This document shows, piece after piece, positions 1 to 64,000 of a stretch of DNA of 64,000 nucleotides. Within the stretch, counting starts at the first letter, position 1; each line of letters starts with the position of its first letter. Source of the stretch: Dolichospermum sp. DET69 (lineage in GTDB: Bacteria > Cyanobacteriota > Cyanobacteriia > Cyanobacteriales > Nostocaceae). Location of the stretch: the NCBI GenBank assembly GCA_017355425.1, contig CP070233.1, positions 4,195,501 to 4,259,500 of the forward strand, in the 5' to 3' direction. A program made the position numbers and the translations under genes. Below the pieces are notes generated by a model that was not told where the DNA came from, ran no database searches, and was given only the letters and a program-made list of their open reading frames with translations.

Positions 1-357
1 AATTTTGATGATACTCAGGAAACACGATATGCTGTATATGATGGGGTAGTATGGGGAGTATTTCAGCATAATAGTTGCACTTTAACTAATGCAGATTTTG
101 CTAATGCGATCGCTCGTCTAATTTCATTATATCAGGCTGGTGTTAATGATGTTTTCAATAATTTGGTAGAAACTCGAATCCGGGAAATTATTAAAGCAGC
201 AAAACAACAGGGACAATCTCTGGAAGCAACTATGCAAAATTTAGACCGTTTTTATGCAGAAGGTTTATTAGGAGATATTGACCAAAATCCCCAGGGAAGA
301 TCACAAGTTTTAGCAGCTTGGCAACGACAATTAGAACGTCTTTGGGTGGAAATGTAA
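1..357 (+). CDS. C-terminal part of a protein of unknown function (5' end outside window)
   Basis: The reading frame is open from the first base to the TAA at 355-357, so this is the last ~118 residues of a longer gene. An internal ATG at 163 exists but the frame upstream is clearly coding (GVVWGVFQHNSCTL), so it is not the start. The segment looks mostly helical and ends in ERLWVEM. A HIP1 site (GCGATCGC) lies inside it at about 107. I do not recognise the family. Confidence 0.6.
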   Translation, partial: NFDDTQETRYAVYDGVVWGVFQHNSCTLTNADFANAIARLISLYQAGVNDVFNNLVETRIREIIKAAKQQGQSLEATMQNLDRFYAEGLLGDIDQNPQGRSQVLAAWQRQLERLWVEM

Positions 358-736
358 TTGACTAAAATAATAAAATATCAAGCATAATTGTAGCTTGCTT
401 CCCGAAGGGTACGCAGATAAACGCAGATAAACACAGATGAAGATGTATCAATCAATAGACATCTTTAGTAAAGATTGTAGAGACGTTATATGGAAAGTCT
501 CTACATTATGGTTCTACCGTTCCCCTTATGATCAAACATCCTTTTGATATATCCAAAACCATTTGTGTACATGGGTTTGATCTAAATTAATAAGCGATTC
601 CTTCGGAGCGCTTCGCTATCGCCTATTTTCAATAATATTAAAGCCTCAAACCTAATGAGGATAAGGGTTTCCGCCATATTTTTTTGAAAAAATCATAAAG
701 GGAGCGGTAGAACCTACATTATTTATCACCGGATTT
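358..736. other. Intergenic region with short repeats, no gene seen
   Basis: This stretch carries cgcagataaa-type direct repeats near 411-436 (a relative lies near 12683-12710) and a dispersed hairpin at about 594-624 (gcgattccttcggagc... cgctatcgcc) of a type common between cyanobacterial genes. I see no reading frame with coding character. It separates two convergent genes. Confidence 0.5.
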
Positions 737-1837
737 CTATTGAAGATGATTTATGGCTAAGATTGGACAGTCTACTGATTTATTCCCAGACCAGTCTGTG
801 AAGGTATTATCATCTTTATAATGTCTGGGTGTTTGCATCATCAATTCCCATGCTTTACCAGCATTCAATAAGTTTAACCGTTCAGGATAATGTGTTTGTA
901 ATAGTTCTTGCACCATTGGAGCATAATCTGAATTGATGCCGGGAAAAATGTGATGTTCAGTATGATATGAAAAATTTAAATGTAATAGATCAAATAGTTT
1001 AGGAACTCGAATTGAGAGACTATTGATCAGAGGATCATTTACACTTGTCATTCGACATAACATATGATTCGTATAGATATAAAACATCAGCCCTGCATAG
1101 CCTATCCAAATTGGTAAGAAGTAGCTAAGAAACAGTTTAATGGGATGGAATTCCAGGTAAGTTAAGATGCTCCCATGTATTCCTATCATCATTAATAATT
1201 CTATAGCGATCGCTCGTCGTTCTTTACCACTAACTGTAAAAGCCACCACAGGATATTCGGCTTTACTATTATTGAATAATAAAACTGAGGTTATATTACG
1301 AAATGCGTGAACTCCCCAAGCATGACCCATACCTATGAACAATAACAGCGGATTTACCTCAGCCGACGGCACAAAAGCATTCTGAATCCATTTTCCCCAA
1401 TTTTTAGGTTGACTATCTAAATAATTGCGATCTGGATCTTCTAAGGAATTTGTTTTATTGTGATGTTCTCGATTGTGTATTGCCTTCCATAAAGTTGGTG
1501 GCATCCATAACATTGTCAGTCCCAATAAACTAATTATTTGTCTTAACCAGGGACTTGTAATTGTGCGGCTGTGGAGGAAATTGTGGGTGCTAAACAGGAG
1601 AGCAATCACACTATTACCCATCACCAATGCTAATGGTAAATAGAGCCAGAGAAAATACCAATTCCACTCATCAAGATGACTAGCAATTCCCCAACCCAAA
1701 ATCATAATTGCTAGATTAATTAGAAGAATCCAGAGTTTATTAATATCAGGTAAAAATGCTTCAGTTGGCAGTAAAGGACGCAGCTTTTTTGCATATTCTG
1801 CTTGCGTCATCCAAGTTTTTTTTTTAAGTGTATTCAT
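737..1837 (-). CDS. Membrane fatty acid desaturase family protein
   Basis: A 366-residue membrane di-iron enzyme of the fatty acid desaturase superfamily, which oxidises acyl chains or related lipids in the membrane using O2 and an electron donor. The three histidine boxes are visible: HNFLH (residues 85-89), HNREHH (121-126) and HTEHH (292-296). Hydrophobic pairs at about 37-83 and 215-258 surround them, as the family requires. The histidine pattern places it in the broad desaturase/hydroxylase family, but the substrate cannot be read from the sequence; it does not look like one of the classical DesA, DesB or DesC enzymes. It stands alone, with an intergenic region on each side. Confidence 0.85.
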   Translation of the reverse strand: MNTLKKKTWMTQAEYAKKLRPLLPTEAFLPDINKLWILLINLAIMILGWGIASHLDEWNWYFLWLYLPLALVMGNSVIALLFSTHNFLHSRTITSPWLRQIISLLGLTMLWMPPTLWKAIHNREHHNKTNSLEDPDRNYLDSQPKNWGKWIQNAFVPSAEVNPLLLFIGMGHAWGVHAFRNITSVLLFNNSKAEYPVVAFTVSGKERRAIAIELLMMIGIHGSILTYLEFHPIKLFLSYFLPIWIGYAGLMFYIYTNHMLCRMTSVNDPLINSLSIRVPKLFDLLHLNFSYHTEHHIFPGINSDYAPMVQELLQTHYPERLNLLNAGKAWELMMQTPRHYKDDNTFTDWSGNKSVDCPILAINHLQ

Positions 1838-1946
1838 GAATCTTTGTAGTTTTCCTTGCAGGGCTATTACGCCGAATTATGAGCAATTTCAAGTAAGTGT
1901 TAGGTTAACTTTTGGCGTTATTTGTAGTTAAACCTTTGTAAATTAA

Positions 1947-2076
1947 TAAGTAGGTGAACAAAATAAAAATGAGGGGTATTGCGGTTTGTAAAATGGCTGA
2001 AACTCAATCAAAATATCGCATTGAGACAACTTTACATACCGTTACATCCCTTTAAATTTTTCTGTTTACCTACTTA
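1947..2076. repeat. MITE-like repeat with taagtaggtgaaca inverted ends
   Basis: The segment starts taagtaggtgaacaaaa and ends with the near-complement ttttctgtttacctactta, giving ~19-bp inverted ends with two mismatches around ~90 bp of non-coding DNA. A relative with the same ends sits at 59198-59334, and part of one end recurs near 37678-37692 (tgcctacctactta). No transposase is inside, so it would be a non-autonomous element. Confidence 0.6.
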
Positions 2077-2159
2077 GATTTCACCAAATGAAGAAGGAGT
2101 CACCGAGTCAGTAGCCAGAATCAATCAGTCGAGGATTCAGACCTGCGACTGATTAAAGA

Positions 2160-2182
2160 CCACCAAATCTGCGATTTGGTGG
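2160..2182. terminator. Perfect hairpin downstream of fabD
   Basis: A 10-bp perfect stem (ccaccaaatc / gatttggtgg) with a 3-base loop lies ~190 bp beyond the fabD stop on the minus strand. Read on that strand it is followed by tctttaatc, a weak T tract. It could end the plsX-fabH-fabD transcript or be a dispersed palindrome. A second inverted pair (aatcagtcg / cgactgatt) lies beside it at about 2130-2155. Confidence 0.35.
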
Positions 2183-2373
2183 GGGTGCAAAAACGCCGGT
2201 TATTCATCCGCCACTCGCACAGAATACCCAACTGAATTCTGACTCTGTGACTCCTGAATTCTGTTTGATAAATCTTTAGACAACGAAAATAGACATCATA
2301 GAAAGTTTATGTTGCCAATATCATCTATATAAGGACTTATTTAATTTGGAATTAATTTGCTCCCATTACCTAT

Positions 2374-3255
2374 TCATTCAGGTAACTCAGCAGCATTACG
2401 AATGTTTTGTGAAATTAAACTGGGAGCAGTCCGTTTAATTAACCCAGTTAAGACGTTACCAGGACCAATTTCCACAACTTTCTCCATGCCATTTTCTGCT
2501 AATTGCAAACAAATTTCTCGCCAGCGCACAGAACCAGTCATCTGTTGAGAAAGGCGCTGTTTTAAAGTTTCCGCTGCCACTGCGGGAATTGGATCTACAT
2601 TAGATAAAACTGGAATATTTGCTGCCCCAAAAATAACTGAATCTAGAACTTCTTGAAATTCGGTTGCGGCTGCTTTCATTAAATGAGAATGAAATGCTCC
2701 GGAAACCTTTAAGGGAATAGCTCTTTTGGCTTTGACTTGGGACATTACAGCCTGTACAGCATCTGGAGTTCCAGAAATTACAACTTGGGCAGCACTGTTA
2801 TCATTTGCTAAAACTACATCAGGTGTTTCACTAATAACTTTTTCTAACTCTTCTCGATCAAAGTTCATTAATGCGGCCATCATCCCACCAGCAGCACTAT
2901 CCATGAGTTCCGCCCGCCGTTTTACTAAGTGTAATCCCGCAGACCATTCAAAGACACCAGCCACATAAAGGGCTATATATTCGCCTAAACTATGACCTGC
3001 AACTAAGTCTGGTTGCTGTCCTTTTTCCCGTAAAATATCAGCAATAATACTTTCGATTACATATAAACTCGGTTGTGTATAAAGTGTCCGTGATAAGGTA
3101 TCAATATTACTTTGACAGACATCTATCACAGACCAGCCCAAAATTGCCTCAGCTTGAATAAATTTTTCTTTGGCAGATGGTAGATTTAACAAGTCTATTC
3201 CCATTCCCAGCACTTGAGAACCTTGTCCGGGAAACACCCATGCAGTTTTTGTCAT
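2374..3255 (-). CDS. fabD: Malonyl-CoA:ACP transacylase
   Basis: Transfers malonyl groups from CoA to acyl carrier protein for type II fatty acid synthesis in the cytoplasm. The 293-residue length is standard. GQGSQ is at residues 10-14, the nucleophile serine S89 is in GHSLGEY (87-93), and the catalytic histidine is H189 in FHSHLM. It is the last gene of a minus-strand operon plsX-fabH-fabD, starting 50 bp after fabH stops, with tcagttgtcagttg filler between them. ATG at 3255 fits the family N-terminus (MTKTAWVFPGQGSQ). Confidence 0.97.
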   Translation of the reverse strand: MTKTAWVFPGQGSQVLGMGIDLLNLPSAKEKFIQAEAILGWSVIDVCQSNIDTLSRTLYTQPSLYVIESIIADILREKGQQPDLVAGHSLGEYIALYVAGVFEWSAGLHLVKRRAELMDSAAGGMMAALMNFDREELEKVISETPDVVLANDNSAAQVVISGTPDAVQAVMSQVKAKRAIPLKVSGAFHSHLMKAAATEFQEVLDSVIFGAANIPVLSNVDPIPAVAAETLKQRLSQQMTGSVRWREICLQLAENGMEKVVEIGPGNVLTGLIKRTAPSLISQNIRNAAELPE

Positions 3256-3305
3256 TTGTTATTAGTCAGTTGTCAGTTGTAATTAGGTTTCTAATTTTTA
3301 ATTGT

Positions 3306-4307
3306 CTATCTTCCCCATTTAAAAATTGCTGCACCCCAGGAAAGTCCAGCACCAAAACCAGATGTGGCAATAATATCATTGGGTTTAATTTTTCCGGCTC
3401 GCACTGCTTCATCTAATGCCAGGGGAATAGATGCGGCGGAGGTGTTACCATAGTTAGCAACATTGCTGATAACTTTATGTTCGGGAATCTCTAAGCGTTC
3501 AGCAACAGAATTGATAATCCTTTGATTTGCTTGATGTAATACTAACCAATCTATATTTTCAACTTTGAGATTAGCTGCAAACAGGGCTTTGTCTATCACT
3601 TCTGGGACTTTTTGCACAGCAAAGCGGTAGACTTCTTTACCATTCATGGTAATTGGGTGGTATTTGCCTGTAGATACATGAATATCTGGTGTCAGTTCTT
3701 CTGTAGAGGCGTTATAAGCTAGGTTGAGACAATTATTTTGAGAACCATCGCTTTTGAGGCAAAATCCTAAGAGGCGATCGCTTTTATTGGCTTGTAATAC
3801 TACTGCTCCAGCCCCATCACCAAATAACACACAACTGCGTCTATCCTGCCAATCTACCCAGCGAGAGAGGATATCAGCCCCAATTAAGAGTACATTCTGA
3901 TAAACACCTGTTCTAATGTATTGTGCGGCTGTGACTAGACCAAAGACAAAGCCAGAACAGGCGGCAGTTAAGTCAAAGGCGACTGCTTTGATAGCGCCTA
4001 ATTCATTTTGAACGCGGCAAGCAGTTCCAAAAAGATCATCAGGGGTAGAGGTAGCCAGTAAAATTAAGTCTATGTCTGCTGCTGTGATACCTGCGGCATC
4101 AATGGCCTTTTTACTCGCAGCAGTAGCTAATGATGCCAGTGAGTCAGGGGGCAGTGCTAACCGTCTTTGGCGAATTCCTGTTCTGGAGGCAATCCACTCA
4201 TCCGATGTTTCTACCAATTGAGTTAACTCTTGGTTATGTAAACAAGTTGCTGGGACGGCTGAACCACTGCCTGTAATTGCGATACCACTGTTAAAAAAAT
4301 TTTGCAC
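3306..4307 (-). CDS. fabH: 3-oxoacyl-ACP synthase III
   Basis: Starts fatty acid chains by condensing acetyl-CoA with malonyl-ACP. The catalytic triad is visible: C117 in TAACSGF, H258 in LHQANQRI and N288 in NYGNTSAASIP. The 333-residue length is usual for cyanobacterial FabH. It sits between plsX (221 bp upstream) and fabD (50 bp downstream) on the same strand, so substrate preparation and initiation are probably co-transcribed with phospholipid precursor synthesis. Confidence 0.97.
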   Translation of the reverse strand: MQNFFNSGIAITGSGSAVPATCLHNQELTQLVETSDEWIASRTGIRQRRLALPPDSLASLATAASKKAIDAAGITAADIDLILLATSTPDDLFGTACRVQNELGAIKAVAFDLTAACSGFVFGLVTAAQYIRTGVYQNVLLIGADILSRWVDWQDRRSCVLFGDGAGAVVLQANKSDRLLGFCLKSDGSQNNCLNLAYNASTEELTPDIHVSTGKYHPITMNGKEVYRFAVQKVPEVIDKALFAANLKVENIDWLVLHQANQRIINSVAERLEIPEHKVISNVANYGNTSAASIPLALDEAVRAGKIKPNDIIATSGFGAGLSWGAAIFKWGR

Positions 4308-4528
4308 TTATTTTTTCTCCTCAAATTGTCAGTTGTCATTTTTTAATTGTCAGTTGTCTTGTTTGTAAGCATTAATAACGAGTACCAATGACAATCCCAA
4401 TTTTAGATTTAAGATTAGGGATTTTAGATTTATCAACAGTAGTTATGAATCTAAAACCCGCAATCTAAAATTGGATGACAAGTGACAAATAGCTGATAGC
4501 GTTAGATATCGACCGGGAAAAGAGCAGA

Positions 4529-5554
4529 CTAACTGCTTTCTTCCTGGAGAATTTGATATTGGGATTGGAGTCTTGCTAACACCTGATTATCTACTGCTTC
4601 TTTAGCCATACGAATGGCACTGAAAATAGATGGTGCTTGGGAACTACCATGACCAATAAAACAAATGCCACTGACACCTAAAAGCAAAGCCCCTCCATGT
4701 TCAGCGTGATCCATCCGCTGTTTGACGCGCTTCAGGTTAGGTTTTAAAATCGCTGTACCGATTTGACCGTGTATTCCTTGGGGTAATTCCTCTCGCAGAA
4801 TTTGCAGAATTACTCCTCCAACTGCTTCGGCAAATTTTAATAAAATATTACCCACAAAGCCGTCGCAAACAATCACATCAAATTCACCGGATAATACATC
4901 ACGCCCTTCAGCATTACCAGTAAAATTAATTTGAGTATTTTCCCGTAACAATTGGTGGGCGCGGAGAACTACTTCGTTACCTTTAGTATCTTCTTCGCCA
5001 ATATTCAATAAACCTATTTTGGGATTTTCTGTTCCCAAAACATACTGACTGTAAATTGAACCCATCACTGCAAACTGCTCTAAAAATTTAGGGCGACAGT
5101 CTACATTAGCACCAACATCCAGTATCATTACTGGCTTACCTGCTTTGATGGTGGGGAATACTGTGCCAATTGCTGGGCGGTCTATTCCCGGTAATCTTCC
5201 TAAGCGCAGCAATGCTGAGGCCATGGCTGCCCCAGAGTGTCCAGCCGAAAATACAGCATCGGCCTGTTTATTTTTGACTAAATCCATCGCTATGTTGATG
5301 GAAGATTTTCGCTTGCGTCTAACTGCGTTGAGAGGCTCGTCATCCATAGTGATCACTTCCTCCGCAGGAACAATCTCCAAGTCCGCCATAGTCGTTTTTG
5401 GCGGCATTACAGCCTCAATTTGTTGGGGATCTCCAACCAATAATATTTTTACACCCAATTCTTCTCGCGCCCGCAGTGCGCCGGCGACGATTTCAGCGGG
5501 TGCATGATCTCCCCCCATTGCGTCAATTGCGATCCTTACACCAGTCGATCCCAT
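4529..5554 (-). CDS. plsX: Phosphate acyltransferase PlsX
   Basis: Makes acyl-phosphate from acyl-ACP, the donor for the first acylation of glycerol-3-phosphate. The 341-residue protein opens with IAIDAMGGDHAP, the family signature, and carries conserved blocks such as SAGHSGAAMASALLRLGR and DVGANVDCRP. It is first in the minus-strand group plsX-fabH-fabD, an arrangement common in bacteria. The ATG at 5554 is preceded by six residues (MGSTGV) before the conserved IAIDAMGG. Confidence 0.96.
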   Translation of the reverse strand: MGSTGVRIAIDAMGGDHAPAEIVAGALRAREELGVKILLVGDPQQIEAVMPPKTTMADLEIVPAEEVITMDDEPLNAVRRKRKSSINIAMDLVKNKQADAVFSAGHSGAAMASALLRLGRLPGIDRPAIGTVFPTIKAGKPVMILDVGANVDCRPKFLEQFAVMGSIYSQYVLGTENPKIGLLNIGEEDTKGNEVVLRAHQLLRENTQINFTGNAEGRDVLSGEFDVIVCDGFVGNILLKFAEAVGGVILQILREELPQGIHGQIGTAILKPNLKRVKQRMDHAEHGGALLLGVSGICFIGHGSSQAPSIFSAIRMAKEAVDNQVLARLQSQYQILQEESS

Positions 5555-5867
5555 TGCTCAGAGCTTATAGAAACCTTACAAATTTTATCAGATTGCAATA
5601 CTTAAAAATTCAAAATTCTTAAAAAAGCATAAGAAAATCCACTTTTTTTAAAACTAGTACCGCAGGGGGAATTAAAAATTAAAAATTAAAAATTAAAAAA
5701 GCAGACTATACAGGCTTTTTAGATATTTTTAATGGTTGGTTGATTTCCATCGTTATATACGAGGAAAATTGTCAATAAACTTTTCGTAAAATCCGCTTAT
5801 TAGTATTTATATAGGAACTATATAGACAAAGGGCGAGGAAACCCCGCCCTGTTGAGGTGAAATTAAA
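5555..5867. other. Intergenic region with ATTAAAA heptamer repeat and dispersed repeat
   Basis: Four tandem ATTAAAA heptamers run at 5671-5698. They are embedded in a short dispersed sequence (ctagtaccgc ... ttttaatggttggttgattt, about 5653-5750) that has a relative at about 11099-11193. The plsX promoter must lie near 5555-5640. No coding sequence is apparent. Confidence 0.5.
5829..5850 (-). terminator. Rho-independent terminator of pepA
   Basis: GC-rich stem agggcg-ggg / cct-cgccct with an aaa loop, 18 bp beyond the pepA stop; on the minus strand the stem is followed by ttgtc. Position and composition fit a terminator. Confidence 0.6.
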
Positions 5868-7340
5868 TTAACTCAAAACCCAGCTAACCAGTGTTCTCAC
5901 ACCAAAGCCGGTTGCACCCGCACCGTTGTAGCCATTTTCCTTGTCAGCCCATACCGGACCGGCAATATCTAAATGCGCCCAAGGGGTATCCTTAACAAAC
6001 TGTTTGAGGAACAAAGCCGCAGTAATAGAACCGCCATAACGAGGTCCTGTATTTTTCATATCGGCGATACCAGATTTCAGTCCTTCAAAGTATTTATCTT
6101 CCATAGGCATCCGCCAAATTTTCTCGCCGGTGCTGTCTGCGGCTGTTTGTAATTGGGAAGCTACAGCATCATCTGGTGTAAATAAACCAGCGATATCTTC
6201 ACCCAAAGCTACCACACAAGCACCTGTCAGGGTAGCTAAATCAACGATCGCATCTACACCCAATTTATCAGCATAAACCAAGGCATCAGCCAAGGTTAAC
6301 CGCCCTTCAGCATCGGTATTGTTAACTTCGATTGTTTTGCCATTTGATGCGGTCAAGATGTCTCCAGGGTGCATAGCCTTACCGCTAATCATGTTTTCAG
6401 TAACGGCGGAGATAAAGTGAACTTCCACATCTGGTTTTAATTGTCCAATGGCTTTGGCTGCACCCAAAGTTGCGGCCGCACCACCCATATCCATTTTCAT
6501 GGTTTCAATACCACTACCAGCACCTTTAATGTTCAAACCACCGGAATCAAAGGTGACACCTTTACCAATAATTGCTAGTTTCCGTCTAGGTGTGGTGGCT
6601 GGTTTATAGATGAGGTGAATGAATTTCGGTGGTAAATCAGAAGCTTGAGCAACTCCTAAAAATGCCCCCATGCCTAGTTTTTCACATTCTGCCTGTTCCA
6701 AAATTTCCAGTTCTAAACCGTGTTCGTGAGCGATCGCTTGGGCAGTTTCTGCCATAGTGATAGATGTCACAGAGTTAGCTGGGGCTGCTACTAACTGTCT
6801 CGCCAAAATCACACCAGCAACAATTTGATTAGCGCGGGTAATAGCGGCTTCTTGTCCAGCTAAACCGAGTAAATCAATGGTTTCAATGGGGGGATTTTTA
6901 TCTTCAATCTCAGATTTAAAGCGATTATCTTGGTAAAGTGCTAATTCTATGCCTTCAGTCAAAGCTTGGGCTGTAGTAGCTGGATCATTATTCCACAGTG
7001 GTAAACTAATTCCCAGAGTCTTGGTTTTTTGCTTTTTAGCAGTTCGCGCGACAGTAGCCGCAACCCGACGTAAAGTTTCTAATTTCAGCGCCTCTGGTTT
7101 ACCTAAACCCACCAAAATCACCTTCCGCACAGAATGAGTAGCGCCTAACCGAATGACAATGGTGCTATTTGCCTTACCTTTAAATTCTTCTTCGGCAATT
7201 ATTTCTTGGATAATTCCCGCACATTTATCATCTAATCCAGCTAAATCACCAGTTAATTCTCCTGCGTCTTCAAACAGGCCAACAGCTAAAGTATCACCAG
7301 TCCAATCTAATAATGTTGTATTTGTAGGTTGAATCGTCAT
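5868..7340 (-). CDS. pepA: Leucyl aminopeptidase (M17)
   Basis: A dizinc/manganese cytosolic aminopeptidase that removes N-terminal residues from peptides. The 490-residue protein carries the M17 signature NTDAEGRL (341-348), the metal-binding KGVTFDSGG (260-268) and MKMDMGGAA (281-289). The N-terminal domain is normal length. A GC-rich terminator follows. It is divergent from the thioesterase gene on the other side, sharing the ~160-bp region 7341-7499 for promoters. Confidence 0.96.
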
Positions 7341-7499
7341 TTTTGTAAGTTCTGTTTATCTGTCTTCATGTACCAGTATTGCTCAAATTTTCGGAATCAT
7401 GGACGTTTCACGCAACATCTTGAAAATCTGGTAAAATCAGAAATAGGTGATAAATGTCCAATTTACAAAGTTTTATTGGTTTTTTACAAAATTATTAAT

Positions 7500-8000
7500 A
7501 TGTCTAAAGATACAAATCAACCCCAACTACCACCAACCAGCGCCATTGAGAGTGTAACTAATGTTGCATTTGAAAATTGGTTTGAATATCCAGTTAGAGC
7601 GCAACCTCACCATACAGACTATGCGGGTATTGTTTGGCATGGCACTTATTTAACTTGGATGGAGGAAGCACGGGTAGAATGCTTGCGTTCTATTGGCATT
7701 GATTTTGCTGATTTAGTGGCTTTAGGCTGTGATCTACCCGTTGTGGAGTTATCAATCCGTTATCATCGGTCAGTGCAGTTAGGGATGGCAGTCCTAGTAA
7801 GAACACGCATGGCTGAAGTAACAGGAGTCCGAATGAACTGGGATTATAAAATTATTTCTCTTGATCATCAGGATTTATATATTACTGCTCAAGTCACCTT
7901 AGTGGCTTTAGATCGGGAAAAGGGGAAAATTATGCGTCAGTTACCACCTGCGGTTCAAGATGCTTTAGCGAAGATTTCCGGATTTGGGAAGATTGGGTAA
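7500..8000 (+). CDS. Acyl-CoA thioesterase, hotdog fold (4HBT/YbgC type)
   Basis: A 166-residue single-hotdog protein expected to hydrolyse acyl-CoA or aryl-CoA thioesters. The active-site stretch is HTDYAGIVWHGTYLTWMEEA, with the Asp and Gly-Ile-Val pattern typical of the 4-hydroxybenzoyl-CoA thioesterase family. The frame extends upstream to 7329, but that part overlaps the pepA start and has no family similarity; the ATG at 7500 gives the usual length. Substrate is uncertain: cyanobacterial relatives include DHNA-CoA thioesterases as well as YbgC-like proteins. Confidence 0.85.
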   Translation: MSKDTNQPQLPPTSAIESVTNVAFENWFEYPVRAQPHHTDYAGIVWHGTYLTWMEEARVECLRSIGIDFADLVALGCDLPVVELSIRYHRSVQLGMAVLVRTRMAEVTGVRMNWDYKIISLDHQDLYITAQVTLVALDREKGKIMRQLPPAVQDALAKISGFGKIG

Positions 8001-8022
8001 TTGGTAATTGGTTTTTTAATTC

Positions 8023-8211
8023 TTACTTCTTTGCTGGTGTTTGGGAAAAAGTTTGAGCAAATTGATGCCAAATATCTTGGGGAGTAATACCGAAGCCAAA
8101 GTATAATAAAATTACGATGGCAGCAGATATCATAGCGGTTTTAATGGTGGTTTTGATTAATTTCCAGAGAATGACAAAAACTATCCAAGCTACTATTAAG
8201 GTAATAATCAT
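8023..8211 (-). CDS. Small two-helix membrane protein, unknown function
   Basis: 62 residues with two hydrophobic segments (about 2-18 and 26-44) and a polar C-terminal tail (DIWHQFAQTFSQTPAKK). It ends 22 bp from the thioesterase stop, convergent with it. The length and clean membrane pattern suggest a real gene, but I do not recognise the family. Confidence 0.55.
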   Translation of the reverse strand: MIITLIVAWIVFVILWKLIKTTIKTAMISAAIVILLYFGFGITPQDIWHQFAQTFSQTPAKK

Positions 8212-8395
8212 AGAAATAGAGAATAAGGAATTGGTACTGGGTTTTTTCCCAAATTAAACAGCAAAATCAGGATAATAAACTCTTTACTGTTACCTATTAC
8301 CCATTTTTCGGAAAAATTGCAACCTTCCTGGGCTAGATGCTTCTAATATATTAATAAAGTGTAACTTTTGCACAGTACGGAAACTAGCTAGAAGC

Positions 8396-8737
8396 ATGAA
8401 CTACGAAATAGCCCGGAAACTACTCATAGACCAGACCGCAACCCTAGATAATCCAGGTACTCTGTTAAGTCGCTTACAACAAGGTAAACCTCCTATTCCT
8501 GGTCAAGTTACTTCCACCCTGTTAGCTTTAAAAGTAGTATTTGAAGCCTTGAAAACAGCACCTAACTTAGATAGAGAACTGGCTTTTGCGTTATATCAGT
8601 TAGCCATAAAGGCGCAAAGATTTTTTGCAGCAGGACGAAAAGCAGGTGTGGACTGGCCACCTCTGCTTAATGAAGATTTAGTCCGGATTTCCTTGGCGGC
8701 TGAAAGTATTTTTTCTGGAACGTGGCAAACTTTATAA
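8396..8737 (+). CDS. Conserved cyanobacterial hypothetical protein
   Basis: 113 residues, soluble and helical, starting MNYEIARKLLIDQ and containing ALYQLAIKAQRFFAAGRKAGVDWPP cut here into a basic helix followed by a proline-rich turn. It ends one base before the convergent neighbour at 8739, a tight tail-to-tail arrangement that supports both genes being real. No function can be assigned. Confidence 0.65.
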   Translation: MNYEIARKLLIDQTATLDNPGTLLSRLQQGKPPIPGQVTSTLLALKVVFEALKTAPNLDRELAFALYQLAIKAQRFFAAGRKAGVDWPPLLNEDLVRISLAAESIFSGTWQTL

Positions 8738-8738
8738 A

Positions 8739-9350
8739 TTAGCGGGTTCTTAATTCTGTTTCTAATTTACCTAAATCGGCCTTGAGTAAGACCGTGATAT
8801 TACCAGTAATAGCTTTTCCTTCTCTGGGTTTGGCAATTTCTACCCAATAAGCATAACGATCTCCCACTCGCAATTCTCCCTTTAAGGCTTCCCGAATCGG
8901 TGTTTTTGCCAATCTGGATGTATTAATATCACTCTGATTAGGATATTGATAGACAATTTGAGCCTCATTATAATCTTGATACACATCTAAATTATAAATT
9001 ACTCGCAAAGATTCTTCTAAACGTTGTAACGTGATGCCATTAACAGCATCGAACATAGTCATGCGCTCAGTGCGGATTGTAGCATGATCTTTGGTAAATA
9101 TGACTCTACCGGGAGGTAATACAGAGGCTTGGAAGGTGAATCTTTGAGCCGCTGTATCACTTTTACTTATAAATAATCGTTCTCCCTGTCTTGGCTGTAG
9201 AGTTGGATGTGCTTGAATCCAGGAGGTTACATCTTCTGTACTTTCTCCAGGTAAGGCTTTTACGGGAGAATTTAGCAGTATTTCTATTGACAGCCAAGGT
9301 ATTAGAAAAGAAGGTAAAATCAATAATTTTAGTAAAGATTGTTTGAGCAT
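8739..9350 (-). CDS. Exported hypothetical protein
   Basis: 203 residues with an N-terminal hydrophobic stretch (LLKLLILPSFLIPWLSIEIL) followed by a likely Ala cleavage region (SPVKALPG), so probably exported to the periplasm or thylakoid lumen. The rest is a beta-rich domain with no motif I recognise. Tail-to-tail with the 113-residue gene at 8396. Confidence 0.65.
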   Translation of the reverse strand: MLKQSLLKLLILPSFLIPWLSIEILLNSPVKALPGESTEDVTSWIQAHPTLQPRQGERLFISKSDTAAQRFTFQASVLPPGRVIFTKDHATIRTERMTMFDAVNGITLQRLEESLRVIYNLDVYQDYNEAQIVYQYPNQSDINTSRLAKTPIREALKGELRVGDRYAYWVEIAKPREGKAITGNITVLLKADLGKLETELRTR

Positions 9351-9510
9351 TTTTTTAACGTAAGTTGCCAGTTAGTTAAGGGTTAGAATTTTCACTCTAG
9401 AAGTTTTCAAGGGCAAAACCAGTTGTTCAAACAACAGTTTAACCGCCTTAACTACTACACGCACTCTACAAACTCAAAAATCTCGGAAAATTAATAACTC
9501 GCAACTTGAA

Positions 9511-10533
9511 TTAGTTATACATCGCTACTTTGATAACTTTCCGTGCCTTCATATCCATGAATACCTGTTCTAGATCCTGTAAAGGTCTATGTTCACTAAT
9601 GAGTAAGTCAAAAGGAATTTTTCCACTAGCAATCAGCGATAAAGCTGCTTTGACATATTCTGGTGTATTGTGAAATACGCCTTTGAGAGTAAGTTCACTA
9701 TAATGCAATTTTTCGGTATTAACGGCAATTGTGGTATCTTTTGGACAACCACCAAATAAATTGATAGTTGCACCAGGACGACCGCAAGCGATCGCTATTT
9801 CCCATACACTCGGTACACCTGTAGCCTCTATAACCACATCTGCACCCCAGCCGTCGGTTAATTCTTTGACTGTGTTGGCAATATCCGTAACTTGATGATA
9901 ATTGAAAGTCTGTGCTGCACCTAGCTTTTTACCAATTTCTAACCGTTGGTCATTACCACCCCACAATATTACTTGAGTATATGCTGCTAAAACCGCGACA
10001 AACATCAACCCAATCGCCCCATCACCTAAAACAACTACTCGGTCATGGGGTTTAACACCGGAACGACTGATACCATGTAATACACAAGCCAGCGGTTCAG
10101 TCATCGCTGCTAATACTAAGGGCAAATGATCGGGAACTTGTAATAAATTATGCCCAACAATGGGAGCAGGAATTCGGATATATTCCGCAAATGTACCATT
10201 GTTCCAAGTTAAATGAGGACATAAAGAATATTCTTGGCGTTGACAAAAGAAACATTTCATACAGGGAGCAGAATTATTTGCTACCACTCGTTCTCCCACC
10301 TGCCAATTCGTCACCCCAGCGCCGACAGCAACAATCCGTCCTGCACCTTCATGACCAAATAATGTCGGTGGTGTCAACATTTTAGCATGGCCACCCCGTC
10401 GCCATACCTTTAAATCTGTACCGCACGTAGTGGCTGCTTCCACCTGAATCACCACCTCTCCGGCTTGGGGAGTAGGGTCAGGAACTTGTTCTAGGCGTAA
10501 ATCCTCTTGTCCGTAGAGTAGTGCTGCTAACAA
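9511..10533 (-). CDS. Zinc-dependent alcohol dehydrogenase (MDR family)
   Basis: A 340-residue medium-chain dehydrogenase. The catalytic zinc ligands are in CGTDLK (residue 37) and GHEGAGRIVAVG; the four structural-zinc cysteines are in CMKCFFCQRQEYSLC; the NAD(P)-binding turn is VVVLGDGAIGLM. The layout matches threonine/sorbitol dehydrogenase-like members, which oxidise secondary alcohols or polyols. The exact substrate is not evident, and no pathway genes flank it. Confidence 0.88.
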   Translation of the reverse strand: MLAALLYGQEDLRLEQVPDPTPQAGEVVIQVEAATTCGTDLKVWRRGGHAKMLTPPTLFGHEGAGRIVAVGAGVTNWQVGERVVANNSAPCMKCFFCQRQEYSLCPHLTWNNGTFAEYIRIPAPIVGHNLLQVPDHLPLVLAAMTEPLACVLHGISRSGVKPHDRVVVLGDGAIGLMFVAVLAAYTQVILWGGNDQRLEIGKKLGAAQTFNYHQVTDIANTVKELTDGWGADVVIEATGVPSVWEIAIACGRPGATINLFGGCPKDTTIAVNTEKLHYSELTLKGVFHNTPEYVKAALSLIASGKIPFDLLISEHRPLQDLEQVFMDMKARKVIKVAMYN

Positions 10534-11195
10534 ATTTTTTCACCTATAAATAAGAAGTAGGAGCGTAGGGTATGCGCCCATAAGTATGGTTTATACCACA
10601 ATATTCGCATCAATTCAACACGTTTTTGTACCGTCTTGAGTGGCAGCAGCGGATACTTTGTATTTAAAATTAGCAATACCTGATTCTAAGTAAGTAGGCA
10701 TAATTAAATATAACATGGGCAGGCAAGATGCCCACCCCACAATAAGTATCTGACAGGTGTAGGTTTTTAATATTCTCTGTAAAAGCAAGACCAGGAAGAC
10801 AAGGAGGGATAGTAAACAAGGAGGATTTTATCCACAAAATACTCGATTTATGGGTTATTTTATGACCAATCATCCCTTTCTTGTCCGGTTTTCCTCCCTT
10901 GTGACCTTGTCTGCCTTCCCAAGTCTTGTCCTCAAGACAATGTAAAATACCTACCCTTGTGAGACAATAAGTATAATGTTCTTGTGGGGTAGGATTCTTG
11001 ACCCCCATAGTCGAAAATATTATTTTATATTTATTTCAGCCCATCTATTTACCTAAATTTTGTTAAAAACTGGACAGATAAATTTGTAGGAACGAAGTTA
11101 CTAGTACCGCACGACGGAAGTTAAAAGTCTGATGAAATAGAATAGGCTTTTCATCTATTTTAAATGGTTGGTTTATTTACGCCGCAGTGTACTAA
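10534..11195. other. Intergenic region with dispersed repeats and one small open frame
   Basis: Contains the dispersed motif gggcaggcaagatgcccacc (about 10719-10738; relatives near 31400 and 37640), a purine/pyrimidine-rich stretch at 10790-10930, and at 11099-11193 a copy of the ctagtaccgc...ggttggttt repeat seen near 5653. On the minus strand a short frame at about 10700-10632 reads MPTYLESGIANFKYKVSAAA and continues for eight more residues; it could be a gene remnant but has no recognisable family. An open 112-codon frame at 10670-11008 is repeat-derived. Confidence 0.4.
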
Positions 11196-11393
11196 TTAAG
11201 AACTCAAAGCAGTTTGAGGTAAAACTTCTTGATTACGAGTTTCTAACTTGGATAGTGGCTTAGATACACCATTTACAGTTAAAACTGGTACTTCCTGTCT
11301 ACAGGAAAGACAAAACCAATAAACCTCATGATGACGGACATGACGCAAAATCGAACCACCACAGCAGGGGCAGGTGTTAACTATAATACTCAT
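11196..11393 (-). CDS. Small zinc-ribbon protein
   Basis: 65 residues with two CxxC knuckles: CPCC at residues 8-11 and CLSC at 28-31, separated by 16 residues, the spacing of a zinc ribbon. The region between (LRHVRHHEVYWF) is basic and aromatic. Such small ribbons are common in cyanobacteria, but the role is unknown; nucleic-acid or protein binding is only an inference. It is a single gene with a purine-rich ggagga motif just upstream of the ATG. Confidence 0.7.
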   Translation of the reverse strand: MSIIVNTCPCCGGSILRHVRHHEVYWFCLSCRQEVPVLTVNGVSKPLSKLETRNQEVLPQTALSS

Positions 11394-11874
11394 ACCGATG
11401 TCCTCCTTTTAAAAAATTAGCTCCAGGTAATGTTAAAATTAATCTAGGCATTACCATTAAACAATTCAAACTTATACTTTTATCTTGATTTACAGCACTT
11501 TCTGCTGTTATGAAGTACATCATAGTCCCCTCTCGAAGAGCGGAGAAGGGATTGGGGGTGGGGTTCATGTACCTCACTCAATCAAGAACCGCTGTAATGC
11601 CGTTCACTTTTGCAGTCTTTTATTCCCCCCATTCGCAATTCTCCAATTTGGAGAAATTTCTGATGAAAAACTATCAATAAATGCTAAATTAACTGGCTGC
11701 TCAGATGTTTCTGCAAATTCATATTTTTTATTAAACCCATGAACAATTAGGAGAACATTATTAAACTATAAACCAGTATAGACCTTATTCATCTATCTTA
11801 GGGATCATAAAGATCCAATTTTCTGAGACAATTAATTTAACATTATTTTACTATCCTTCTCAATTTATTAACTA
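11394..11874. other. Intergenic region upstream of xthA
   Basis: Carries a ccctctcgaagagcggagaaggg palindrome-like repeat at about 11526-11550 and AT-rich DNA further on. The divergent promoters of the zinc-ribbon gene and xthA must lie here. The frames at 11377-11742 cross these repeats and lack coding character. Confidence 0.4.
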
Positions 11875-12657
11875 ATGAAAATTGCTACTTGGAATGTCAA
11901 TTCTGTAAGAACTCGTTTAGAACAGGTTATCAATTGGTTAACAGAAAATCCTGTTGATGTTTTGTGTTTACAAGAGACTAAAGTCATAGATCAGGACTTT
12001 CCCCTTATCGCGTTTGAAAATTTAGGCTATTATCTGTATATTTCCGGGCAAAAATCTTATAATGGTGTAGCTTTAATTAGTCGTCAACCCTTAACAGATG
12101 TAAGTGTAGGTTTTGGTAATATTTTACCGGAGATAGAATCAGAATGGGATGCACAAAAACGAGTAATTTCAGGTGTAATTGAGGGAGTAAGAATTGTGAA
12201 TCTTTATGTTCCCAATGGTTCATCTATCGGCAGCGAAAAGTATGAATATAAGTTAGGCTGGTTAAAAATCCTCAAGGAATATTTACAGACTTTACTATTA
12301 TCAAATTCGGCTATTTCTATGTGTGGTGATTTTAATATTGCTTTAGAAGATATAGATATTAATGATCAGGTAAAGATAGACAATCACATTATGGCATCTG
12401 TTTTAGAACGTCAAGCTTTACGAGATATCCTCAGTTTAGGTTTTGCAGATGCTTTTCGTAAATTTAACAGCGAAGGAGAAAATTATAGTTGGTGGGATTA
12501 TCGCACCGCTGCTTTTAAGCGTAATCTAGGTTGGCGTATAGATCATCATTATCTTACACCAAGTTTGTATGAACGCGCCCAAAGTTGCACTATTGATGTT
12601 GAACCTCGGAAGTTAGTTCAACCAAGTGATCATACTCCAGTCATTGTGGAATTTTAA
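11875..12657 (+). CDS. xthA: Exodeoxyribonuclease III
   Basis: An AP endonuclease/3'-exonuclease for base-excision repair. The 260-residue length is normal. MKIATWNVNSVRTR opens the exo-endo-phosphatase fold; the metal ligand glutamate is E34 in LQETK, the catalytic block GDFNIAL is near residue 149, and SDHTPVI near the C-terminus supplies the Asp-His pair. The gene is flanked by repeats and appears to be a single transcription unit. Confidence 0.95.
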   Translation: MKIATWNVNSVRTRLEQVINWLTENPVDVLCLQETKVIDQDFPLIAFENLGYYLYISGQKSYNGVALISRQPLTDVSVGFGNILPEIESEWDAQKRVISGVIEGVRIVNLYVPNGSSIGSEKYEYKLGWLKILKEYLQTLLLSNSAISMCGDFNIALEDIDINDQVKIDNHIMASVLERQALRDILSLGFADAFRKFNSEGENYSWWDYRTAAFKRNLGWRIDHHYLTPSLYERAQSCTIDVEPRKLVQPSDHTPVIVEF

Positions 12658-12746
12658 ATCCCAACTCCACTACGGAATAATTAAACGCAGATAAATGCAG
12701 ATAAACGCGGATAATAGGATGTTTGAAAAGTATCAGAATTAATCGA

Positions 12747-13000
12747 GATCCCCCCAACCCCCCTTAAAAAGCTACGGTGTACACACAAGTCTTCTAGAGT
12801 TGCCCCACAACGTTTAGATCCCCCCAACCCCCCTTAAAAAGGGGGGCTAAATTCTTCAAAGTCCCCCTTTTTAAGGGGGATTTAGGGGGATCGGATAACG
12901 TTTAGCATCCTGTCTAGAGATGTGTGTACACCGTAGCCTTAAAAAGGGGGGCTAAATTCCTCAAAGTCCCCCTTTTTAAGGGGGATTTAGGGGGATCTAT
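12747..13000. repeat. Dispersed gatcccccc palindromic repeat, interrupted
   Basis: A repeat built of gatccccccaacccccctt ... aaggggg..ctaaattc..caaagtccccc ... aagggggatttagggggatc appears twice. The outer copy is split: left part 12747-12770 and right part from 12946 to about 13000. A second, complete copy lies between them (12818-12892) inside the inserted element. Arms are strongly self-complementary. Confidence 0.7.
12763..12945. mobile_element. 167-bp MITE with 8-bp target duplication
   Basis: Element 12771-12937 has perfect 17-bp inverted ends (gctacggtgtacacaca at the left, its complement at 12921-12937). It is flanked by a direct duplication cttaaaaa at 12763-12770 and 12938-12945 (8-10 bp depending on where the ambiguous end base is placed). 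It encodes nothing and carries a full copy of the same repeat family it inserted into. Confidence 0.8.
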
Positions 13001-13084
13001 GGGTGTCAGATCTCACAGAAAAAAGTTTTCAAACAACCTCTAAATGTGACTCTTTCTTTCTTCTCAATTCCTGACTTTTGTTAA

Positions 13085-14425
13085 TTATCTACCCAACAAT
13101 AAACCTCTGAAGAAATAAATCATATTGGTGAATATCTGTTCTATCCATAATATAGCCTGATCTAACCATTCAAGTATTTGTTCTAATGGGTGTTTTTCAT
13201 AGCCTAATGATGTGGCAGAAATATCAATCCAGTCTGGTTTAAAATTAAATTCCTGGCTGGTTTTATTACCTTTTTCGGGAAATTGCTCATTTTCAGATTT
13301 AGGTACTTTTTTATCTGTTTTACTGCGATTATTTAATAAGTCCCATTTTGGTTGAGGTGGTTGAAAATTATTAACATCACCATCATCAACTAATTTTTCT
13401 GGTATACTTGTAAATACAGGTTCTATTTGATCAATATTCTTTTTTATTTCTCCAAATAAATCAGTCCACGTTAACCAAGGATCTCCGACAACATCACTCT
13501 TATTTAACTGATTATTTGGAGTTAAAATTGGTTGATAATCAGGTTTGGTAGCTATTTTCTCAGTAGAAGAATTTGCACCAATTTGATAATTATTTCTTCC
13601 TCCAAAAAAGTAATTTATCGCGGCTGCTATTAAATCAGAGATTTGAGGTTTCTGAAGTTGCAAACTATCATTATTTACAGTTAAATTGTGAATAATTTCC
13701 TGACTGCGTTTTTGTACAGGTACTAATGCTGTAGTTTCTAAATTAGCAACTAATTGATCCAGAAATCCAAAAAATTTGATGGGATTTAGGAGAGATTTTT
13801 GTGCTATTATAGAATCTTCATCAGTTAACTTATTTAGAAGTTGATCAATTTTTGGTAATAATTCTTTTTGCTGGTGAGCAATTAATTGTAAAGAATACCG
13901 ATATTCACTAATTTCACTATTAATTCTATCTGCTAATTTCACATTTTGCCCAGGTGTGAAAACATCAAAAATCCGATTATCCGCACTCACTAATACCAAA
14001 TTACGGGTTTGCAATTCTACGGCAATTCCCTGTACTGTTGGTATATGTTGTTGGAGTGTATTTTCCGAAGTTGGAGAATTTTGCTTGGGAAAAACTTTCT
14101 CCCACAAAGATCCTAAAAATGCCAAAGGATTTGTTTTTTGGGACTTTGGTAAATCACCATCTCCAGGAGGAAGATTTTTGACTATATCTAATATATTTTG
14201 AATTGGTGCGTCACTAGCTGGAGGATTTGCTGACTGTAATTGTTTTCCTGTTTCATTTTGTTGCAATAATTGGTAAAGTGGATAGAGTAGATAACCTACA
14301 CCTACCTGAGTTGCAACTTGTAAGTTTTTGACTGTACTTTCCCATTTTTGTGTCAACCGCCGAGTATGCTGGTAGACAAAGTTAAAGAGTTTGCTTTGAT
14401 AGCGATTTGAAGAATCGGAAGACAT
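13085..14425 (-). CDS. Conserved hypothetical protein, 446 residues
   Basis: A long, mostly helical and low-complexity protein with no recognised catalytic motif. The first ~65 residues (NRYQSKLFNFVYQHTRRLTQ) are basic and helical, the middle holds a compact domain (QGIAVELQTRNLVLVSADNR), and residues ~300-400 are polar, probably disordered. The C-terminus ends in a short hydrophobic helix (ILWIEQIFTNMIYFFRGLLL) that could be membrane-associated. It is divergent from the alpha-mannosidase gene across ~100 bp. I do not recognise the family. Confidence 0.65.
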   Translation of the reverse strand: MSSDSSNRYQSKLFNFVYQHTRRLTQKWESTVKNLQVATQVGVGYLLYPLYQLLQQNETGKQLQSANPPASDAPIQNILDIVKNLPPGDGDLPKSQKTNPLAFLGSLWEKVFPKQNSPTSENTLQQHIPTVQGIAVELQTRNLVLVSADNRIFDVFTPGQNVKLADRINSEISEYRYSLQLIAHQQKELLPKIDQLLNKLTDEDSIIAQKSLLNPIKFFGFLDQLVANLETTALVPVQKRSQEIIHNLTVNNDSLQLQKPQISDLIAAAINYFFGGRNNYQIGANSSTEKIATKPDYQPILTPNNQLNKSDVVGDPWLTWTDLFGEIKKNIDQIEPVFTSIPEKLVDDGDVNNFQPPQPKWDLLNNRSKTDKKVPKSENEQFPEKGNKTSQEFNFKPDWIDISATSLGYEKHPLEQILEWLDQAILWIEQIFTNMIYFFRGLLLGR

Positions 14426-14525
14426 GGTAGGTAATTATGTGTAAGTTGTAGGGTGAGGTTATGAAACTCCCAGCAAGTTGTTAATTTTCGTCAATATCAA
14501 TTACTTATATTATTTTATTAGAAAT

Positions 14526-17500
14526 ATGAATCTTCCTGTATCCTCATTAAATACCAAATCTATATCCGCCGCAATTGAAAATTTACGTTCTTGTTGTCAA
14601 GTTGATATCCAGTCAAGCTGGAGGTATCAAGAAAATGACGGGGTAGTTACTGATTTTATCCCATTTAGTTTAACTGATTGGCAACCTGTTGAGCTAAATG
14701 AAAAAGCCCATATTTCCTGGAAAGGGGGAAAACAGGTATTATGGTTAGTGCAAAAATTTTCTGTTCCCCAGAATTTATATAACTTTCCATTAACGGGTTT
14801 GTCTTTGCGCTTGGCTTTGGTGTGGTGGGCTGATGCGGCAGAAGTATATGTTAATGGTAAGCTAGTATTAACTGGTGATTTGTTTGATTCTTCACCGCGA
14901 GTATTACTCAGTCCCAGTGTAACTCCTGGAGAAGAGTTTACCATAGCTCTGCGCTTAGTGAGTCCGGGACATGACAACGGGGCATTAATGCGATCGCTTG
15001 CAATTTACGAGTCAACAGATTACAATAATCCTGATGCTGGTTTTATTGCTGATGAATTAGCAGTTGTAGAGATACTTCTTGAAAATTCCGCACCAGAAAA
15101 ACTTACTGATTTAGCTGCGGAAGTTGAAAAACTCACAAATCGTCAAGACGCAGAAAATCAAGACTGGAAAACTTATCTGGTTAATTTACGAGAAACTTAT
15201 TTAGGTTTATCTGAATTTATCAGCAAAGAAAAATTAAATATATATTTATTAGGTCATGCTCATTTAGATTTAGCATGGTTATGGCCTGTCGAGGAAACTT
15301 GGAAAGCAGCACAAAATACTTTTGAGTCGGTTTTAAAACTCCAGCAGGATTTTCCCGAATTAATTTTCTCTCATACAACACCAGCGTTGTATACTTGGGT
15401 TGAAGAAAACCGTCCCGACTTGTTTCGAGAAATTCAGACTCAAGTTATAGCGGGAAAATGGGAAGTTTTCGGAGGTTTTTGGGTAGAACCAGATTTGAAT
15501 TTAATTGCTGGTGAGTCTATAGTTCGTCAGTTATTATATGGACAGCGGTATTTTCTCCAGAAGTTTGGAAAAATATCTTCTGTAGTTTGGGTTCCCGATA
15601 CCTTTGGTTTTTGTGCGACGTTACCCCAATTTTTTGCAACCGCAGGAATTGAGTTCTTTGTCACCCAAAAACTCCGCTGGAATGATACAACTAAATTTGA
15701 TTATGGCTTATTTTGGTGGCGATCGCCTGATGGTAGTCAAACATTAAGTTTCATGTCCGCACCTATCGGCGAAACCATCGCACCGGTTAAAATGGTCGAG
15801 TATGCTTGTGAGTGGAAAACTCAAACAGGTTTACAAAATTCTCTTTGGCTTCCCGGAGTAGGTGATCATGGTGGTGGTCCAACTCGTGATATGCTAGAAA
15901 CCGCACGACGTTGGGAACATTCCCCAATTTTCCCCAAGTTACAATTCACAACTTCTGAAAAATATCTTCAATTCATAAAATCTGAAAGTCAAAATTTACC
16001 AGTTTGGGAAAACGAACTTTATTTAGAATTTCACAGAGGATGTTATACTACCCACGCAGATCAAAAACGCTGGAATCGTCAATCTGAACATCTATTATAT
16101 AGTGCTGAGTTATTCGCAACTTTAGCAAATATCCTTTGTGGTGCAAAATTTCCGAAAACGGAAATAGAAACCGCGTGGAAAAAAGTTTTATTTAACCAGT
16201 TTCACGATATTTTACCTGGTTCTTCCATTACCCAAGTTTATGAAGACGCAATACCTGAATGGGAAGCAGTGGAAAAAATGGGAAGAAAAATACTAGAGGA
16301 GTCATTAATAGGAATCACTTCCAAAATCAATATACCACAACCTCCCAATTCTGAAAGTATTCCCGTCATAATTTTTAACTCTCTCAACTGGGAACGTTCC
16401 CAAGTCGTTAGTGTTGACTTAGGGAAAATTATCACCATTTCCCCAGACTGGAAAGTTTTAGATATTGAAGGAAAAGAAATTTTATCTCAAAGCTGCGAAA
16501 ATTCAACTTTATTATTTTTCGCAACAGTTCCATCTATAGGTTACAGTATTTTCTGGCTTTCTCCAGTTTCTCCCCAACCAAAAATCTTTCCTACAAACTG
16601 GATTTTAGAAAATGAATATCTACAAATTCAAGTTAACCCCGAAACCGGAGATTTAACCAGCGTCTTTGACAAAATCCAACAACGGGAAATTATCAATGGT
16701 GCGGGAAATCAACTTCAAGCTTTTACCGACAGCGGCCAATATTGGGACGCTTGGAACATTGATCCTAATTATAATACAAAACCCCTACCTGCAACCAAAT
16801 TAAAATCAATTCAATGGACAGAATATGGAGAAATTCACCAACGTTTGCGAGTAGTGCGTCAACTAGGGAAATCGGAATTCTGTCAAGATTACATTTTAGA
16901 ACTTGGTTCACGACTTTTGCAAATAGCTAATACTGTAAATTGGCAAGAAAATCAGGTATTAGTTAAAACAGCCTTTCCTCTCAATCTCCAAGCCGAATTT
17001 GCCACTTATGAAATTCCCTGTGGTGCTATTCGTCGGACTATAAACCCCCAAACCCCCGCAGAACAGGCAAAATGGGAAGTCCCCGCTTTACGTTGGGCAG
17101 ATTTAACCACAGATACAGAAATCGGAAAATACGGAGTTAGTCTCCTTAATGATTGCAAATATGGTTATGATGCTCAATCTAGTCAACTGCGGTTAACTTT
17201 ACTCAGAAGTTCCAACTGGCCAGACTCTCAAGCTGATAGAGGAATACACGAATTTACTTATAGTTTATACCCTCATTTGGGCAGTTGGGAAGAAGCAGAA
17301 ACTGTGAAACGTGGTTATGAGTTAAATGTGCCACTTCAAGTATTAGTAAACCCAGCAAATTATCAATCTAATTTGCATGGTTATCAAAATCAAAGTTTTC
17401 TAGATTTATCAGCAGATAATTTGATTTTAATGGCATTTAAACCTAGTGAAGATGATCTGGAAAAGTTTATAATTCGCTTTTATGAATGTCATGGAAAAAC

Positions 17501-17636
17501 AGCAGATTTATCTTTAAAAAGTGAGGTTTTAAGTTTAGGAGAACCTGTTGATTTATTAGAGAATTGTATTAAATCAGAGGAAAATATTCAACCTTGGAAA
17601 ATTACCACATTTAAAGCTGTAGTCAACATAGTTTAA
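14526..17636 (+). CDS. Alpha-mannosidase, glycoside hydrolase family 38
   Basis: A 1036-residue enzyme expected to release alpha-linked mannose from glycans. The N-terminal ~230 residues form a beta-sandwich. The GH38 domain follows, with zinc ligands in GHAHLDLAWLW (H244, H246 and D248 counting from this start) and the nucleophile aspartate near D358 in VPDTFGF. C-terminal beta-sandwich domains follow after residue ~600. The frame extends to a TTG at 14478, but ATG 14526 (MNLPVSSLN) is the better start. A GC-rich hairpin follows the stop. Confidence 0.93.
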   Translation: MNLPVSSLNTKSISAAIENLRSCCQVDIQSSWRYQENDGVVTDFIPFSLTDWQPVELNEKAHISWKGGKQVLWLVQKFSVPQNLYNFPLTGLSLRLALVWWADAAEVYVNGKLVLTGDLFDSSPRVLLSPSVTPGEEFTIALRLVSPGHDNGALMRSLAIYESTDYNNPDAGFIADELAVVEILLENSAPEKLTDLAAEVEKLTNRQDAENQDWKTYLVNLRETYLGLSEFISKEKLNIYLLGHAHLDLAWLWPVEETWKAAQNTFESVLKLQQDFPELIFSHTTPALYTWVEENRPDLFREIQTQVIAGKWEVFGGFWVEPDLNLIAGESIVRQLLYGQRYFLQKFGKISSVVWVPDTFGFCATLPQFFATAGIEFFVTQKLRWNDTTKFDYGLFWWRSPDGSQTLSFMSAPIGETIAPVKMVEYACEWKTQTGLQNSLWLPGVGDHGGGPTRDMLETARRWEHSPIFPKLQFTTSEKYLQFIKSESQNLPVWENELYLEFHRGCYTTHADQKRWNRQSEHLLYSAELFATLANILCGAKFPKTEIETAWKKVLFNQFHDILPGSSITQVYEDAIPEWEAVEKMGRKILEESLIGITSKINIPQPPNSESIPVIIFNSLNWERSQVVSVDLGKIITISPDWKVLDIEGKEILSQSCENSTLLFFATVPSIGYSIFWLSPVSPQPKIFPTNWILENEYLQIQVNPETGDLTSVFDKIQQREIINGAGNQLQAFTDSGQYWDAWNIDPNYNTKPLPATKLKSIQWTEYGEIHQRLRVVRQLGKSEFCQDYILELGSRLLQIANTVNWQENQVLVKTAFPLNLQAEFATYEIPCGAIRRTINPQTPAEQAKWEVPALRWADLTTDTEIGKYGVSLLNDCKYGYDAQSSQLRLTLLRSSNWPDSQADRGIHEFTYSLYPHLGSWEEAETVKRGYELNVPLQVLVNPANYQSNLHGYQNQSFLDLSADNLILMAFKPSEDDLEKFIIRFYECHGKTADLSLKSEVLSLGEPVDLLENCIKSEENIQPWKITTFKAVVNIV

Positions 17637-17652
17637 TTTTGCTGGAAGATTC

Positions 17653-17685
17653 AGATCCCCGACTTCTTGAAGAAGTCGGGGATCT
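17653..17685 (+). terminator. Terminator-like perfect palindrome
   Basis: Sixteen-base arms agatccccgacttctt and complement, followed by ttt, lie 17 bp after the alpha-mannosidase stop. It probably terminates that gene. This palindrome type is also a dispersed repeat in related cyanobacteria, so the placement may be opportunistic. Confidence 0.6.
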
Positions 17686-17770
17686 TTGTGTTCATAATTC
17701 ATTTAGGATTGCTATATATTCTTTTATATTGCTTAATAAACTAATCAAAGACTATTCTATTATACTTTAT

Positions 17771-18049
17771 ATGAACAACGAACCTATTTTGAACAAATCG
17801 CTAACTGATTGGCAAAGATTAGAGACAATGGAAGATGAAGATATTGATTTTTCTGACTGTCCAGAGATTACCCCCTCTCAATTTGCCAAAGCAACTGTCC
17901 ATCGTCGGACAAAATCTATACAAACTAAAGAATCAGTAATGTTGAATATTGATGTAGATGTGATTGAGTGGTTTAAATCTCAGGGAGAATCTTATCAAAA
18001 TCAAATCAATGCTTTATTGAGAGATTATATGCAAACACACCAATCCTAA
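17771..18049 (+). CDS. BrnA-like antitoxin (no BrnT partner seen)
   Basis: A 92-residue protein with the BrnA family core: IDFSDCPEITPSQFAKATV followed by MLNIDVDVIEWFKSQGESYQ and an INALLRDYM ribbon-helix-helix-type end. BrnA normally neutralises and co-represses with the BrnT RNase encoded just upstream. Here only the mannosidase, a terminator palindrome and ~85 bp lie upstream, so the toxin is missing or was never present. The frame opens further upstream (17639) but that part runs through the palindrome; ATG 17771 matches the family length. Confidence 0.8.
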   Translation: MNNEPILNKSLTDWQRLETMEDEDIDFSDCPEITPSQFAKATVHRRTKSIQTKESVMLNIDVDVIEWFKSQGESYQNQINALLRDYMQTHQS

Positions 18050-18064
18050 TCTATTCAGAGACAA

Positions 18065-18472
18065 TTATTCACAACGTCGCCAATTCTCTATTTGTAAATT
18101 AGGTACTCTTTGAAATTCTCTAACATTGGATGTAACAATAATGTAATTATGGCTTAATGTGGTTGCTGCAATGAGTACATCATAAGCACCAATAAGAGAA
18201 CCTGCAATTTTCAGAATACCTCTAATTTCTGCCGCTTTTTCTGCTTCTTGTGAGTTAAAAGGTAAGATTGTAATTGAAGTTAAAAATGGTTCAATTAACG
18301 GCTGAATTTTAATGGCTTTTTGAGGATTAATTGCTAATCCATATTTTACTTCCATCACGGTTAAAGATGAAATAAAAATATCAGTAGGAGAAATTGATTT
18401 GAGTTGCTTTAATGTATTTTGTTCTCCCTTGACAAAATCACTAACTACGCAAGTATCCAGTAGATAACCCAT
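18065..18472 (-). CDS. PIN-domain toxin (VapC-like)
   Basis: A 135-residue PIN ribonuclease of type II toxin-antitoxin systems. The first acidic residue is in LLDTCVVSDF (D6), the second in VMEVKYG, and the C-terminal acidic pair is around IGAYDVLIAATT and VTSNVREF. It begins 2 bp after its probable antitoxin ends (18475-18774), so the two are co-transcribed. Convergent with the BrnA-like gene. Confidence 0.87.
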   Translation of the reverse strand: MGYLLDTCVVSDFVKGEQNTLKQLKSISPTDIFISSLTVMEVKYGLAINPQKAIKIQPLIEPFLTSITILPFNSQEAEKAAEIRGILKIAGSLIGAYDVLIAATTLSHNYIIVTSNVREFQRVPNLQIENWRRCE

Positions 18473-18474
18473 AG

Positions 18475-18774
18475 TTATAATTCTATTTCTTGAGGTGCTA
18501 ATAATTCATCTCGATAAGATTCAAAGATGATATTTTCTGCTATACCTTCATGGTTAATAATTATTTCTGGCCAAGTGGTGGGTTTGGTGGGTAAGAATGT
18601 CACAAAAACACTGCTTTCTGTAATTCCCTGGGGTGTTTTTGAAAGTTCTATTTTGCCGTTTTTATAGATTCCTGGAATGGTTTGTAACATAGATTTTTCT
18701 GAAGTAGTGGTAAAACGATTAGGACGAGCTTTAGTATAATCAAAATTATACTCTGATAATAAATCATTGTTCAT
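18475..18774 (-). CDS. Probable antitoxin for the adjacent PIN toxin
   Basis: 99 residues. The N-terminus (FDYTKARPNRF) resembles a motif common at the start of small cyanobacterial antitoxins, and the middle (GIYKNGKIELSKTPQGI) resembles the DUF104/AF2212-type antitoxin strand. The gene lies 2 bp upstream of a PIN toxin, the normal place for an antitoxin. Assignment rests mainly on this context. Its ATG overlaps the stop of a 47-residue XisI-like frame. Confidence 0.7.
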   Translation of the reverse strand: MNNDLLSEYNFDYTKARPNRFTTTSEKSMLQTIPGIYKNGKIELSKTPQGITESSVFVTFLPTKPTTWPEIIINHEGIAENIIFESYRDELLAPQEIEL

Positions 18775-18907
18775 AAATCTTTTCTCTGTCTAAATATTCT
18801 TCTTTGACATCCAGTTTAAAGGTAGGAAAATGATACTTACGTTTTTTGATGGGAATGATAGTCAATATTTTTTTGATAATATTCCGATATTGTTCTAGTT
18901 TATCCAT
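18764..18907 (-). pseudogene. XisI-like N-terminal fragment, 47 codons
   Basis: Reads MDKLEQYRNIIKKIL, the characteristic beginning of XisI (fdxN-element excision controlling factor) family proteins, which are usually ~110 residues. After this start the sequence departs from the family (PIKKRKYHFPTFKLDVKEEY) and stops at 18764. The stop codon overlaps the start region of the antitoxin gene (ATGAACAATGA). Most likely a decayed copy; a real short fused frame is possible. Confidence 0.5.
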
Positions 18908-18922
18908 TGCTTGTTGATATAA

Positions 18923-19114
18923 TTAATCTTGCCAATTTTGTTTTGCTCTAGCGAAAATTTCCTCAATACTTTGATCTTGATATATCGTTTTTGAGATTTC
19001 TACATAATCAGTAGGAGTTTTGTGTAGCAACGTCAAAAAACGCATAGCTGCTGCTGAACCAAGAGATTCATATAGTGCTTTGATGCCTTTGATTTTAATT
19101 TCTGTATCATCCAT
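18923..19114 (-). CDS. Small protein of a family found beside PIN toxins
   Basis: 63 residues from ATG 19114 (MDDTEIKIKGIKALYESLG). The pattern of KALxExLG followed by RFL and a tyrosine motif (HKTPTDYVEI) resembles a small cyanobacterial family often next to PIN genes. Alternative ATG at 19132 and a longer frame to 19159 overlap the PIN remnant. An antitoxin role is inference from context. Confidence 0.5.
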   Translation of the reverse strand: MDDTEIKIKGIKALYESLGSAAAMRFLTLLHKTPTDYVEISKTIYQDQSIEEIFARAKQNWQD

Positions 19115-19118
19115 GATA

Positions 19119-19380
19119 TTATTGATTTCCATAGTTTTCGTTATTCCTAATATAATCAATTGGGTTCATGATGGCTATTTCTAACTCTAATTTCTGAGCT
19201 TGTTTCCTGAGACTATCATCACAAGTTAAGAAAAAATCGGCTTGAATAGAAACCGCACAAGCTAAGTGTAGAGCATCTTTGCTGGATAGATTAACTAACT
19301 GCTGGAACAAAAGAGCTTGTTCTGCTATTTCAGTTTTTGGAGGTACTTTTATTTTACACAAACTCACCATACCCAAAACC
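19119..19380 (-). pseudogene. PIN-domain toxin remnant, N-terminus lost
   Basis: The C-terminal half of a PIN domain is clear: SSKDALHLACAV, ADFFLTCDDSLRKQAQ and a final MNPIDYI. The expected N-terminal part with the first catalytic aspartate is absent; the frame instead runs backwards into a dispersed hairpin repeat that starts near 19384. The gene is truncated by that repeat. Confidence 0.7.
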
Positions 19381-19383
19381 GAT

Positions 19384-19530
19384 AATCTGCCTGGGAATGA
19401 ATTATTGGTAAACCCGATAACCCGCCTGGGAATGAATTCCCAGTCTAATAGCAAAAGTCATCTAAAGATGACTAAAAATACCCATCAATCTATACTTTAC
19501 TTTAGTAAACTTTGGTTATTAGCCCTGATA
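19384..19530 (-). repeat. Three-hairpin dispersed repeat (copy 1, minus orientation)
   Basis: Contains palindrome C (ctgggaatgaattcccag, 19426-19443, with a degenerate half-copy at 19390), palindrome B (agtcatctaaagatgact, 19456-19473) and palindrome A (ttactttagtaaa, near 19497). It is followed by ttattagccctga and a gggcgggtgtggaagc tail at about 19563. It lies between two PIN-type remnants. Confidence 0.65.
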
Positions 19531-19584
19531 GCGAAGCGTGGCGTAAGCCATAATTCATTTCTGGGCGGGTGTGGAAGCTAACAG

Positions 19585-19662
19585 ATAACTTTACCAACTC
19601 TTGATTCTCGGTTAGCAGCAGCAGCTAGTCGTTGTGGTGTTAGTTTGATTGTTTTTGATTAG
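19585..19662 (+). pseudogene. Possible C-terminal fragment of a PIN-like protein
   Basis: An open stretch beyond the repeat reads ITLPTLDSRLAAAASRCGVS and ends with LIVFD and a TAG at 19660-19662. The LDSRLAAAA...GV pattern is like the C-terminal end of some PIN-domain proteins. It has no start codon. The assignment is tentative because only 25 residues remain. Confidence 0.3.
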
Positions 19663-19714
19663 GGTTGGTTAATGTATGGGTAGAGGATAGAAGGTAAAAT
19701 AAAGATAATGGTAG

Positions 19715-19840
19715 CTACAATTTATTCAATATTTTTTGTACTTTTTGAGCATTTTGTGTATTACCTTGTTGTTGAAATAGTTGTTTAGCAGTTTCTAAAT
19801 CTTTAATCGCACCAGCTTTATCTCCTGATTTATATAGCAG
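19715..19840 (-). pseudogene. C-terminal fragment of a TPR-repeat protein
   Basis: On the minus strand the frame reads YKSGDKAGAIKDLETAKQLF and ends KVQKILNKL, a typical tetratricopeptide helix pair, with a TAG at 19715-19717. The upstream part is replaced by a second three-hairpin repeat that begins at about 19842. Only ~40 codons remain, so the gene is a remnant. Confidence 0.6.
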
Positions 19841-19841
19841 A

Positions 19842-19924
19842 AGTCCGTTAAAACGGACTAAAAAATTCTTCCATTCAGTCGGTTTCAACCGACTTTAGCT
19901 TTCAGACAGGGAATTTATTCCCTG
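19842..19924 (+). repeat. Three-hairpin dispersed repeat (copy 2, plus orientation)
   Basis: Palindromes in order A agtccgttaaaacggact (19842-19859), B agtcggtttcaaccgact (19877-19894), C cagggaatttattccctg (19907-19924). The order and spacing equal copy 3 at 33189-33275, while the stem bases differ in a compensating way. Confidence 0.7.
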
Positions 19925-20014
19925 GCTATTGGCTATAAAGAATAATAAATGGGATAATTTGTATAATTTCATAGATGATACTCCTGGTGTTTGATAATTT
20001 TACCTCTCTCCAAA

Positions 20015-20037
20015 CCTCTCTCCTACAAGGAGAGAGG
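20015..20037. repeat. Inverted repeat cctctctcc / ggagagagg
   Basis: Nine-base perfect arms with a tacaa loop, followed by a second related pair (ccctctcct / aggagaggg, 20060-20078). They lie just downstream of the DUF2887 gene on the minus strand and may act as its terminator, though this repeat type is dispersed. Confidence 0.5.
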
Positions 20038-20093
20038 CTTTGAATTTTCCTGTTCCCTCTCCTCTTAGGAGAGGGTTAGGGAGAGGTTATTTT

Positions 20094-20948
20094 TTATTGA
20101 TGAGATTGATTTTGTTGCAACCAATTTTCTAAATCTTGCAACACAGAAAAATCTAATAAATCTTCAGCTAATGTTTCTATCTTTCCTATAGAAAACTGCT
20201 CAACTTTTGATAATAAAACATCAGGAACTTTACCAAAGCGACGGTTTAATAGTCGTATAACCAGTGATACCGCTTCTGTTTTTGCTCCCAGTTCTTTCCA
20301 GTCTCTAACGGCTCTGGGTTCTTCTGTAATTGGTCCTAATAACATGGCTTCTACTTCCTCTCTAGTTAATTTGTTGAATTTGTAAGTCATTATTTTCGTA
20401 ACTAAATCTATTATGGCTTGTTTTTCTACGTTGTCTACCTCCGTATTTTGGGCTTTTTTTAGTAAAGTTTTAGCGGCTTCTTTGGCTTTATTTTCAGGAG
20501 TATTGGTTAGTAACATTAACCCTATTCCTAAAGATTGGTCTTCTAAATTTCCTAATTCATCAAGATATATTCTCTTGACTTTGTAACTATCTACCAATAT
20601 ATCATGAATGAGGTAATTAGATGGTTCTAAACTACGTGATGGAAAAATTATGACTCCAAACCAGTTGTCATACCTAACTTTATGACGATAGAGAAAAGTC
20701 ATGATTTCAGTGAAGAACCGATGATACAAATCTTTATCTTCTTGAAATTGTACTTCAGCAAAAAATGCTATTTTGGGATTAGCATGATCAGGTGGTAAAA
20801 ATACTCCATCAATTCTAAATGCTGTCTCTTTGACTTCTATAGAATCAAATTGATATTCTGCTGCTTCTGGTGGTTTTTGATCTACCAGTTCAAAGATTAA
20901 ACCGGGAAATTGTTTAAATAGCTGATAAAAAAGGGTGTCTCGACGCAT
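20094..20948 (-). CDS. DUF2887 / Rpn-like PD-(D/E)XK nuclease-type protein
   Basis: A 284-residue member of the cyanobacterial DUF2887 family related to recombination-promoting nucleases. The nuclease core is visible: FRIDGVFLP (D47) and IAFFAEVQFQ (E65 and Q67). C-terminal helices resemble the ARE...ETEA tails of this group. These genes are multicopy and often near mobile DNA; the biological role is unproven. Start ATG 20948 (MRRDTLFYQLFKQFP) is the family N-terminus. Confidence 0.85.
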   Translation of the reverse strand: MRRDTLFYQLFKQFPGLIFELVDQKPPEAAEYQFDSIEVKETAFRIDGVFLPPDHANPKIAFFAEVQFQEDKDLYHRFFTEIMTFLYRHKVRYDNWFGVIIFPSRSLEPSNYLIHDILVDSYKVKRIYLDELGNLEDQSLGIGLMLLTNTPENKAKEAAKTLLKKAQNTEVDNVEKQAIIDLVTKIMTYKFNKLTREEVEAMLLGPITEEPRAVRDWKELGAKTEAVSLVIRLLNRRFGKVPDVLLSKVEQFSIGKIETLAEDLLDFSVLQDLENWLQQNQSHQ

Positions 20949-21100
20949 GGTAGATTTTATTTATCCTTAAATATCTTGAATATATCAACTGTACAAGTTA
21001 AATTACTACCAACCAGTAAAGCGAGCATTACTACTGAGTCACAAGAGGATGATCTGTGATAAATGTCTCCTCATACCCCATAACCAATTTACTTAATATT

Positions 21101-22843
21101 ATGAATCAAACCTATACAACAGATGTCCTAGTCGTCGGTGGAGGAACCGGTGGAACAGCGGCCGCTATCCAAGCAGCACGACGAGGAGTAAACACAATCT
21201 TAGTCAGTGAATTTTCCTGGTTAGGGGGAATGTTAACCTCTGCCGGCGTATCAGCACCAGACGGAAACGAATTACAAGCATTGCAAACAGGTTTATGGGG
21301 AGCTTTTTTACAAGAATTGCAACGTAGACAACCAGGGGGATTAGATAACAGTTGGGTCAGCTTTTTCAGTTATAATCCACGAATAGGTGCAGAAATATTT
21401 GCCGATTGGGTGCGAGAATTACCTAATCTTCAATGGATTTCGGGACAAGTCCCATTAGCAGTTTTGCGAACCCAAGATTGTATTACAGGTGTCCGCTTTG
21501 CAGATTTCACCGTCAACGCCAAAATTATTCTTGATGGTACAGAATTAGGAGACTTATTAGCATTAGGAGAAGTACCTTACCGTTGGGGTTGGGAATTGCA
21601 GTCAGAATGGGGAGAACCCAGCGCACCAGCAAATTTTAACACTCTTACCCAAACCTATCCAGTCCAAGCACCAACTTGGGTAGTAGTCATGGAAGATTAT
21701 GGAGAAAATATCGCTCCAGTAATTCCCCCCGCCCCTAACTACGATCCATCTCAGTTTACAGGAGCTTGGGATAACTATGGTGCAGAAAAGTTTTTGAACT
21801 ACGGACGCTTACCAGCAAATCAATTTATGATTAACTGGCCTATTGCGGGCAACGATTACTGCCAAAATGCCAATCGGTTGCTAGATGCGGATGTAAAAAA
21901 GCGCGAATTTGTGCAAGAATGTTTTTGGCACAGTCAGAATTTTGCTCACTTCATTCAAACGGAGTTGGGTAGGCGTTACGGACTAGCAGAAAACCTTTTC
22001 CCCAGTGCTAACTCCGCTTTTGCCCTCCATCCCTATTATCGGGAAAGTCGCCGTCTAGTAGGCTTAACTACCGTTTGTGAACAGGATATTTTGCCTTTAG
22101 CCAACAGTAATACCGCATTACCATTTCTTGATGCTATTGCTGTCGGTAACTATGCCAACGATCATCATTATCCCGGTGTTGAGTTTTCGCTGCAACCTAA
22201 ATCTATTCGTTGGGGTGGAAGATGGACAGGAACACCCTTCACTATCCCTTATCGCGCTCTGATTCCTGCAAGTACAGATGGTTTACTGGTTTGCGAAAAG
22301 AACATTTCCGTTTCTCACATCGCTAACGGGGCCACTAGACTCCAACCAGTAGTCATGGGAATCGGACAAGCGGCAGGTATGGCAGCAAGTCTTTGTATTG
22401 TGCTAGAATGTCAACCCAGGGATTTACCAGTGAAGAGTTTGCAGGCTGCATTATTGACAGACGACTATGCACCTGGCGTAATTGTTCCCTTGTTTAACTT
22501 ATTAACTAATCATCCCGATTGGTTGTACTGGCAAACTTATTATTTAGACCATCCAGAAGCTTATCCTGCTGATGGTAACTGCCCTGGTATTTCGGTGGAG
22601 GAAGATCATAAATTAAACCTCGACTGCTTTACAGGCAAATTCCAACGACTGGATTGGCAAAACTACCAATTTAATATTACAGAAAACACCAATTTAACTA
22701 CGACAAATTGGCAGCTTGTAACGCTTAGATCGCATATAGATCAAGCACTACAAGCTTTTCCCCCAGAAAAAATGCTCAAGATTTGGGGGCGGCCAAATTT
22801 GTCTGGAAGTTGGTTACTTGTTGAGCATCTTGAGGAAGTATAA
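21101..22843 (+). CDS. FAD-dependent oxidoreductase
   Basis: A 580-residue protein with an N-terminal dinucleotide fold: TDVLVVGGGTGGTAAAIQA is the GxGxxG motif and VSEFSWLGGMLTSAG the second conserved block of the FAD_oxidored family. A GxAAG motif near the C-terminal FAD region (GIGQAAGMAASLC) is present. The substrate is not known. A GTG at 21056 opens the frame earlier, but ATG 21101 starts just before the conserved fold. It is followed by patX in the same direction with 107 bp between. Confidence 0.88.
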   Translation: MNQTYTTDVLVVGGGTGGTAAAIQAARRGVNTILVSEFSWLGGMLTSAGVSAPDGNELQALQTGLWGAFLQELQRRQPGGLDNSWVSFFSYNPRIGAEIFADWVRELPNLQWISGQVPLAVLRTQDCITGVRFADFTVNAKIILDGTELGDLLALGEVPYRWGWELQSEWGEPSAPANFNTLTQTYPVQAPTWVVVMEDYGENIAPVIPPAPNYDPSQFTGAWDNYGAEKFLNYGRLPANQFMINWPIAGNDYCQNANRLLDADVKKREFVQECFWHSQNFAHFIQTELGRRYGLAENLFPSANSAFALHPYYRESRRLVGLTTVCEQDILPLANSNTALPFLDAIAVGNYANDHHYPGVEFSLQPKSIRWGGRWTGTPFTIPYRALIPASTDGLLVCEKNISVSHIANGATRLQPVVMGIGQAAGMAASLCIVLECQPRDLPVKSLQAALLTDDYAPGVIVPLFNLLTNHPDWLYWQTYYLDHPEAYPADGNCPGISVEEDHKLNLDCFTGKFQRLDWQNYQFNITENTNLTTTNWQLVTLRSHIDQALQAFPPEKMLKIWGRPNLSGSWLLVEHLEEV

Positions 22844-22859
22844 AATGAACTTTTATTCA

Positions 22860-22915
22860 GTAAAATACAATACTTTTTTGCGAATTTTCCGGATAGACAT
22901 ATAAAAGTTAAGTAT
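22860..22915 (+). promoter_or_regulatory. patX promoter: NtcA-type box and TCCGGA (DIF-type) motif
   Basis: An exact GTA-N8-TAC lies at 22860-22873, the consensus for the nitrogen regulator NtcA. Fourteen bases later is TCCGGA (22888-22893), the motif reported at the -35 region of differentiation-specific promoters in Nostoc. A -10-like TAAGTAT is at 22909-22915, 15 bp after the motif. This would give a short leader before the ATG at 22951. Consensus matches are seen; function is inferred. Confidence 0.6.
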
Positions 22916-22950
22916 TAGTGAAGTAGAGAGTTCTAAAATAGACATCTACT

Positions 22951-23184
22951 ATGCGTGCTGCCATTTCACTTTTAGTATCGAGTCTGGTATGTGGCTCCTT
23001 AGCTTTCAACTGCGAAGCAGTACAGACTCGTTTTTCCCCTCTATCAATGGCTAAGTCGGATTCTCAGCTTTCACCTTTGGTAAACCAGAGGTTTAACCTC
23101 GCTGATAACTCCAAACCTAGCCCCAATCAACCTGAAAAACCCAATCCTCATCGAGGTAGTGGTCGCAGAGGCTTGGATGGATAA
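22951..23184 (+). CDS. patX: PatX-like heterocyst patterning peptide precursor
   Basis: 77 residues: an N-terminal hydrophobic signal segment (AAISLLVSSLVCGSLAF, residues 3-19), a polar proline/asparagine-rich linker, and a C-terminal HRGSGRR (67-73). RGSGR is the pentapeptide of PatS that binds HetR and blocks heterocyst differentiation; PatX proteins have a signal peptide plus an RG(S/T)GR motif near the C-terminus, exactly this layout. Upstream are an NtcA-type box and a TCCGGA motif. HetR itself is encoded 5.7 kb downstream. Identification is by motif and layout. Confidence 0.85.
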   Translation: MRAAISLLVSSLVCGSLAFNCEAVQTRFSPLSMAKSDSQLSPLVNQRFNLADNSKPSPNQPEKPNPHRGSGRRGLDG

Positions 23185-23304
23185 CTTGGCAATGTCGGTT
23201 CTGTTATTTAATAGTTGGAGGATAAGACCTGCAACGAGCGAGATGATATTACCGGATTATTGGATCTTTCGTATCCTGCATAACGCTTCTTGAATTGAGA
23301 CGAT

Positions 23305-23482
23305 ATAGACAGTTACAGCACTACACTTGTTTGATTCGCTTGTTCAAAATTTTCCTTTGACTGATACCAGATATACACAGTTACATCACTATATCTATCC
23401 TCAGTAGTATAGCTCCTGCATCACTACGCAAGCTATCAGTATTTCAATTTCTCTGCTAAAAACATAGACAGTTACGGCACTT
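23305..23482 (+). repeat. Three copies of atagacagttac-agcact
   Basis: The motif occurs as atagacagttacagcacta (23305), atacacagttacatcacta (23373) and atagacagttacggcactt (23464), spaced 68 and 91 bp, all in the same direction as patX. The bases between the copies are not similar. No start codon pattern is shared, so they are not translated repeats. Confidence 0.6.
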
Positions 23483-23730
23483 CATCTCTCGAAACTCGAA
23501 AATTGTTCAATATTTCATCAAAACATCCGGTAATTACTCAAACCTTGGCGTGTATTGGTGAGTAAATCACTAATACACGTACTAACTTCGCCCTTCATAA
23601 TCGCTTTTGGGGTTCAATGTTTGGGTATTAACAGGTGGGAATAATCACCGGAATCAAGGGAAAAGAGAACTTTTATTTGGATTTGTCAACTTATCACTTT
23701 AGATCAAGTTTCTCTCATTAACTTTAGTGT

Positions 23731-23820
23731 TTATCCATTACCACAAGCAACATCTATGACTCGGAGTTGTCCTTGGGGAATATGGTTAAAAGCTATCAGT
23801 TGGGATTTGAGAAGAGACAT
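23731..23820 (-). pseudogene. Methyltransferase N-terminal fragment
   Basis: A 29-codon minus-strand frame reads MSLLKSQLIAFNHI, then LRVIDVACGNG and a TAA. RVxDVACGxG is the SAM-binding motif I of class I methyltransferases, but nothing follows it. It is flanked at ~23699 and ~23839 by copies of tagatcaagtttctc. Likely a remnant. Confidence 0.45.
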
Positions 23821-24001
23821 TTAGCTGAAGTGATAGATAGATCAAGTTTCTCAAGCTTGTCCTCACGGTTTTGTGAGTAAAATCCCAGTAATTATTGTTC
23901 GAGATTTTCACCCGATTTTCCGATAAAATTAAGTTCTGTTAACTATTTTGTCGAGTTTCCTAACTCGCTCGAATTCTAACAGCCAAAAACAGGGAAAATA
24001 T

Positions 24002-24047
24002 AAATCATTCATCACAATTTTTACCTGTTAATAGGTGTGAATGATTT
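24002..24047 (+). promoter_or_regulatory. Hairpin in the leader of the phosphate transporter gene
   Basis: aaatcattcatcac and gtgtgaatgattt form a near-perfect 13-bp stem with one bulge, ending 5 bp before the chosen ATG (24053). It overlaps an alternative ATG at 24041. Such a stem could affect translation or mark an operator; no known regulator box is recognised. Confidence 0.4.
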
Positions 24048-24052
24048 GTTTT

Positions 24053-25297
24053 ATGGAAATACAAACCGCGATAGTCGCCTTTTTAGCCTTCTACGTCGCC
24101 TGGAATTTGGGTGCAAATGATGTTGCTAATGCCATGGGAACTTCTGTGGGTTCTAAGGCTATCACCCTCAAACAAGCAATCATTATTGCTGGGGTGTTAG
24201 AGTTTCTTGGGGCTGTCTTGTTTGGACAAGAGGTAACTTCTACTCTTAGCACAAAAATCGTTAATCCGGCTTTATTCGCTACGACACCACAAGCTTTAGT
24301 CATGGGGATGATAGCGGTACTCATTAGCGGTGGGGTATGGCTACAAATTGCCACAGCTAGGGGTTTACCTGTATCTTCGTCTCACGCCATTGTGGGAGCG
24401 ATCGCTGGCTTTAGTTGGGTAGCATTAGGAGTAGGGGCAATAGATTGGTCATCCATTGGTTTAATCACCATTGGTTGGATTTTAACACCAATAATTAGTG
24501 GAGCGATCGCCGCTGGATTTTATAGTCTAATTCAACACTGGATTTTTAACCAACCCCATCCTCTAAACCATTTACAGGAATGGATTCCCTGGTTAAGTAC
24601 AATACTATTGAGTGTATTTGGCATTATTGTTCTCCCCACACTCACTCAACCCCTAAGCCTGTTTTTAGTTGAACAGGGATTTAATATTCCGCCTCACGAC
24701 ATTACCTTATTTACGGGTGGGATAGCTTTAATTAGCCTGACTTTGATCAGTTGGCGACAATTAGCAAATAGTCAAATTGAACCGAAAATTCAAGGTTTAT
24801 TTGCTAAATTTCAAGTTTTGAGTGCTTGCTTTGTCGCTTTTGCTCATGGTTCTAATGATGTTGGTAATGCGATCGCTCCCTTAGCAGTAATTTCCTACAT
24901 TTATCAACAAGGTAGAGTCCCCAGTGATGAACTCACCATCCCCTTGTGGATTCTGGTTCTCGGTGCTATGGGAATTGTGGCCGGTTTAGCCGTTTGGGGT
25001 AAAAAAGTTATTGCTACTATTGGCGAAAATATTATTTCCTTAGAACCTAGCAGCGGATTTTGTGCCGAACTGGCCACAGCCGTCACAATCTTACTGGCTT
25101 CCCGTTTGGGTTTACCCGTTTCCACCTCCCACGCCCTTGTCGGTGGAGTTGTGGGTATTGGACTGGTACAACAAAATATTAAATCAATAAAATTTTCCAC
25201 TATCCAAAATATCGCCGCTGCCTGGTTAATTACAGTCCCTATCAGCGCCGCCCTCAGTGCCGCTATTTTCAAGATTATGGCAACTTTTTGGCACTAA
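24053..25297 (+). CDS. Inorganic phosphate transporter, PiT family
   Basis: 414 residues with about ten membrane segments. The duplicated family signature is visible: GANDVANAMGTSVGSKA in the first half and AHGSNDVGNAIAPL in the second, plus two VSSSHA/VSTSHA motifs. These proteins take up phosphate with protons or sodium. The frame also has an ATG at 24041, four codons earlier, which lies inside a leader hairpin; ATG 24053 was preferred. The gene stands alone. Confidence 0.93.
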   Translation: MEIQTAIVAFLAFYVAWNLGANDVANAMGTSVGSKAITLKQAIIIAGVLEFLGAVLFGQEVTSTLSTKIVNPALFATTPQALVMGMIAVLISGGVWLQIATARGLPVSSSHAIVGAIAGFSWVALGVGAIDWSSIGLITIGWILTPIISGAIAAGFYSLIQHWIFNQPHPLNHLQEWIPWLSTILLSVFGIIVLPTLTQPLSLFLVEQGFNIPPHDITLFTGGIALISLTLISWRQLANSQIEPKIQGLFAKFQVLSACFVAFAHGSNDVGNAIAPLAVISYIYQQGRVPSDELTIPLWILVLGAMGIVAGLAVWGKKVIATIGENIISLEPSSGFCAELATAVTILLASRLGLPVSTSHALVGGVVGIGLVQQNIKSIKFSTIQNIAAAWLITVPISAALSAAIFKIMATFWH

Positions 25298-25319
25298 ATT
25301 TCCGAGGTTTATAACATCT

Positions 25320-25338
25320 TCTCCCCGCGGAGAGGATT
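25320..25338 (+). terminator. Terminator after the phosphate transporter
   Basis: Stem tctcc-ccgc-ggaga followed by ggattttt, 22 bp beyond the stop. Short but with a T run. Confidence 0.5.
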
Positions 25339-25710
25339 TTTGCATAATTTCTGCTCATTAACTACAATGATCTATTAGGAGAGACATAATTTGATAGTCT
25401 CTAATTGTCAGTAACCCAGCCCTAAAGGGACTGAGTTTCCCGCATACCGCGAGGTCTTATGATGTCAACTGTCAAGCAAGACACATTCCGCACTGATTTG
25501 ATGCTTGTAGTTAGGTATTTAATATGTAAGACTTTTATAACTATCATTCTCTAAAAAATGATAGGGACTAATCTTGTATAAGTTAATTAAATTTATAAGT
25601 TCCGTGAAATTGTGCAGTTTCCGATGTTTTCTCAAAGAAACTTAATACAAGTTTTGATTTGGTATCCGGGGAAGCAACTTAATCATCAAGGTGTTAGAGG
25701 CTAGAAACTG
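25339..25710. other. Intergenic region with possible transposon-end fragment
   Basis: A segment aacccagccctaaagggact followed by gagtttcccgcataccgcgaggtc at about 25411-25456 looks like an insertion-sequence end (short imperfect palindrome agccctaaagggact) but no transposase is near. Inverted aaaaaatgatag / ctatcatt bases lie at about 25540-25563. The rest is AT-rich promoter DNA of the next gene. Confidence 0.35.
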
Positions 25711-28170
25711 ATGGGGCGATTTGAGAAACGACCAGAAAACCCACGCATTAGAGGTGAGCTATCCAGAGCCGCTGAAAATGCTCTATGGGATGTAGTTGAG
25801 GATTTAGAAAATCTTCAACAAAATGTGCTGAGGTCGTTGCAGGAAGACGTAAAACGGCTAGAAACTGAAAAAAACCGATTATCTAACGATATTCAAAAGT
25901 TAATTGAGGAAAAGGAGCATTTACAACAATCACGACAAATCACTGAGCAGCAGGTGTTAATCCGTCAATTAGCAGAAGTTTTAGCCAAACATATATCTTC
26001 TCAATTACAATCGTCACTGAAAACTTTAGCTACTCAAGCCGTAGAGCATAACCCCTCTGATCAAGCTGCGCTTCAAAATACTCAATTAGGTAATAATGCA
26101 GTTAATGAAATCGAACAGAATGTCAATAATATGCTAGACAGTCTGGATGATACCGTCACTATTGCCTTTAGTTCACTATTACAAGAACTCAAAAACTATC
26201 AAGGTGATCTTTCTCAACAGTTGTCACGGATGTATAGCCAACAACAGCAAGGGGAGGTAATATTAGCAGAATTTGTGAATCGTCTGCGAGGTGAGGTAGA
26301 AAAAAATCGAGACACTAATTCTGTCAAGGTAGTAACAGGAGGCGCACTCACTGTTTTACAACTACCTAATAGCCCACGTGGCGAAGCTATAGCTTATCAA
26401 AATGGGAATGGGGAAAAATCCTCACAAAGAATGATTGTTGAACCAGTTACTTTGATTCCCCATGAATTACCACACGGTGATTCTACATCAGCAGCTAATG
26501 CGGTTATATTATCTTCCCCAACCAACAAAAGCCCTGAACCCAGTTCTTTCGTAAATCCAGATTTACCAACAGCAATACCGGAAGATAAAAGCCCTGAACC
26601 CAGTTCTTTCGTAAATCCAGATTTACCAACAGCGATACCGGAAGATAAAAATCCTGAATCTAGTTCTTTTGTAAATCCAGATTTACCAACAGCGATACCG
26701 GAAGATAAAAGCCCTGAACCTAGTTCTTTCGTAAATCCAGATTTACCAACAGTGATACCGGAAGACAAAAATCCTGAACCTAGTTCTTTCGTAAATCTAG
26801 ATTTACCAACAGCAATACCAGAAGACAAAAATCCTGAACCTAGTTCTTTCGTAAATCCAGATACATCACAGGAAGACAAAAACCTTGAACCGACTGCTGT
26901 TTTGACTTCTAAAGTATTAACAGCACCATCCCTGGGAGATACCCCATCTGAACCACGTTCTGTTTTAACTCCTAATTTACCAACAGGACGACCACCAACA
27001 CCAAAATTAAGACGGGAAACAACATCCAAACAACAAACAACTCCCAGAGAACAAACTACTCCCAGACAACAAATAAATCCCAGAGAACAAACTACTCCCA
27101 GAGAACAAACTACTCCCAGACAACAAAGATCCCGCACATCTCCTAACTGGTCAGAATTACAGATAGGTTTTCTTTTGATCTCTTTGTCTACAGTGGTTTC
27201 GTCTCTTTACAACGTAGCCATTAAAGCGATTTTCTTTACAGCTTCTAATTCCTTGGGAGGATTACCAACACAGCAGCTAATCTTACCTACATTGGGTAAT
27301 ATTTTCTTGATTTTGATGCTACGTTTATTAGTGGTTGTGCCATTAATGTTACTTTTATCGCCCATATTACATCCTCCTATTTGGCAAGAGCTAGAAAATT
27401 TATTTACTTCATTACGAGCAAATGCAACCCCTATTCAGCAGAAAAGTAAACAGGCTTTATTTTTATCAATCATTAGCGGTTGCTTGTTATTCTTATCACA
27501 GGTACTTATTTATATTGCTATTGGTGAAGTCACAACAGGAATGGCGATCGCCCTCTTCTTTATCTATCCAGTTATGAGTGTGTTTCTGTCGTGGTTTCTA
27601 TTTCAAGAACGTCCTAATGTACTGATTACTGGGGCAATGGCGGCAATTTTTTGTGGTGAACTGTTGATTTTAGCTAATCAGTCTATAGGGGTGAATAATA
27701 CCTCATTAGGAAGCATTACAGCTATTTTCTCTGGGGTAGCATTTGCAATGTACGTCGTTTTTACCAGGATATGCGCCACTAAACTCAAATTACATCCGGT
27801 ATCTTTGACTTTAATTAACTTCACTACCATGTTGTTATTAAGTTTTATTTGCTTAATTATCCCTTTACCCAGTAATTTAGCTTTAGCAATTAACTCATCT
27901 AATGGACTCGAACTGGTATTAAGTGCTTTTATATTAGGTGTTCTGACTTTATGCGGTTACTTATTCAATAATTTTGGTATTCGTAAACTAGGCTCTCCCT
28001 ACTCATCTTTGATTGGAGCTACAGTCCCCATTTTAACCGTGATTTTCGCTGGTGTAATGCTCCAAGAATCTCTAGATATTGTCCAAGTTATAGGAGTTAT
28101 CTTAGTGACGATTGGTACAGCAAGTATTACCTGGAAAAAAACACCCAATCAGCCACAACCATCTAAATAG
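25711..28170 (+). CDS. Fusion of coiled coil, repeat linker and EamA (DMT) transporter
   Basis: 819 residues in three parts. Residues ~10-200 are helical with a coiled coil (VKRLETEKNRLSNDIQKLIE). Residues ~272-390 are six 20-residue repeats of the type SPEPSSFVNPDLPTAIPEDK, then a ~40-residue TTPREQTTPRQQ stretch. From ~residue 485 to the end there are about ten membrane helices of an EamA drug/metabolite transporter (two halves, e.g. ITAIFSGVAFAMYVVFTR). EamA proteins are normally ~300 residues, so the N-terminal ~480 residues are an unusual extension. The cargo is unknown. Confidence 0.85.
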   Translation: MGRFEKRPENPRIRGELSRAAENALWDVVEDLENLQQNVLRSLQEDVKRLETEKNRLSNDIQKLIEEKEHLQQSRQITEQQVLIRQLAEVLAKHISSQLQSSLKTLATQAVEHNPSDQAALQNTQLGNNAVNEIEQNVNNMLDSLDDTVTIAFSSLLQELKNYQGDLSQQLSRMYSQQQQGEVILAEFVNRLRGEVEKNRDTNSVKVVTGGALTVLQLPNSPRGEAIAYQNGNGEKSSQRMIVEPVTLIPHELPHGDSTSAANAVILSSPTNKSPEPSSFVNPDLPTAIPEDKSPEPSSFVNPDLPTAIPEDKNPESSSFVNPDLPTAIPEDKSPEPSSFVNPDLPTVIPEDKNPEPSSFVNLDLPTAIPEDKNPEPSSFVNPDTSQEDKNLEPTAVLTSKVLTAPSLGDTPSEPRSVLTPNLPTGRPPTPKLRRETTSKQQTTPREQTTPRQQINPREQTTPREQTTPRQQRSRTSPNWSELQIGFLLISLSTVVSSLYNVAIKAIFFTASNSLGGLPTQQLILPTLGNIFLILMLRLLVVVPLMLLLSPILHPPIWQELENLFTSLRANATPIQQKSKQALFLSIISGCLLFLSQVLIYIAIGEVTTGMAIALFFIYPVMSVFLSWFLFQERPNVLITGAMAAIFCGELLILANQSIGVNNTSLGSITAIFSGVAFAMYVVFTRICATKLKLHPVSLTLINFTTMLLLSFICLIIPLPSNLALAINSSNGLELVLSAFILGVLTLCGYLFNNFGIRKLGSPYSSLIGATVPILTVIFAGVMLQESLDIVQVIGVILVTIGTASITWKKTPNQPQPSK
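26527..26880 (+). repeat. Six in-frame 60-bp tandem repeats
   Basis: Units run in exact 60-bp register (26521, 26581, 26641, 26701, 26761 and a shortened sixth) with few base changes. Each encodes SPEPSSFVNPDLPTAIPEDK or close variants. The high identity indicates recent expansion or repeat homogenisation within the gene. The antisense frame is open across it (26397-27137) only because the repeat has no stops there. Confidence 0.9.
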
Positions 28171-28171
28171 G

Positions 28172-28429
28172 AGTCACCGTAGGGGCAATCCCCCCGTGGT
28201 TGCCCCTCTTGTGGAGTCACCGTAGGGGCAATCCCCCCGTGGTTGCCCCTCTTGTGGAGTCACCGTAGGGGCAATCCCCCCGTGGTTGCCCCTCTTGTGG
28301 AGTCACCGTAGGGGCAATCCCCCCGTGGTTGCCCCTCTTGTGGAGTCACCGTAGGGGCAATCCCCCCGTGGTTGCCCCTCTTGTGGAGTCACCGTAGGGG
28401 CAATCCCCCCGTGGTTGCCCCTCTTGTGG
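28172..28429. repeat. Six perfect 43-bp tandem repeats
   Basis: Copies start at 28172, 28215, 28258, 28301, 28344 and 28387, with a seventh partial unit (agtcaccga) at 28430. Each contains ggggcaa ... ttgcccc inverted arms around atccccccgtgg-type bases and ends ctcttgtgg. All six appear identical. They begin two bases after the transporter stop codon (28168-28170). No spacers, so not a CRISPR. Confidence 0.92.
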
Positions 28430-29747
<1,318 letters not shown>

Positions 29748-29845
29748 AAAACACAATTTTTATGTGGGGTAGGGTGGTATATTTACCAACCCTACAGTTA
29801 TGAATCTATTTAATTATAGGAATTGAGGGGTAAGGCGAAAGTCTC

Positions 29846-30415
29846 TTATTTAGGGTTAACACCCAAGGGCTTTGTAGACACCGCGCCAGAACCGCTAGAT
29901 CCTTCACTGGCATCAATACAAGTATCTAATGCCTGAGTAGGACTCAAATCAATTTCTCGACGTAAACCAACTACACATTCAGCAAAGGTTACTGGTAACA
30001 AACTGCGACTACAGGATGTTAAAGTAGCTGAATTTTCAGAACCCTGATAACTTTTACTAATGCTAACTACACAGGTTGCTAAATCCTGTGGACGGCGAGC
30101 TTGACGACAGGAAGAAAGGGCATCCACAGGTGTATTTTGTGTAAGCTTATGAATTTCTGCTACACATGAGGATAACTCTCGTGGTCTCAGTGCAGAGGCA
30201 CAACTTTGAGATGCTTGGTTTTTGCTGACACCTACGCTCAATAGTTGAGCAGCACAAACCCGATAGTCATTCCGATATGAATCGGTAACAGCCATAGTAG
30301 GTAAACTACTGGTTAGTAATCCACCTATAGTTATAAATGATGCTGTAAATGCTCTGAAGGAATAATTTGTTTGTTTGTTCCCAAAGTTACTCATTTTTTT
30401 TTCGCTTTTTAACAT
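29846..30415 (-). CDS. Exported protein with repeated cysteine motifs
   Basis: About 189 residues with an N-terminal signal (AFTASFITIGGLLTSSLPTMA) and then four similar units, each with cysteines spaced alike: VCAAQLLSVGVSKNQASQSC, SSCVAEIHKLT...SSC, ATCVVSISKSY...TSC and AECVVGLRREI...DTC. The units probably form disulfide-linked helical hairpins outside the cytoplasm. The frame opens to a TTG at 30436; ATG 30415 or 30394 is the likely start. Convergent with hetR. Function unknown. Confidence 0.7.
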   Translation of the reverse strand: MLKSEKKMSNFGNKQTNYSFRAFTASFITIGGLLTSSLPTMAVTDSYRNDYRVCAAQLLSVGVSKNQASQSCASALRPRELSSCVAEIHKLTQNTPVDALSSCRQARRPQDLATCVVSISKSYQGSENSATLTSCSRSLLPVTFAECVVGLRREIDLSPTQALDTCIDASEGSSGSGAVSTKPLGVNPK

Positions 30416-30645
30416 AACCGTTTTCGATTCAACCAAGGTTATGCTACCGTAGAATCTGCTCCCAATCTTCTACCACGGTGCAATCACCAGAAATTTACCG
30501 AAAATTGGTAAATTTAACGGATTGATTTATCTGAATATTAATGGTGAATAAAAGACAATTTAGCTATAAATGTCTATGCTTCTGGGAACTATGCCATAAT
30601 GGTAGGTCTGAATAAAATTTTAGAAGGATTAAATTAAGGAAACTC

Positions 30646-31254
30646 ATGTCCCGATATAGAGGACCCCGCCTCAGAATTGTCCGTCGTTTAGGCGAATTAC
30701 CAGGTTTAACTCGGAAGAGTGCTAGACGTGCTTATCCCCCAGGACAGCATGGCCAAAACCGTAAAAAGCGCTCTGAGTATGCTATCCGTCTAGAGGAAAA
30801 GCAAAAACTCCGCATGAACTACGGTTTAACCGAAAAACAAATGCTCCGCTATGTTCGTAAAGCCAGACGAGTTGCTGGTTCTACTGGGCAGGTGTTACTG
30901 CAATTGTTAGAAATGCGCCTGGATAATACCGTTTTCCGGATGGGTATGGCTCCCACAATCCCAGCCGCCCGTCAATTGGTGAATCACGGTCATTTAACTG
31001 TTAATGGCCGCGTTGTAGATATTGCCAGCTATCAGTGCCGTCCTGGTGAAGAAGTTGCTGTGAGAAACAGAGAAGCTTCTAAGAAGTTAGTGGAAGCTAA
31101 TTTGCAATATCCCGGTTTAGCTAACCTTCCTAGTCATCTAGAGTTTGATAAAACTAAGTTGTCTGGTAAGGTCAATAGTGTAATTGAACGGGAATGGGTA
31201 GCATTACAAGTTAATGAACTACTCGTGGTGGAATACTACTCACGTCAAGCGTAG
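30646..31254 (+). CDS. rpsD: 30S ribosomal protein S4
   Basis: A primary 16S rRNA-binding protein of the small subunit. 202 residues, starting [16 protein letters not shown] as in cyanobacterial S4, with the S4 RNA-binding domain at ~90-150 ([10 protein letters not shown]...[15 protein letters not shown]). It is encoded alone, not in the alpha operon, which is usual in cyanobacteria. A purine-rich aagga precedes the ATG. Confidence 0.98.
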
Positions 31255-31478
31255 TAGTCAATGGTCAGTGGTCAGTGGTCAGTGCTTATTAGACAACTGA
31301 CAACTGACAACCAACAACTAACTAATGACTAAGAAACTTACAAATAAAAAAATATCCCAAATTTTCTTGTGATGCAGGCATTTTAATAATAATATCAGGA
31401 CGGGCAAGATGCCCATCCCACAAGATTTGGTTATCTTTTTGTGGAATCCTCTAATGACTAATGACCAATAACCAATGA

Positions 31479-32483
31479 CTAACCACCAATCTGCGACATA
31501 GTACGGGTGTATGTGCCGACAGTACCAGAGTCGCGTTGCTTAAAGTTTATTTCTGATTTAATATTTAAAATTTTTCTGACTTCTGCTTGCAATTCATTTG
31601 TACTCATGCCAGCCCGTAAAGCTGTTTTTAAGTCAATTTGACCTGTTTCGTTTAATAAGCAGGGACGTAGCCAACCATCGGCACTTAAACGCATCCGATT
31701 ACAGCGATCGCAAAAACATTCTGACATTTGACTAATAAATCCTATTGTTCCTTTAGCACCAGGAATTTGAAAGACATCAGCCGGTCCATTACCGCGAATT
31801 TGGGATTCTGTTAAGCCCCAACGCTCACGAATGGATTGACGTAAATCCGCTGAAGATATCCAACCGCGATCGCTAAATAAGTCTCCGTTGCCAATGGGCA
31901 TAAATTCAATAAATCTGACGTGCCATTGTTTATCAATGGTTAAAGCAGCCAAATCTAAGATTTCATGGTCATTAACGCCAGGAATTACGACTACATTTAA
32001 TTTTAATGGGCTGAATCCTACTTTATAAGCAGACTGGATTCCTTGCCATACTTGCTGCCAGCGTCCACGTCCATTATTACCGATTATTTCTTCAAATATA
32101 TGTGGATCTAGAGAATCTAAACTTATATTAATTCTTGTTAAACCTGCATCATAGAGATTTTGGGCAATGGGAGCAAGTAAAAATCCATTTGTAGTCATTG
32201 CTAAATCTTGAGTTTCGGGAAGATGAGCAATTTTTTCGACTAAATCAACTACATGAGGACGAAGTAAGGGTTCACCACCTGTTAAGCGAAAGCGGGTAAA
32301 ACCAACAGGGATAAAGACTTCTTGAATGAGGGTAAGCAGTTCTTTATCAGTTAATAATTGCTGTTTGACGATATAGTCAAGTTCTGCACCTGCTGGCATA
32401 CAGTATTGACAACGAAAGTTACAGCGATCAATTAAACTGATGCGGAGGTAGTCCACTTTGTTTATAGTTGCGCTGGTTGTCAT
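31479..32483 (-). CDS. moaA: GTP 3',8-cyclase (molybdenum cofactor)
   Basis: A radical SAM enzyme that converts GTP to the cyclic intermediate of molybdopterin. 334 residues. The SAM cluster cysteines are C21, C25 and C28 in CNFRCQYC; the second cluster is in [10 protein letters not shown] and the nearby LRPC. The Gly-Gly end (MSQIGG) is typical and needed for activity. It serves enzymes such as nitrate reductase. No other moa genes are in the window. Confidence 0.97.
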
Positions 32484-32692
32484 ATTTAAAGAAGGGGTGA
32501 CAGATTAAACAATTTTATTATAGAGCCTATGATTGCCGGAAGGTACACAAAACTCAAAATTTAAAAGGTAAATTCCACAAGCATTTTAGGAATTTGTTAG
32601 AATATCTTGAGAAATCCGAGGATTGCAAGCTGTATTTTTCTGAATTTTAAGTTATGAAATAAACTCAGTTATATTTAGAGGAAACTAATTCC

Positions 32693-32947
32693 ATGAATAC
32701 CGAACAAATTTTATTAGAAAAATGGCGCATTTTACCTTCTGAAAAACAACTTCAGGTATTAAATTTGGTTAATACTCTTATTGAAGAAAATCGAAATCAG
32801 CTAACTCTATCTTCCTATCAACCTAAAACATCTTTAGGGGCAAAGTTGTTGGCAATTCGTCAAGAAATTATGCAAGAACAACCTCCGCTAGAATCTTGGG
32901 AAGAATTAGAACAAGAAATAGGAGAAAGACGAGGAGAGAAAGAGTGA
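32693..32947 (+). CDS. Orphan antitoxin-like protein
   Basis: 84 residues starting TEQILLEKWRILPSEKQLQV and ending in an acidic/basic tail (ELEQEIGERRGEKE), the style of small antitoxins that precede PIN toxins. A GTG overlapping its stop (GTGA, 32944-32947) begins VIFLHP and then stops after seven codons, as if the following toxin (usually xIFLDT..) had been lost. Just beyond it starts a mobile repeat at 33032. The antitoxin call is from resemblance and context. Confidence 0.55.
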   Translation: MNTEQILLEKWRILPSEKQLQVLNLVNTLIEENRNQLTLSSYQPKTSLGAKLLAIRQEIMQEQPPLESWEELEQEIGERRGEKE

Positions 32948-33031
32948 TTTTTTTACATCCATAAAATTAATATATTTGGTATTAAATAGGCTGATTTTCC
33001 CAAAAATCAAATAGTTGATATAGAATTTAGG

Positions 33032-33426
33032 ACTTACGCATTGATAAAAAAATTAAATATGTATGGCTGTAAAAACCACATTTATCGTAGGGGTTTAGCA
33101 CTGCTCATTGGTGTCAACTTAGGCTACAGATGGCTTATTTGTTGGTTTCCACACCCGCCCAGAACTGAAGTTCAGGGCTAATAACCGAAGTCTACTGAAG
33201 TAGACTAAAGATTTTCGGGATATTCAGTCATCTTTAGATGACTTTTGCTATTAGACTGGGAATTCATTCCCAGTCGGGCTATAGGTTTTACGTTAATTTG
33301 ACACCTATGAGCACTGCTAAACCCCTACCTCACAGTTGATTTATCGGTCAAAATAGCATTAATTGCCGCCTGAAATAAGGTGTTTTGGTGAAAGCATATC
33401 ATGATTGATTTGCACAGCGCGTAAGT
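33032..33426. mobile_element. Non-autonomous composite element with acttacgc ends
   Basis: The outer ends are acttacgc (33032-33039) and its complement (33419-33426). Inside is a second inverted pair of 31 bp with two mismatches: gtaggggtttagcactgctc (from 33090) and its complement ending about 33339. The core holds the three-hairpin repeat (33189-33275). The ends match, in reverse orientation, those of the larger element at 51946-52941. No protein is encoded. Confidence 0.7.
33189..33275 (+). repeat. Three-hairpin dispersed repeat (copy 3)
   Basis: Palindromes A agtctactgaagtagact (33189-33206), B agtcatctttagatgact (33226-33243) and C ctgggaattcattcccag (33256-33273) in the same order and orientation as copy 2 (19842-19924), preceded by cagggctaataacc. 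Confidence 0.75.
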
Positions 33427-33433
33427 TCTAGAA

Positions 33434-33916
33434 TTATCGTTTAATTTGGTTAGGAAAGTCAGGAACTAACAAAGATTGTGATAGTTCACCTTGTTCATTA
33501 TAGAATTTTATTTGACCTTGTTCATTACATAACCATACTTCAATTGCTTGAGATTCTAAATATAATTTTTTCTTAAATTCCATTTCCTCAAAGGTATTAC
33601 CAGTGGATTTAACTTCTATACAAATTTCTGGGGCTATAGAAGCTGATATTTCATCTTGAATTTGATCAAATCTTTGGTCTGAACACCAAACTACATCAGC
33701 AACTTTAACTCCATCTGATGTATTAATTGCACATTCTGGCATGACTTCACCAGTTTTCAATAAAGATTCTAATAGACGTTGGATTCTTCCTTGATAAAAT
33801 GAGTGTTTAATCTTTACAGGACTCATGATGATTTGCCCCCATTTATTCAATTCAATCTTGAAGGGTAAATCTTGTAATTGTTTATTTTCACAAACTTCTT
33901 CCCATCTCATAGTCAT
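33434..33916 (-). CDS. Uma2 family endonuclease-like protein (DUF820)
   Basis: A 160-residue PD-(D/E)XK fold protein. The core shows ADVVWCSD, then PEICIEVKSTGNT with the E-V-K catalytic-type motif, and EVWLCNEQGQIKFY. The Uma2 family is greatly expanded in cyanobacteria, often near mobile elements; most members have no proven function. The stop lies just beyond the mobile repeat ending at 33426. Confidence 0.85.
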   Translation of the reverse strand: MTMRWEEVCENKQLQDLPFKIELNKWGQIIMSPVKIKHSFYQGRIQRLLESLLKTGEVMPECAINTSDGVKVADVVWCSDQRFDQIQDEISASIAPEICIEVKSTGNTFEEMEFKKKLYLESQAIEVWLCNEQGQIKFYNEQGELSQSLLVPDFPNQIKR

Positions 33917-34045
33917 TTACCTAGAGTGATAAGATTCATCTTAACTGATTTTGCAAAGGAATAAAACAAAGAAAAATGATAAGTTAGCGATTTCCATAGA
34001 GCGATTTGCGATCGCCACTTATACTAGAAGAGTTAGCGTTAGCGA

Positions 34046-34432
34046 TTACCAAATTACAGGACAGTCATAGTTCTGGAAAACTGAGTCTCGACTAATTAAT
34101 GTTGCATTTTCAACTTTACATTGAGCTATTAGAAGTCTATCAAATGGATCTTTGTGGTGTAGAGGTAAGTTTTTTAGTTCTAGAATATGGAGAAAAGTTA
34201 TAGATATTAAGTTAATATTATTTTGTTCCTGCTGAGTCTTTAGCATAAGTTCTAAATCATCTCTAAGAGTTAGTTTTCCTAACTGAATTTTGATTTGCAT
34301 TTCCCATAGGCTAACGATGCTTAGAAGTAACTCATTATTAGGATTTTGAAGTAATATTAGCGTCTCTCTAGGTATACGGTCTGGTTCGCTATGCCACCAC
34401 ATAAAAGTGTGGGTATCGAATAGTAATTTTAT
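34046..34432 (-). CDS. PIN-domain toxin whose family start position is ATA
   Basis: The PIN domain frame reads KLLFDTHTFMWWHSEPDRIP from 34429 downward and continues with SLWEMQIKI and KDPFDRLLIAQC. The natural start, overlapping the antitoxin stop, is ATA (34432-34430, ATAA overlap) where relatives would have ATG or GTG. The first in-frame ATG (34402) is ten codons later and would drop the catalytic Asp of FDTH. So the toxin is either silent or started from a very weak codon. C-terminal end FQNYDCPVIW is intact. Confidence 0.75.
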   Translation of the reverse strand: MKLLFDTHTFMWWHSEPDRIPRETLILLQNPNNELLLSIVSLWEMQIKIQLGKLTLRDDLELMLKTQQEQNNINLISITFLHILELKNLPLHHKDPFDRLLIAQCKVENATLISRDSVFQNYDCPVIW

Positions 34433-34710
34433 GTTTCACCAAGCCAAAACTCATCAGGTAGTGGATCATCAAAGTCATCATTGAATACACAAGAACCTAA
34501 ACCGAGTCCTGGCTGTCGTAATCTTTTATTTGGCATAGACTGAGGTTCTTTATTAATCTTTACTTCTACCCATTGCAATAACTGTGTGGCCAGTTGAATT
34601 TGCTCCTTTTCATCAAGACTTTTGAGAAGATGTTCAGCAAGCATCGCTCTGTATAGAGGAGGTAAAGTTAATACTGCTCCAAAAATTTCATCGTAAGTAA
34701 CGTTAGCCAT
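34429..34710 (-). CDS. Antitoxin of the adjacent PIN toxin
   Basis: 93 residues. The N-terminal half (VLTLPPLYRAMLAEHLLKSL) resembles addiction-module antitoxins; the C-terminal end (DDFDDPLPDEFWLGET) matches the tail by which such antitoxins cap PIN toxins. The TAA stop overlaps the toxin's expected start by one base step (ATAA), indicating translational coupling in the ancestral operon. Confidence 0.75.
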   Translation of the reverse strand: MANVTYDEIFGAVLTLPPLYRAMLAEHLLKSLDEKEQIQLATQLLQWVEVKINKEPQSMPNKRLRQPGLGLGSCVFNDDFDDPLPDEFWLGET

Positions 34711-34886
34711 ACAGAAAACTCCTTACAGAGTGTGGTAATGGCATTTTAGCATAAATGCGCTTAACCTACCCTACAGACTAGGGGTGATAATTAAGCGTGT
34801 ATCAATATATCCCCATCAGAGACTCACGCAAATGGTAAGTCTCATAAGGGAGAATATAAAGCGAAATCAAGCTTCAAAAATATGCT

Positions 34887-35252
34887 TTAGACAGCTAACC
34901 TCAACTGCTGAGGTAGTTGTTGCAAAATTAAGTTGATGACTTCTGGACTCCATTTGAGAACTCGACTACTGAAGTCTGCAAACTGCTTACCTTTAATAGT
35001 GGGTTCCCATTGCCAATAATGCTTTTGCTGGTACTTCATATTTTCCAGCATTTCATTAACACGGCGAGAAGTCCAGTTTTCTCCAGTCCTTTGACTAAGA
35101 TGGTAGGCTATCTCTGTAACAGTGAGAGATTTTTTGGGAGGTGCTTGGTTAATGAGTCCCAAGTCTACCTTGACTGTGATTTCTAGATGTTCCAAAACTT
35201 CAAAGTTGCTGATTGCAAAATGAAGTGGTTGAAGATTGGCATTTTGTGCCAT
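34887..35252 (-). CDS. Hypothetical protein, 121 residues
   Basis: A soluble protein with a possible winged-helix-like middle: SLTVTEIAYHLSQRTGENWT followed by SRRVNEMLENMKYQ, then an aromatic strand (HYWQWEPTIKGKQFADF) and a final LLQ-rich helix. The layout could be a small DNA-binding module, but no family is recognised. It sits among toxin-antitoxin genes, with ~180 bp on one side and 560 bp of empty DNA on the other. Confidence 0.5.
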   Translation of the reverse strand: MAQNANLQPLHFAISNFEVLEHLEITVKVDLGLINQAPPKKSLTVTEIAYHLSQRTGENWTSRRVNEMLENMKYQQKHYWQWEPTIKGKQFADFSSRVLKWSPEVINLILQQLPQQLRLAV

Positions 35253-35813
35253 AATAAATTTGACTCCTGTTTGTTGTAAGGAATTGGACTTCGTGATTCG
35301 TCAAAATCAGGAAGAATATATGAGAGATATATGTCAGCGCTGCTACCACGTAGGCTGACATTTAATTTATGGATGTTAAAGGTTAAGTTTTACTACCCAT
35401 GCTCCAATAATAGCAAAGTAAATAAAATATGTCAAAAAAATTTATACAGTGGCTCTATTTTATATCATGTACATATTATGTACCCCAACTACTAATAATG
35501 TCAATACTTAATATAAAAACAAAAAAATATACAGACTACGGAAACAGAACTTTTCATAGCGTGAAAATTTTGCAGAGAAGCAATCCCAGAAATTTAGGTG
35601 ATTACTTCAATATCGCTCTTAATGAGGTAATTACGTTAATTATTAATTTTGCGTAAGCCCTACATTAGTTTTGATTAGGGTATTAGCTTCGCCAGTACCT
35701 AACCACCTGATTGCTTGATTCAATAATCTAGAAGTCTGTCAATTACAGAGATTTACATGATTTTTGTATGAAAAATCTACTACTTAACCCAAACTACAAT
35801 TTTATTAACTGAA
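35253..35813. other. 561-bp region without a convincing gene
   Basis: AT-rich. A short inverted pair tgtcagc / gctgaca flanks gctgctaccacgta at 35333-35363. A 75-codon plus-strand frame (35429-35656) has many Ile/Tyr/Asn codons and no family look; it ends in gcgtaagccct, similar to the ends of the mobile elements in this window, so this may be an eroded element copy. Confidence 0.4.
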
Positions 35814-36155
35814 CTACAAAAATTCAATATTATTATACATATATTCAGGTTCTAAACATTCCCAAACTAAAACTAAATCACTAATAATTTTTCCAATTGA
35901 CTGACGCTTTTGGCGAGCATAAATAACACCGCAATGTTCAATTCCTGTAGAAGCTAAACTCAGAAAATCATCATCAAAGGTAAAAATCACTCGTTTTTGA
36001 GATAAACAAAAAGCTAATTGTTGTTCATCAGATGCACTAATTAGCCCTTGTTCTGGCGAAGTTGTTGTATCAATTCCTCGTATTCTCAATCCAGTTGCTA
36101 TGGCATTACCAACATTTTCATCAAGGTGAAATTTAATCTTGTTTGACACTTTCAC
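35814..36155 (-). CDS. DUF5615 PIN-like toxin
   Basis: A 113-residue PIN-like protein of the DUF5615 family. Acidic residues expected for the nuclease site appear in KFHLDENVG and FTFDDDFLSLA. It overlaps the upstream DUF433 gene by 23 bp, the standard partner in a predicted type II toxin-antitoxin pair. ATG 36155 gives the usual length. Confidence 0.85.
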   Translation of the reverse strand: MKVSNKIKFHLDENVGNAIATGLRIRGIDTTTSPEQGLISASDEQQLAFCLSQKRVIFTFDDDFLSLASTGIEHCGVIYARQKRQSIGKIISDLVLVWECLEPEYMYNNIEFL

Positions 36156-36459
36156 CCTTTAAGATTTTTTCAATTAAAGATGGTTTATTTCCTTGTAATT
36201 GTTTAGCAAAATTTTCGCCTTCTTCAATTTGCTGTCTAATTTCTTCTCGATGATCATGATAATAGGCTAAAGCCGCATAAACATCAGCTAACGTAATGCT
36301 AGGATGTTGATAAATAATTTCATCAGGCGACATTCCCATCCTTTCATGCCAAATTACAATATCTTGAACTTTGATGCGATGTCCAGCAATGCGTGGTTTT
36401 CCTCCACATACTCCGGGAGTGATCACTATGTGTTCTTTACTAACAGAAATTGTACTCAT
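36133..36459 (-). CDS. DUF433 antitoxin
   Basis: 108 residues with the DUF433 core: ITPGVCGGKPRIAGHRIKVQ, then GMSPDEIIYQHPSITLADVY and AALAYYHDHREEI. DUF433 is a winged-helix-like DNA-binding family paired with DUF5615. The C-terminal tail overlaps the toxin start, so the pair is translationally coupled. Confidence 0.87.
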   Translation of the reverse strand: MSTISVSKEHIVITPGVCGGKPRIAGHRIKVQDIVIWHERMGMSPDEIIYQHPSITLADVYAALAYYHDHREEIRQQIEEGENFAKQLQGNKPSLIEKILKGESVKQD

Positions 36460-36592
36460 TGATTTTCATGAATTTACAAAATAATTCATCTTAATATGTT
36501 ATTATATTTTGATTTTGATCACAAGTCATTTAATTAATAATAGTAATGGTGCGTTATGAATAAATATAACGCACCCTACAGGCTGACAGCTA

Positions 36593-37300
36593 TTACACTG
36601 CTGCTAATTCTGGAGTTGGACGCTTACTGTTACGGATATTGGTAATCGCTTCAGCATAATCAGGAGCATTGAAAACAGCCGAACCCGCTACAATAGCATT
36701 AGCTCCTGCTTCCAAAACTTGCCAAGTATTATTAGCTTTTAGTCCCCCGTCAACTTCAATCCAAGGATCTAAACCGCGTTCATCACACATTTGACGCAAT
36801 TTGCGGATTTTAGGAACTACACTAGGAATGAAGCTTTGACCACCGAAACCGGGGTTAACGCTCATAATTAGCACTAAATCGCACAATTCTAGGACATATT
36901 CAATTAACTCCAAAGGTGTACCAGGATTAAGGACAACTCCAGCTTTTTTACCGAGTTCTCTGATTTGTCCCAGAGTACGGTGTAAGTGAGGGGAAGCGTT
37001 ATGTTCTGCGTGTATGGAAATAATATCAGCGCCAGCTTTAGCAAAACCTTCTACATACTTTTCTGGTTCCACAATCATCAAGTGGACATCCAGTGGCTTA
37101 GTTGTAATCGGACGAATCGCCTCCACAATCAGAGGACCTATTGTAATATTAGGTACAAAACGTCCGTCCATTACATCAACGTGAATCCAATCTGCTCCAG
37201 CTTTGTCTACGGCGCGAATATCGTCACCTAGACGGCTAAAATCTGCTGATAGGATGGAAGGAGAAATAACTATAGGTTTTTGAGATGAATTTTGGGTCAT
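36593..37300 (-). CDS. rpe: Ribulose-phosphate 3-epimerase
   Basis: Interconverts ribulose-5-phosphate and xylulose-5-phosphate in the Calvin cycle and pentose phosphate pathway. 235 residues from ATG 37300 ([20 protein letters not shown]). Motifs: [31 protein letters not shown] and EVDGGLK. An earlier start at 37345 adds 15 unrelated residues. Single gene. Confidence 0.97.
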
Positions 37301-37722
37301 GGCTAGTGGGTTTTTAAGCGTCTTCGTCTGTAAGTATTGTAACAAAATATGGGAAATTGTTAAAAATTAATTCAAAAATGAAAATTAAAAATAAAATTGC
37401 TCTCTTTTGTTTCCTTTCCCACTGGAAGAATATGGATTAAATGAACCACGTATCCCTGACGGGACCGGAGGGATATAGGGACGTTCGCGGAGCGTTCCGA
37501 TAGCTTGCGTGGCGACGCAGGAGCCATAGGAATAGGACACGAAGGAAGGAAGAAGATAGGCTGAAATAATATCAAGATGATATTGTTGACTCTTGGGATT
37601 CCACCAAGCCCACCCCACAAAAATATTATACTTATTGTGGGGTGGGCAACATGAGCGCCCATATTATATTTAATTGTGCCTACCTACTTAATTTTGATTT
37701 GGGAAGGGAGTAACAAGCGGCT
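37301..37722. other. Intergenic region of dispersed repeats
   Basis: Holds a gcgttcgcggagcgt/tagcttgcgtggcgacgca type cyanobacterial repeat (about 37480-37525), a gtggggtgggcaac motif at about 37639, and at 37678-37692 part of the tacctactta end also seen at 2061-2076. The two open minus-strand frames here (37372-37662) run through repeats and are not genes. Confidence 0.5.
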
Positions 37723-39303
37723 ATGAATAGAAATTGGTTAATTTTTTGGAGTTTAGGTTTTTCTTGTTTGACTTTACCTGTCTTTGCTAGGGTGAAGTTT
37801 GCAAATTTTTTAGGTACTAATGGTATTGATGCACTGAAACTACATCAAGCTCCTTATAATTTGACTGGGCGAAAAATTGCTATTGGTCAAGTGGAAATTG
37901 GTCGTCCAGGGATGTTTGGCTGGGATAAGGCTGTGTCTAAAAATCGGGCTGTATCTCCATTTGCGGTGTTTTCACGTAATGTCCCCGCTAAATCTAATGT
38001 TGGTGTTGATCCTCATGCCTATAATGTTTCTGGTGTAATGGTGAGTCAGGATAAGGCTTTTCCTGGTGTAGCCCCCAATGCGCGACTATATTCTTCGGCT
38101 GTAGGATCTACAAAAAAAATCGGACAACCGGAGGAGTGTTTATCAGTACAACACATTGCTTTACAAAATGGTGGTGATGTCCGGGCGATTAATTTGAGTT
38201 TTGGTGAACCTCTTGATCGTGATCCTCGACCAGAAGCTATGTTAGATGGTAATGCTTTACTAACTTTATGTATTGACTTGTCTAGTCGTGTTCATGATGT
38301 TGTGTATACTATTGCAGGTAATCAAGGCAAAGGCGGGATTCCCATTCCTACAGACAATTTTAACGCAATTAATGTGGCTTTTTCCTCGGAACGAGAGGGA
38401 ATTTTTAATAAGGTTCACGTTTCTAATTTGGCTAGTATTAATCAAGGTATAGAAAATCGTTTGGCTGGGAAAGAATTTAATATTAATGAAAGAAGCGCAA
38501 TTAGTTTAGTTGCTCCTGGTACTAATATTCCTTTACTTAATCCTGATGGTAAATTAAATAAATCTACTGGTACGAGTTTTGCTTCACCACAGGTTACTGC
38601 TACTGTGGCATTATTACAGGAATTTGTGGATAGACAGTTGCGAACTAAACAACCAAATTGGACTACTAATGCTCGTCGTCATCAAGTCATGAAAGCAATA
38701 TTACTCAATTCGGCGGACAAAATTCAAGATAGTGGTGATGGTTTACGGTTGGGAATGACGAGGACTTTAATTGATAAACAAAATAAAGATTGGTTAGCAA
38801 CGGACGCTTATAAAAATGCTAAAATTCCCCTAGATGCTCAAATGGGAGCGGGTCACTTAAATGCTTTTCGAGGTTATCAACAATTGAATGGTGGTGAATG
38901 GAAATCTAACGCACCTGTGCCGCCTATTGGTTGGGATTATGGTACTGTTAATGCTAATTCTGCTAAAGAATATGTTTTAGAAAAGAGGTTGAAAAAAAAT
39001 AGTTTTGTCGCTATTACTTTAAGTTGGGATCGTTTGGTAGAGTTGGATGATAAAAATAATAATCAGGAATATGATATTGGAGAAACATTTAAAGATAAAG
39101 GATTAAATAATCTTGATGTTTATTTAGTTAAAAATAATGAAGTTGTTGTTTGTGATTCTGTGAGTGAAGTTGATAGTGTTGAACATATTTTTTGCCCAGT
39201 TTCTACTAATGGAAATTATAAAATTCGGGTGCAATTTAGGAAGCAGGTGAATAAGGCTATTCAATCTTATGGTTTGGCTTGGTGGACTGTGGCTGAAAAG
39301 TGA
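37723..39303 (+). CDS. Exported subtilisin-like (S8) protease, catalytic Asp replaced by Glu
   Basis: 526 residues with a signal peptide (LIFWSLGFSCLTLPVFA). The S8 serine is S285 in GTSFASPQV, the oxyanion asparagine is in IAGNQG (N200) and the histidine block is DPHAYNVSGVM (H98). Where the family has Asp in a V-x-D-x-G turn, this protein reads IGQVEIGRPG, with E58. It may therefore have altered or no protease activity. The C-terminal ~120 residues form a beta-rich domain. Probably secreted. Confidence 0.8.
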   Translation: MNRNWLIFWSLGFSCLTLPVFARVKFANFLGTNGIDALKLHQAPYNLTGRKIAIGQVEIGRPGMFGWDKAVSKNRAVSPFAVFSRNVPAKSNVGVDPHAYNVSGVMVSQDKAFPGVAPNARLYSSAVGSTKKIGQPEECLSVQHIALQNGGDVRAINLSFGEPLDRDPRPEAMLDGNALLTLCIDLSSRVHDVVYTIAGNQGKGGIPIPTDNFNAINVAFSSEREGIFNKVHVSNLASINQGIENRLAGKEFNINERSAISLVAPGTNIPLLNPDGKLNKSTGTSFASPQVTATVALLQEFVDRQLRTKQPNWTTNARRHQVMKAILLNSADKIQDSGDGLRLGMTRTLIDKQNKDWLATDAYKNAKIPLDAQMGAGHLNAFRGYQQLNGGEWKSNAPVPPIGWDYGTVNANSAKEYVLEKRLKKNSFVAITLSWDRLVELDDKNNNQEYDIGETFKDKGLNNLDVYLVKNNEVVVCDSVSEVDSVEHIFCPVSTNGNYKIRVQFRKQVNKAIQSYGLAWWTVAEK

Positions 39304-39321
39304 TATTTTGTAATTGTAATA

Positions 39322-39519
39322 TTAAGCAATTAAATCATCTTCCAATAGTTCAGCCATTTTCATTATTGATTTTAAATCTTGATTTCGATGTACAGGAATA
39401 GAGATAATTTTAGTCTCATCAGGCTTTTCATAAATATGATGACTACCTGTAGTTTTTTTGAGAATCCAACCTTTTCTCTCAATAATTTTACATAGTTTTT
39501 TCCCTGAGATTGATTTCAT
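39322..39519 (-). CDS. HicA-type mRNA interferase toxin (pair 1)
   Basis: 65 residues with the HicA double-stranded RNA-binding-like fold: KLCKIIERKGWILKKTTGSH and a histidine in GSHHIY. Ends ELLEDDLIA. It overlaps its HicB antitoxin by 4 bp (39516-39519), with HicB upstream. The order HicB-HicA is the reverse of the classical E. coli order but common in cyanobacteria. Confidence 0.87.
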   Translation of the reverse strand: MKSISGKKLCKIIERKGWILKKTTGSHHIYEKPDETKIISIPVHRNQDLKSIMKMAELLEDDLIA

Positions 39520-39719
39520 ACTGCAATTTCAATAATTTGTGAGATAGGATCTGGTTTTTGGATTTCATTCGCTACTTCTAACCAGCCTTGTATGGCATCT
39601 TGAAGGTTATTAACCAATTCTTCCATTGTATCTCCTTCGGTTATACAACCTGGGAGAGCAGGTACTTCAGCCCAATAACCACCTTCTTCAGCAGGATAAA
39701 TAATAGCTTTGATTTTCAT
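39516..39719 (-). CDS. HicB-type antitoxin (pair 1)
   Basis: 67 residues from ATG 39719: MKIKAIIYPAEEGGYWAEVP and LPGCITEGDTMEELVNNLQD, the partial RNase H-like HicB fold. The frame opens 19 codons earlier (39776), but that part is unrelated. It overlaps hicA by 4 bp. Confidence 0.87.
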   Translation of the reverse strand: MKIKAIIYPAEEGGYWAEVPALPGCITEGDTMEELVNNLQDAIQGWLEVANEIQKPDPISQIIEIAV

Positions 39720-39884
39720 TGCTTTTACCTTTATGGTTGTTGATCTGAACAAATTATAACATAATAAATACATCATAGTTTAGCTTGCCGGACTAGACCG
39801 AAAAATGATATATGTTAATTCTAACAATTGATTACCATCTCAAGCTAAATTAACAGTAAACCAAAAGGAAAGCGACAACTACAC

Positions 39885-40112
39885 TTAACCATCTAACAGA
39901 TCAATAAATTCATCAACATCTAATTCTGCTTGTCTAATAATTGCTCGTAGTGTTCCTTTATCGAGAGTTTTATGATTTGGAATTACCACTTCTGCAAAAG
40001 GTTGATCCCGACAGAGAATAATATGACTGCCTTTTTGCCGTTTTATATAAAAGCCAGCCTTACCCAAAGCTTTGATACACTGTTTTCCTGAAACTTGAGG
40101 TAATTTACTCAT
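39885..40112 (-). CDS. HicA-type mRNA interferase toxin (pair 2)
   Basis: 75 residues: LPQVSGKQCIKALGKAGFYI, then RQKGSHIILCR with the catalytic-type histidine and VIPNHKTLDKGTLRAIIRQ. It overlaps HicB of pair 2 by 4 bp. It is clearly different in sequence from the HicA of pair 1, 366 bp away, so the pairs are not a recent duplication. Confidence 0.87.
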   Translation of the reverse strand: MSKLPQVSGKQCIKALGKAGFYIKRQKGSHIILCRDQPFAEVVIPNHKTLDKGTLRAIIRQAELDVDEFIDLLDG

Positions 40113-40315
40113 ACAGCAAGCATTACCGTTTCAACTTGATCTTCTGGAATAACACGACCTTCTTCTTGAAGTAGCTCAATATACAGTTCAATTGCTTCTT
40201 TAATATTAGCGATCGCTTCTTCTTTTGTTTCCCCTTGACTAATACAAGGTGGTAAACTGGGACATTGGGCGACCCAATAACCATTTTCACCAGGATAAAT
40301 AATTACTTGTCTCAT
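40109..40315 (-). CDS. HicB-type antitoxin (pair 2)
   Basis: 68 residues from ATG 40315: MRQVIIYPGENGYWVAQCPS and LPPCISQGETKEEAIANIKE, the HicB fold. The longer frame to 40456 adds 47 unrelated residues. Forms the second of two adjacent HicBA units on the minus strand. Confidence 0.87.
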   Translation of the reverse strand: MRQVIIYPGENGYWVAQCPSLPPCISQGETKEEAIANIKEAIELYIELLQEEGRVIPEDQVETVMLAV

Positions 40316-40382
40316 ATTTCGTTTGTTGAGATTAATATCCTTGTATTTTATCATCAATTGACTATATAATGGAGTTTTTGGG

Positions 40383-40730
40383 ATGACTAATTTAACTACT
40401 TTACAAACAACATTTATCAAAGATGATGTTTCTATCAGGTTAAATAATTTAAACAATCACTTAAAAGAAATTCAGTCTTTATCACAGGATTATCATAATA
40501 GTGATACAGTGAAGAGTTTAATTAAAGAAACCATGTATTTTATTGAATGGATAGCCCCAGATGTAGAATTTGATGATGCTTTTGAGTTGGCTAATTTAAG
40601 CAGGTTTCTAACACGCTGGTTATTTAGTACAGAAGTTTGGAATAACTCAAAAGCACGAAATCAAATTATTGATGAACTTGGTGCTTGGAACAACCGTATT
40701 TTACAAATGTCAAAATTATTTACTCTATAA
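40383..40730 (+). CDS. Hypothetical protein, 115 residues
   Basis: A helical, acidic protein: ISIRLNNL-type helices and VKSLIKETMYFIEWIAPDVE followed by FELANLSRFLTRWLF. It is divergent from the HicBA pair and is followed 4 bp later by another small gene in the same direction, suggesting a two-gene operon. Family not recognised. Confidence 0.55.
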   Translation: MTNLTTLQTTFIKDDVSIRLNNLNNHLKEIQSLSQDYHNSDTVKSLIKETMYFIEWIAPDVEFDDAFELANLSRFLTRWLFSTEVWNNSKARNQIIDELGAWNNRILQMSKLFTL

Positions 40731-40734
40731 CATT

Positions 40735-41076
40735 ATGAATCAACCACCTTTACCTCAGCCACAATTAGAACCCAGTGGAATTACTTTTGAGCAATATGAA
40801 GAATTTACCCCAGCAAAACTAGAACTGTGGAATGGATACCTGGGTTACGGTGGACAGGATAATTTAGGTTTTCATTTATCTGTGCTTACTAATATGGGGT
40901 TATTATTAGCAGCTAAAAACACCAATTTATCACTGTGGATAGAAGCAGTGGACTCTGTGATTAGAGAAAAATTATCGAATCTCAATGCTGAACCTGAAGT
41001 AGCAGAAGCCATGTTAAATAGATTTAATCAGGCAATGTTAGATATGGAAGAAGTGATAAATTATTTGGGAGAATAA
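40735..41076 (+). CDS. Hypothetical protein, 113 residues
   Basis: From ATG 40735: MNQPPLPQPQLEPSGITFEQ, then YEEFTPAKLELWNGYLGYGG. The early part resembles the N-terminal strand of Uma2-type proteins (KLELWNGY), but the nuclease core is missing; the rest is helical (ALEAVDSVI-like, EAMLNRFNQAMLDMEEVINY). Starts 4 bp after the preceding gene. Function unknown. Confidence 0.55.
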   Translation: MNQPPLPQPQLEPSGITFEQYEEFTPAKLELWNGYLGYGGQDNLGFHLSVLTNMGLLLAAKNTNLSLWIEAVDSVIREKLSNLNAEPEVAEAMLNRFNQAMLDMEEVINYLGE

Positions 41077-41313
41077 CTAATTTTATCTGATTTTATTTTT
41101 AAAATGAGAATGGCTGTATTTTGACATCACCCCTTGACAATTGGCTCTCTCAAACCTTCGTTATACTCAAAACGGCTTAATTATTTGATTTAAGCGGGTA
41201 GGGGTAAAGCATGAGCTAAACCCCTACAAATCTAGGTTTTTCGTGATTTTACTTTCATTCCATGTCCCAACCGTTTTGAGGATACATCGTGGTTGATTTA
41301 CCTGAAAATCACC

Positions 41314-41347
41314 GTAGATACCCAACTTTAATAAATTGGGTATCTAC
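41314..41347. terminator. Perfect 12-bp palindrome after the giant adhesin gene
   Basis: gtagatacccaa / ttgggtatctac arms with a 10-base loop, 35 bp beyond the stop on the minus strand. No T run follows, so it may be a dispersed palindrome or a terminator of weak type. Fragments of the gtaggggtaaagcatgagct repeat lie beside it at about 41188-41218. Confidence 0.45.
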
Positions 41348-41381
41348 AGATTGTGGTAGAGAAATCCGGTATTGTGAAAAA

Positions 41382-43527
41382 CTAGGCAATCAAACTAAAA
41401 TCACTACCACTTAAAGTAATATCAAGATTACCTAATTGGGCAAACTCAAACACTTTTCCTGCACCCAGAACATTACCATCCTGGTTATAGAATAAACTGC
41501 CAGTGCTTTGACTATAAACAATCCTTGCATTACTAGCATTCACCAATTCATCATCAGTGACAACTGCAAAATCACTTAAAGCCTGTCCAACAGTATTAGT
41601 AATGGCATTGAAAGTGCTAAGACTTAAAACAATTTTGTCCTGTCCGGCATCAAATTGGGGAATATAGTCAACACCTAAAGCAGTGCTAAATACTCCATTA
41701 TTTTGGAATAGATATTGATCATTTCCAACTCCTCCAGCCAGAATATCATCACCTAATCCTCCCCAAAGAGAATCATTTCCTGCTAATCCTTGCAGTTTGT
41801 CATTACCTGCACCACCAACCAGCAAGTTATCGAGAGCATTACCCGTTAAACGGTCATTTCCTGCACCACCTGTCACATTTTCAATGACGTTGTTACCAGA
41901 AAGAATGAGCTTCAGATTACTATTGACTGTTTGCGAAGTCGTAACAGCCAAATTCACATTTACCGCAGCAGTCGTTCCCGTCAAGTCAATAGTATCAATA
42001 CCTCCCGTTGCCGTTTCTACAATCGTATCCGTTCCTAATGCACCTATCACCGAGAAAACATAAGTGTCATTACCATCAAGACCTGTAAGAGTGTTATTGC
42101 CACTATTGCCTGTGAAAACGTTATCCCCTGCATTACCAGTTCCGTTGATAGCAGATGTTCCCGTGAGAGTCAGATTTTCCACACCATCTGGCAAGATAGT
42201 TGTAATAGCAGCCCTCAGAGTATCAGTTATAGTCGTCGCCACTGTTTTGGTAGTGCCAAGAGTAGCATTAGTAGCAGAAGTCAGGTTGAGGTTAAAGGTT
42301 TCATTAGCCTCATTGAGTGCATCATTGAGAATGGGAATATTGATGACTTGAGTTTTTACCCCTGGATTGAAAGTTAAACTACCTGTGGTACCAGTATAGT
42401 CTAGACCAGCCTTAGCCGTACCATCAGCAGTAGCATAGTTGACGGTAATAGCTTTAGTGCTGGTATTGGAAAGAGTCACCGTATAAGCGACATTTTGAGG
42501 ATTGGTGTTACCTTCAACAATGGTTTGGGTCGCACTGAGGTTAGCTGTAGGTTGCAGGTCATTATCCGCAATGCTGACCGTTGCATTAGCAGTTGTACCA
42601 AGGATGTATGCAGTACCTTTGACTAAGGTAAGGATAGAAGTCTCAGTTCCTTCAAAAATGGTGTCATCAATAGGTGTTAATGTTACCGTCGCTGTGTTAC
42701 TGCCGGCAGCAAAGATAACATTATTTGCTACAGTGGTATAGTCTGCGCCGTTAGTAGCTGTCCCGGTGAGGCTATAGGTGACTGTCAGGGGTTGGTTGAT
42801 ATTTCCTCCCAACCTTGTCAGAGTGAAAACACCAGGATTAGGAGTAACACCTGTTGCAGTTTCCGCAGCATTAGCAGTAGCAGCAACCGTAATCACAGGC
42901 AGTGCAGAGGAGTCATCATTGGTAATAGTTCCTGTCACTGCTGTTGTTGTATTAACAGTGTAACCTGTAGCAGTTGCTAGAGTGAGGACAACGGTTTCAT
43001 CAGTTTCAACGGTGGTATCGGCTGTGGGGTCAACAGTTAAAGTTGCCGTACTGCTTCCCGCTACAAAGGTAATGATTCCAGTAGTTGCAGTAAAGCTAGT
43101 TGCACCTGTTTGAGTATAGTCTGTGTTGAAAGTGGCAGTTCCCCCAACACCATAGTTGACAGTGAGGGCATTAGCTGTGGGTCCAGTTCTGGTGAAAGTG
43201 TAAACCAGATTGCTTAGTCCATCTTCGGTAACGCTGGCAGGAGATACAGCTAGGCTAATACTGGGTAAATCATTATCAGCAATATTGACAGTGGCGCTGT
43301 TGGTGACATCCAGAGCATAGCCTGTACCTGTTGTTAGGGTGAGGATAGCGGTTTCTGTGCCTTCAAAGATGTTGTCATCTATAGGTGTTACTGTGACAGT
43401 AGTGTTACTTGAACCTGCTGCAAAGCTGACGGTTCCTGGTAAACTACTGTAGTCAGTACCGTTGGTGGCTGTTCCGCTGAGGGTGTAGTTGACTGTAATG
43501 GCTTGGCTGACATCACCTGTACGAGTT
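41382..43527 (-). pseudogene. 3' part of split giant Calx-beta/RTX secreted protein
   Basis: The C-terminal ~715 residues of a gene interrupted by the intron at 43528-45739. It begins inside the fifth Calx-beta domain (TRTGDVSQAITVNYTL), contains three further Calx-beta domains, and ends in hemolysin-type Ca-binding repeats (GGAGNDRLTGNALDNLLVGG) and the C-terminal domain typical of type I secretion substrates (GSLFYNQDG...LTLSGSDFSLIA-like end). The first codons of the present open frame are antisense intron sequence. Joined to 45740-51627 after removing 2212 bp, it restores a 2677-codon gene. Confidence 0.85.
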
Positions 43528-45739
43528 GTGCGATTCGTTGTTAGCTGAATCACGGTATCCAGCCCGTACATAAGCTAACCAACCCAACTCTAGTAATAGA
43601 GGAAAGGTTGAACTCTCGGTCTGATATGGGTGAAAGTCCCATCTACCAGACTCAGGTATGAATCCCTATCTGCCTACGATGACCCGACTCGGTTTCGGGA
43701 GGTCGAAGCTAGGAACAGGACGCAATCAGACATCCGTTGCGGGGTGACACTGGCGTTAATGGGGAGTTCCCACGGTGAAACAGAGCCTAGAAAAGCGACT
43801 TAACAGAGAGCAGGACGCAACATCAAAATCCTGACTCCACTGGAGCAAAACCCCGCCGCATTTTAATTCGGATAGCGGTAAGAGTCTAGGGATTTCAGTG
43901 GTCGAATTGGCTACACCTAACGGAACGAACAATCTAACCGAGGGAACGAATAAAAACGGATTGAGGGTCTGAGGGCGGTCGAACCCTAGGTAGGCTGGAC
44001 GAGCAGCGGAATCCCCTCAATTCGGGTAGGACAGACCGTAATTGGTCTGAGGTGTTCAGAATACACAGACTGGAGCAGAGCATGATTGGACACAGAGAAA
44101 ACTCTAGTGAATCTTGGAAAACGTTGCCCTGGAAGAAATTCCGTCGTGACTTATTCCGCCTACAAAAGCGCGTGTACAAAGCGGTTCAAGTTGGAGACAA
44201 GCGCAAAGCTAAGTCCCTACAAAAGCTGATTCTGAAATCTACCGCAGCAAGATTACTGGCTATCCGTCAAGTATCACAGCTAAATGCCGGGAAAAAGACA
44301 GCAGGAATTGACGGCAAAAAGTCCCTTAACTTTAAGGAACGCTTTGAGCTTAATGAACTGTTGAAGGCATCCGTTAACAACTGGAAACACCAGGGGTTAA
44401 GAGAAATACCCATCCCCAAAAAGGATGGTACTACTAGGATTCTGAAAATCCCTACTATTGCTGATAGGGCTTACCAATGCCTTATCAAATACGCATTAGA
44501 ACCAGCGCACGAAGCAACTTTCCACGCGCACAGCTACGGGTTTCGGACGGGACGCTCGGCACATGATGCACAGAAAATCTTGTTTCGTAACCTATGCTCA
44601 AACGCCAACGGAATAGATAAACGAGTTATAGAACTCGATATTGAAAAATGCTTTGACAGGATAAACCACACCGCCATAATGGATAGACTCATCGCTCCTT
44701 ATAGCATAAGACAAGGTATTTTCCGATGTCTCAAAGCCGGAGTCAATCCAAAGTTCCCCGAACAAGGAACACCTCAAGGGGGCGTGGTAAGTCCACTTTT
44801 AGCTAACATCGCCTTAAATGGGATTGAAAGTATTCACAGATACCAGAATCATGGGTTCAGAATTACGGACAAAACCCCAAAGGAAAATATTGTTGAACCA
44901 ACAATCCGTTATGCGGATGACATGGTAATAATACTCCGACCCCAAGACGATGCCACAGAAATACTCGACAAAATTAGTCAGTTCCTAGCAGAGCGGGGAA
45001 TGAAAGTCAGTGAGAAAAAGACAAAGTTAACCGCCGCGACAGATGGGTTTGATTTCCTGGGCTGGCATTTTAAAGTCCAGAAAAACGGAAAGTTCAGAAG
45101 CGTCCCATCAGTGGACAATTTTAAAGCTTTTCGCAAGAAAGTAAAATACATCGTCAACAACTCGAATTATGGTTCTACCACAAAGGCTGAAAAATTAGCC
45201 CCCGTAGTTAGAGGCTGGAGGAATTACCACCGCTTCTGCAAGATGGACGGGTCAAGAAACTCGTTATTTCACATCCAAAACAGAGCATTTAGGGTATTCA
45301 ACAAGGAAACTAAACAGAATCGCTATACCAGTAAGCAATTACTAGATAAGGCTTTTCCAGCAGTCCCTTTCTCCGAAAATAAACATATCAATGTCAAAGG
45401 TGAGAAATCACCCTACGACGGAGATTTGAGTTATTGGAGCGAGCGTAACAGCAAGCTCTATGACAACCATACCTCTAAAGCCCTCAAACGGCAAAACCAT
45501 AAATGTGGTTATTGTGGGCTAAAAATGCTCAGTGACGAGAAGGTACATTTACATCATGTTGATGGAAACCATAAGAATGGTAAAACTAAAAACCTTCTAG
45601 CAATTCATGAAAGCTGCCACGACTATATTCACATGAGCAAAAGCGAAAGTTAAGAACATCGGAAGCTGGGTGCGGTGAAAGTCGCACGCCCAGATTTAAC
45701 AGAGAGGAGCGCGGGATAATACCCGCCTTCGACTCTACC
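43528..45739 (+). mobile_element. Group II intron, opposite orientation to host gene
   Basis: Starts GTGCG at 43528 (consensus GUGYG) and ends at AC 45737-45738 or one base later. The 5' part (43528-44080) is a structured, GC-richer, non-coding domain I-IV region. A complete reverse transcriptase/maturase lies inside. Domain V is visible at 45663-45695 (agctgggtgcggtgaaagtc) and domain VI follows to the end. It lies on the plus strand while the host gene is on the minus strand. Removing 2212 bp restores the host frame. Confidence 0.9.
44082..45653 (+). CDS. Group II intron reverse transcriptase/maturase with HNH domain
   Basis: 523 residues from ATG 44082 (a GTG at 44052 is also in frame). 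The reverse transcriptase domain has the catalytic IRYADDMVI near residue 290 and QGGVVSPLLANI just before it; the maturase X region ends in VVRGWRNYHRFCKMDG; the C-terminal HNH endonuclease shows CGYCGLKM, HLHHVDGNHKNG and IHESCHDYIH. All modules look intact, so the intron is probably mobile. It binds its own RNA to splice and to insert into new DNA sites. Confidence 0.95.
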   Translation: MIGHRENSSESWKTLPWKKFRRDLFRLQKRVYKAVQVGDKRKAKSLQKLILKSTAARLLAIRQVSQLNAGKKTAGIDGKKSLNFKERFELNELLKASVNNWKHQGLREIPIPKKDGTTRILKIPTIADRAYQCLIKYALEPAHEATFHAHSYGFRTGRSAHDAQKILFRNLCSNANGIDKRVIELDIEKCFDRINHTAIMDRLIAPYSIRQGIFRCLKAGVNPKFPEQGTPQGGVVSPLLANIALNGIESIHRYQNHGFRITDKTPKENIVEPTIRYADDMVIILRPQDDATEILDKISQFLAERGMKVSEKKTKLTAATDGFDFLGWHFKVQKNGKFRSVPSVDNFKAFRKKVKYIVNNSNYGSTTKAEKLAPVVRGWRNYHRFCKMDGSRNSLFHIQNRAFRVFNKETKQNRYTSKQLLDKAFPAVPFSENKHINVKGEKSPYDGDLSYWSERNSKLYDNHTSKALKRQNHKCGYCGLKMLSDEKVHLHHVDGNHKNGKTKNLLAIHESCHDYIHMSKSES

Positions 45740-48700
45740 AGGGTGAAAATACCAGGATTAGGAGTAACACCTGTAGCAGTTTCCCCAGCATCGCTATCGG
45801 TAGTAGCAATACTAATGACTGGAAGATCGTCATTGATAATCGTTCCTGTCACCGCTGTTGTGGTGTCAATGGTGTAATCCGTACTTGTCGCTACAGTGAT
45901 GACAACGGTTTCATCAGTTTCAAAGGTGGTATCGGCTGTGGGGTCAACAGTTAAAGTTGCCGTACTGCTTCCCGATGCAAAGGTAATTGTTCCAGTAGTT
46001 GCAGCAAAGCTATCTGCACCTGTTTGAGTATAGTCTGTGTTGAAAATGGCAGATCCCGCAACACCATAGTTAACAGTGAGAGCATTGGCTGTAGTTCCGG
46101 TTCTGGTGAAAGTGTAAACCAGATTGCTTAGTCCATCTTCGGTAACACTGGCAGGAGATACAGCTAGGCTAATACTGGGTACATCATTATCAGCAATATT
46201 GACAGTGGCACTGTTGGTGACATCCAGAGCATAACCTGTACCTGTTGTTAGGGTGAGGATAGCCGTTTCTGTACCTTCAAAGATGTTGTCGTCTGTAGGT
46301 GTGACAGTGACAATGGCGGTGCTATCACCAGCCGCAAAGTTGATAGTTCCAGGTAGACTATTATAGTCAGTGCCGTTGGTAGCAGAACCGCTTAAAGTGT
46401 AGTTAACTGTAATGGCTTGGGTTAAATCACCGTTACGAGTTACAGTAAAAGCACCAGGATTGGAAGTAATGCCTGTAGCTGTTTCCCCAGCATCGCTATC
46501 GGTAGCAGCAACGGTAATAATTGGGAGATCATCATTGGTAATAGTTCCCACCCCTGTAGCTTTGGTAATCGTTGCGTTAGTTACATTGCTCAGGTTAACG
46601 GTAAAGGCTTCGGGGTTTTCGCTCTTGGTATCACCAACAACGGCAATGGTCACTGTTTTACTGATTTCTCCAGGAGCAAAGCTGATGGTTGCATTTGCCG
46701 CGTTATAGTCTAAATCAGCAATGGTGGCTGTGCCGTCTGCGGTAGCGTAGTTAACAGTAATAGGTTGGCTACTGGGGTTAGAAAGGGTGACAGTGAAAGT
46801 GGCGTTAGTAGTACCGCTATTACCTTCAATAACGGCAACATCGTTAATACTAATGGTAGGTTGGGGGTCATTGTCGGTAATATTAACCGTGGCACTGCTA
46901 GTAGTTCCCAAGATATAGCCAGTTCCAGAGGTGAGGGTGAGGACAGCGGTTTCTGTTACTTCAAAGATGTTGTCGTCTGTAGGTGTGACGGTGACAATGG
47001 CGGTGCTTGCACCTGCTGCAAAACTGACGGTTCCTGTTAGGTTGCTGTAGTCAGTGCCGTTGGTAGCAGAACCGCTGAGGGTGTAGTTGACTGTAATCGC
47101 TTTAGTTAAATCATTAGTCCGAGTTAAGGTGAAAGTACCAGGATTAGGAGTAACCCCTGTAGCGGTTTCCCCAGCATCAGCATCAGTAGCTGCAACGGTA
47201 ATTACTGCGGGAATCGCGGGAATAGATAACTGATTGCCATTAGTATCGAAGAGGGCTATATAGTTATCATAGCCGCCCTGATTAGTTTTCCCCGGCAGAC
47301 TTCCATTTGTTTGCCCACTTACGTAAATATTACCAGTGTTATCAATGTTCAAACCGCTGCAATCATCATAAGAGTTAGTGCCAAACTGTTTTATCCAAAC
47401 AAGAGTACCACTGGTATTGTATTTGGCTAAAAAGCCATCATATTCTCCCTGGTTAGTATTACCTGAAAAAGTGCTGTTGGTGGTTCCAACTACATAGATA
47501 TTACCTGCGCTATCGGTTTTGACTGTGCCGATATAGTCATCGCCAGTTGTACCTAGCTGTTTTACCCAGGCTAGGGTTCCAGTGGCAGTATATTTCGCCA
47601 GAAAGCCATCGGAATTGCCCTTATTGGTGTTACCACTAAGCGCACCGTAGGTTACACCTGCAATGTAGACATTACCTGTGCTATCGGTGGTGAGATTCGA
47701 GCCGTAGTCATCGCCAGTTGTACCTAGCTGTTTTACCCAGGCTAGATTGCCATTGGCATCATATTTGCTAACAAAGGCATCATTCCCGCCCTTGTTGGTA
47801 CTGCCTGCGAAACTACCTTTGGTATAGCCTGTAACATAAATATTATTACTGCTATCTAGGGTAATACCAGTGGCAAATTCATCAGCACTTGTACCAAACT
47901 GTTTCACCCATGTTTGTGTACCATTGGTGTCATATTTGGCGATAAAAGCGTCATAAGCTCCCTGGGTAATATTCCCTGCAAAAGTTCCCCATGTCTGTCC
48001 CGAAATATAGCTATTGCCACTACTATCAACACTCATACCAGAGGCATAATCCTGGGCAGCCGTACCAAACTGTTTCACCCAAACTTGTGTACCGTTGGTG
48101 TCATATTTGGTAATAAAAGCATCGGAAGTTCCCTGGAGGATACTACCTGCAAAACTACCTTCTGTATTGCCTGTAGTATAAACGTTACCTGCACTATCGT
48201 TACCAACATTACCTCCAGTATAATCATTGGCAGATGTACCGAATTGCTTAATCCAGGCTTGGCTGCCATCGGCGTTATACTTGGTGATATAAACATCATT
48301 TCCGCCTTGGTTGGTATTACCCGGAAAACTCCCAGTAGTGTGACCACTCTCATAAACACTGCCTGAGCTATCAGTGCTAATGTTGTTATATGACCAATCA
48401 TCAGCAGTTGTCCCAAACTGCACTGGCCAAGAAGCGGTTGAGGTGGCAACTTGTAAAGTGTAGTTAGTGTTATTTCCAGCCGCAGGTCGGAAAACTTTGA
48501 CGTAATAGGTTCCGGTATCAACTGCCCAATTGAACAGTTCATCAGCAGTTCCAGTTTTAGTGCCTTTGGCAATGGTGCGTCCTAGTCCATCAACTAACCA
48601 CACATCTGCATTTGTAGTTAGATTGGTAAGTTTAACCTGGACATTGCCGGCTGTGGTGACATTGAAGCGATAAAAATCAGATAGGTCTGTATCACCTACA

Positions 48701-51627
48701 AAGTCTGTGACTGATTGAGGATTATAGAAATTAATTGCCCCTAAATCCTTAACTTGGTCTACTACTTCTAAGGTTAAGTTATTGCCTGTGGAAGTTGGCG
48801 CAAATGCCAAACTGCTGCTGATATCTATGCCTTGAATGGTGTTAAAGGTCTTGGTTGTGGCAGAACTGTATGTTAAAACTGCGAATTTAGTGCCAATAGT
48901 TGGTGTATAGCCACTGGTTAAATTCAGTTTGAGGATTCCCCCTAAATCTGCTGCACCAGTAATGTTGAATTTATCAAAACTGGTGGCACTACCTAATTCT
49001 AGGTTGAGTGTTCCAGCAGCGGTTTGGCTATAGTCACCAGTGATGTTCAATATGCCTAGGTTATTACCGGGATTGATTTGACCACCACTGTTAGACACAC
49101 TACCTGTGATAGTTCCCGTTCCGTTAAGAGTTCCACCCTGGAGGTTGAGGGGACTATTCTCAAAAGCGAGACTACCTCCACTAATGTTAGTCGTTCCGGC
49201 TGTCTGTGTGTAACCGCCGGTAAATCTCAATCTTCCCTTGTTGACTTGAACTGTACCTGTGTTGTTGAAGATGGCATCAATATAGGAGTTATCTGTGGTT
49301 GTACCGTTGGATTTGGTCAGAGTCCCAGCATTATTGAAAGTGGGTTGACCGTCATACCAATAATAAAAATCTGCATCACCTTGTAAGTCAATAGTTCCAG
49401 TGCTGGTATTGTTCCAAGTTGCAGCGTTGATAGCAGATAACGTACCATTACCTGTCCAAACAGTTGCACCTGTGGTTTCTAATGTTGTTCCATCTAAAGT
49501 TTGAGAACCACTCAGGTTTAATGTTCCACTGACTGTCTTTTTACCCGTACCGCTTAATGTGCCACCATTCCAGTTGAGTAGGTTGGAAACTGTCAAAGCA
49601 CCTGCTCCCGTGAGATTTCCTCCCACCAAGTTGACAGGGGCTAACCAAGTAGAAGCGGTATTAACTGTGGTTATTCCACTTTCAATGTTAAATTTACCTG
49701 CACCAGTAACACTATTACCTGCATTGAAGTTGTAGTCAGAAGACAGCTTTAAAGTTGCTCCATTATCAATACTGAAACTACCAGTATTAGTCCCTCCCCC
49801 ACTCAGCCTTAACGTCCCTTTCTTGACTTGGACTGTGCCTGTGTTGTTGAATATGCCACTAATGTAGGATTCATCTGTGGTTGTACCGTTGGATTTGGTC
49901 AGAGTCCCAGCATTATTAAAGGTGGGTTGAGCGCCATACCAATAATAAAAATCGGCATCACTTTGTAAGTCAATAGTGCCAGTGCTGGTATTGTTCCAGG
50001 TTGCAGCGTTGGCAGCATATAACGTATCATTACCCGTCCAAACAATTGCACCTGTGGTTTCTAAGGTTGTTCCATCTAAGTATTGATTACCACTCAGGTT
50101 TAATTTACCACTGACTGTCTTTTTACCCGTACCGCTTAATGTGCCACCATTCCAGTTGAGTAGGTTGGAAATTGTTAAAGCACCTGCTCCCGTTAGGGTT
50201 CCACCAATCAAGTTGACAGGGGCTAACCAAGTAGAAGTGGTATCAACTGTAGTTATTCCACTTTCAATGTTAAAGTTACCTGCACCAGTAACACTATTAC
50301 CTGCATTGAAGTTGTAGTCAGAAGACAGCTTTAAAGTTGCTCCATTATCAATACTGAAACTACCAGTATTAGTCCCTCCCCCACTCAGCTTTAACGTCCC
50401 TTTCTTGACTTGGACTGTGCCTGTGTTGTTGAAGATGCCACTAATGTAGGATTCATCTGTGGTGGTACCGTTGGATTTGGTCAGAGTCCCAGCATTATTG
50501 AAAGTGGATTGAGCGCCATACCAATGGACAAAATCGGCATCACCTTGTAAGTCAATAGTTCCAGTGCTGGTATTGTTCCAAGTTGCAGCGTTGGCAGCAT
50601 ATAACTGACCATTACCTGTCCAAAAAGTTGCACCTGTGGTTTCTAATGTTGTTCCATCTAAGTATTGATCACCACTCAGATTTAATTTTCCACTGACAGT
50701 CTTTTTACCCGTACCGCTTAATGTACCACCATTCCAGAGTAGGTTAGAAATTGTTAAAGCACCTGCTCCCGTTAAGGTTCCTCCCACCAAGTTGACAGGG
50801 GCTAACCAAGTAGAAGTGGTATCAACTGTAGTTATTCCACTTTCAATGTTAAAGTTACCTGCACCAGTAACACTATTACCTGCATTGAAGTTGTAGTCAG
50901 AAGACAGCTTTAAAGTTGCTCCATTATCAATACTGAAACTACCAGTATTAGTCCCTCCCCCACTCAGCCTTAACGTCCCTTTCTTGACTTGGACTGTGCC
51001 TGTGTTGTTGAAGATGCCACTAATGTAGGATTCATCTGTGGTGGTACCGTTGGATTTGGTCAGAGTCCCAGCATTATTGAAAGTGGATTGAGCGCCATAC
51101 CAATGGACAAAATCGGCATCACCTTGTAAGTCAATAGTGCCAGTGCTGGTATTGTTCCAAGTTGCAGCGTTGGCAGCATATAACTGACCATTACCTGTCC
51201 AAAAAGTTGCACCTGTGGTTTCTAATGTTGTTCCATCTAAACTTTGATCACCACTCAGGTTTAATGTTCCACTGACAGTCTTTTTACCCGTACCGCTTAA
51301 TGTACCACCATTCCAGAGTAGGTTAGAAATTGTTAAAGCACCTGCTCCCGTTAGGGTTCCGCTGGCTAAATTTAAAACACCATTGTTACTAACTGTACTT
51401 GCACCCTTGAGGGTTAAGATATTGCCATTTATATCTAAAGTTTGAATGCCACTAGTAGCACCAAGAGTCAAACCAGTTAGAGTTCTGGCGTTATTTAAGA
51501 GAACGGTGTAAGTTCCAGCGATGGTAATTTGGGCAATATCTGCCGAACTTGGTATAGTACCGGGAGTCCAGTTAGCTGCCAGATTCCAGTTACCGTTAGC
51601 AGCGTTTTTCCATGAAAGAGTAGCCAT
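45740..51627 (-). pseudogene. 5' part of split giant repetitive secreted protein
   Basis: About 1960 residues. Order: four near-identical ~193-residue beta repeats (first ~750 residues, e.g. GGTLTGAGALTISNLL), an 850-940 beta-helix-like tail (LNLQGGTLNGTGTITG), a PPC domain (LSDFYRFNVTTAGNVQVKLT), seven ~55-residue SBBP repeats (DSSGNSYISGQTWGTFAGN), then Calx-beta domains one to four and half of the fifth. It then runs into antisense intron DNA. With no signal peptide and a C-terminal RTX region, the ancestral product was a type I-secreted surface or matrix protein. Now disrupted. Confidence 0.85.
49440..51360 (-). repeat. Four ~580-bp intragenic tandem repeats
   Basis: The marker tttttacccg recurs at about 49538, 50120, 50702 and 51281, so the period is 579-582 bp (193-194 codons). 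Neighbouring copies differ by few bases, for example wholly identical runs around the aagacagctttaaagttgct stretch. The most 3' copy (about 49200-49450) is truncated and diverged. Confidence 0.9.
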
Positions 51628-52188
51628 TTGTTGAAATCTCCTAAATGCTTAAATTAGTATTTTGATGGTTGATATCTGGGATCATGCTTGAAAAAATCTA
51701 GATGCTTTAAAAGTAACTAAGATAGTGGTTTTCAATTTAGTTACTGTGGTAGCAAGTTGAGGTTAATTACCAAAACGCTCTAAAAACAAGCTTTTTGATC
51801 ATTACTAAGCACTTGCTCGTAATTACTAGTTGCATTGTAACCTATCAATTGATTTTACTAATCTAGACTTTACTAATCTTATACGAGTATATCATAGATG
51901 ATTTTAAATGTATACAATAAGGCATATTTTTTTATACCGTACATAACTTACGCATTGTATAAATAAATTATGATATGCTTTCGCAAAAATACCTTATTTC
52001 AGGCTGCAAGGAATTGTATTTTTGCCGATAAATCAATCGTGGGGTAGGGGTAAAGCAAGAGATTTATTAGTGTTAACTTATACTTGATATGGTTGAGATA
52101 TGGACTTTTGTAAAATTACGAAAAACCTAGATTTGTAGGGGTTTAGCAGTACTGATATGTGTCAATTTAACGTAAAATCATAGTCCGC

Positions 52189-52418
52189 CTGGGAATGAAT
52201 TCCCAGTCTCATAGCCAAAGTTATCTAAAGATAACTAAATATAAAAAAAATCTTTAGTTCACTTCCGTAGACTTTGGTTATTAGCCCTGAAATGTACTAA
52301 TATGTGTCAATTTAACGTAAAATCATAGTCCGCCTGGGAATGAATTCCCAGTCTCATAGCCAAAGTTATCTAAAGATAACTAAATATAAAAAAAATCTTT
52401 AGTTCACTTCCGTAGACT
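52189..52418 (-). repeat. Three-hairpin repeat copies 4 and 5 (minus orientation)
   Basis: Copy 4: C ctgggaatgaattcccag (52189-52206), B agttatctaaagataact (52219-52236), A agttcacttccgtagact (52256-52273). Copy 5 is the same at +145 bp. Relative to copy 3, stem B has T-A for C-G pairs on both sides. Confidence 0.7.
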
Positions 52419-52569
52419 TTGGTTATTAGCCCTGAAATATGGCTTACGCCACGGGGGTGTGGAAGCCAACGGATAAGTAAGGACGTATTGGAATACACCC
52501 TTATTTAAGTTGACACATATCAGCAGTGCTAAACCCTTACCTGCTTAAATCAAATAATTAAGCCGTTTT

Positions 52570-52890
52570 GAGTATGGCAAAAGTTGTCTTTTGATGACTA
52601 AAAATTCTAAAAAATCCTCAGTTTACTTTAGTAAACTTTGGCTATTAGCCCTGAAATTCATTTCTGGGCGGGTGTAGCAGCTAACAGATAAGTAAATTCG
52701 TATTGCAATATACCCCTACTTGAATTAATATCTTTGAGTATGGCAAAAGTTGTCTTTTAATGACTAAAAATTCTAAAAAATCCTCAGTTTACTTTAGTAA
52801 ACTTTGGCTATTAGCCCTGAAATTCATTTCTGGGCGGGTGTAGCAGCTAATAGATAAGTAAATTCGTATTGCAATATACCCCTACGATAA
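52570..52890. repeat. 166-bp tandem duplication with hairpins A and B
   Basis: Unit gagtatggcaaaagttgtct ... aatataccccta occurs at 52570 and 52736 with a few substitutions (for example ttttgatgact against ttttaatgact). Each has hairpin B (agttgtcttttgatgact, with G-U pairs) and hairpin A (agtttactttagtaaact), but lacks hairpin C. Confidence 0.7.
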
Positions 52891-53001
52891 ATGTCGTTTT
52901 TATAGCCACATATATTTGATATTTTTTGTCAATGCGTAAGTCCTAGATTTTTACCAATTCCCCGCCAAAACAGCTATAATAAGCATTAAAACAAACATAG
53001 T

Positions 53002-53682
53002 ATGACAATTATCTTAACCAACGATGATGGTATTGACGCACCAGGAATTGCAGCTTTGTTTAAAGCCGTAAAAGGTAAATCGGTAATTATCGCTGCACCA
53101 CAATCACATCAATCAGGCTGTGGACATCAAGTTACTACCCATCAACCCATTAACCTCCAACGGCGTTCTGATGTTGAATATGCTATAGGTGGTACTCCTG
53201 CTGATTGCATCCGAGTTGCTGTATCACATATTGCTCAAGATATAAAGTATGTGATTTCGGGTATTAATGCCGGTGGAAACTTGGGAGTTGATGCTTATAT
53301 TTCTGGTACTGTCGCTGCTGTCAGAGAAGCTGCAATGCACGGGATTCCCGGAATTGCTGTTTCCCAATATCGTCATGGTAAACGTGATTATGACTGGAAT
53401 GCGGCTATTAAATGGACATCTGCATTGCTCACAGATTTGATGGAACTTCCCCTAGAACCTGGATGTTTTTGGAATGTCAATTTACCGCACCTATTACCAC
53501 AACAACCAGATCCAGAAGTAGTATTTTGTCAACCTTGTCCGAAACCTTTACCTGTTAATTATCGAATAGAAGGTGATGATTTTTACTATATAGGAGAATA
53601 TGGTAAACGAGAACGAACTCCTGATAGTGATGTTGATATATGTTTTTCTGGCAAAATTGCGGTGACTAAGTTAAAAGTTTGA
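53002..53682 (+). CDS. surE: 5'/3'-nucleotidase SurE
   Basis: A metal-dependent nucleotidase of the survival protein family. 226 residues with the signature ILTNDDGIDAPGI (metal-binding DD), the block NAGGNLGVDAYISGTVAAVR and a typical central HGKRDYDW loop. It is shorter than the usual ~260 residues, as in the second SurE paralogue of some cyanobacteria. It begins just after the mobile repeat element. Confidence 0.92.
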   Translation: MTIILTNDDGIDAPGIAALFKAVKGKSVIIAAPQSHQSGCGHQVTTHQPINLQRRSDVEYAIGGTPADCIRVAVSHIAQDIKYVISGINAGGNLGVDAYISGTVAAVREAAMHGIPGIAVSQYRHGKRDYDWNAAIKWTSALLTDLMELPLEPGCFWNVNLPHLLPQQPDPEVVFCQPCPKPLPVNYRIEGDDFYYIGEYGKRERTPDSDVDICFSGKIAVTKLKV

Positions 53683-53750
53683 GGTAATTAGGACTTACTG
53701 ATTCACGTTTTAGATTTTTCTTTCTCTTGACTCGGTGACTCTTGCTATAA

Positions 53751-54077
53751 TTATTCATTCTGTAATAAGGATACAAGCCCATCTAAGGTTTGTGACAATT
53801 GAGTGATTTGCTCCATAGAATCCTTCTGAGAGTCAGCTAAACTTTGTACAGCGTCACACAAAGCAAAAATTTGATACCCTTGCTGCTGTACTTGTTTTCC
53901 TTGGGCTTCTATTTGTGAACTCAGGGCATCTACTCTTTGAGCAAGACGTTCAATTGTCTCAGTTGTTGAGAGAACAGCGTCTCCAATCTGTTCAACAATA
54001 GATTCTAAGCGACTGATTTTTGCTTCTACTCCAGTGGCAATCATTTCTGGTCTGCTCCAATCTTGGGAAAAAATCAT
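53751..54077 (-). CDS. Coiled-coil protein of unknown function
   Basis: 108 residues, nearly all one amphipathic coiled coil: VEAKISRLESIVEQIGDAVL, then ERLAQRVDALSSQIEAQGKQ and QSLADSQKDSMEQITQLSQT. Many cyanobacterial genomes hold several such proteins; none has an agreed function. The lengthy heptad pattern shows it is a real protein. Convergent with surE. Confidence 0.65.
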   Translation of the reverse strand: MIFSQDWSRPEMIATGVEAKISRLESIVEQIGDAVLSTTETIERLAQRVDALSSQIEAQGKQVQQQGYQIFALCDAVQSLADSQKDSMEQITQLSQTLDGLVSLLQNE

Positions 54078-54229
54078 ACAGTAATATTCCTAAATATTCA
54101 TGCAATAGCTTCATAATCAGTATTATTAATAAATAAAGTAAGTTGTAATTATTCCTCCCTTATGGCTACGTGAATATAATTTTTAATTCGTCATTAACCA
54201 ATCCCAATACCTATTCCCCAATCTCTACA

Positions 54230-54901
54230 TTAAATTACTGAGTAGCCTAAAAATACGATACCAATTGCACAGAATACTAAACCAGCAAAGCGGATGATTT
54301 TCGGTAAAATTTGGTTAATTTCATTGATGCCGAAAGTTACACCTATTTCTCTGGCACTCATAATAATTACTGTTTGTGTGAAGGCAACACTAATTATAAA
54401 AGGAATAACAGTGAATATTTCTGCACCGATGATAGATGTCGCATCAGCATAACCTTGAAATATGCCAGCAGTAGCACAAAACATGGCTATTGCTAACCAA
54501 TGAATAGGAATTGGTGTAACTAACATCACACCTAAAGCGATGGTACAAATAGCGATCGCTATTGCAGGTCCTGGTAAGATAACTGGAGACAAATTAATCA
54601 ATTGTCCACAAACAGCAGCAATGACAAAAGTGATATTGAACCAATTACCACGGGCAAATCTAGCGGAGAATAAACCTAGCGCCACAATACCTGCAAAACG
54701 GTCTAAACTAATCACTGGATCTGCTATGCCCCAAATAAACCCTTCCCAGGGAGTGGAAACATTATGTTCAATGGGTGATCCACCGGCTGAAGTTAGCAAA
54801 CTAATGACAACTAAAATAGCGATCGCCCTTAGAAGATGCTGCTGTTTAGATGTTACTAAATTACTGGACTCAGAAGCTACTAACTGTGAATTTTTAAACA
54901 T
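54230..54901 (-). CDS. HupE/UreJ-like membrane protein
   Basis: 223 residues with about six membrane segments. The family pattern G-x-x-x-x-x-D (GIADPVISLDRFAGIVALGL) and an ALGVMLVTPIPIHWLAIAMF-type region fit HupE/UreJ, membrane proteins linked with nickel supply to hydrogenase or urease. The classic HP-x-x-G-x-DH motif is altered here. A Hox hydrogenase locus lies 6.5 kb away, which is suggestive but not an operon. Confidence in the family is moderate. Confidence 0.6.
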   Translation of the reverse strand: MFKNSQLVASESSNLVTSKQQHLLRAIAILVVISLLTSAGGSPIEHNVSTPWEGFIWGIADPVISLDRFAGIVALGLFSARFARGNWFNITFVIAAVCGQLINLSPVILPGPAIAIAICTIALGVMLVTPIPIHWLAIAMFCATAGIFQGYADATSIIGAEIFTVIPFIISVAFTQTVIIMSAREIGVTFGINEINQILPKIIRFAGLVFCAIGIVFLGYSVI

Positions 54902-54967
54902 CTTTAGATTATGCTAGTTGGTGATTAATATTACTGTTAATTATTACAAATATTAATCCATTTAGGT

Positions 54968-56719
54968 TCAATGCAGTAATTCTTCTACTTGATGTTGATT
55001 CCACAAAGTTTTGTAAAGTCCAGGCTGTTCTACTAGTTCTGAATGATGACCAACTTGGACAATTTTCCCCTGATCCATGACCAAAATTCGGTCAGATGTG
55101 GCAGCGGCGGAAAGTTGGTGAGTAATAAAAATTACTGTTTTCTTTTTTGTCCCTGTAGAGAGATTAGTGAGAATTTGGGTAGCGGTTTGATTATCTACAC
55201 TGGATAGGGCATCATCTAACAGCAAGATAGGGGCATCAATTAACATGGCTCTTGCTAAAGCTGTGCGTTGTCGCTGTCCACCCGAAAGGGTAATTCCCCG
55301 CTCACCGACGAGGGTTTCATACTTTTGGGGGAAATTCTCAATTTCCGCGTCAATTTGCGCCATTTTAGCGGCGTAAACTACATCTTCTTCAGCAGTGATG
55401 GGATCACCATAACGGATGTTATTTTTGACGGTGGTACTGAATAGAAAGCTATCTTGAGGTACGTAGGCGATCGCTCCCCGTAAATCACTCACAGCTAGTT
55501 TTGTAATATCCACGCCGTCTAAAAACAACTGTCCTGACTGAATATCCAATAACCGGGGGACAGCATTGGCTAAGGTTGATTTTCCTGCACCAATGGGACC
55601 GACAATGGCCACCAATTCTCCAGGAGCAATCGTAAAATTAAGATGTTCTAAAACTGGGGTATTTACGCCGGGGTAGGTATAATTAAAGTTTACTGCTGTT
55701 AGTTCTCCTTTAAGTTTGCTTACCTCCACATGGATAGCATCAGGTGTGTCTTGAATTTTCGGGGTTACACTGAGAATAGTCTCCAAGCGGTCAATACTAA
55801 CTTCACCCCGTTGATAAGCAGTAATGGTAAATCCTAACAAAGCCGTAGGGAAGACTAACCGCTCTACATAAATTAGCAAGGCCAGAAAATCGCCAATTGC
55901 TAGAGTACCAGCAGATATCTTGGCTGTACCCAACCAGATAATGATCAAGGAACTGAGACTTGCTAATCCACCAATGAGGGGAAACAGGGTATTGCGACTT
56001 TTAGCTAGTTTAAGGTTAGCTGCTAGTAGCTGTTGATTTTTCTGATTAAATGCTTGACGCTCATTTGCTTCTTGAGCATAAATTTTAATCAGCGCCATAC
56101 CGCTCATATCTTCTCGTACCAGTTCACTCATCTCTGCAAGTTGCTCTTGAACGACGGTTTGCTCATCACGCAAGCGATCGCTAAAAAAATGCACCATCAG
56201 AAACATAAACGGGTACACTGCTAACGATACCAATGTCAGTTCCACACTCAGAGACAACATGACTGGTAATGTCAGAATATAGGCGAAAAAAGTATTTGCC
56301 AAACTTAAAACAGCAAAGCCTAATAACCGTCTAATATTATCTACATCACTGGTAGCGCGGCTAATTAAATCCCCAGGAGTATTAACCGTAAAATAAGCAG
56401 GTTCTAATTGCATTAGGTGTTGAAAAATCCGCTGTTTGAGGTCAAATTCTACCTGTCTTCCCACACCAAATATCCAAATGCGAGAAGCCATTCGCATCAT
56501 CCACATAGCGGAACTAAGTAGGATAATCATGACTACATAATGGATAATCTGACTAAAACTAAAACTTTGGGAAAGAGTGTCTACTCCTGAGCGAATTAAC
56601 AAAGGAATATAGACACCTAGCCCATTGACAATAAATAAGGCCATAATACCGAAGACGGTTTCGCGCCAATGGGGGCGTAAATAATCAGCGATTTTAGCAA
56701 GTCTGTGAGATTTGGCCAT
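54968..56719 (-). CDS. ABC exporter, fused membrane and ATPase domains
   Basis: 583 residues of the MsbA/multidrug half-transporter type, which works as a dimer. The first ~310 residues hold six membrane helices. The ATPase has Walker A GPIGAGKST, a Q-loop in YVPQDSFLFS, the signature LSGGQRQR, Walker B PILLLDDALSSVD and the H-loop ITHQL. Substrate unknown; lipid or drug export is typical. It starts 111 bp after a repeat-rich gap and is followed by the HupE-like gene. Confidence 0.93.
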   Translation of the reverse strand: MAKSHRLAKIADYLRPHWRETVFGIMALFIVNGLGVYIPLLIRSGVDTLSQSFSFSQIIHYVVMIILLSSAMWMMRMASRIWIFGVGRQVEFDLKQRIFQHLMQLEPAYFTVNTPGDLISRATSDVDNIRRLLGFAVLSLANTFFAYILTLPVMLSLSVELTLVSLAVYPFMFLMVHFFSDRLRDEQTVVQEQLAEMSELVREDMSGMALIKIYAQEANERQAFNQKNQQLLAANLKLAKSRNTLFPLIGGLASLSSLIIIWLGTAKISAGTLAIGDFLALLIYVERLVFPTALLGFTITAYQRGEVSIDRLETILSVTPKIQDTPDAIHVEVSKLKGELTAVNFNYTYPGVNTPVLEHLNFTIAPGELVAIVGPIGAGKSTLANAVPRLLDIQSGQLFLDGVDITKLAVSDLRGAIAYVPQDSFLFSTTVKNNIRYGDPITAEEDVVYAAKMAQIDAEIENFPQKYETLVGERGITLSGGQRQRTALARAMLIDAPILLLDDALSSVDNQTATQILTNLSTGTKKKTVIFITHQLSAAATSDRILVMDQGKIVQVGHHSELVEQPGLYKTLWNQHQVEELLH

Positions 56720-56830
56720 GCAGGAGTTGGGAGAAAGGAGTTAAGGAGTCACCGAGTCACCGAGTCAGGAGTCAGGAGGAAGAAGGAATTAAAAATAATG
56801 GCAACTGACCACTGACCACTGACAAAATAA

Positions 56831-57517
56831 TTACGTGCGACCACGTAAGAAAACATAAATCTGGTTAAGATAACTTTCCCATACTTGGGTAGTAAGTTGC
56901 AGTGTTTCTGCATTAGGAACAAAGTCTTCTACCCGTAACCCACGTGTACTAATGGCTTGAGGGTTTTGGAGTAGATAAGAAGGGATATTCACATTGAAAC
57001 TATTAAAAGCTACGGTGGGAGAATTTATCTCTCTCGTAGGTGGGATGATATTTTGCCTAATATCTGAGATTGTGAAGTTAGGATTTGCTGAACTCAAGGC
57101 TACTAGAGTAGATGAGGCAGTTTGTTGATTGAGGTTCATCCCCTCAACTGTAGCAACTGGTGATCTAACTAAAAAGTAAGCGATCGCTGGCGTGCTGGCT
57201 AGAAGTAAAACCGTCAAAGCCCATCCTAAAAGGAAACCTCCTGGTTTATCTATGCCACCGCCTTTAATTTTTTGAGCGGCTAAAAACAACATTAAAACCG
57301 AAGCGCCCAAGGGCTTGAGTGGAAAGGAGATAAACCGCCACAAAGAAGCCACCGCTGGTTCACTAGGGTTGAGAAATGCTAAAGCTAAAATAACTATGAC
57401 CAGTCCTAAAAGAAATCTGCCTACAAAAGTTATTGATGGATTGAATCTTTGAAACAAAGAATAGGCTACAACACCAATTAGGAGCCATAGCAAGACCCGG
57501 CTTAACAACTGAAACAT
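56831..57517 (-). CDS. Conserved membrane protein, cyanobacterial family
   Basis: 228 residues. Four N-terminal hydrophobic segments (LLSRVLLWLLIGVVAYSLF, FLLGLVIVILALAF, LGASVLMLFLAA, GWALTVLLLASTPAIAYFLV) are followed by a ~100-residue soluble domain ending VWESYLNQIYVFLRGRT. The C-terminal domain resembles periplasmic parts of cyanobacterial proteins of the YdcF-neighbour type, but I cannot name the family. Followed by repeat-rich DNA with gagtcaccgagtcag motifs. Confidence 0.65.
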   Translation of the reverse strand: MFQLLSRVLLWLLIGVVAYSLFQRFNPSITFVGRFLLGLVIVILALAFLNPSEPAVASLWRFISFPLKPLGASVLMLFLAAQKIKGGGIDKPGGFLLGWALTVLLLASTPAIAYFLVRSPVATVEGMNLNQQTASSTLVALSSANPNFTISDIRQNIIPPTREINSPTVAFNSFNVNIPSYLLQNPQAISTRGLRVEDFVPNAETLQLTTQVWESYLNQIYVFLRGRT

Positions 57518-58037
57518 AGATTAACTCTCTAATTTTTGAGCGCAGTAAGCCTAGAGGCCGCAGGAAGTGGCTTAATTTTATTGTCAAGCTGACTTAAAAA
57601 TACCTCAAACCTCACACCAAAAGAGTACCGCCGTAGTGATTTTAGTGCAATTTCTTGACACTGAGTGTATTATTTGCGATTTTCCCAAAGAGTAATTTTA
57701 AAATTAGCTGGACATAAACCAATTTATACCCTTTTCAATAGGTTAAAAGGAGATGATTTTTTAATTAAATACCCGTAACCGCCCTGACTTAAAAATCTCC
57801 CTCTTGTGGCATATAAGCATAATCAACCCTTTGATGGACGGTCTTCATTATAAAAATATCTAACGTATAAATATTAGAACTGAGAACATAAAAACTAATA
57901 ACCTAATTTTACCAGGTTCTAATTGTTGAAAATGATCCGTTAACATCACATCAACTTATTGTCAAACAGGGGCAAAATTGCCAGCCTGTACCAGCCCGTT
58001 AACTGCCGCATCCCTAAAAAGTGGAGATAAAAGTAGT
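57518..58037. other. Upstream region of the stress cluster
   Basis: 520 bp with no gene visible, AT-rich. TTGACA at 57655-57660 lacks a -10 box at the right distance. The start of the following gene is probably ATG 58038, so the frame opening at 57978 is leader sequence (it reads through a proline/serine stretch without family similarity). Confidence 0.4.
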
Positions 58038-58967
58038 ATGTCTCTTTTAAAAATCAAAGAATTTGATCCGAATTATCGGGAAACATTTCAAGGAAAAGAC
58101 ATCAAAGGCATGGGTGTATATGCCAGCCCAGAGGAAAAAATTGGCACAGTCAGCGATATTTTAGTAGATGACCAAGGACATTTCCGGTATTTTGTGGTTG
58201 ATTTGGGCTTATGGATTTTCGGGAAAAAAGTTTTATTACCTGTAGGTCGTTCGCGCATTGACCATACTGCTGAACGGATTTATACAGTGGGAATGACCAA
58301 ACAACAAGCGGAGAATTTACCTGAATTTAGCGAACACCGAGAAGTTGATTACAACTATGAAGAACAGGTGAGGGGAGTATATCGTTCGGAAGCATTCTTA
58401 GAAAATTCCGCACCTTTAGATACAGCCGCTGCTAGAGGGGTGGGATTAGATACACCGTCTTCTAGAGGTGCCGCTAGTGCTGTTGCTACCCCACCGGAGA
58501 AACCTATTCTGCACAATGGTAATGGTAATGGTTATGACTATAAACAAGAACCTGCTTTATATGAGCTAAATGAGCAGGATCATCAGACTTTCAAACTATA
58601 TCAAGAAAGATTAATTGCCAACAAGATCCGCGCTAAAACAGGAGAAGTCACTGTTGGTAAGCATACAGAAACTGAGACAGCCAGGGTTTCAGTACCGATA
58701 GATAAAGAACGGGTTGTTATTGAACGAGTAACGCCTACGGAGGCTGGTGAAGCAGTTATACCTGGTAGCGTGAGCTTTGGCACAAGCGAAGTTACTCATA
58801 TAGATGTTTATGAAGAAACTGCTGACATTCATAAGGAAGCTTACCTACGTGAAGAAGTCAGAGTGAATAAAGTTGTAGACCGCGAAAATATTGAAGCAGA
58901 AGAAACTCTGCGCCGGGAAGAATTGGATGTTAACACCCAAGAACATCCAAATTTAGAGAGAAGATAA
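58038..58967 (+). CDS. PRC-barrel / DUF2382 stress protein
   Basis: 309 residues. The N-terminal PRC-barrel (residues ~25-90: YASPEEKIGTVSDILVDDQG and GKKVLLPVGR) is joined by a ~100-residue glycine/asparagine linker to a C-terminal DUF2382/YsnF-type domain (VTVGKHTETETARVSVPIDK and EEVRVNKVVDRENIEAEETL). Such proteins are induced by desiccation or oxidative stress in cyanobacteria (AvaK-like). It begins a run of four more stress-type genes on the same strand. Confidence 0.85.
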   Translation: MSLLKIKEFDPNYRETFQGKDIKGMGVYASPEEKIGTVSDILVDDQGHFRYFVVDLGLWIFGKKVLLPVGRSRIDHTAERIYTVGMTKQQAENLPEFSEHREVDYNYEEQVRGVYRSEAFLENSAPLDTAAARGVGLDTPSSRGAASAVATPPEKPILHNGNGNGYDYKQEPALYELNEQDHQTFKLYQERLIANKIRAKTGEVTVGKHTETETARVSVPIDKERVVIERVTPTEAGEAVIPGSVSFGTSEVTHIDVYEETADIHKEAYLREEVRVNKVVDRENIEAEETLRREELDVNTQEHPNLERR

Positions 58968-59018
58968 TTTGTTTTTGGAAGTTCCGTTAAAATCCACATT
59001 TTTCAATAGGAGCCGATT

Positions 59019-59201
59019 ATGAGTATCAAAGATAGAGCCAAGGCAACTGCTAAAAACATTGAAGGTAAGGTTCAAGAAGCCCTAGGAGATGTCAGCGGAG
59101 ATCCCAAAACTCAAGCCGAAGGCAAGGAAAAACAAGCAGAAGCAAAGGTTCGTCACTCAGTTGAAGATGTAAAAGATCAAGCAAAAAAAGTTATTGACTA
59201 A
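59019..59201 (+). CDS. CsbD family stress protein (no signal peptide)
   Basis: 60 residues matching CsbD: DRAKATAKNIEGKVQEALGD, then PKTQAEGKEKQAEAKVRHSV and EDVKDQAKKVID. A hydrophilic, cytosolic protein. The stop codon lies on the boundary of a MITE-like repeat (59198-59334). Ribosome-binding purines (aggagcc) precede the ATG. Confidence 0.9.
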   Translation: MSIKDRAKATAKNIEGKVQEALGDVSGDPKTQAEGKEKQAEAKVRHSVEDVKDQAKKVID

Positions 59202-59334
59202 GTAGGTGAACAGAAAAAAACCGAAGTATGTAACGAAAAGTAAAATGTCCCAAAACCTCTTCTGTTCCCTGTTTCCTGTTCCCTGTTCCCTGTTCCCTTA
59301 TCATAACGACAATTTTTAACGCTCACTTACTTAG
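59198..59334. repeat. MITE-like repeat, second copy, at the CsbD stop codon
   Basis: Begins ctaagtaggtgaacag and ends gctcacttacttag, an imperfect inverted pair related to the ends of the copy at 1947-2076. It contains five TGTTCCC heptamers (59263-59297). The left end supplies the TAA stop of the preceding gene. Confidence 0.55.
59263..59297 (+). repeat. STRR: five TGTTCCC heptamers
   Basis: tgttccc tgtttcc tgttccc tgttccc tgttccc, one unit with a single substitution. Short tandemly repeated repetitive sequences of 7 bp are a known feature of heterocystous cyanobacteria. Confidence 0.8.
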
Positions 59335-59436
59335 ATTAAATAGGCAGGTTAGACATGGGGAAATAAGGCTAATTCTTAATTACCTTTGTTACCTGCCATT
59401 TGTTCCCTTTCTAAAAGGTTAAAGAGGAGAAAAAAA

Positions 59437-60081
59437 ATGAGTTTGATTAAAACTAAACGAGCCGTAGGAGTGTTTTCTAGTCGCCAAGAGATAGAAAATG
59501 CTCTTAGTGAACTGCGAGATAACGGATTTGATATGAATCATGTATCTGTGATTGCTCAAGACACGGAAGATTTGAATCAGCGATATAAAATTGGTGAAAC
59601 ACGAGTTGAAAAACCCACGGGAACAACTCATGACACAAGTCATGACACAAGTCATGATACAAGGCATGACACAACCCATGTTGAGGAAGGAACAAAAACT
59701 GGAATAGGAGCAGGAGGAGCAGTTGGTGGACTGACAGGCTTACTCATCGGGCTAGGAACTCTAGCTATTCCTGGAGTCGGTCCAATTATGTTAGCAGGAG
59801 CAGCAGCTACAGCAATTGCAACAACTCTAGCAGGTGGAGCGATTGGAGCAGCGGTTGGCGGTTTAATTGGTGGACTTGTAGGTTTAGGAATTCCCGAACA
59901 TCGGGCGCAAGTATATAATAATTATGTAGTCGCTGGAGATTATCTGGTCATTGTTGACGGGATAGAGGCTGAAGTTCTCCGGGCTGAAAAGATACTCAAG
60001 AACAGAGGAATGAGGGAGTGGGAGGTTTACAATACTCCAGAAACTAGTCGTCATGAAAGTCCTGTTGTTTCGCGCTTGTGA
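59437..60081 (+). CDS. General stress-type protein with glycine zipper
   Basis: 214 residues from ATG 59437 (aaagaggag upstream). Residues ~10-45 resemble the YflT-type N-terminal fold (VGVFSSRQEIENALSELRDN). A repeat of four related HDTSHDT units lies at ~70-85, followed by a glycine-zipper membrane-associating stretch (GGAVGGLTGLLIGLGTLAIP and GGAIGAAVGGLIGGLVGLGI). The C-terminus returns to YflT-like sequence (AGDYLVIVDGIEAEVLRAEK). An earlier start at 59386 is less likely. Confidence 0.8.
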   Translation: MSLIKTKRAVGVFSSRQEIENALSELRDNGFDMNHVSVIAQDTEDLNQRYKIGETRVEKPTGTTHDTSHDTSHDTRHDTTHVEEGTKTGIGAGGAVGGLTGLLIGLGTLAIPGVGPIMLAGAAATAIATTLAGGAIGAAVGGLIGGLVGLGIPEHRAQVYNNYVVAGDYLVIVDGIEAEVLRAEKILKNRGMREWEVYNTPETSRHESPVVSRL

Positions 60082-60269
60082 GGAAAAAACTAATACCAAA
60101 AAGAATTTAGATTCCTTGGAGACGCTCTATACAACGTCTCTACAAAGACTCTAGGAAACACACATTTAATTTTCACTCCTATGTCTAACCGATTCTGTGC
60201 AGCCTTACATAGGGTGGGTGTAACTTCCGGAATTATGATGCCAAAGGTCTGTTTTTGAGGATTTGAACT

Positions 60270-60737
60270 ATGAAAAGAATTATGCCTTTAGTTCTCAGTA
60301 GCATTTTATTACTGGGAACAGTTGCCTGTGACAATAACGCAAAAACTAGCAGCAATGCACCAGATTCACCAGCAGAATCCGGTAAGGTTGTCACCGATAA
60401 AACAGTCCAAACTGATAAAAAAGATGCAACTAGCCAAGTCCGTCGAGATCAACTCAATGCAGATATTCGCGCCCGTGAGCAACGCAATCTAAGCGGGGGA
60501 AGTGCAGATCGTGCTAATACTGATCTGTCCAGTGAAGTTCGCTCTAAACTGGAAGCCAATATTCCCGCTAGTCAGTTAACCGTTGCTGCTAAAGATGGGG
60601 CAATTGTTGTTGGTGGAACTGTACAGAATCAAGAGCAATTAAATAAAATTGATTCTCTGTCCAAACAAATTAAGGGTGTTAAAAGTGTGAAAGTTTTAGC
60701 CAAAGTTACCCCAGCCGTACCTAGTGAAAAAAGATAA
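60270..60737 (+). CDS. BON-domain lipoprotein
   Basis: 155 residues with a lipobox (LLLGTVAC, Cys at residue 20) marking a membrane-anchored lipoprotein. The C-terminal BON domain is at ~85-150 (SSEVRSKLEANIPASQLTVA and VKSVKVLAKVTPAVPSEKR). BON domains bind phospholipid or act in the envelope. It follows the glycine-zipper protein by ~190 bp and belongs to the stress cluster. Confidence 0.85.
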   Translation: MKRIMPLVLSSILLLGTVACDNNAKTSSNAPDSPAESGKVVTDKTVQTDKKDATSQVRRDQLNADIRAREQRNLSGGSADRANTDLSSEVRSKLEANIPASQLTVAAKDGAIVVGGTVQNQEQLNKIDSLSKQIKGVKSVKVLAKVTPAVPSEKR

Positions 60738-60786
60738 AAGATTGCATTTATAACTTCATTACTTACATATTAAGGAGAAAATTCCC

Positions 60787-61167
60787 ATGGTTTTACTGCA
60801 AAAATTTCGCAGATTTTTCTTCATTATTAGTTTGGTTTTATTACTGGGAAGTTTCACGGCTTTTACTGCTGAGGAAAGTTTAGCTCAAACTCAAATTGCT
60901 ACTATGAATAAAGTGGAGGCAATCGGGAAGGATATTGAAGGTAAAGCTCAAGAAACTATGGGTAAAATTACAGGAAATAAAAAAGATCAGGTAATGGGGA
61001 AGGTCAAACAAGCAGAAAGCAAAGTTCGGAATACGGTTGAAGATGCCAAAGGTGTCAGTCGGGAACAAAGATCAAAAATTGAAGCTCAAGTTAAAAAGTC
61101 TATGGATAATAGTATTTCCAATGATAAGGCTACAGAAAATCAATACCGTAACCTTTCAGGAAGATGA
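60787..61167 (+). CDS. Exported CsbD-like protein
   Basis: 126 residues. An N-terminal signal (RRFFFIISLVLLLGSFTAF, ending SLAQT) precedes a CsbD-type module: EAIGKDIEGKAQETMGKITG and KVKQAESKVRNTVEDAKG. So the cluster has one cytosolic and one exported CsbD protein. Ribosome-binding purines (aaggaga) precede the ATG. It starts ~50 bp after the BON gene, so the two are probably in one unit. Confidence 0.87.
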   Translation: MVLLQKFRRFFFIISLVLLLGSFTAFTAEESLAQTQIATMNKVEAIGKDIEGKAQETMGKITGNKKDQVMGKVKQAESKVRNTVEDAKGVSREQRSKIEAQVKKSMDNSISNDKATENQYRNLSGR

Positions 61168-61378
61168 GATCTACAATACTTTTAAGTCATCCTTACTCAG
61201 GATGTTGATGTTGGGTTGAGAAACAAAAACTAACACTTTTAAGGTTTGGTTGGGTAAGGCTTGCACTCTACCCAACCTACAATTATTTTTAACATTAATT
61301 AATCGCCATAGTTGCACTCTATGTCACGGCATTGCCTACCGGATAAGGGTTTTGCTGGGCATTGCCCACCCTACAGAT

Positions 61379-62827
61379 TTAATTACGGCAAATTTGATTA
61401 ATTACAGCACCGTTTTTATTTATTACTTCTATGATTAAAGGCATTTGTCCCATTGCATGAGTTGAACAACTTAAACAAGGATCAAAAGCCCGAATTCCAG
61501 CTTCTACACGGTTTAACATTCCTTCTTTAATTTGATTACCTTGGATAAAATGACGGGCAATTTGGGCAACTGTCCGATTCATTGCTAAATTATTTTGACC
61601 TGTGGCAATAATCAAATTCACTTTTAACATTAAACCATTTTCATCAACTTGATAATGATGAAATAATGTCCCTCTAGGGGCTTCACTCACCCCAACTGCT
61701 TCCAGGCAATTAATCCCAGCTTCCGCACGGAGACGAGTTGATAAAATATCAGGATCATCAAGGATAATTTCTATGTGTTCAATACAGGCTAAAATTTCAA
61801 TTAACCGCGCATAGTGATAGAAAAATGATGATTTAACAGTGCCGTTTCCATGAGAGCGAAATTCTTTTAATTCTGCGTCTGCTAAAGGTGTACCAATGTG
61901 AGTACAAATATTCAATCTTGCTAATGGTCCAACGCGATACATTCCACTATCTAAACGACAATGATTGCTACTATCTGGATAACCTAAAGGACGATAGTAA
62001 GGCGATTTTAAATAAGAGTCTGCCTGCACTGCTTCACCAATAAATTCATGATAGTTAGCAGCGTTGAGTTTATCAGCAACAATATTTCCCGCACTATCAA
62101 CAAATCGGATATTTCCATCATAAGTTTCCCATAAACCTTCAGGACTTACTAAACCCATAAATAAACTGGGAAAATTACCAAAGGTTTGAGCTTCTTTTTC
62201 ATAATCTTTTAATAAGCCTTTAAATAAGTTTATGGCATTAATTACAGTGGTCTTTGCTTCAGGAATCCGTTGCTGAATGTGAGTGCGATTTTCTGCGGTT
62301 AAAGGGTCACGAACTCCACCAGGGACAGCCCAGGAAGGATGGACTTTTTTCCCTCCTAATAACTCAATGATTTCTTGTCCAAATTGCCGTAAACGAATCC
62401 CACCTCTAGCTAATTCTGGAACAGCCGCAATTAAACCAAAAATATTTCGTTTTTCAGGTTCACTATCCATACCTAATAATAAATCTGGTGCGCTGAGGTG
62501 AAAGAAACTGAGAGCATGGGATTGGAGAATTTGACCTAAATTCATTAAACGGCGTAATTGAGTGGCTGTTTTTGGGATTGTGACAGCTAAAATGCGATCG
62601 CCTGTTTTGGCTGATGCTAATAAGTGACTGACTGGACAAATACCGCAAATTCTGGCAGTAATTCCCGGCATTTCTGGAAAAGGACGACCAACACAAAATT
62701 TTTCAAATCCGCGAAATTCAGTCACATGAAAACGAGCATCATTTACTTGACCTTCATCATCTAAATAAATGCTGATTTTGGCGTGTCCTTCAATGCGGGT
62801 AACGGGGTCAATAACGATGGTTTTCAT
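61379..62827 (-). CDS. hoxH: Bidirectional NiFe-hydrogenase large subunit
   Basis: Holds the NiFe active site of the NAD(P)-linked hydrogenase. The nickel-iron ligands are C61/C64 in [10 protein letters not shown] and C451/C454 in DPCLSCSTH. The protein is 482 residues before maturation; cleavage after H457 by the HoxW protease would remove a 25-residue tail ending INQICRN. It is the last gene of a minus-strand group hoxY - CBS gene - hoxH. Confidence 0.97.
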
Positions 62828-62940
62828 AATTAGTTAGTTGTGAGAAAATTGTAGGTTGGGTTGACGCTCATGTTACCCAACATTTCCCTAAATTTGTTGG
62901 GTTTGGTCTTCGTTCTACCCAATCTACGAATTACTACGAA

Positions 62941-63555
62941 TTACAAATCATAAATCCTAGACTCTATAAATTCTGGATATTCATCACAGTAATCTTCAAA
63001 GGCAGTTTTGAGAGGTTTTTCGGCGCGTTGGTGAGCAATTTCTGCTTGTATTTCTTCCACTACATCCCAAGCTGCTGCACATTCTGTGGAATTTATACCT
63101 TTTTCTGTACAAACAATTCGAGCTTTTTTAATTTCATCTTGTAATTCTTGTTCTAATAAAAATGAGCGCGGTTGTTCTAGACAACTACTGCGGGCTAATA
63201 TGTCAGTAAGTGAGATTATTCCTAATAGTTTACCACTAATTACAGGCGCACGGCGAAGATGATGATTAGCAAATAATCTGGCTACATATTCTAAACCTAA
63301 TTCTGGATTGACAACAATACAAGGTTTAGTCATAATTTCATAAACACGGACTTTATTCGGATCTTTACTATAGGAAATTACCTTATAAACAATATCGCTT
63401 TCTGTGATAATTCCATAAGCATCTTGTTCATGACGACGATCTACAATTAACGCTCTCCAATCTCTAGCTCTCATTAAATCAACTGCTTCTTTTACTGTGG
63501 CTGAACTGCGAATCATTGCCACATCTTTAGTCATTACATCTGCTGCTGTTAACAT
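62941..63555 (-). CDS. CBS-domain protein in the hox locus
   Basis: 204 residues with two CBS domains: residues ~1-60 (MLTAADVMTKDVAMIRSSAT and YGIITESDIVYKVI) and ~75-130 (EIMTKPCIVVNPELGLEYVA and LGIISLTDILARS). A C-terminal helical tail of ~70 residues follows. CBS pairs bind adenosine nucleotides; a regulatory role for the hydrogenase or for gene expression is inferred from its place between hoxY and hoxH. Its start ATG 63555 lies just after the heptamer repeat. Confidence 0.87.
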   Translation of the reverse strand: MLTAADVMTKDVAMIRSSATVKEAVDLMRARDWRALIVDRRHEQDAYGIITESDIVYKVISYSKDPNKVRVYEIMTKPCIVVNPELGLEYVARLFANHHLRRAPVISGKLLGIISLTDILARSSCLEQPRSFLLEQELQDEIKKARIVCTEKGINSTECAAAWDVVEEIQAEIAHQRAEKPLKTAFEDYCDEYPEFIESRIYDL

Positions 63556-63572
63556 AAGTCACCTCGGAAAAA

Positions 63573-63622
<50 letters not shown>

Positions 63623-63702
63623 AGGATAAAAGAAGCAAGGAAGAAGAAGGAACTAGGAAGAAGAAAGAAGAAATTTATTTAGTGATAATTAGTAATTACT
63701 AA

Positions 63703-64000
63703 TTAACCAAACTTAATCATCTCGCGTCCTTGTATTTCTGGTTTTTCTCCCTTTAATAATGGTTCAAGTGCGGCACGAATCCGGGGGGCTGAAGGGGGAC
63801 AGCCGGGTAAATAAATATCAACAGTTACTACATAATGAACGGGGACAACTTTATCTAATAAAGGGGGAACAATACCCGGTAAATTAGGAATTTGTTGGTT
63901 AACATCTGATTGTTGAATATAAGCTAGTTGTAAAGCTGGTTCAGCACCACCAGAGAGATTCCGTAAAGCGGTAACATTACCAGTAACAGCGCAATCACCA
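63703..64000 (-). CDS. hoxY: Hydrogenase small subunit, C-terminal part (5' end outside window)
   Basis: The last ~99 residues of HoxY. GDCAVTGNVTALRNLSGGAE carries a cluster-binding cysteine and YLPGCPPSAPRIRAALEPLL carries the family's PGCPPS motif with a second cysteine. HoxY transfers electrons between HoxH and the diaphorase through a 4Fe-4S cluster. The upstream part and hoxE/F/U are presumably beyond 64000. Confidence 0.93.
   Translation of the reverse strand, partial: GDCAVTGNVTALRNLSGGAEPALQLAYIQQSDVNQQIPNLPGIVPPLLDKVVPVHYVVTVDIYLPGCPPSAPRIRAALEPLLKGEKPEIQGREMIKFG

Follow-up and report, generated by a model that had tools for sequence, protein, structure and literature searches.

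A patX gene preceded by an NtcA-type box and a DIF1 motif, 5.9 kb upstream of hetR, in Dolichospermum sp. DET69

A 77-residue open reading frame in the genome of Dolichospermum sp. DET69 (GenBank assembly GCA_017355425.1, contig CP070233.1) raises the question of whether it encodes the precursor of the heterocyst inhibitor PatX, and whether nitrogen control and developmental timing meet at its promoter, as an earlier note on this DNA had proposed. The stretch of DNA analysed, here called the window, comprises 64,000 nucleotides (positions 4,195,501 to 4,259,500 of the forward strand of the contig); positions given below are those of the window, and negative positions are counted from the ATG of the gene. 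The features of the locus are:

22860..22873, plus strand: NtcA-type box GTA-N8-TAC, start at -91; putative NtcA-binding site
22874..22878 (-77..-73), plus strand: T tract after the box; mean pairwise identity 0.81 across 41 genera
22888..22893, plus strand: DIF1 motif TCCGGA, start at -63
22908..22922 (-43..-29), plus strand: conserved block (identity 0.64), probably the -10 region
22922..22928, plus strand: predicted transcription start (near 22925), placed by analogy with patS, for which 35 bp between DIF1 and the start are given (PMC7377430)
22923..22950 (-28..-1), plus strand: strongly conserved block before the ATG (identity 0.73), mostly predicted 5' leader
22951..23184, plus strand: patX; hydrophobic N-terminus, linker, HRGSGR and tail RGLDG; NF047413, 89.1 bits
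28848..29747, plus strand: hetR (NF009718, 604.9 bits); the PatX peptide is expected to act on its product

The open-reading-frame list and its translation give an ATG start and 77 amino acids for the frame, which reads MRAAISLLVSSLVCGS...NPHRGSGRRGLDG, with NPHRGSGRRGLDG as the C-terminal end. The NCBIfam equivalog model NF047413 (heterocyst_PatX, heterocyst-inhibiting protein PatX) scores 89.1 bits over residues 1-74 (cut-off, 30), and exceeds this cut-off only once in the 6.04-Mb genome, at this frame; a Pfam search of the protein returned no family. By this curated model the protein is PatX, and the proposed membership of the PatX family is borne out. On visual inspection, the N-terminal segment MRAAISLLVSSLVCGSLAF is hydrophobic; the start of this segment is conserved. 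HRGSGR occupies residues 67-72, near the C-terminus; the earlier note was right about this motif but not in letting the protein end in HRGSGRR, as four further residues (GLDG) follow. The PatX of Nostoc/Anabaena PCC 7120 is likewise a small precursor with HRG(S/T)GR and a DIF1 (TCCGGA) promoter, and is described with an N-terminal export segment (PMC7761841; PMC12756182), for which the hydrophobic N-terminus here is a candidate; the motif is RGTGR there (PMC7761841) and RGSGR here. PatS resembles the protein as an RGSGR-containing precursor with a DIF1 promoter (PMC7377430), but its RGSGR is stated to be C-terminal (PMC7761841), whereas here five residues follow the motif and the profile names PatX.

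Other RGSGR proteins, such as PatS or HetN, were sought in the genome by pattern searches. A pattern for RGSGR followed by TAA or TGA occurs once; the site reads RGSGS, in a frame that is not that of the polyketide-synthase-like gene there. A pattern for ERGSGR occurs at five places, none of them coding ERGSGR. A looser pattern gave 72 places, 20 of which by eye could begin RG(S/T)G: patX, the RGSGS place and 18 others. These 18 lie in 17 stretches, where 13 RG(S/T)GR frames were found, and none of the 13 ends in the motif; two exceed 100 aa (L215, 241 aa, which we take to be NusG; L216, 112 aa). Two short frames without ATG carry the motif three and five residues from the end (L225, L212). 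As no PatS-like protein ending in RGSGR was seen in these searches, PatX may perhaps be a main early inhibitor in this strain.

DIF1 reportedly lies within 69 nt of all patX genes, with an apparent NtcA site before it in heterocyst formers (a description attributed to Elhai and Khudyakov, 2018), and both traits are present here, at 63 nt before the ATG and at -91, respectively. The exact GTA-N8-TAC and the TCCGGA 14 bp later were found exactly where the earlier note had placed them; the box starts 28 nt upstream of DIF1. The motif of patS is reported to precede its transcription start by 35 bp (PMC7377430), and by this distance the start of patX is predicted near 22925, with the centre of the box about 59 nt before it. 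A sigma-70 scan gave no match at the DIF1 promoter of patX, and an Rfam scan of 20000-26000 gave one match only, far below its threshold. The presence of the two motifs proves nothing by itself, since their counts in the window equal the shuffled expectation (GTA-N8-TAC, 12 observed vs 13.6 expected; TCCGGA, 6 observed vs 7.1 expected); as a pair within 6-24 nt, they occur three times in the whole genome, vs 0 for the pattern read backwards. The above-chance evidence for the promoter motifs is their conservation at a fixed site, not their counts.

The PatX profile matches 186 of the 192 genomes of the window's family, so that similar RG(S/T)GR proteins, whose absence from relatives had been named as refuting the reading, are present. 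Six genomes of the family with hetR (G017, G033, G065, G078, G082, G093) gave no profile match at E 0.001, and are candidates for a patX that was missed, has diverged or was lost. The promoter comparison used 83 loci from the 186 matching genomes, chosen by score, with every one of the 16 genus members taken and thereafter about one for each genus, and with short duplicate loci excluded; 41 of the 54 genera with a match are represented. TCCGGA lies at -72..-54 in 80 of these loci (39/41 with one locus per genus), GT-N10-AC at -100..-82 in 79/83 (39/41), and the exact GTA-N8-TAC at the same place in 57/83 (27/41). Under a Markov model, 0.2% per locus is expected by chance for the exact box and 3.7% for GT-N10-AC, and in six upstream control windows the former was found in 0-1 and the latter in 0-6 of 41 loci. 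Promoter and leader are conserved in the 16 genus loci read, with one exception that lacks the box (L056).

The spacing between box and DIF1 varies by 1-2 nt in some lineages with the box itself intact, which argues that the box is a unit. Across the 41 genera, identity is 0.64 in the box interior, 0.81 in the T tract after it and 0.56 in the GTA/TAC half-sites; the columns were anchored at the ATG without gaps, so that loci with a shifted box lower these values. Since interior and T tract are conserved at least as well as the half-sites, the site could belong to a protein other than NtcA. Mean identity reaches 0.73 over the 28 nt before the ATG, vs 0.35-0.42 in three upstream blocks and 0.64 at the third positions of codons 2-14, and no conserved fold that would explain this was found among the family loci. 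A leader hairpin GTAGA/TCTAC is possible in the window and was rejected, as its pairing is not kept in relatives; the consensus fold of leader and early codons scored -0.42, vs a null mean of -0.16 and a lowest null of -1.68.

HRG(S/T)GR is kept in 71/83 family loci; another residue precedes RGSGR in 11 (Y 7, W 2, D 1, F 1), and one reads YRGGGR. An RGGGR variant was observed in four PatX proteins (L086, L142, L151, L184), and in four further loci (L069, L079, L084, L093) the tail of PatX is extended and carries a second, degenerate motif such as KGGSRRDL.

The frame upstream of patX, for an FAD-dependent oxidoreductase, ends at 22843; downstream are a PHO4 phosphate transporter, a transporter-like open reading frame with internal 60-bp repeats, and hetR, which lies 5.9 kb downstream of the patX ATG on the same strand, so that patX and hetR co-occur in this genome (G000). 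This linkage is mostly a genus trait and not general: hetR was found in 11 of the 60 stretches long enough to look, ten of them of the window's genus. The hetR promoter of PCC 7120 is reported to have a TCCGGA (PMC7377430); here, exact TCCGGA is absent between the DIF1 site of patX and hetR (22894-28847). Repeats were also observed in this region: a 43-bp tandem repeat of 6.2 perfect copies at 28170-28437, about 410-680 bp upstream of hetR, and a 22-nt repeat present three times downstream of patX (23302-23323, 23370-23391, 23461-23482), whose core GACAGTTACNGCACT has two exact matches genome-wide, both downstream of patX.

The nifH profile gave no match over its cut-off in the genome. The best places are two pieces (profile positions 1-146 and 137-274) that lie on one strand with about 5.3 kb between them, and a separate match over the whole profile length reached 223 bits against a cut-off of 394, presumably a nifH-like protein such as ChlL. 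Between the two pieces (L248, G000:C1:226800-235000) lie integrase-like, HTH and DNA methylase genes; the integrase-like protein has a weak phage-integrase match (21.5 bits vs a cut-off of 27.1), and no direct repeat at the two nifH edges was found among the listed 20 of 36 repeat families. The split looks like an interruption element, and as nif genes are known to be interrupted by elements that heterocysts remove, the genome fits that of a heterocyst former.

Taken together, the locus is very probably patX, encoding the precursor of an RGSGR-type inhibitor of HetR under a promoter with an NtcA box and a DIF1 motif, a reading drawn from sequence and from analogy; it is supported by the PatX profile, the conserved spacing of GT-N10-AC and TCCGGA, hetR 5.9 kb away and the split nifH. 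The proposal that nitrogen control and developmental timing act at one promoter is likewise supported, by the profile, the conserved elements at near-fixed spacing and hetR in the window. By analogy with Nostoc PCC 7120, NtcA with 2-oxoglutarate would act on the upstream box upon nitrogen loss, and the DIF1 promoter, dependent on hetZ, which is itself activated by HetR, would start transcription near 22925 in prospective heterocysts. PatX would be exported via its putative signal segment, and a PatP-type peptidase would trim it to (H)RGSGR; the peptide would reach neighbouring cells and stop DNA binding by HetR there, such that only spaced cells differentiate.

Several observations stand against this reading. 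The centre of the classical NtcA site is at -41.5, whereas that of the box is at about -59 from the predicted start; the box interior and T tract are conserved at least as well as the half-sites; and hetR is not generally linked to patX. The pattern of PCC 7120 on nitrogen-free medium is described as not requiring patX, single mutants being without phenotype (PMC7761841), and the effects of PatX in a Leptolyngbya are described as looking HetR-independent (PMC11298460). The position of the box and the conservation around its half-sites, together with the absence of GTA-N8-TAC enrichment in the window, would also suit a patX with a working DIF1 promoter in which GT-N10-AC is the site of another regulator or an AT-rich upstream promoter element, an explanation that excludes the NtcA reading and is excluded by it. 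We consider it unlikely, though worth keeping in mind, since the half-site pattern persists in 79/83 loci despite the shifts of 1-2 nt relative to DIF1, the exact box is found in 0/45 patX genes of other families, and NtcA control of patX is stated, with reference to a 2018 paper, in PMC7476756.

That box and TCCGGA are mere chance matches near a real patX would agree with the whole-window counts, which equal the shuffles, but is scarcely conceivable given the conservation at fixed positions over 41 genera, where the exact box is expected at 0.2% per locus and was seen in 0-1/41 in controls. A decayed, non-functional patX, for which the lack of a phenotype of single mutants in PCC 7120 might be cited (PMC7761841), is very improbable in view of the open frame, the intact motif, the full profile match and the conservation of promoter and leader in the genus loci other than the box-less L056.

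For the reading as patX with an NtcA box and DIF1, most elements are already in print: patS and patX are reported to be induced early from promoters with a DIF1 motif that depend on NtcA and HetR (PMC7761841), expression from the DIF1 promoter of patX to depend on hetZ (PMC7377430), and patX transcription to be under NtcA control (PMC7476756, citing Elhai and Khudyakov 2018). For the protein of PCC 7120, export, cleavage by PatP and inhibition of HetR by HRGTGR are described, and PatX6 is reported to bind HetR with a KD of 88 nM and to block its DNA binding (PMC12756182). With DIF1, NtcA and hetZ dependence and peptide action published, the finding correctly identifies a gene of a known kind, and patX under nitrogen and developmental control is essentially published; the novelty implied earlier was overstated. 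The copy here is ordinary for its kind, with a control region that carries nitrogen-type and development-type signals already described.

In the order, the PatX profile matches 94 of 243 sampled genomes, a sample that takes in part of the window's family. The comparison with other families was based on 53 loci from the order listing, a non-random set, which yielded 45 genes from nine families; four long f33 loci, four loci without an RG(S/T/G)GR frame and L166 (too little upstream sequence) were left out, and L156 comprises two genes. Like the protein here, these PatX proteins have a hydrophobic N-terminus and RG(S/T/G)GR; unlike here, the exact NtcA-type box is found in 0/45 and GT-N10-AC in 1/45, and 14/45 have a dyad over the predicted start. 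At the DIF1 place, WCCKGA is present in 29/45 and exact TCCGGA in 8/45. The dyad is an inverted repeat over -52..-4 that was reached by at most 1 of 40 shuffles; none was found in the 41 loci of the window's family at a limit of 1 of 20 shuffles. It is present in f15 (4/4), f2 (7/20), f12 (1/3), f21 (1/4) and f23 (1/1), and absent by the shuffle test among the f9, f10, f22 and f33 genes compared. Most dyads read TCCGTATCAGG...CCTGACACGGA or a near variant, at about -41 to -10 before patX and over the predicted start; loci that bear one include L163, L164, L165, L182, L155 and L204-L209.

Of 291 genomes of the order, 21 contain the exact pattern CCGTATCAG-N6-14-CTGACACGG, each a single time, with one match for the reversed control. 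In 17 of these 21, the pattern is followed at 0-12 nt by the start of an RG(S/T/G)GR frame, and the other four dyads, all of f12 (L195-L198), precede small MRPYTSIMLLSLLSIS proteins, paralogues with the variant motifs KGTGR or RGTSR. Six dyad loci (L204-L209) are in f29, with proteins of two to four RGSGR copies; this family has no genome among the 94 profile matches of the order sample, and hetR was found in 12 of the 13 f29 genomes examined, lying about 0.6 kb after the dyad on the same strand in G308 and G346. Searching by the dyad alone also brings up patX-like genes beyond the reach of the protein profile. PatX-like proteins with 3-4 RGSGR copies and mostly acidic spacers were observed in f33 (L131, L132, L134, L135, L148), and resemble a multi-copy pheromone precursor.

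Over 57 distinct rows, 70% of the cells of the dyad pair, vs 18-41% with the partner slid, a test biased towards pairing, as 15 of its loci had been collected with the dyad pattern; changes on both sides number 18, vs 9-29 in the slid controls. An RNA hairpin was rejected, both arms being conserved in sequence with no clear covariation, and this conservation favours a DNA operator.

A tentative reading of these patterns, which we regard as possible rather than probable, is that the heterocyst-forming family has a rewired patX promoter, with the dyad lost, an NtcA-type box gained and control moved to nitrogen status. Promoters of the other families would then consist of TCC[G/T]GA and a dyad operator (GTCCGTATCAGG-N-CCTGACACGGAC) for a putative dimeric regulator, with its centre close to the predicted start and its end just short of the ATG, most clearly in f15, f2, f21, f23, f12 and f29; in the window's family, the dyad would have decayed to GTATCAG and GACATCTNCTATGCG, and an NtcA-type box would have appeared 28 nt upstream of DIF1. 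The dyad over the patX start in other families and the precursors with several RGSGR copies may be new.

For the window's family, a small and easily missed inhibitor gene and its composite nitrogen and developmental promoter can be read from sequence alone, and an essentially published promoter architecture is reproduced over 41 genera. The functions of patX and hetR in filamentous cyanobacteria without heterocysts are said to remain a mystery (PMC11298460); the comparison points to a further regulator of patX in such organisms, for which the dyad is a defined bait. If the rewiring is true, control of the inhibitor would have moved from another, possibly non-nitrogen signal to nitrogen status.
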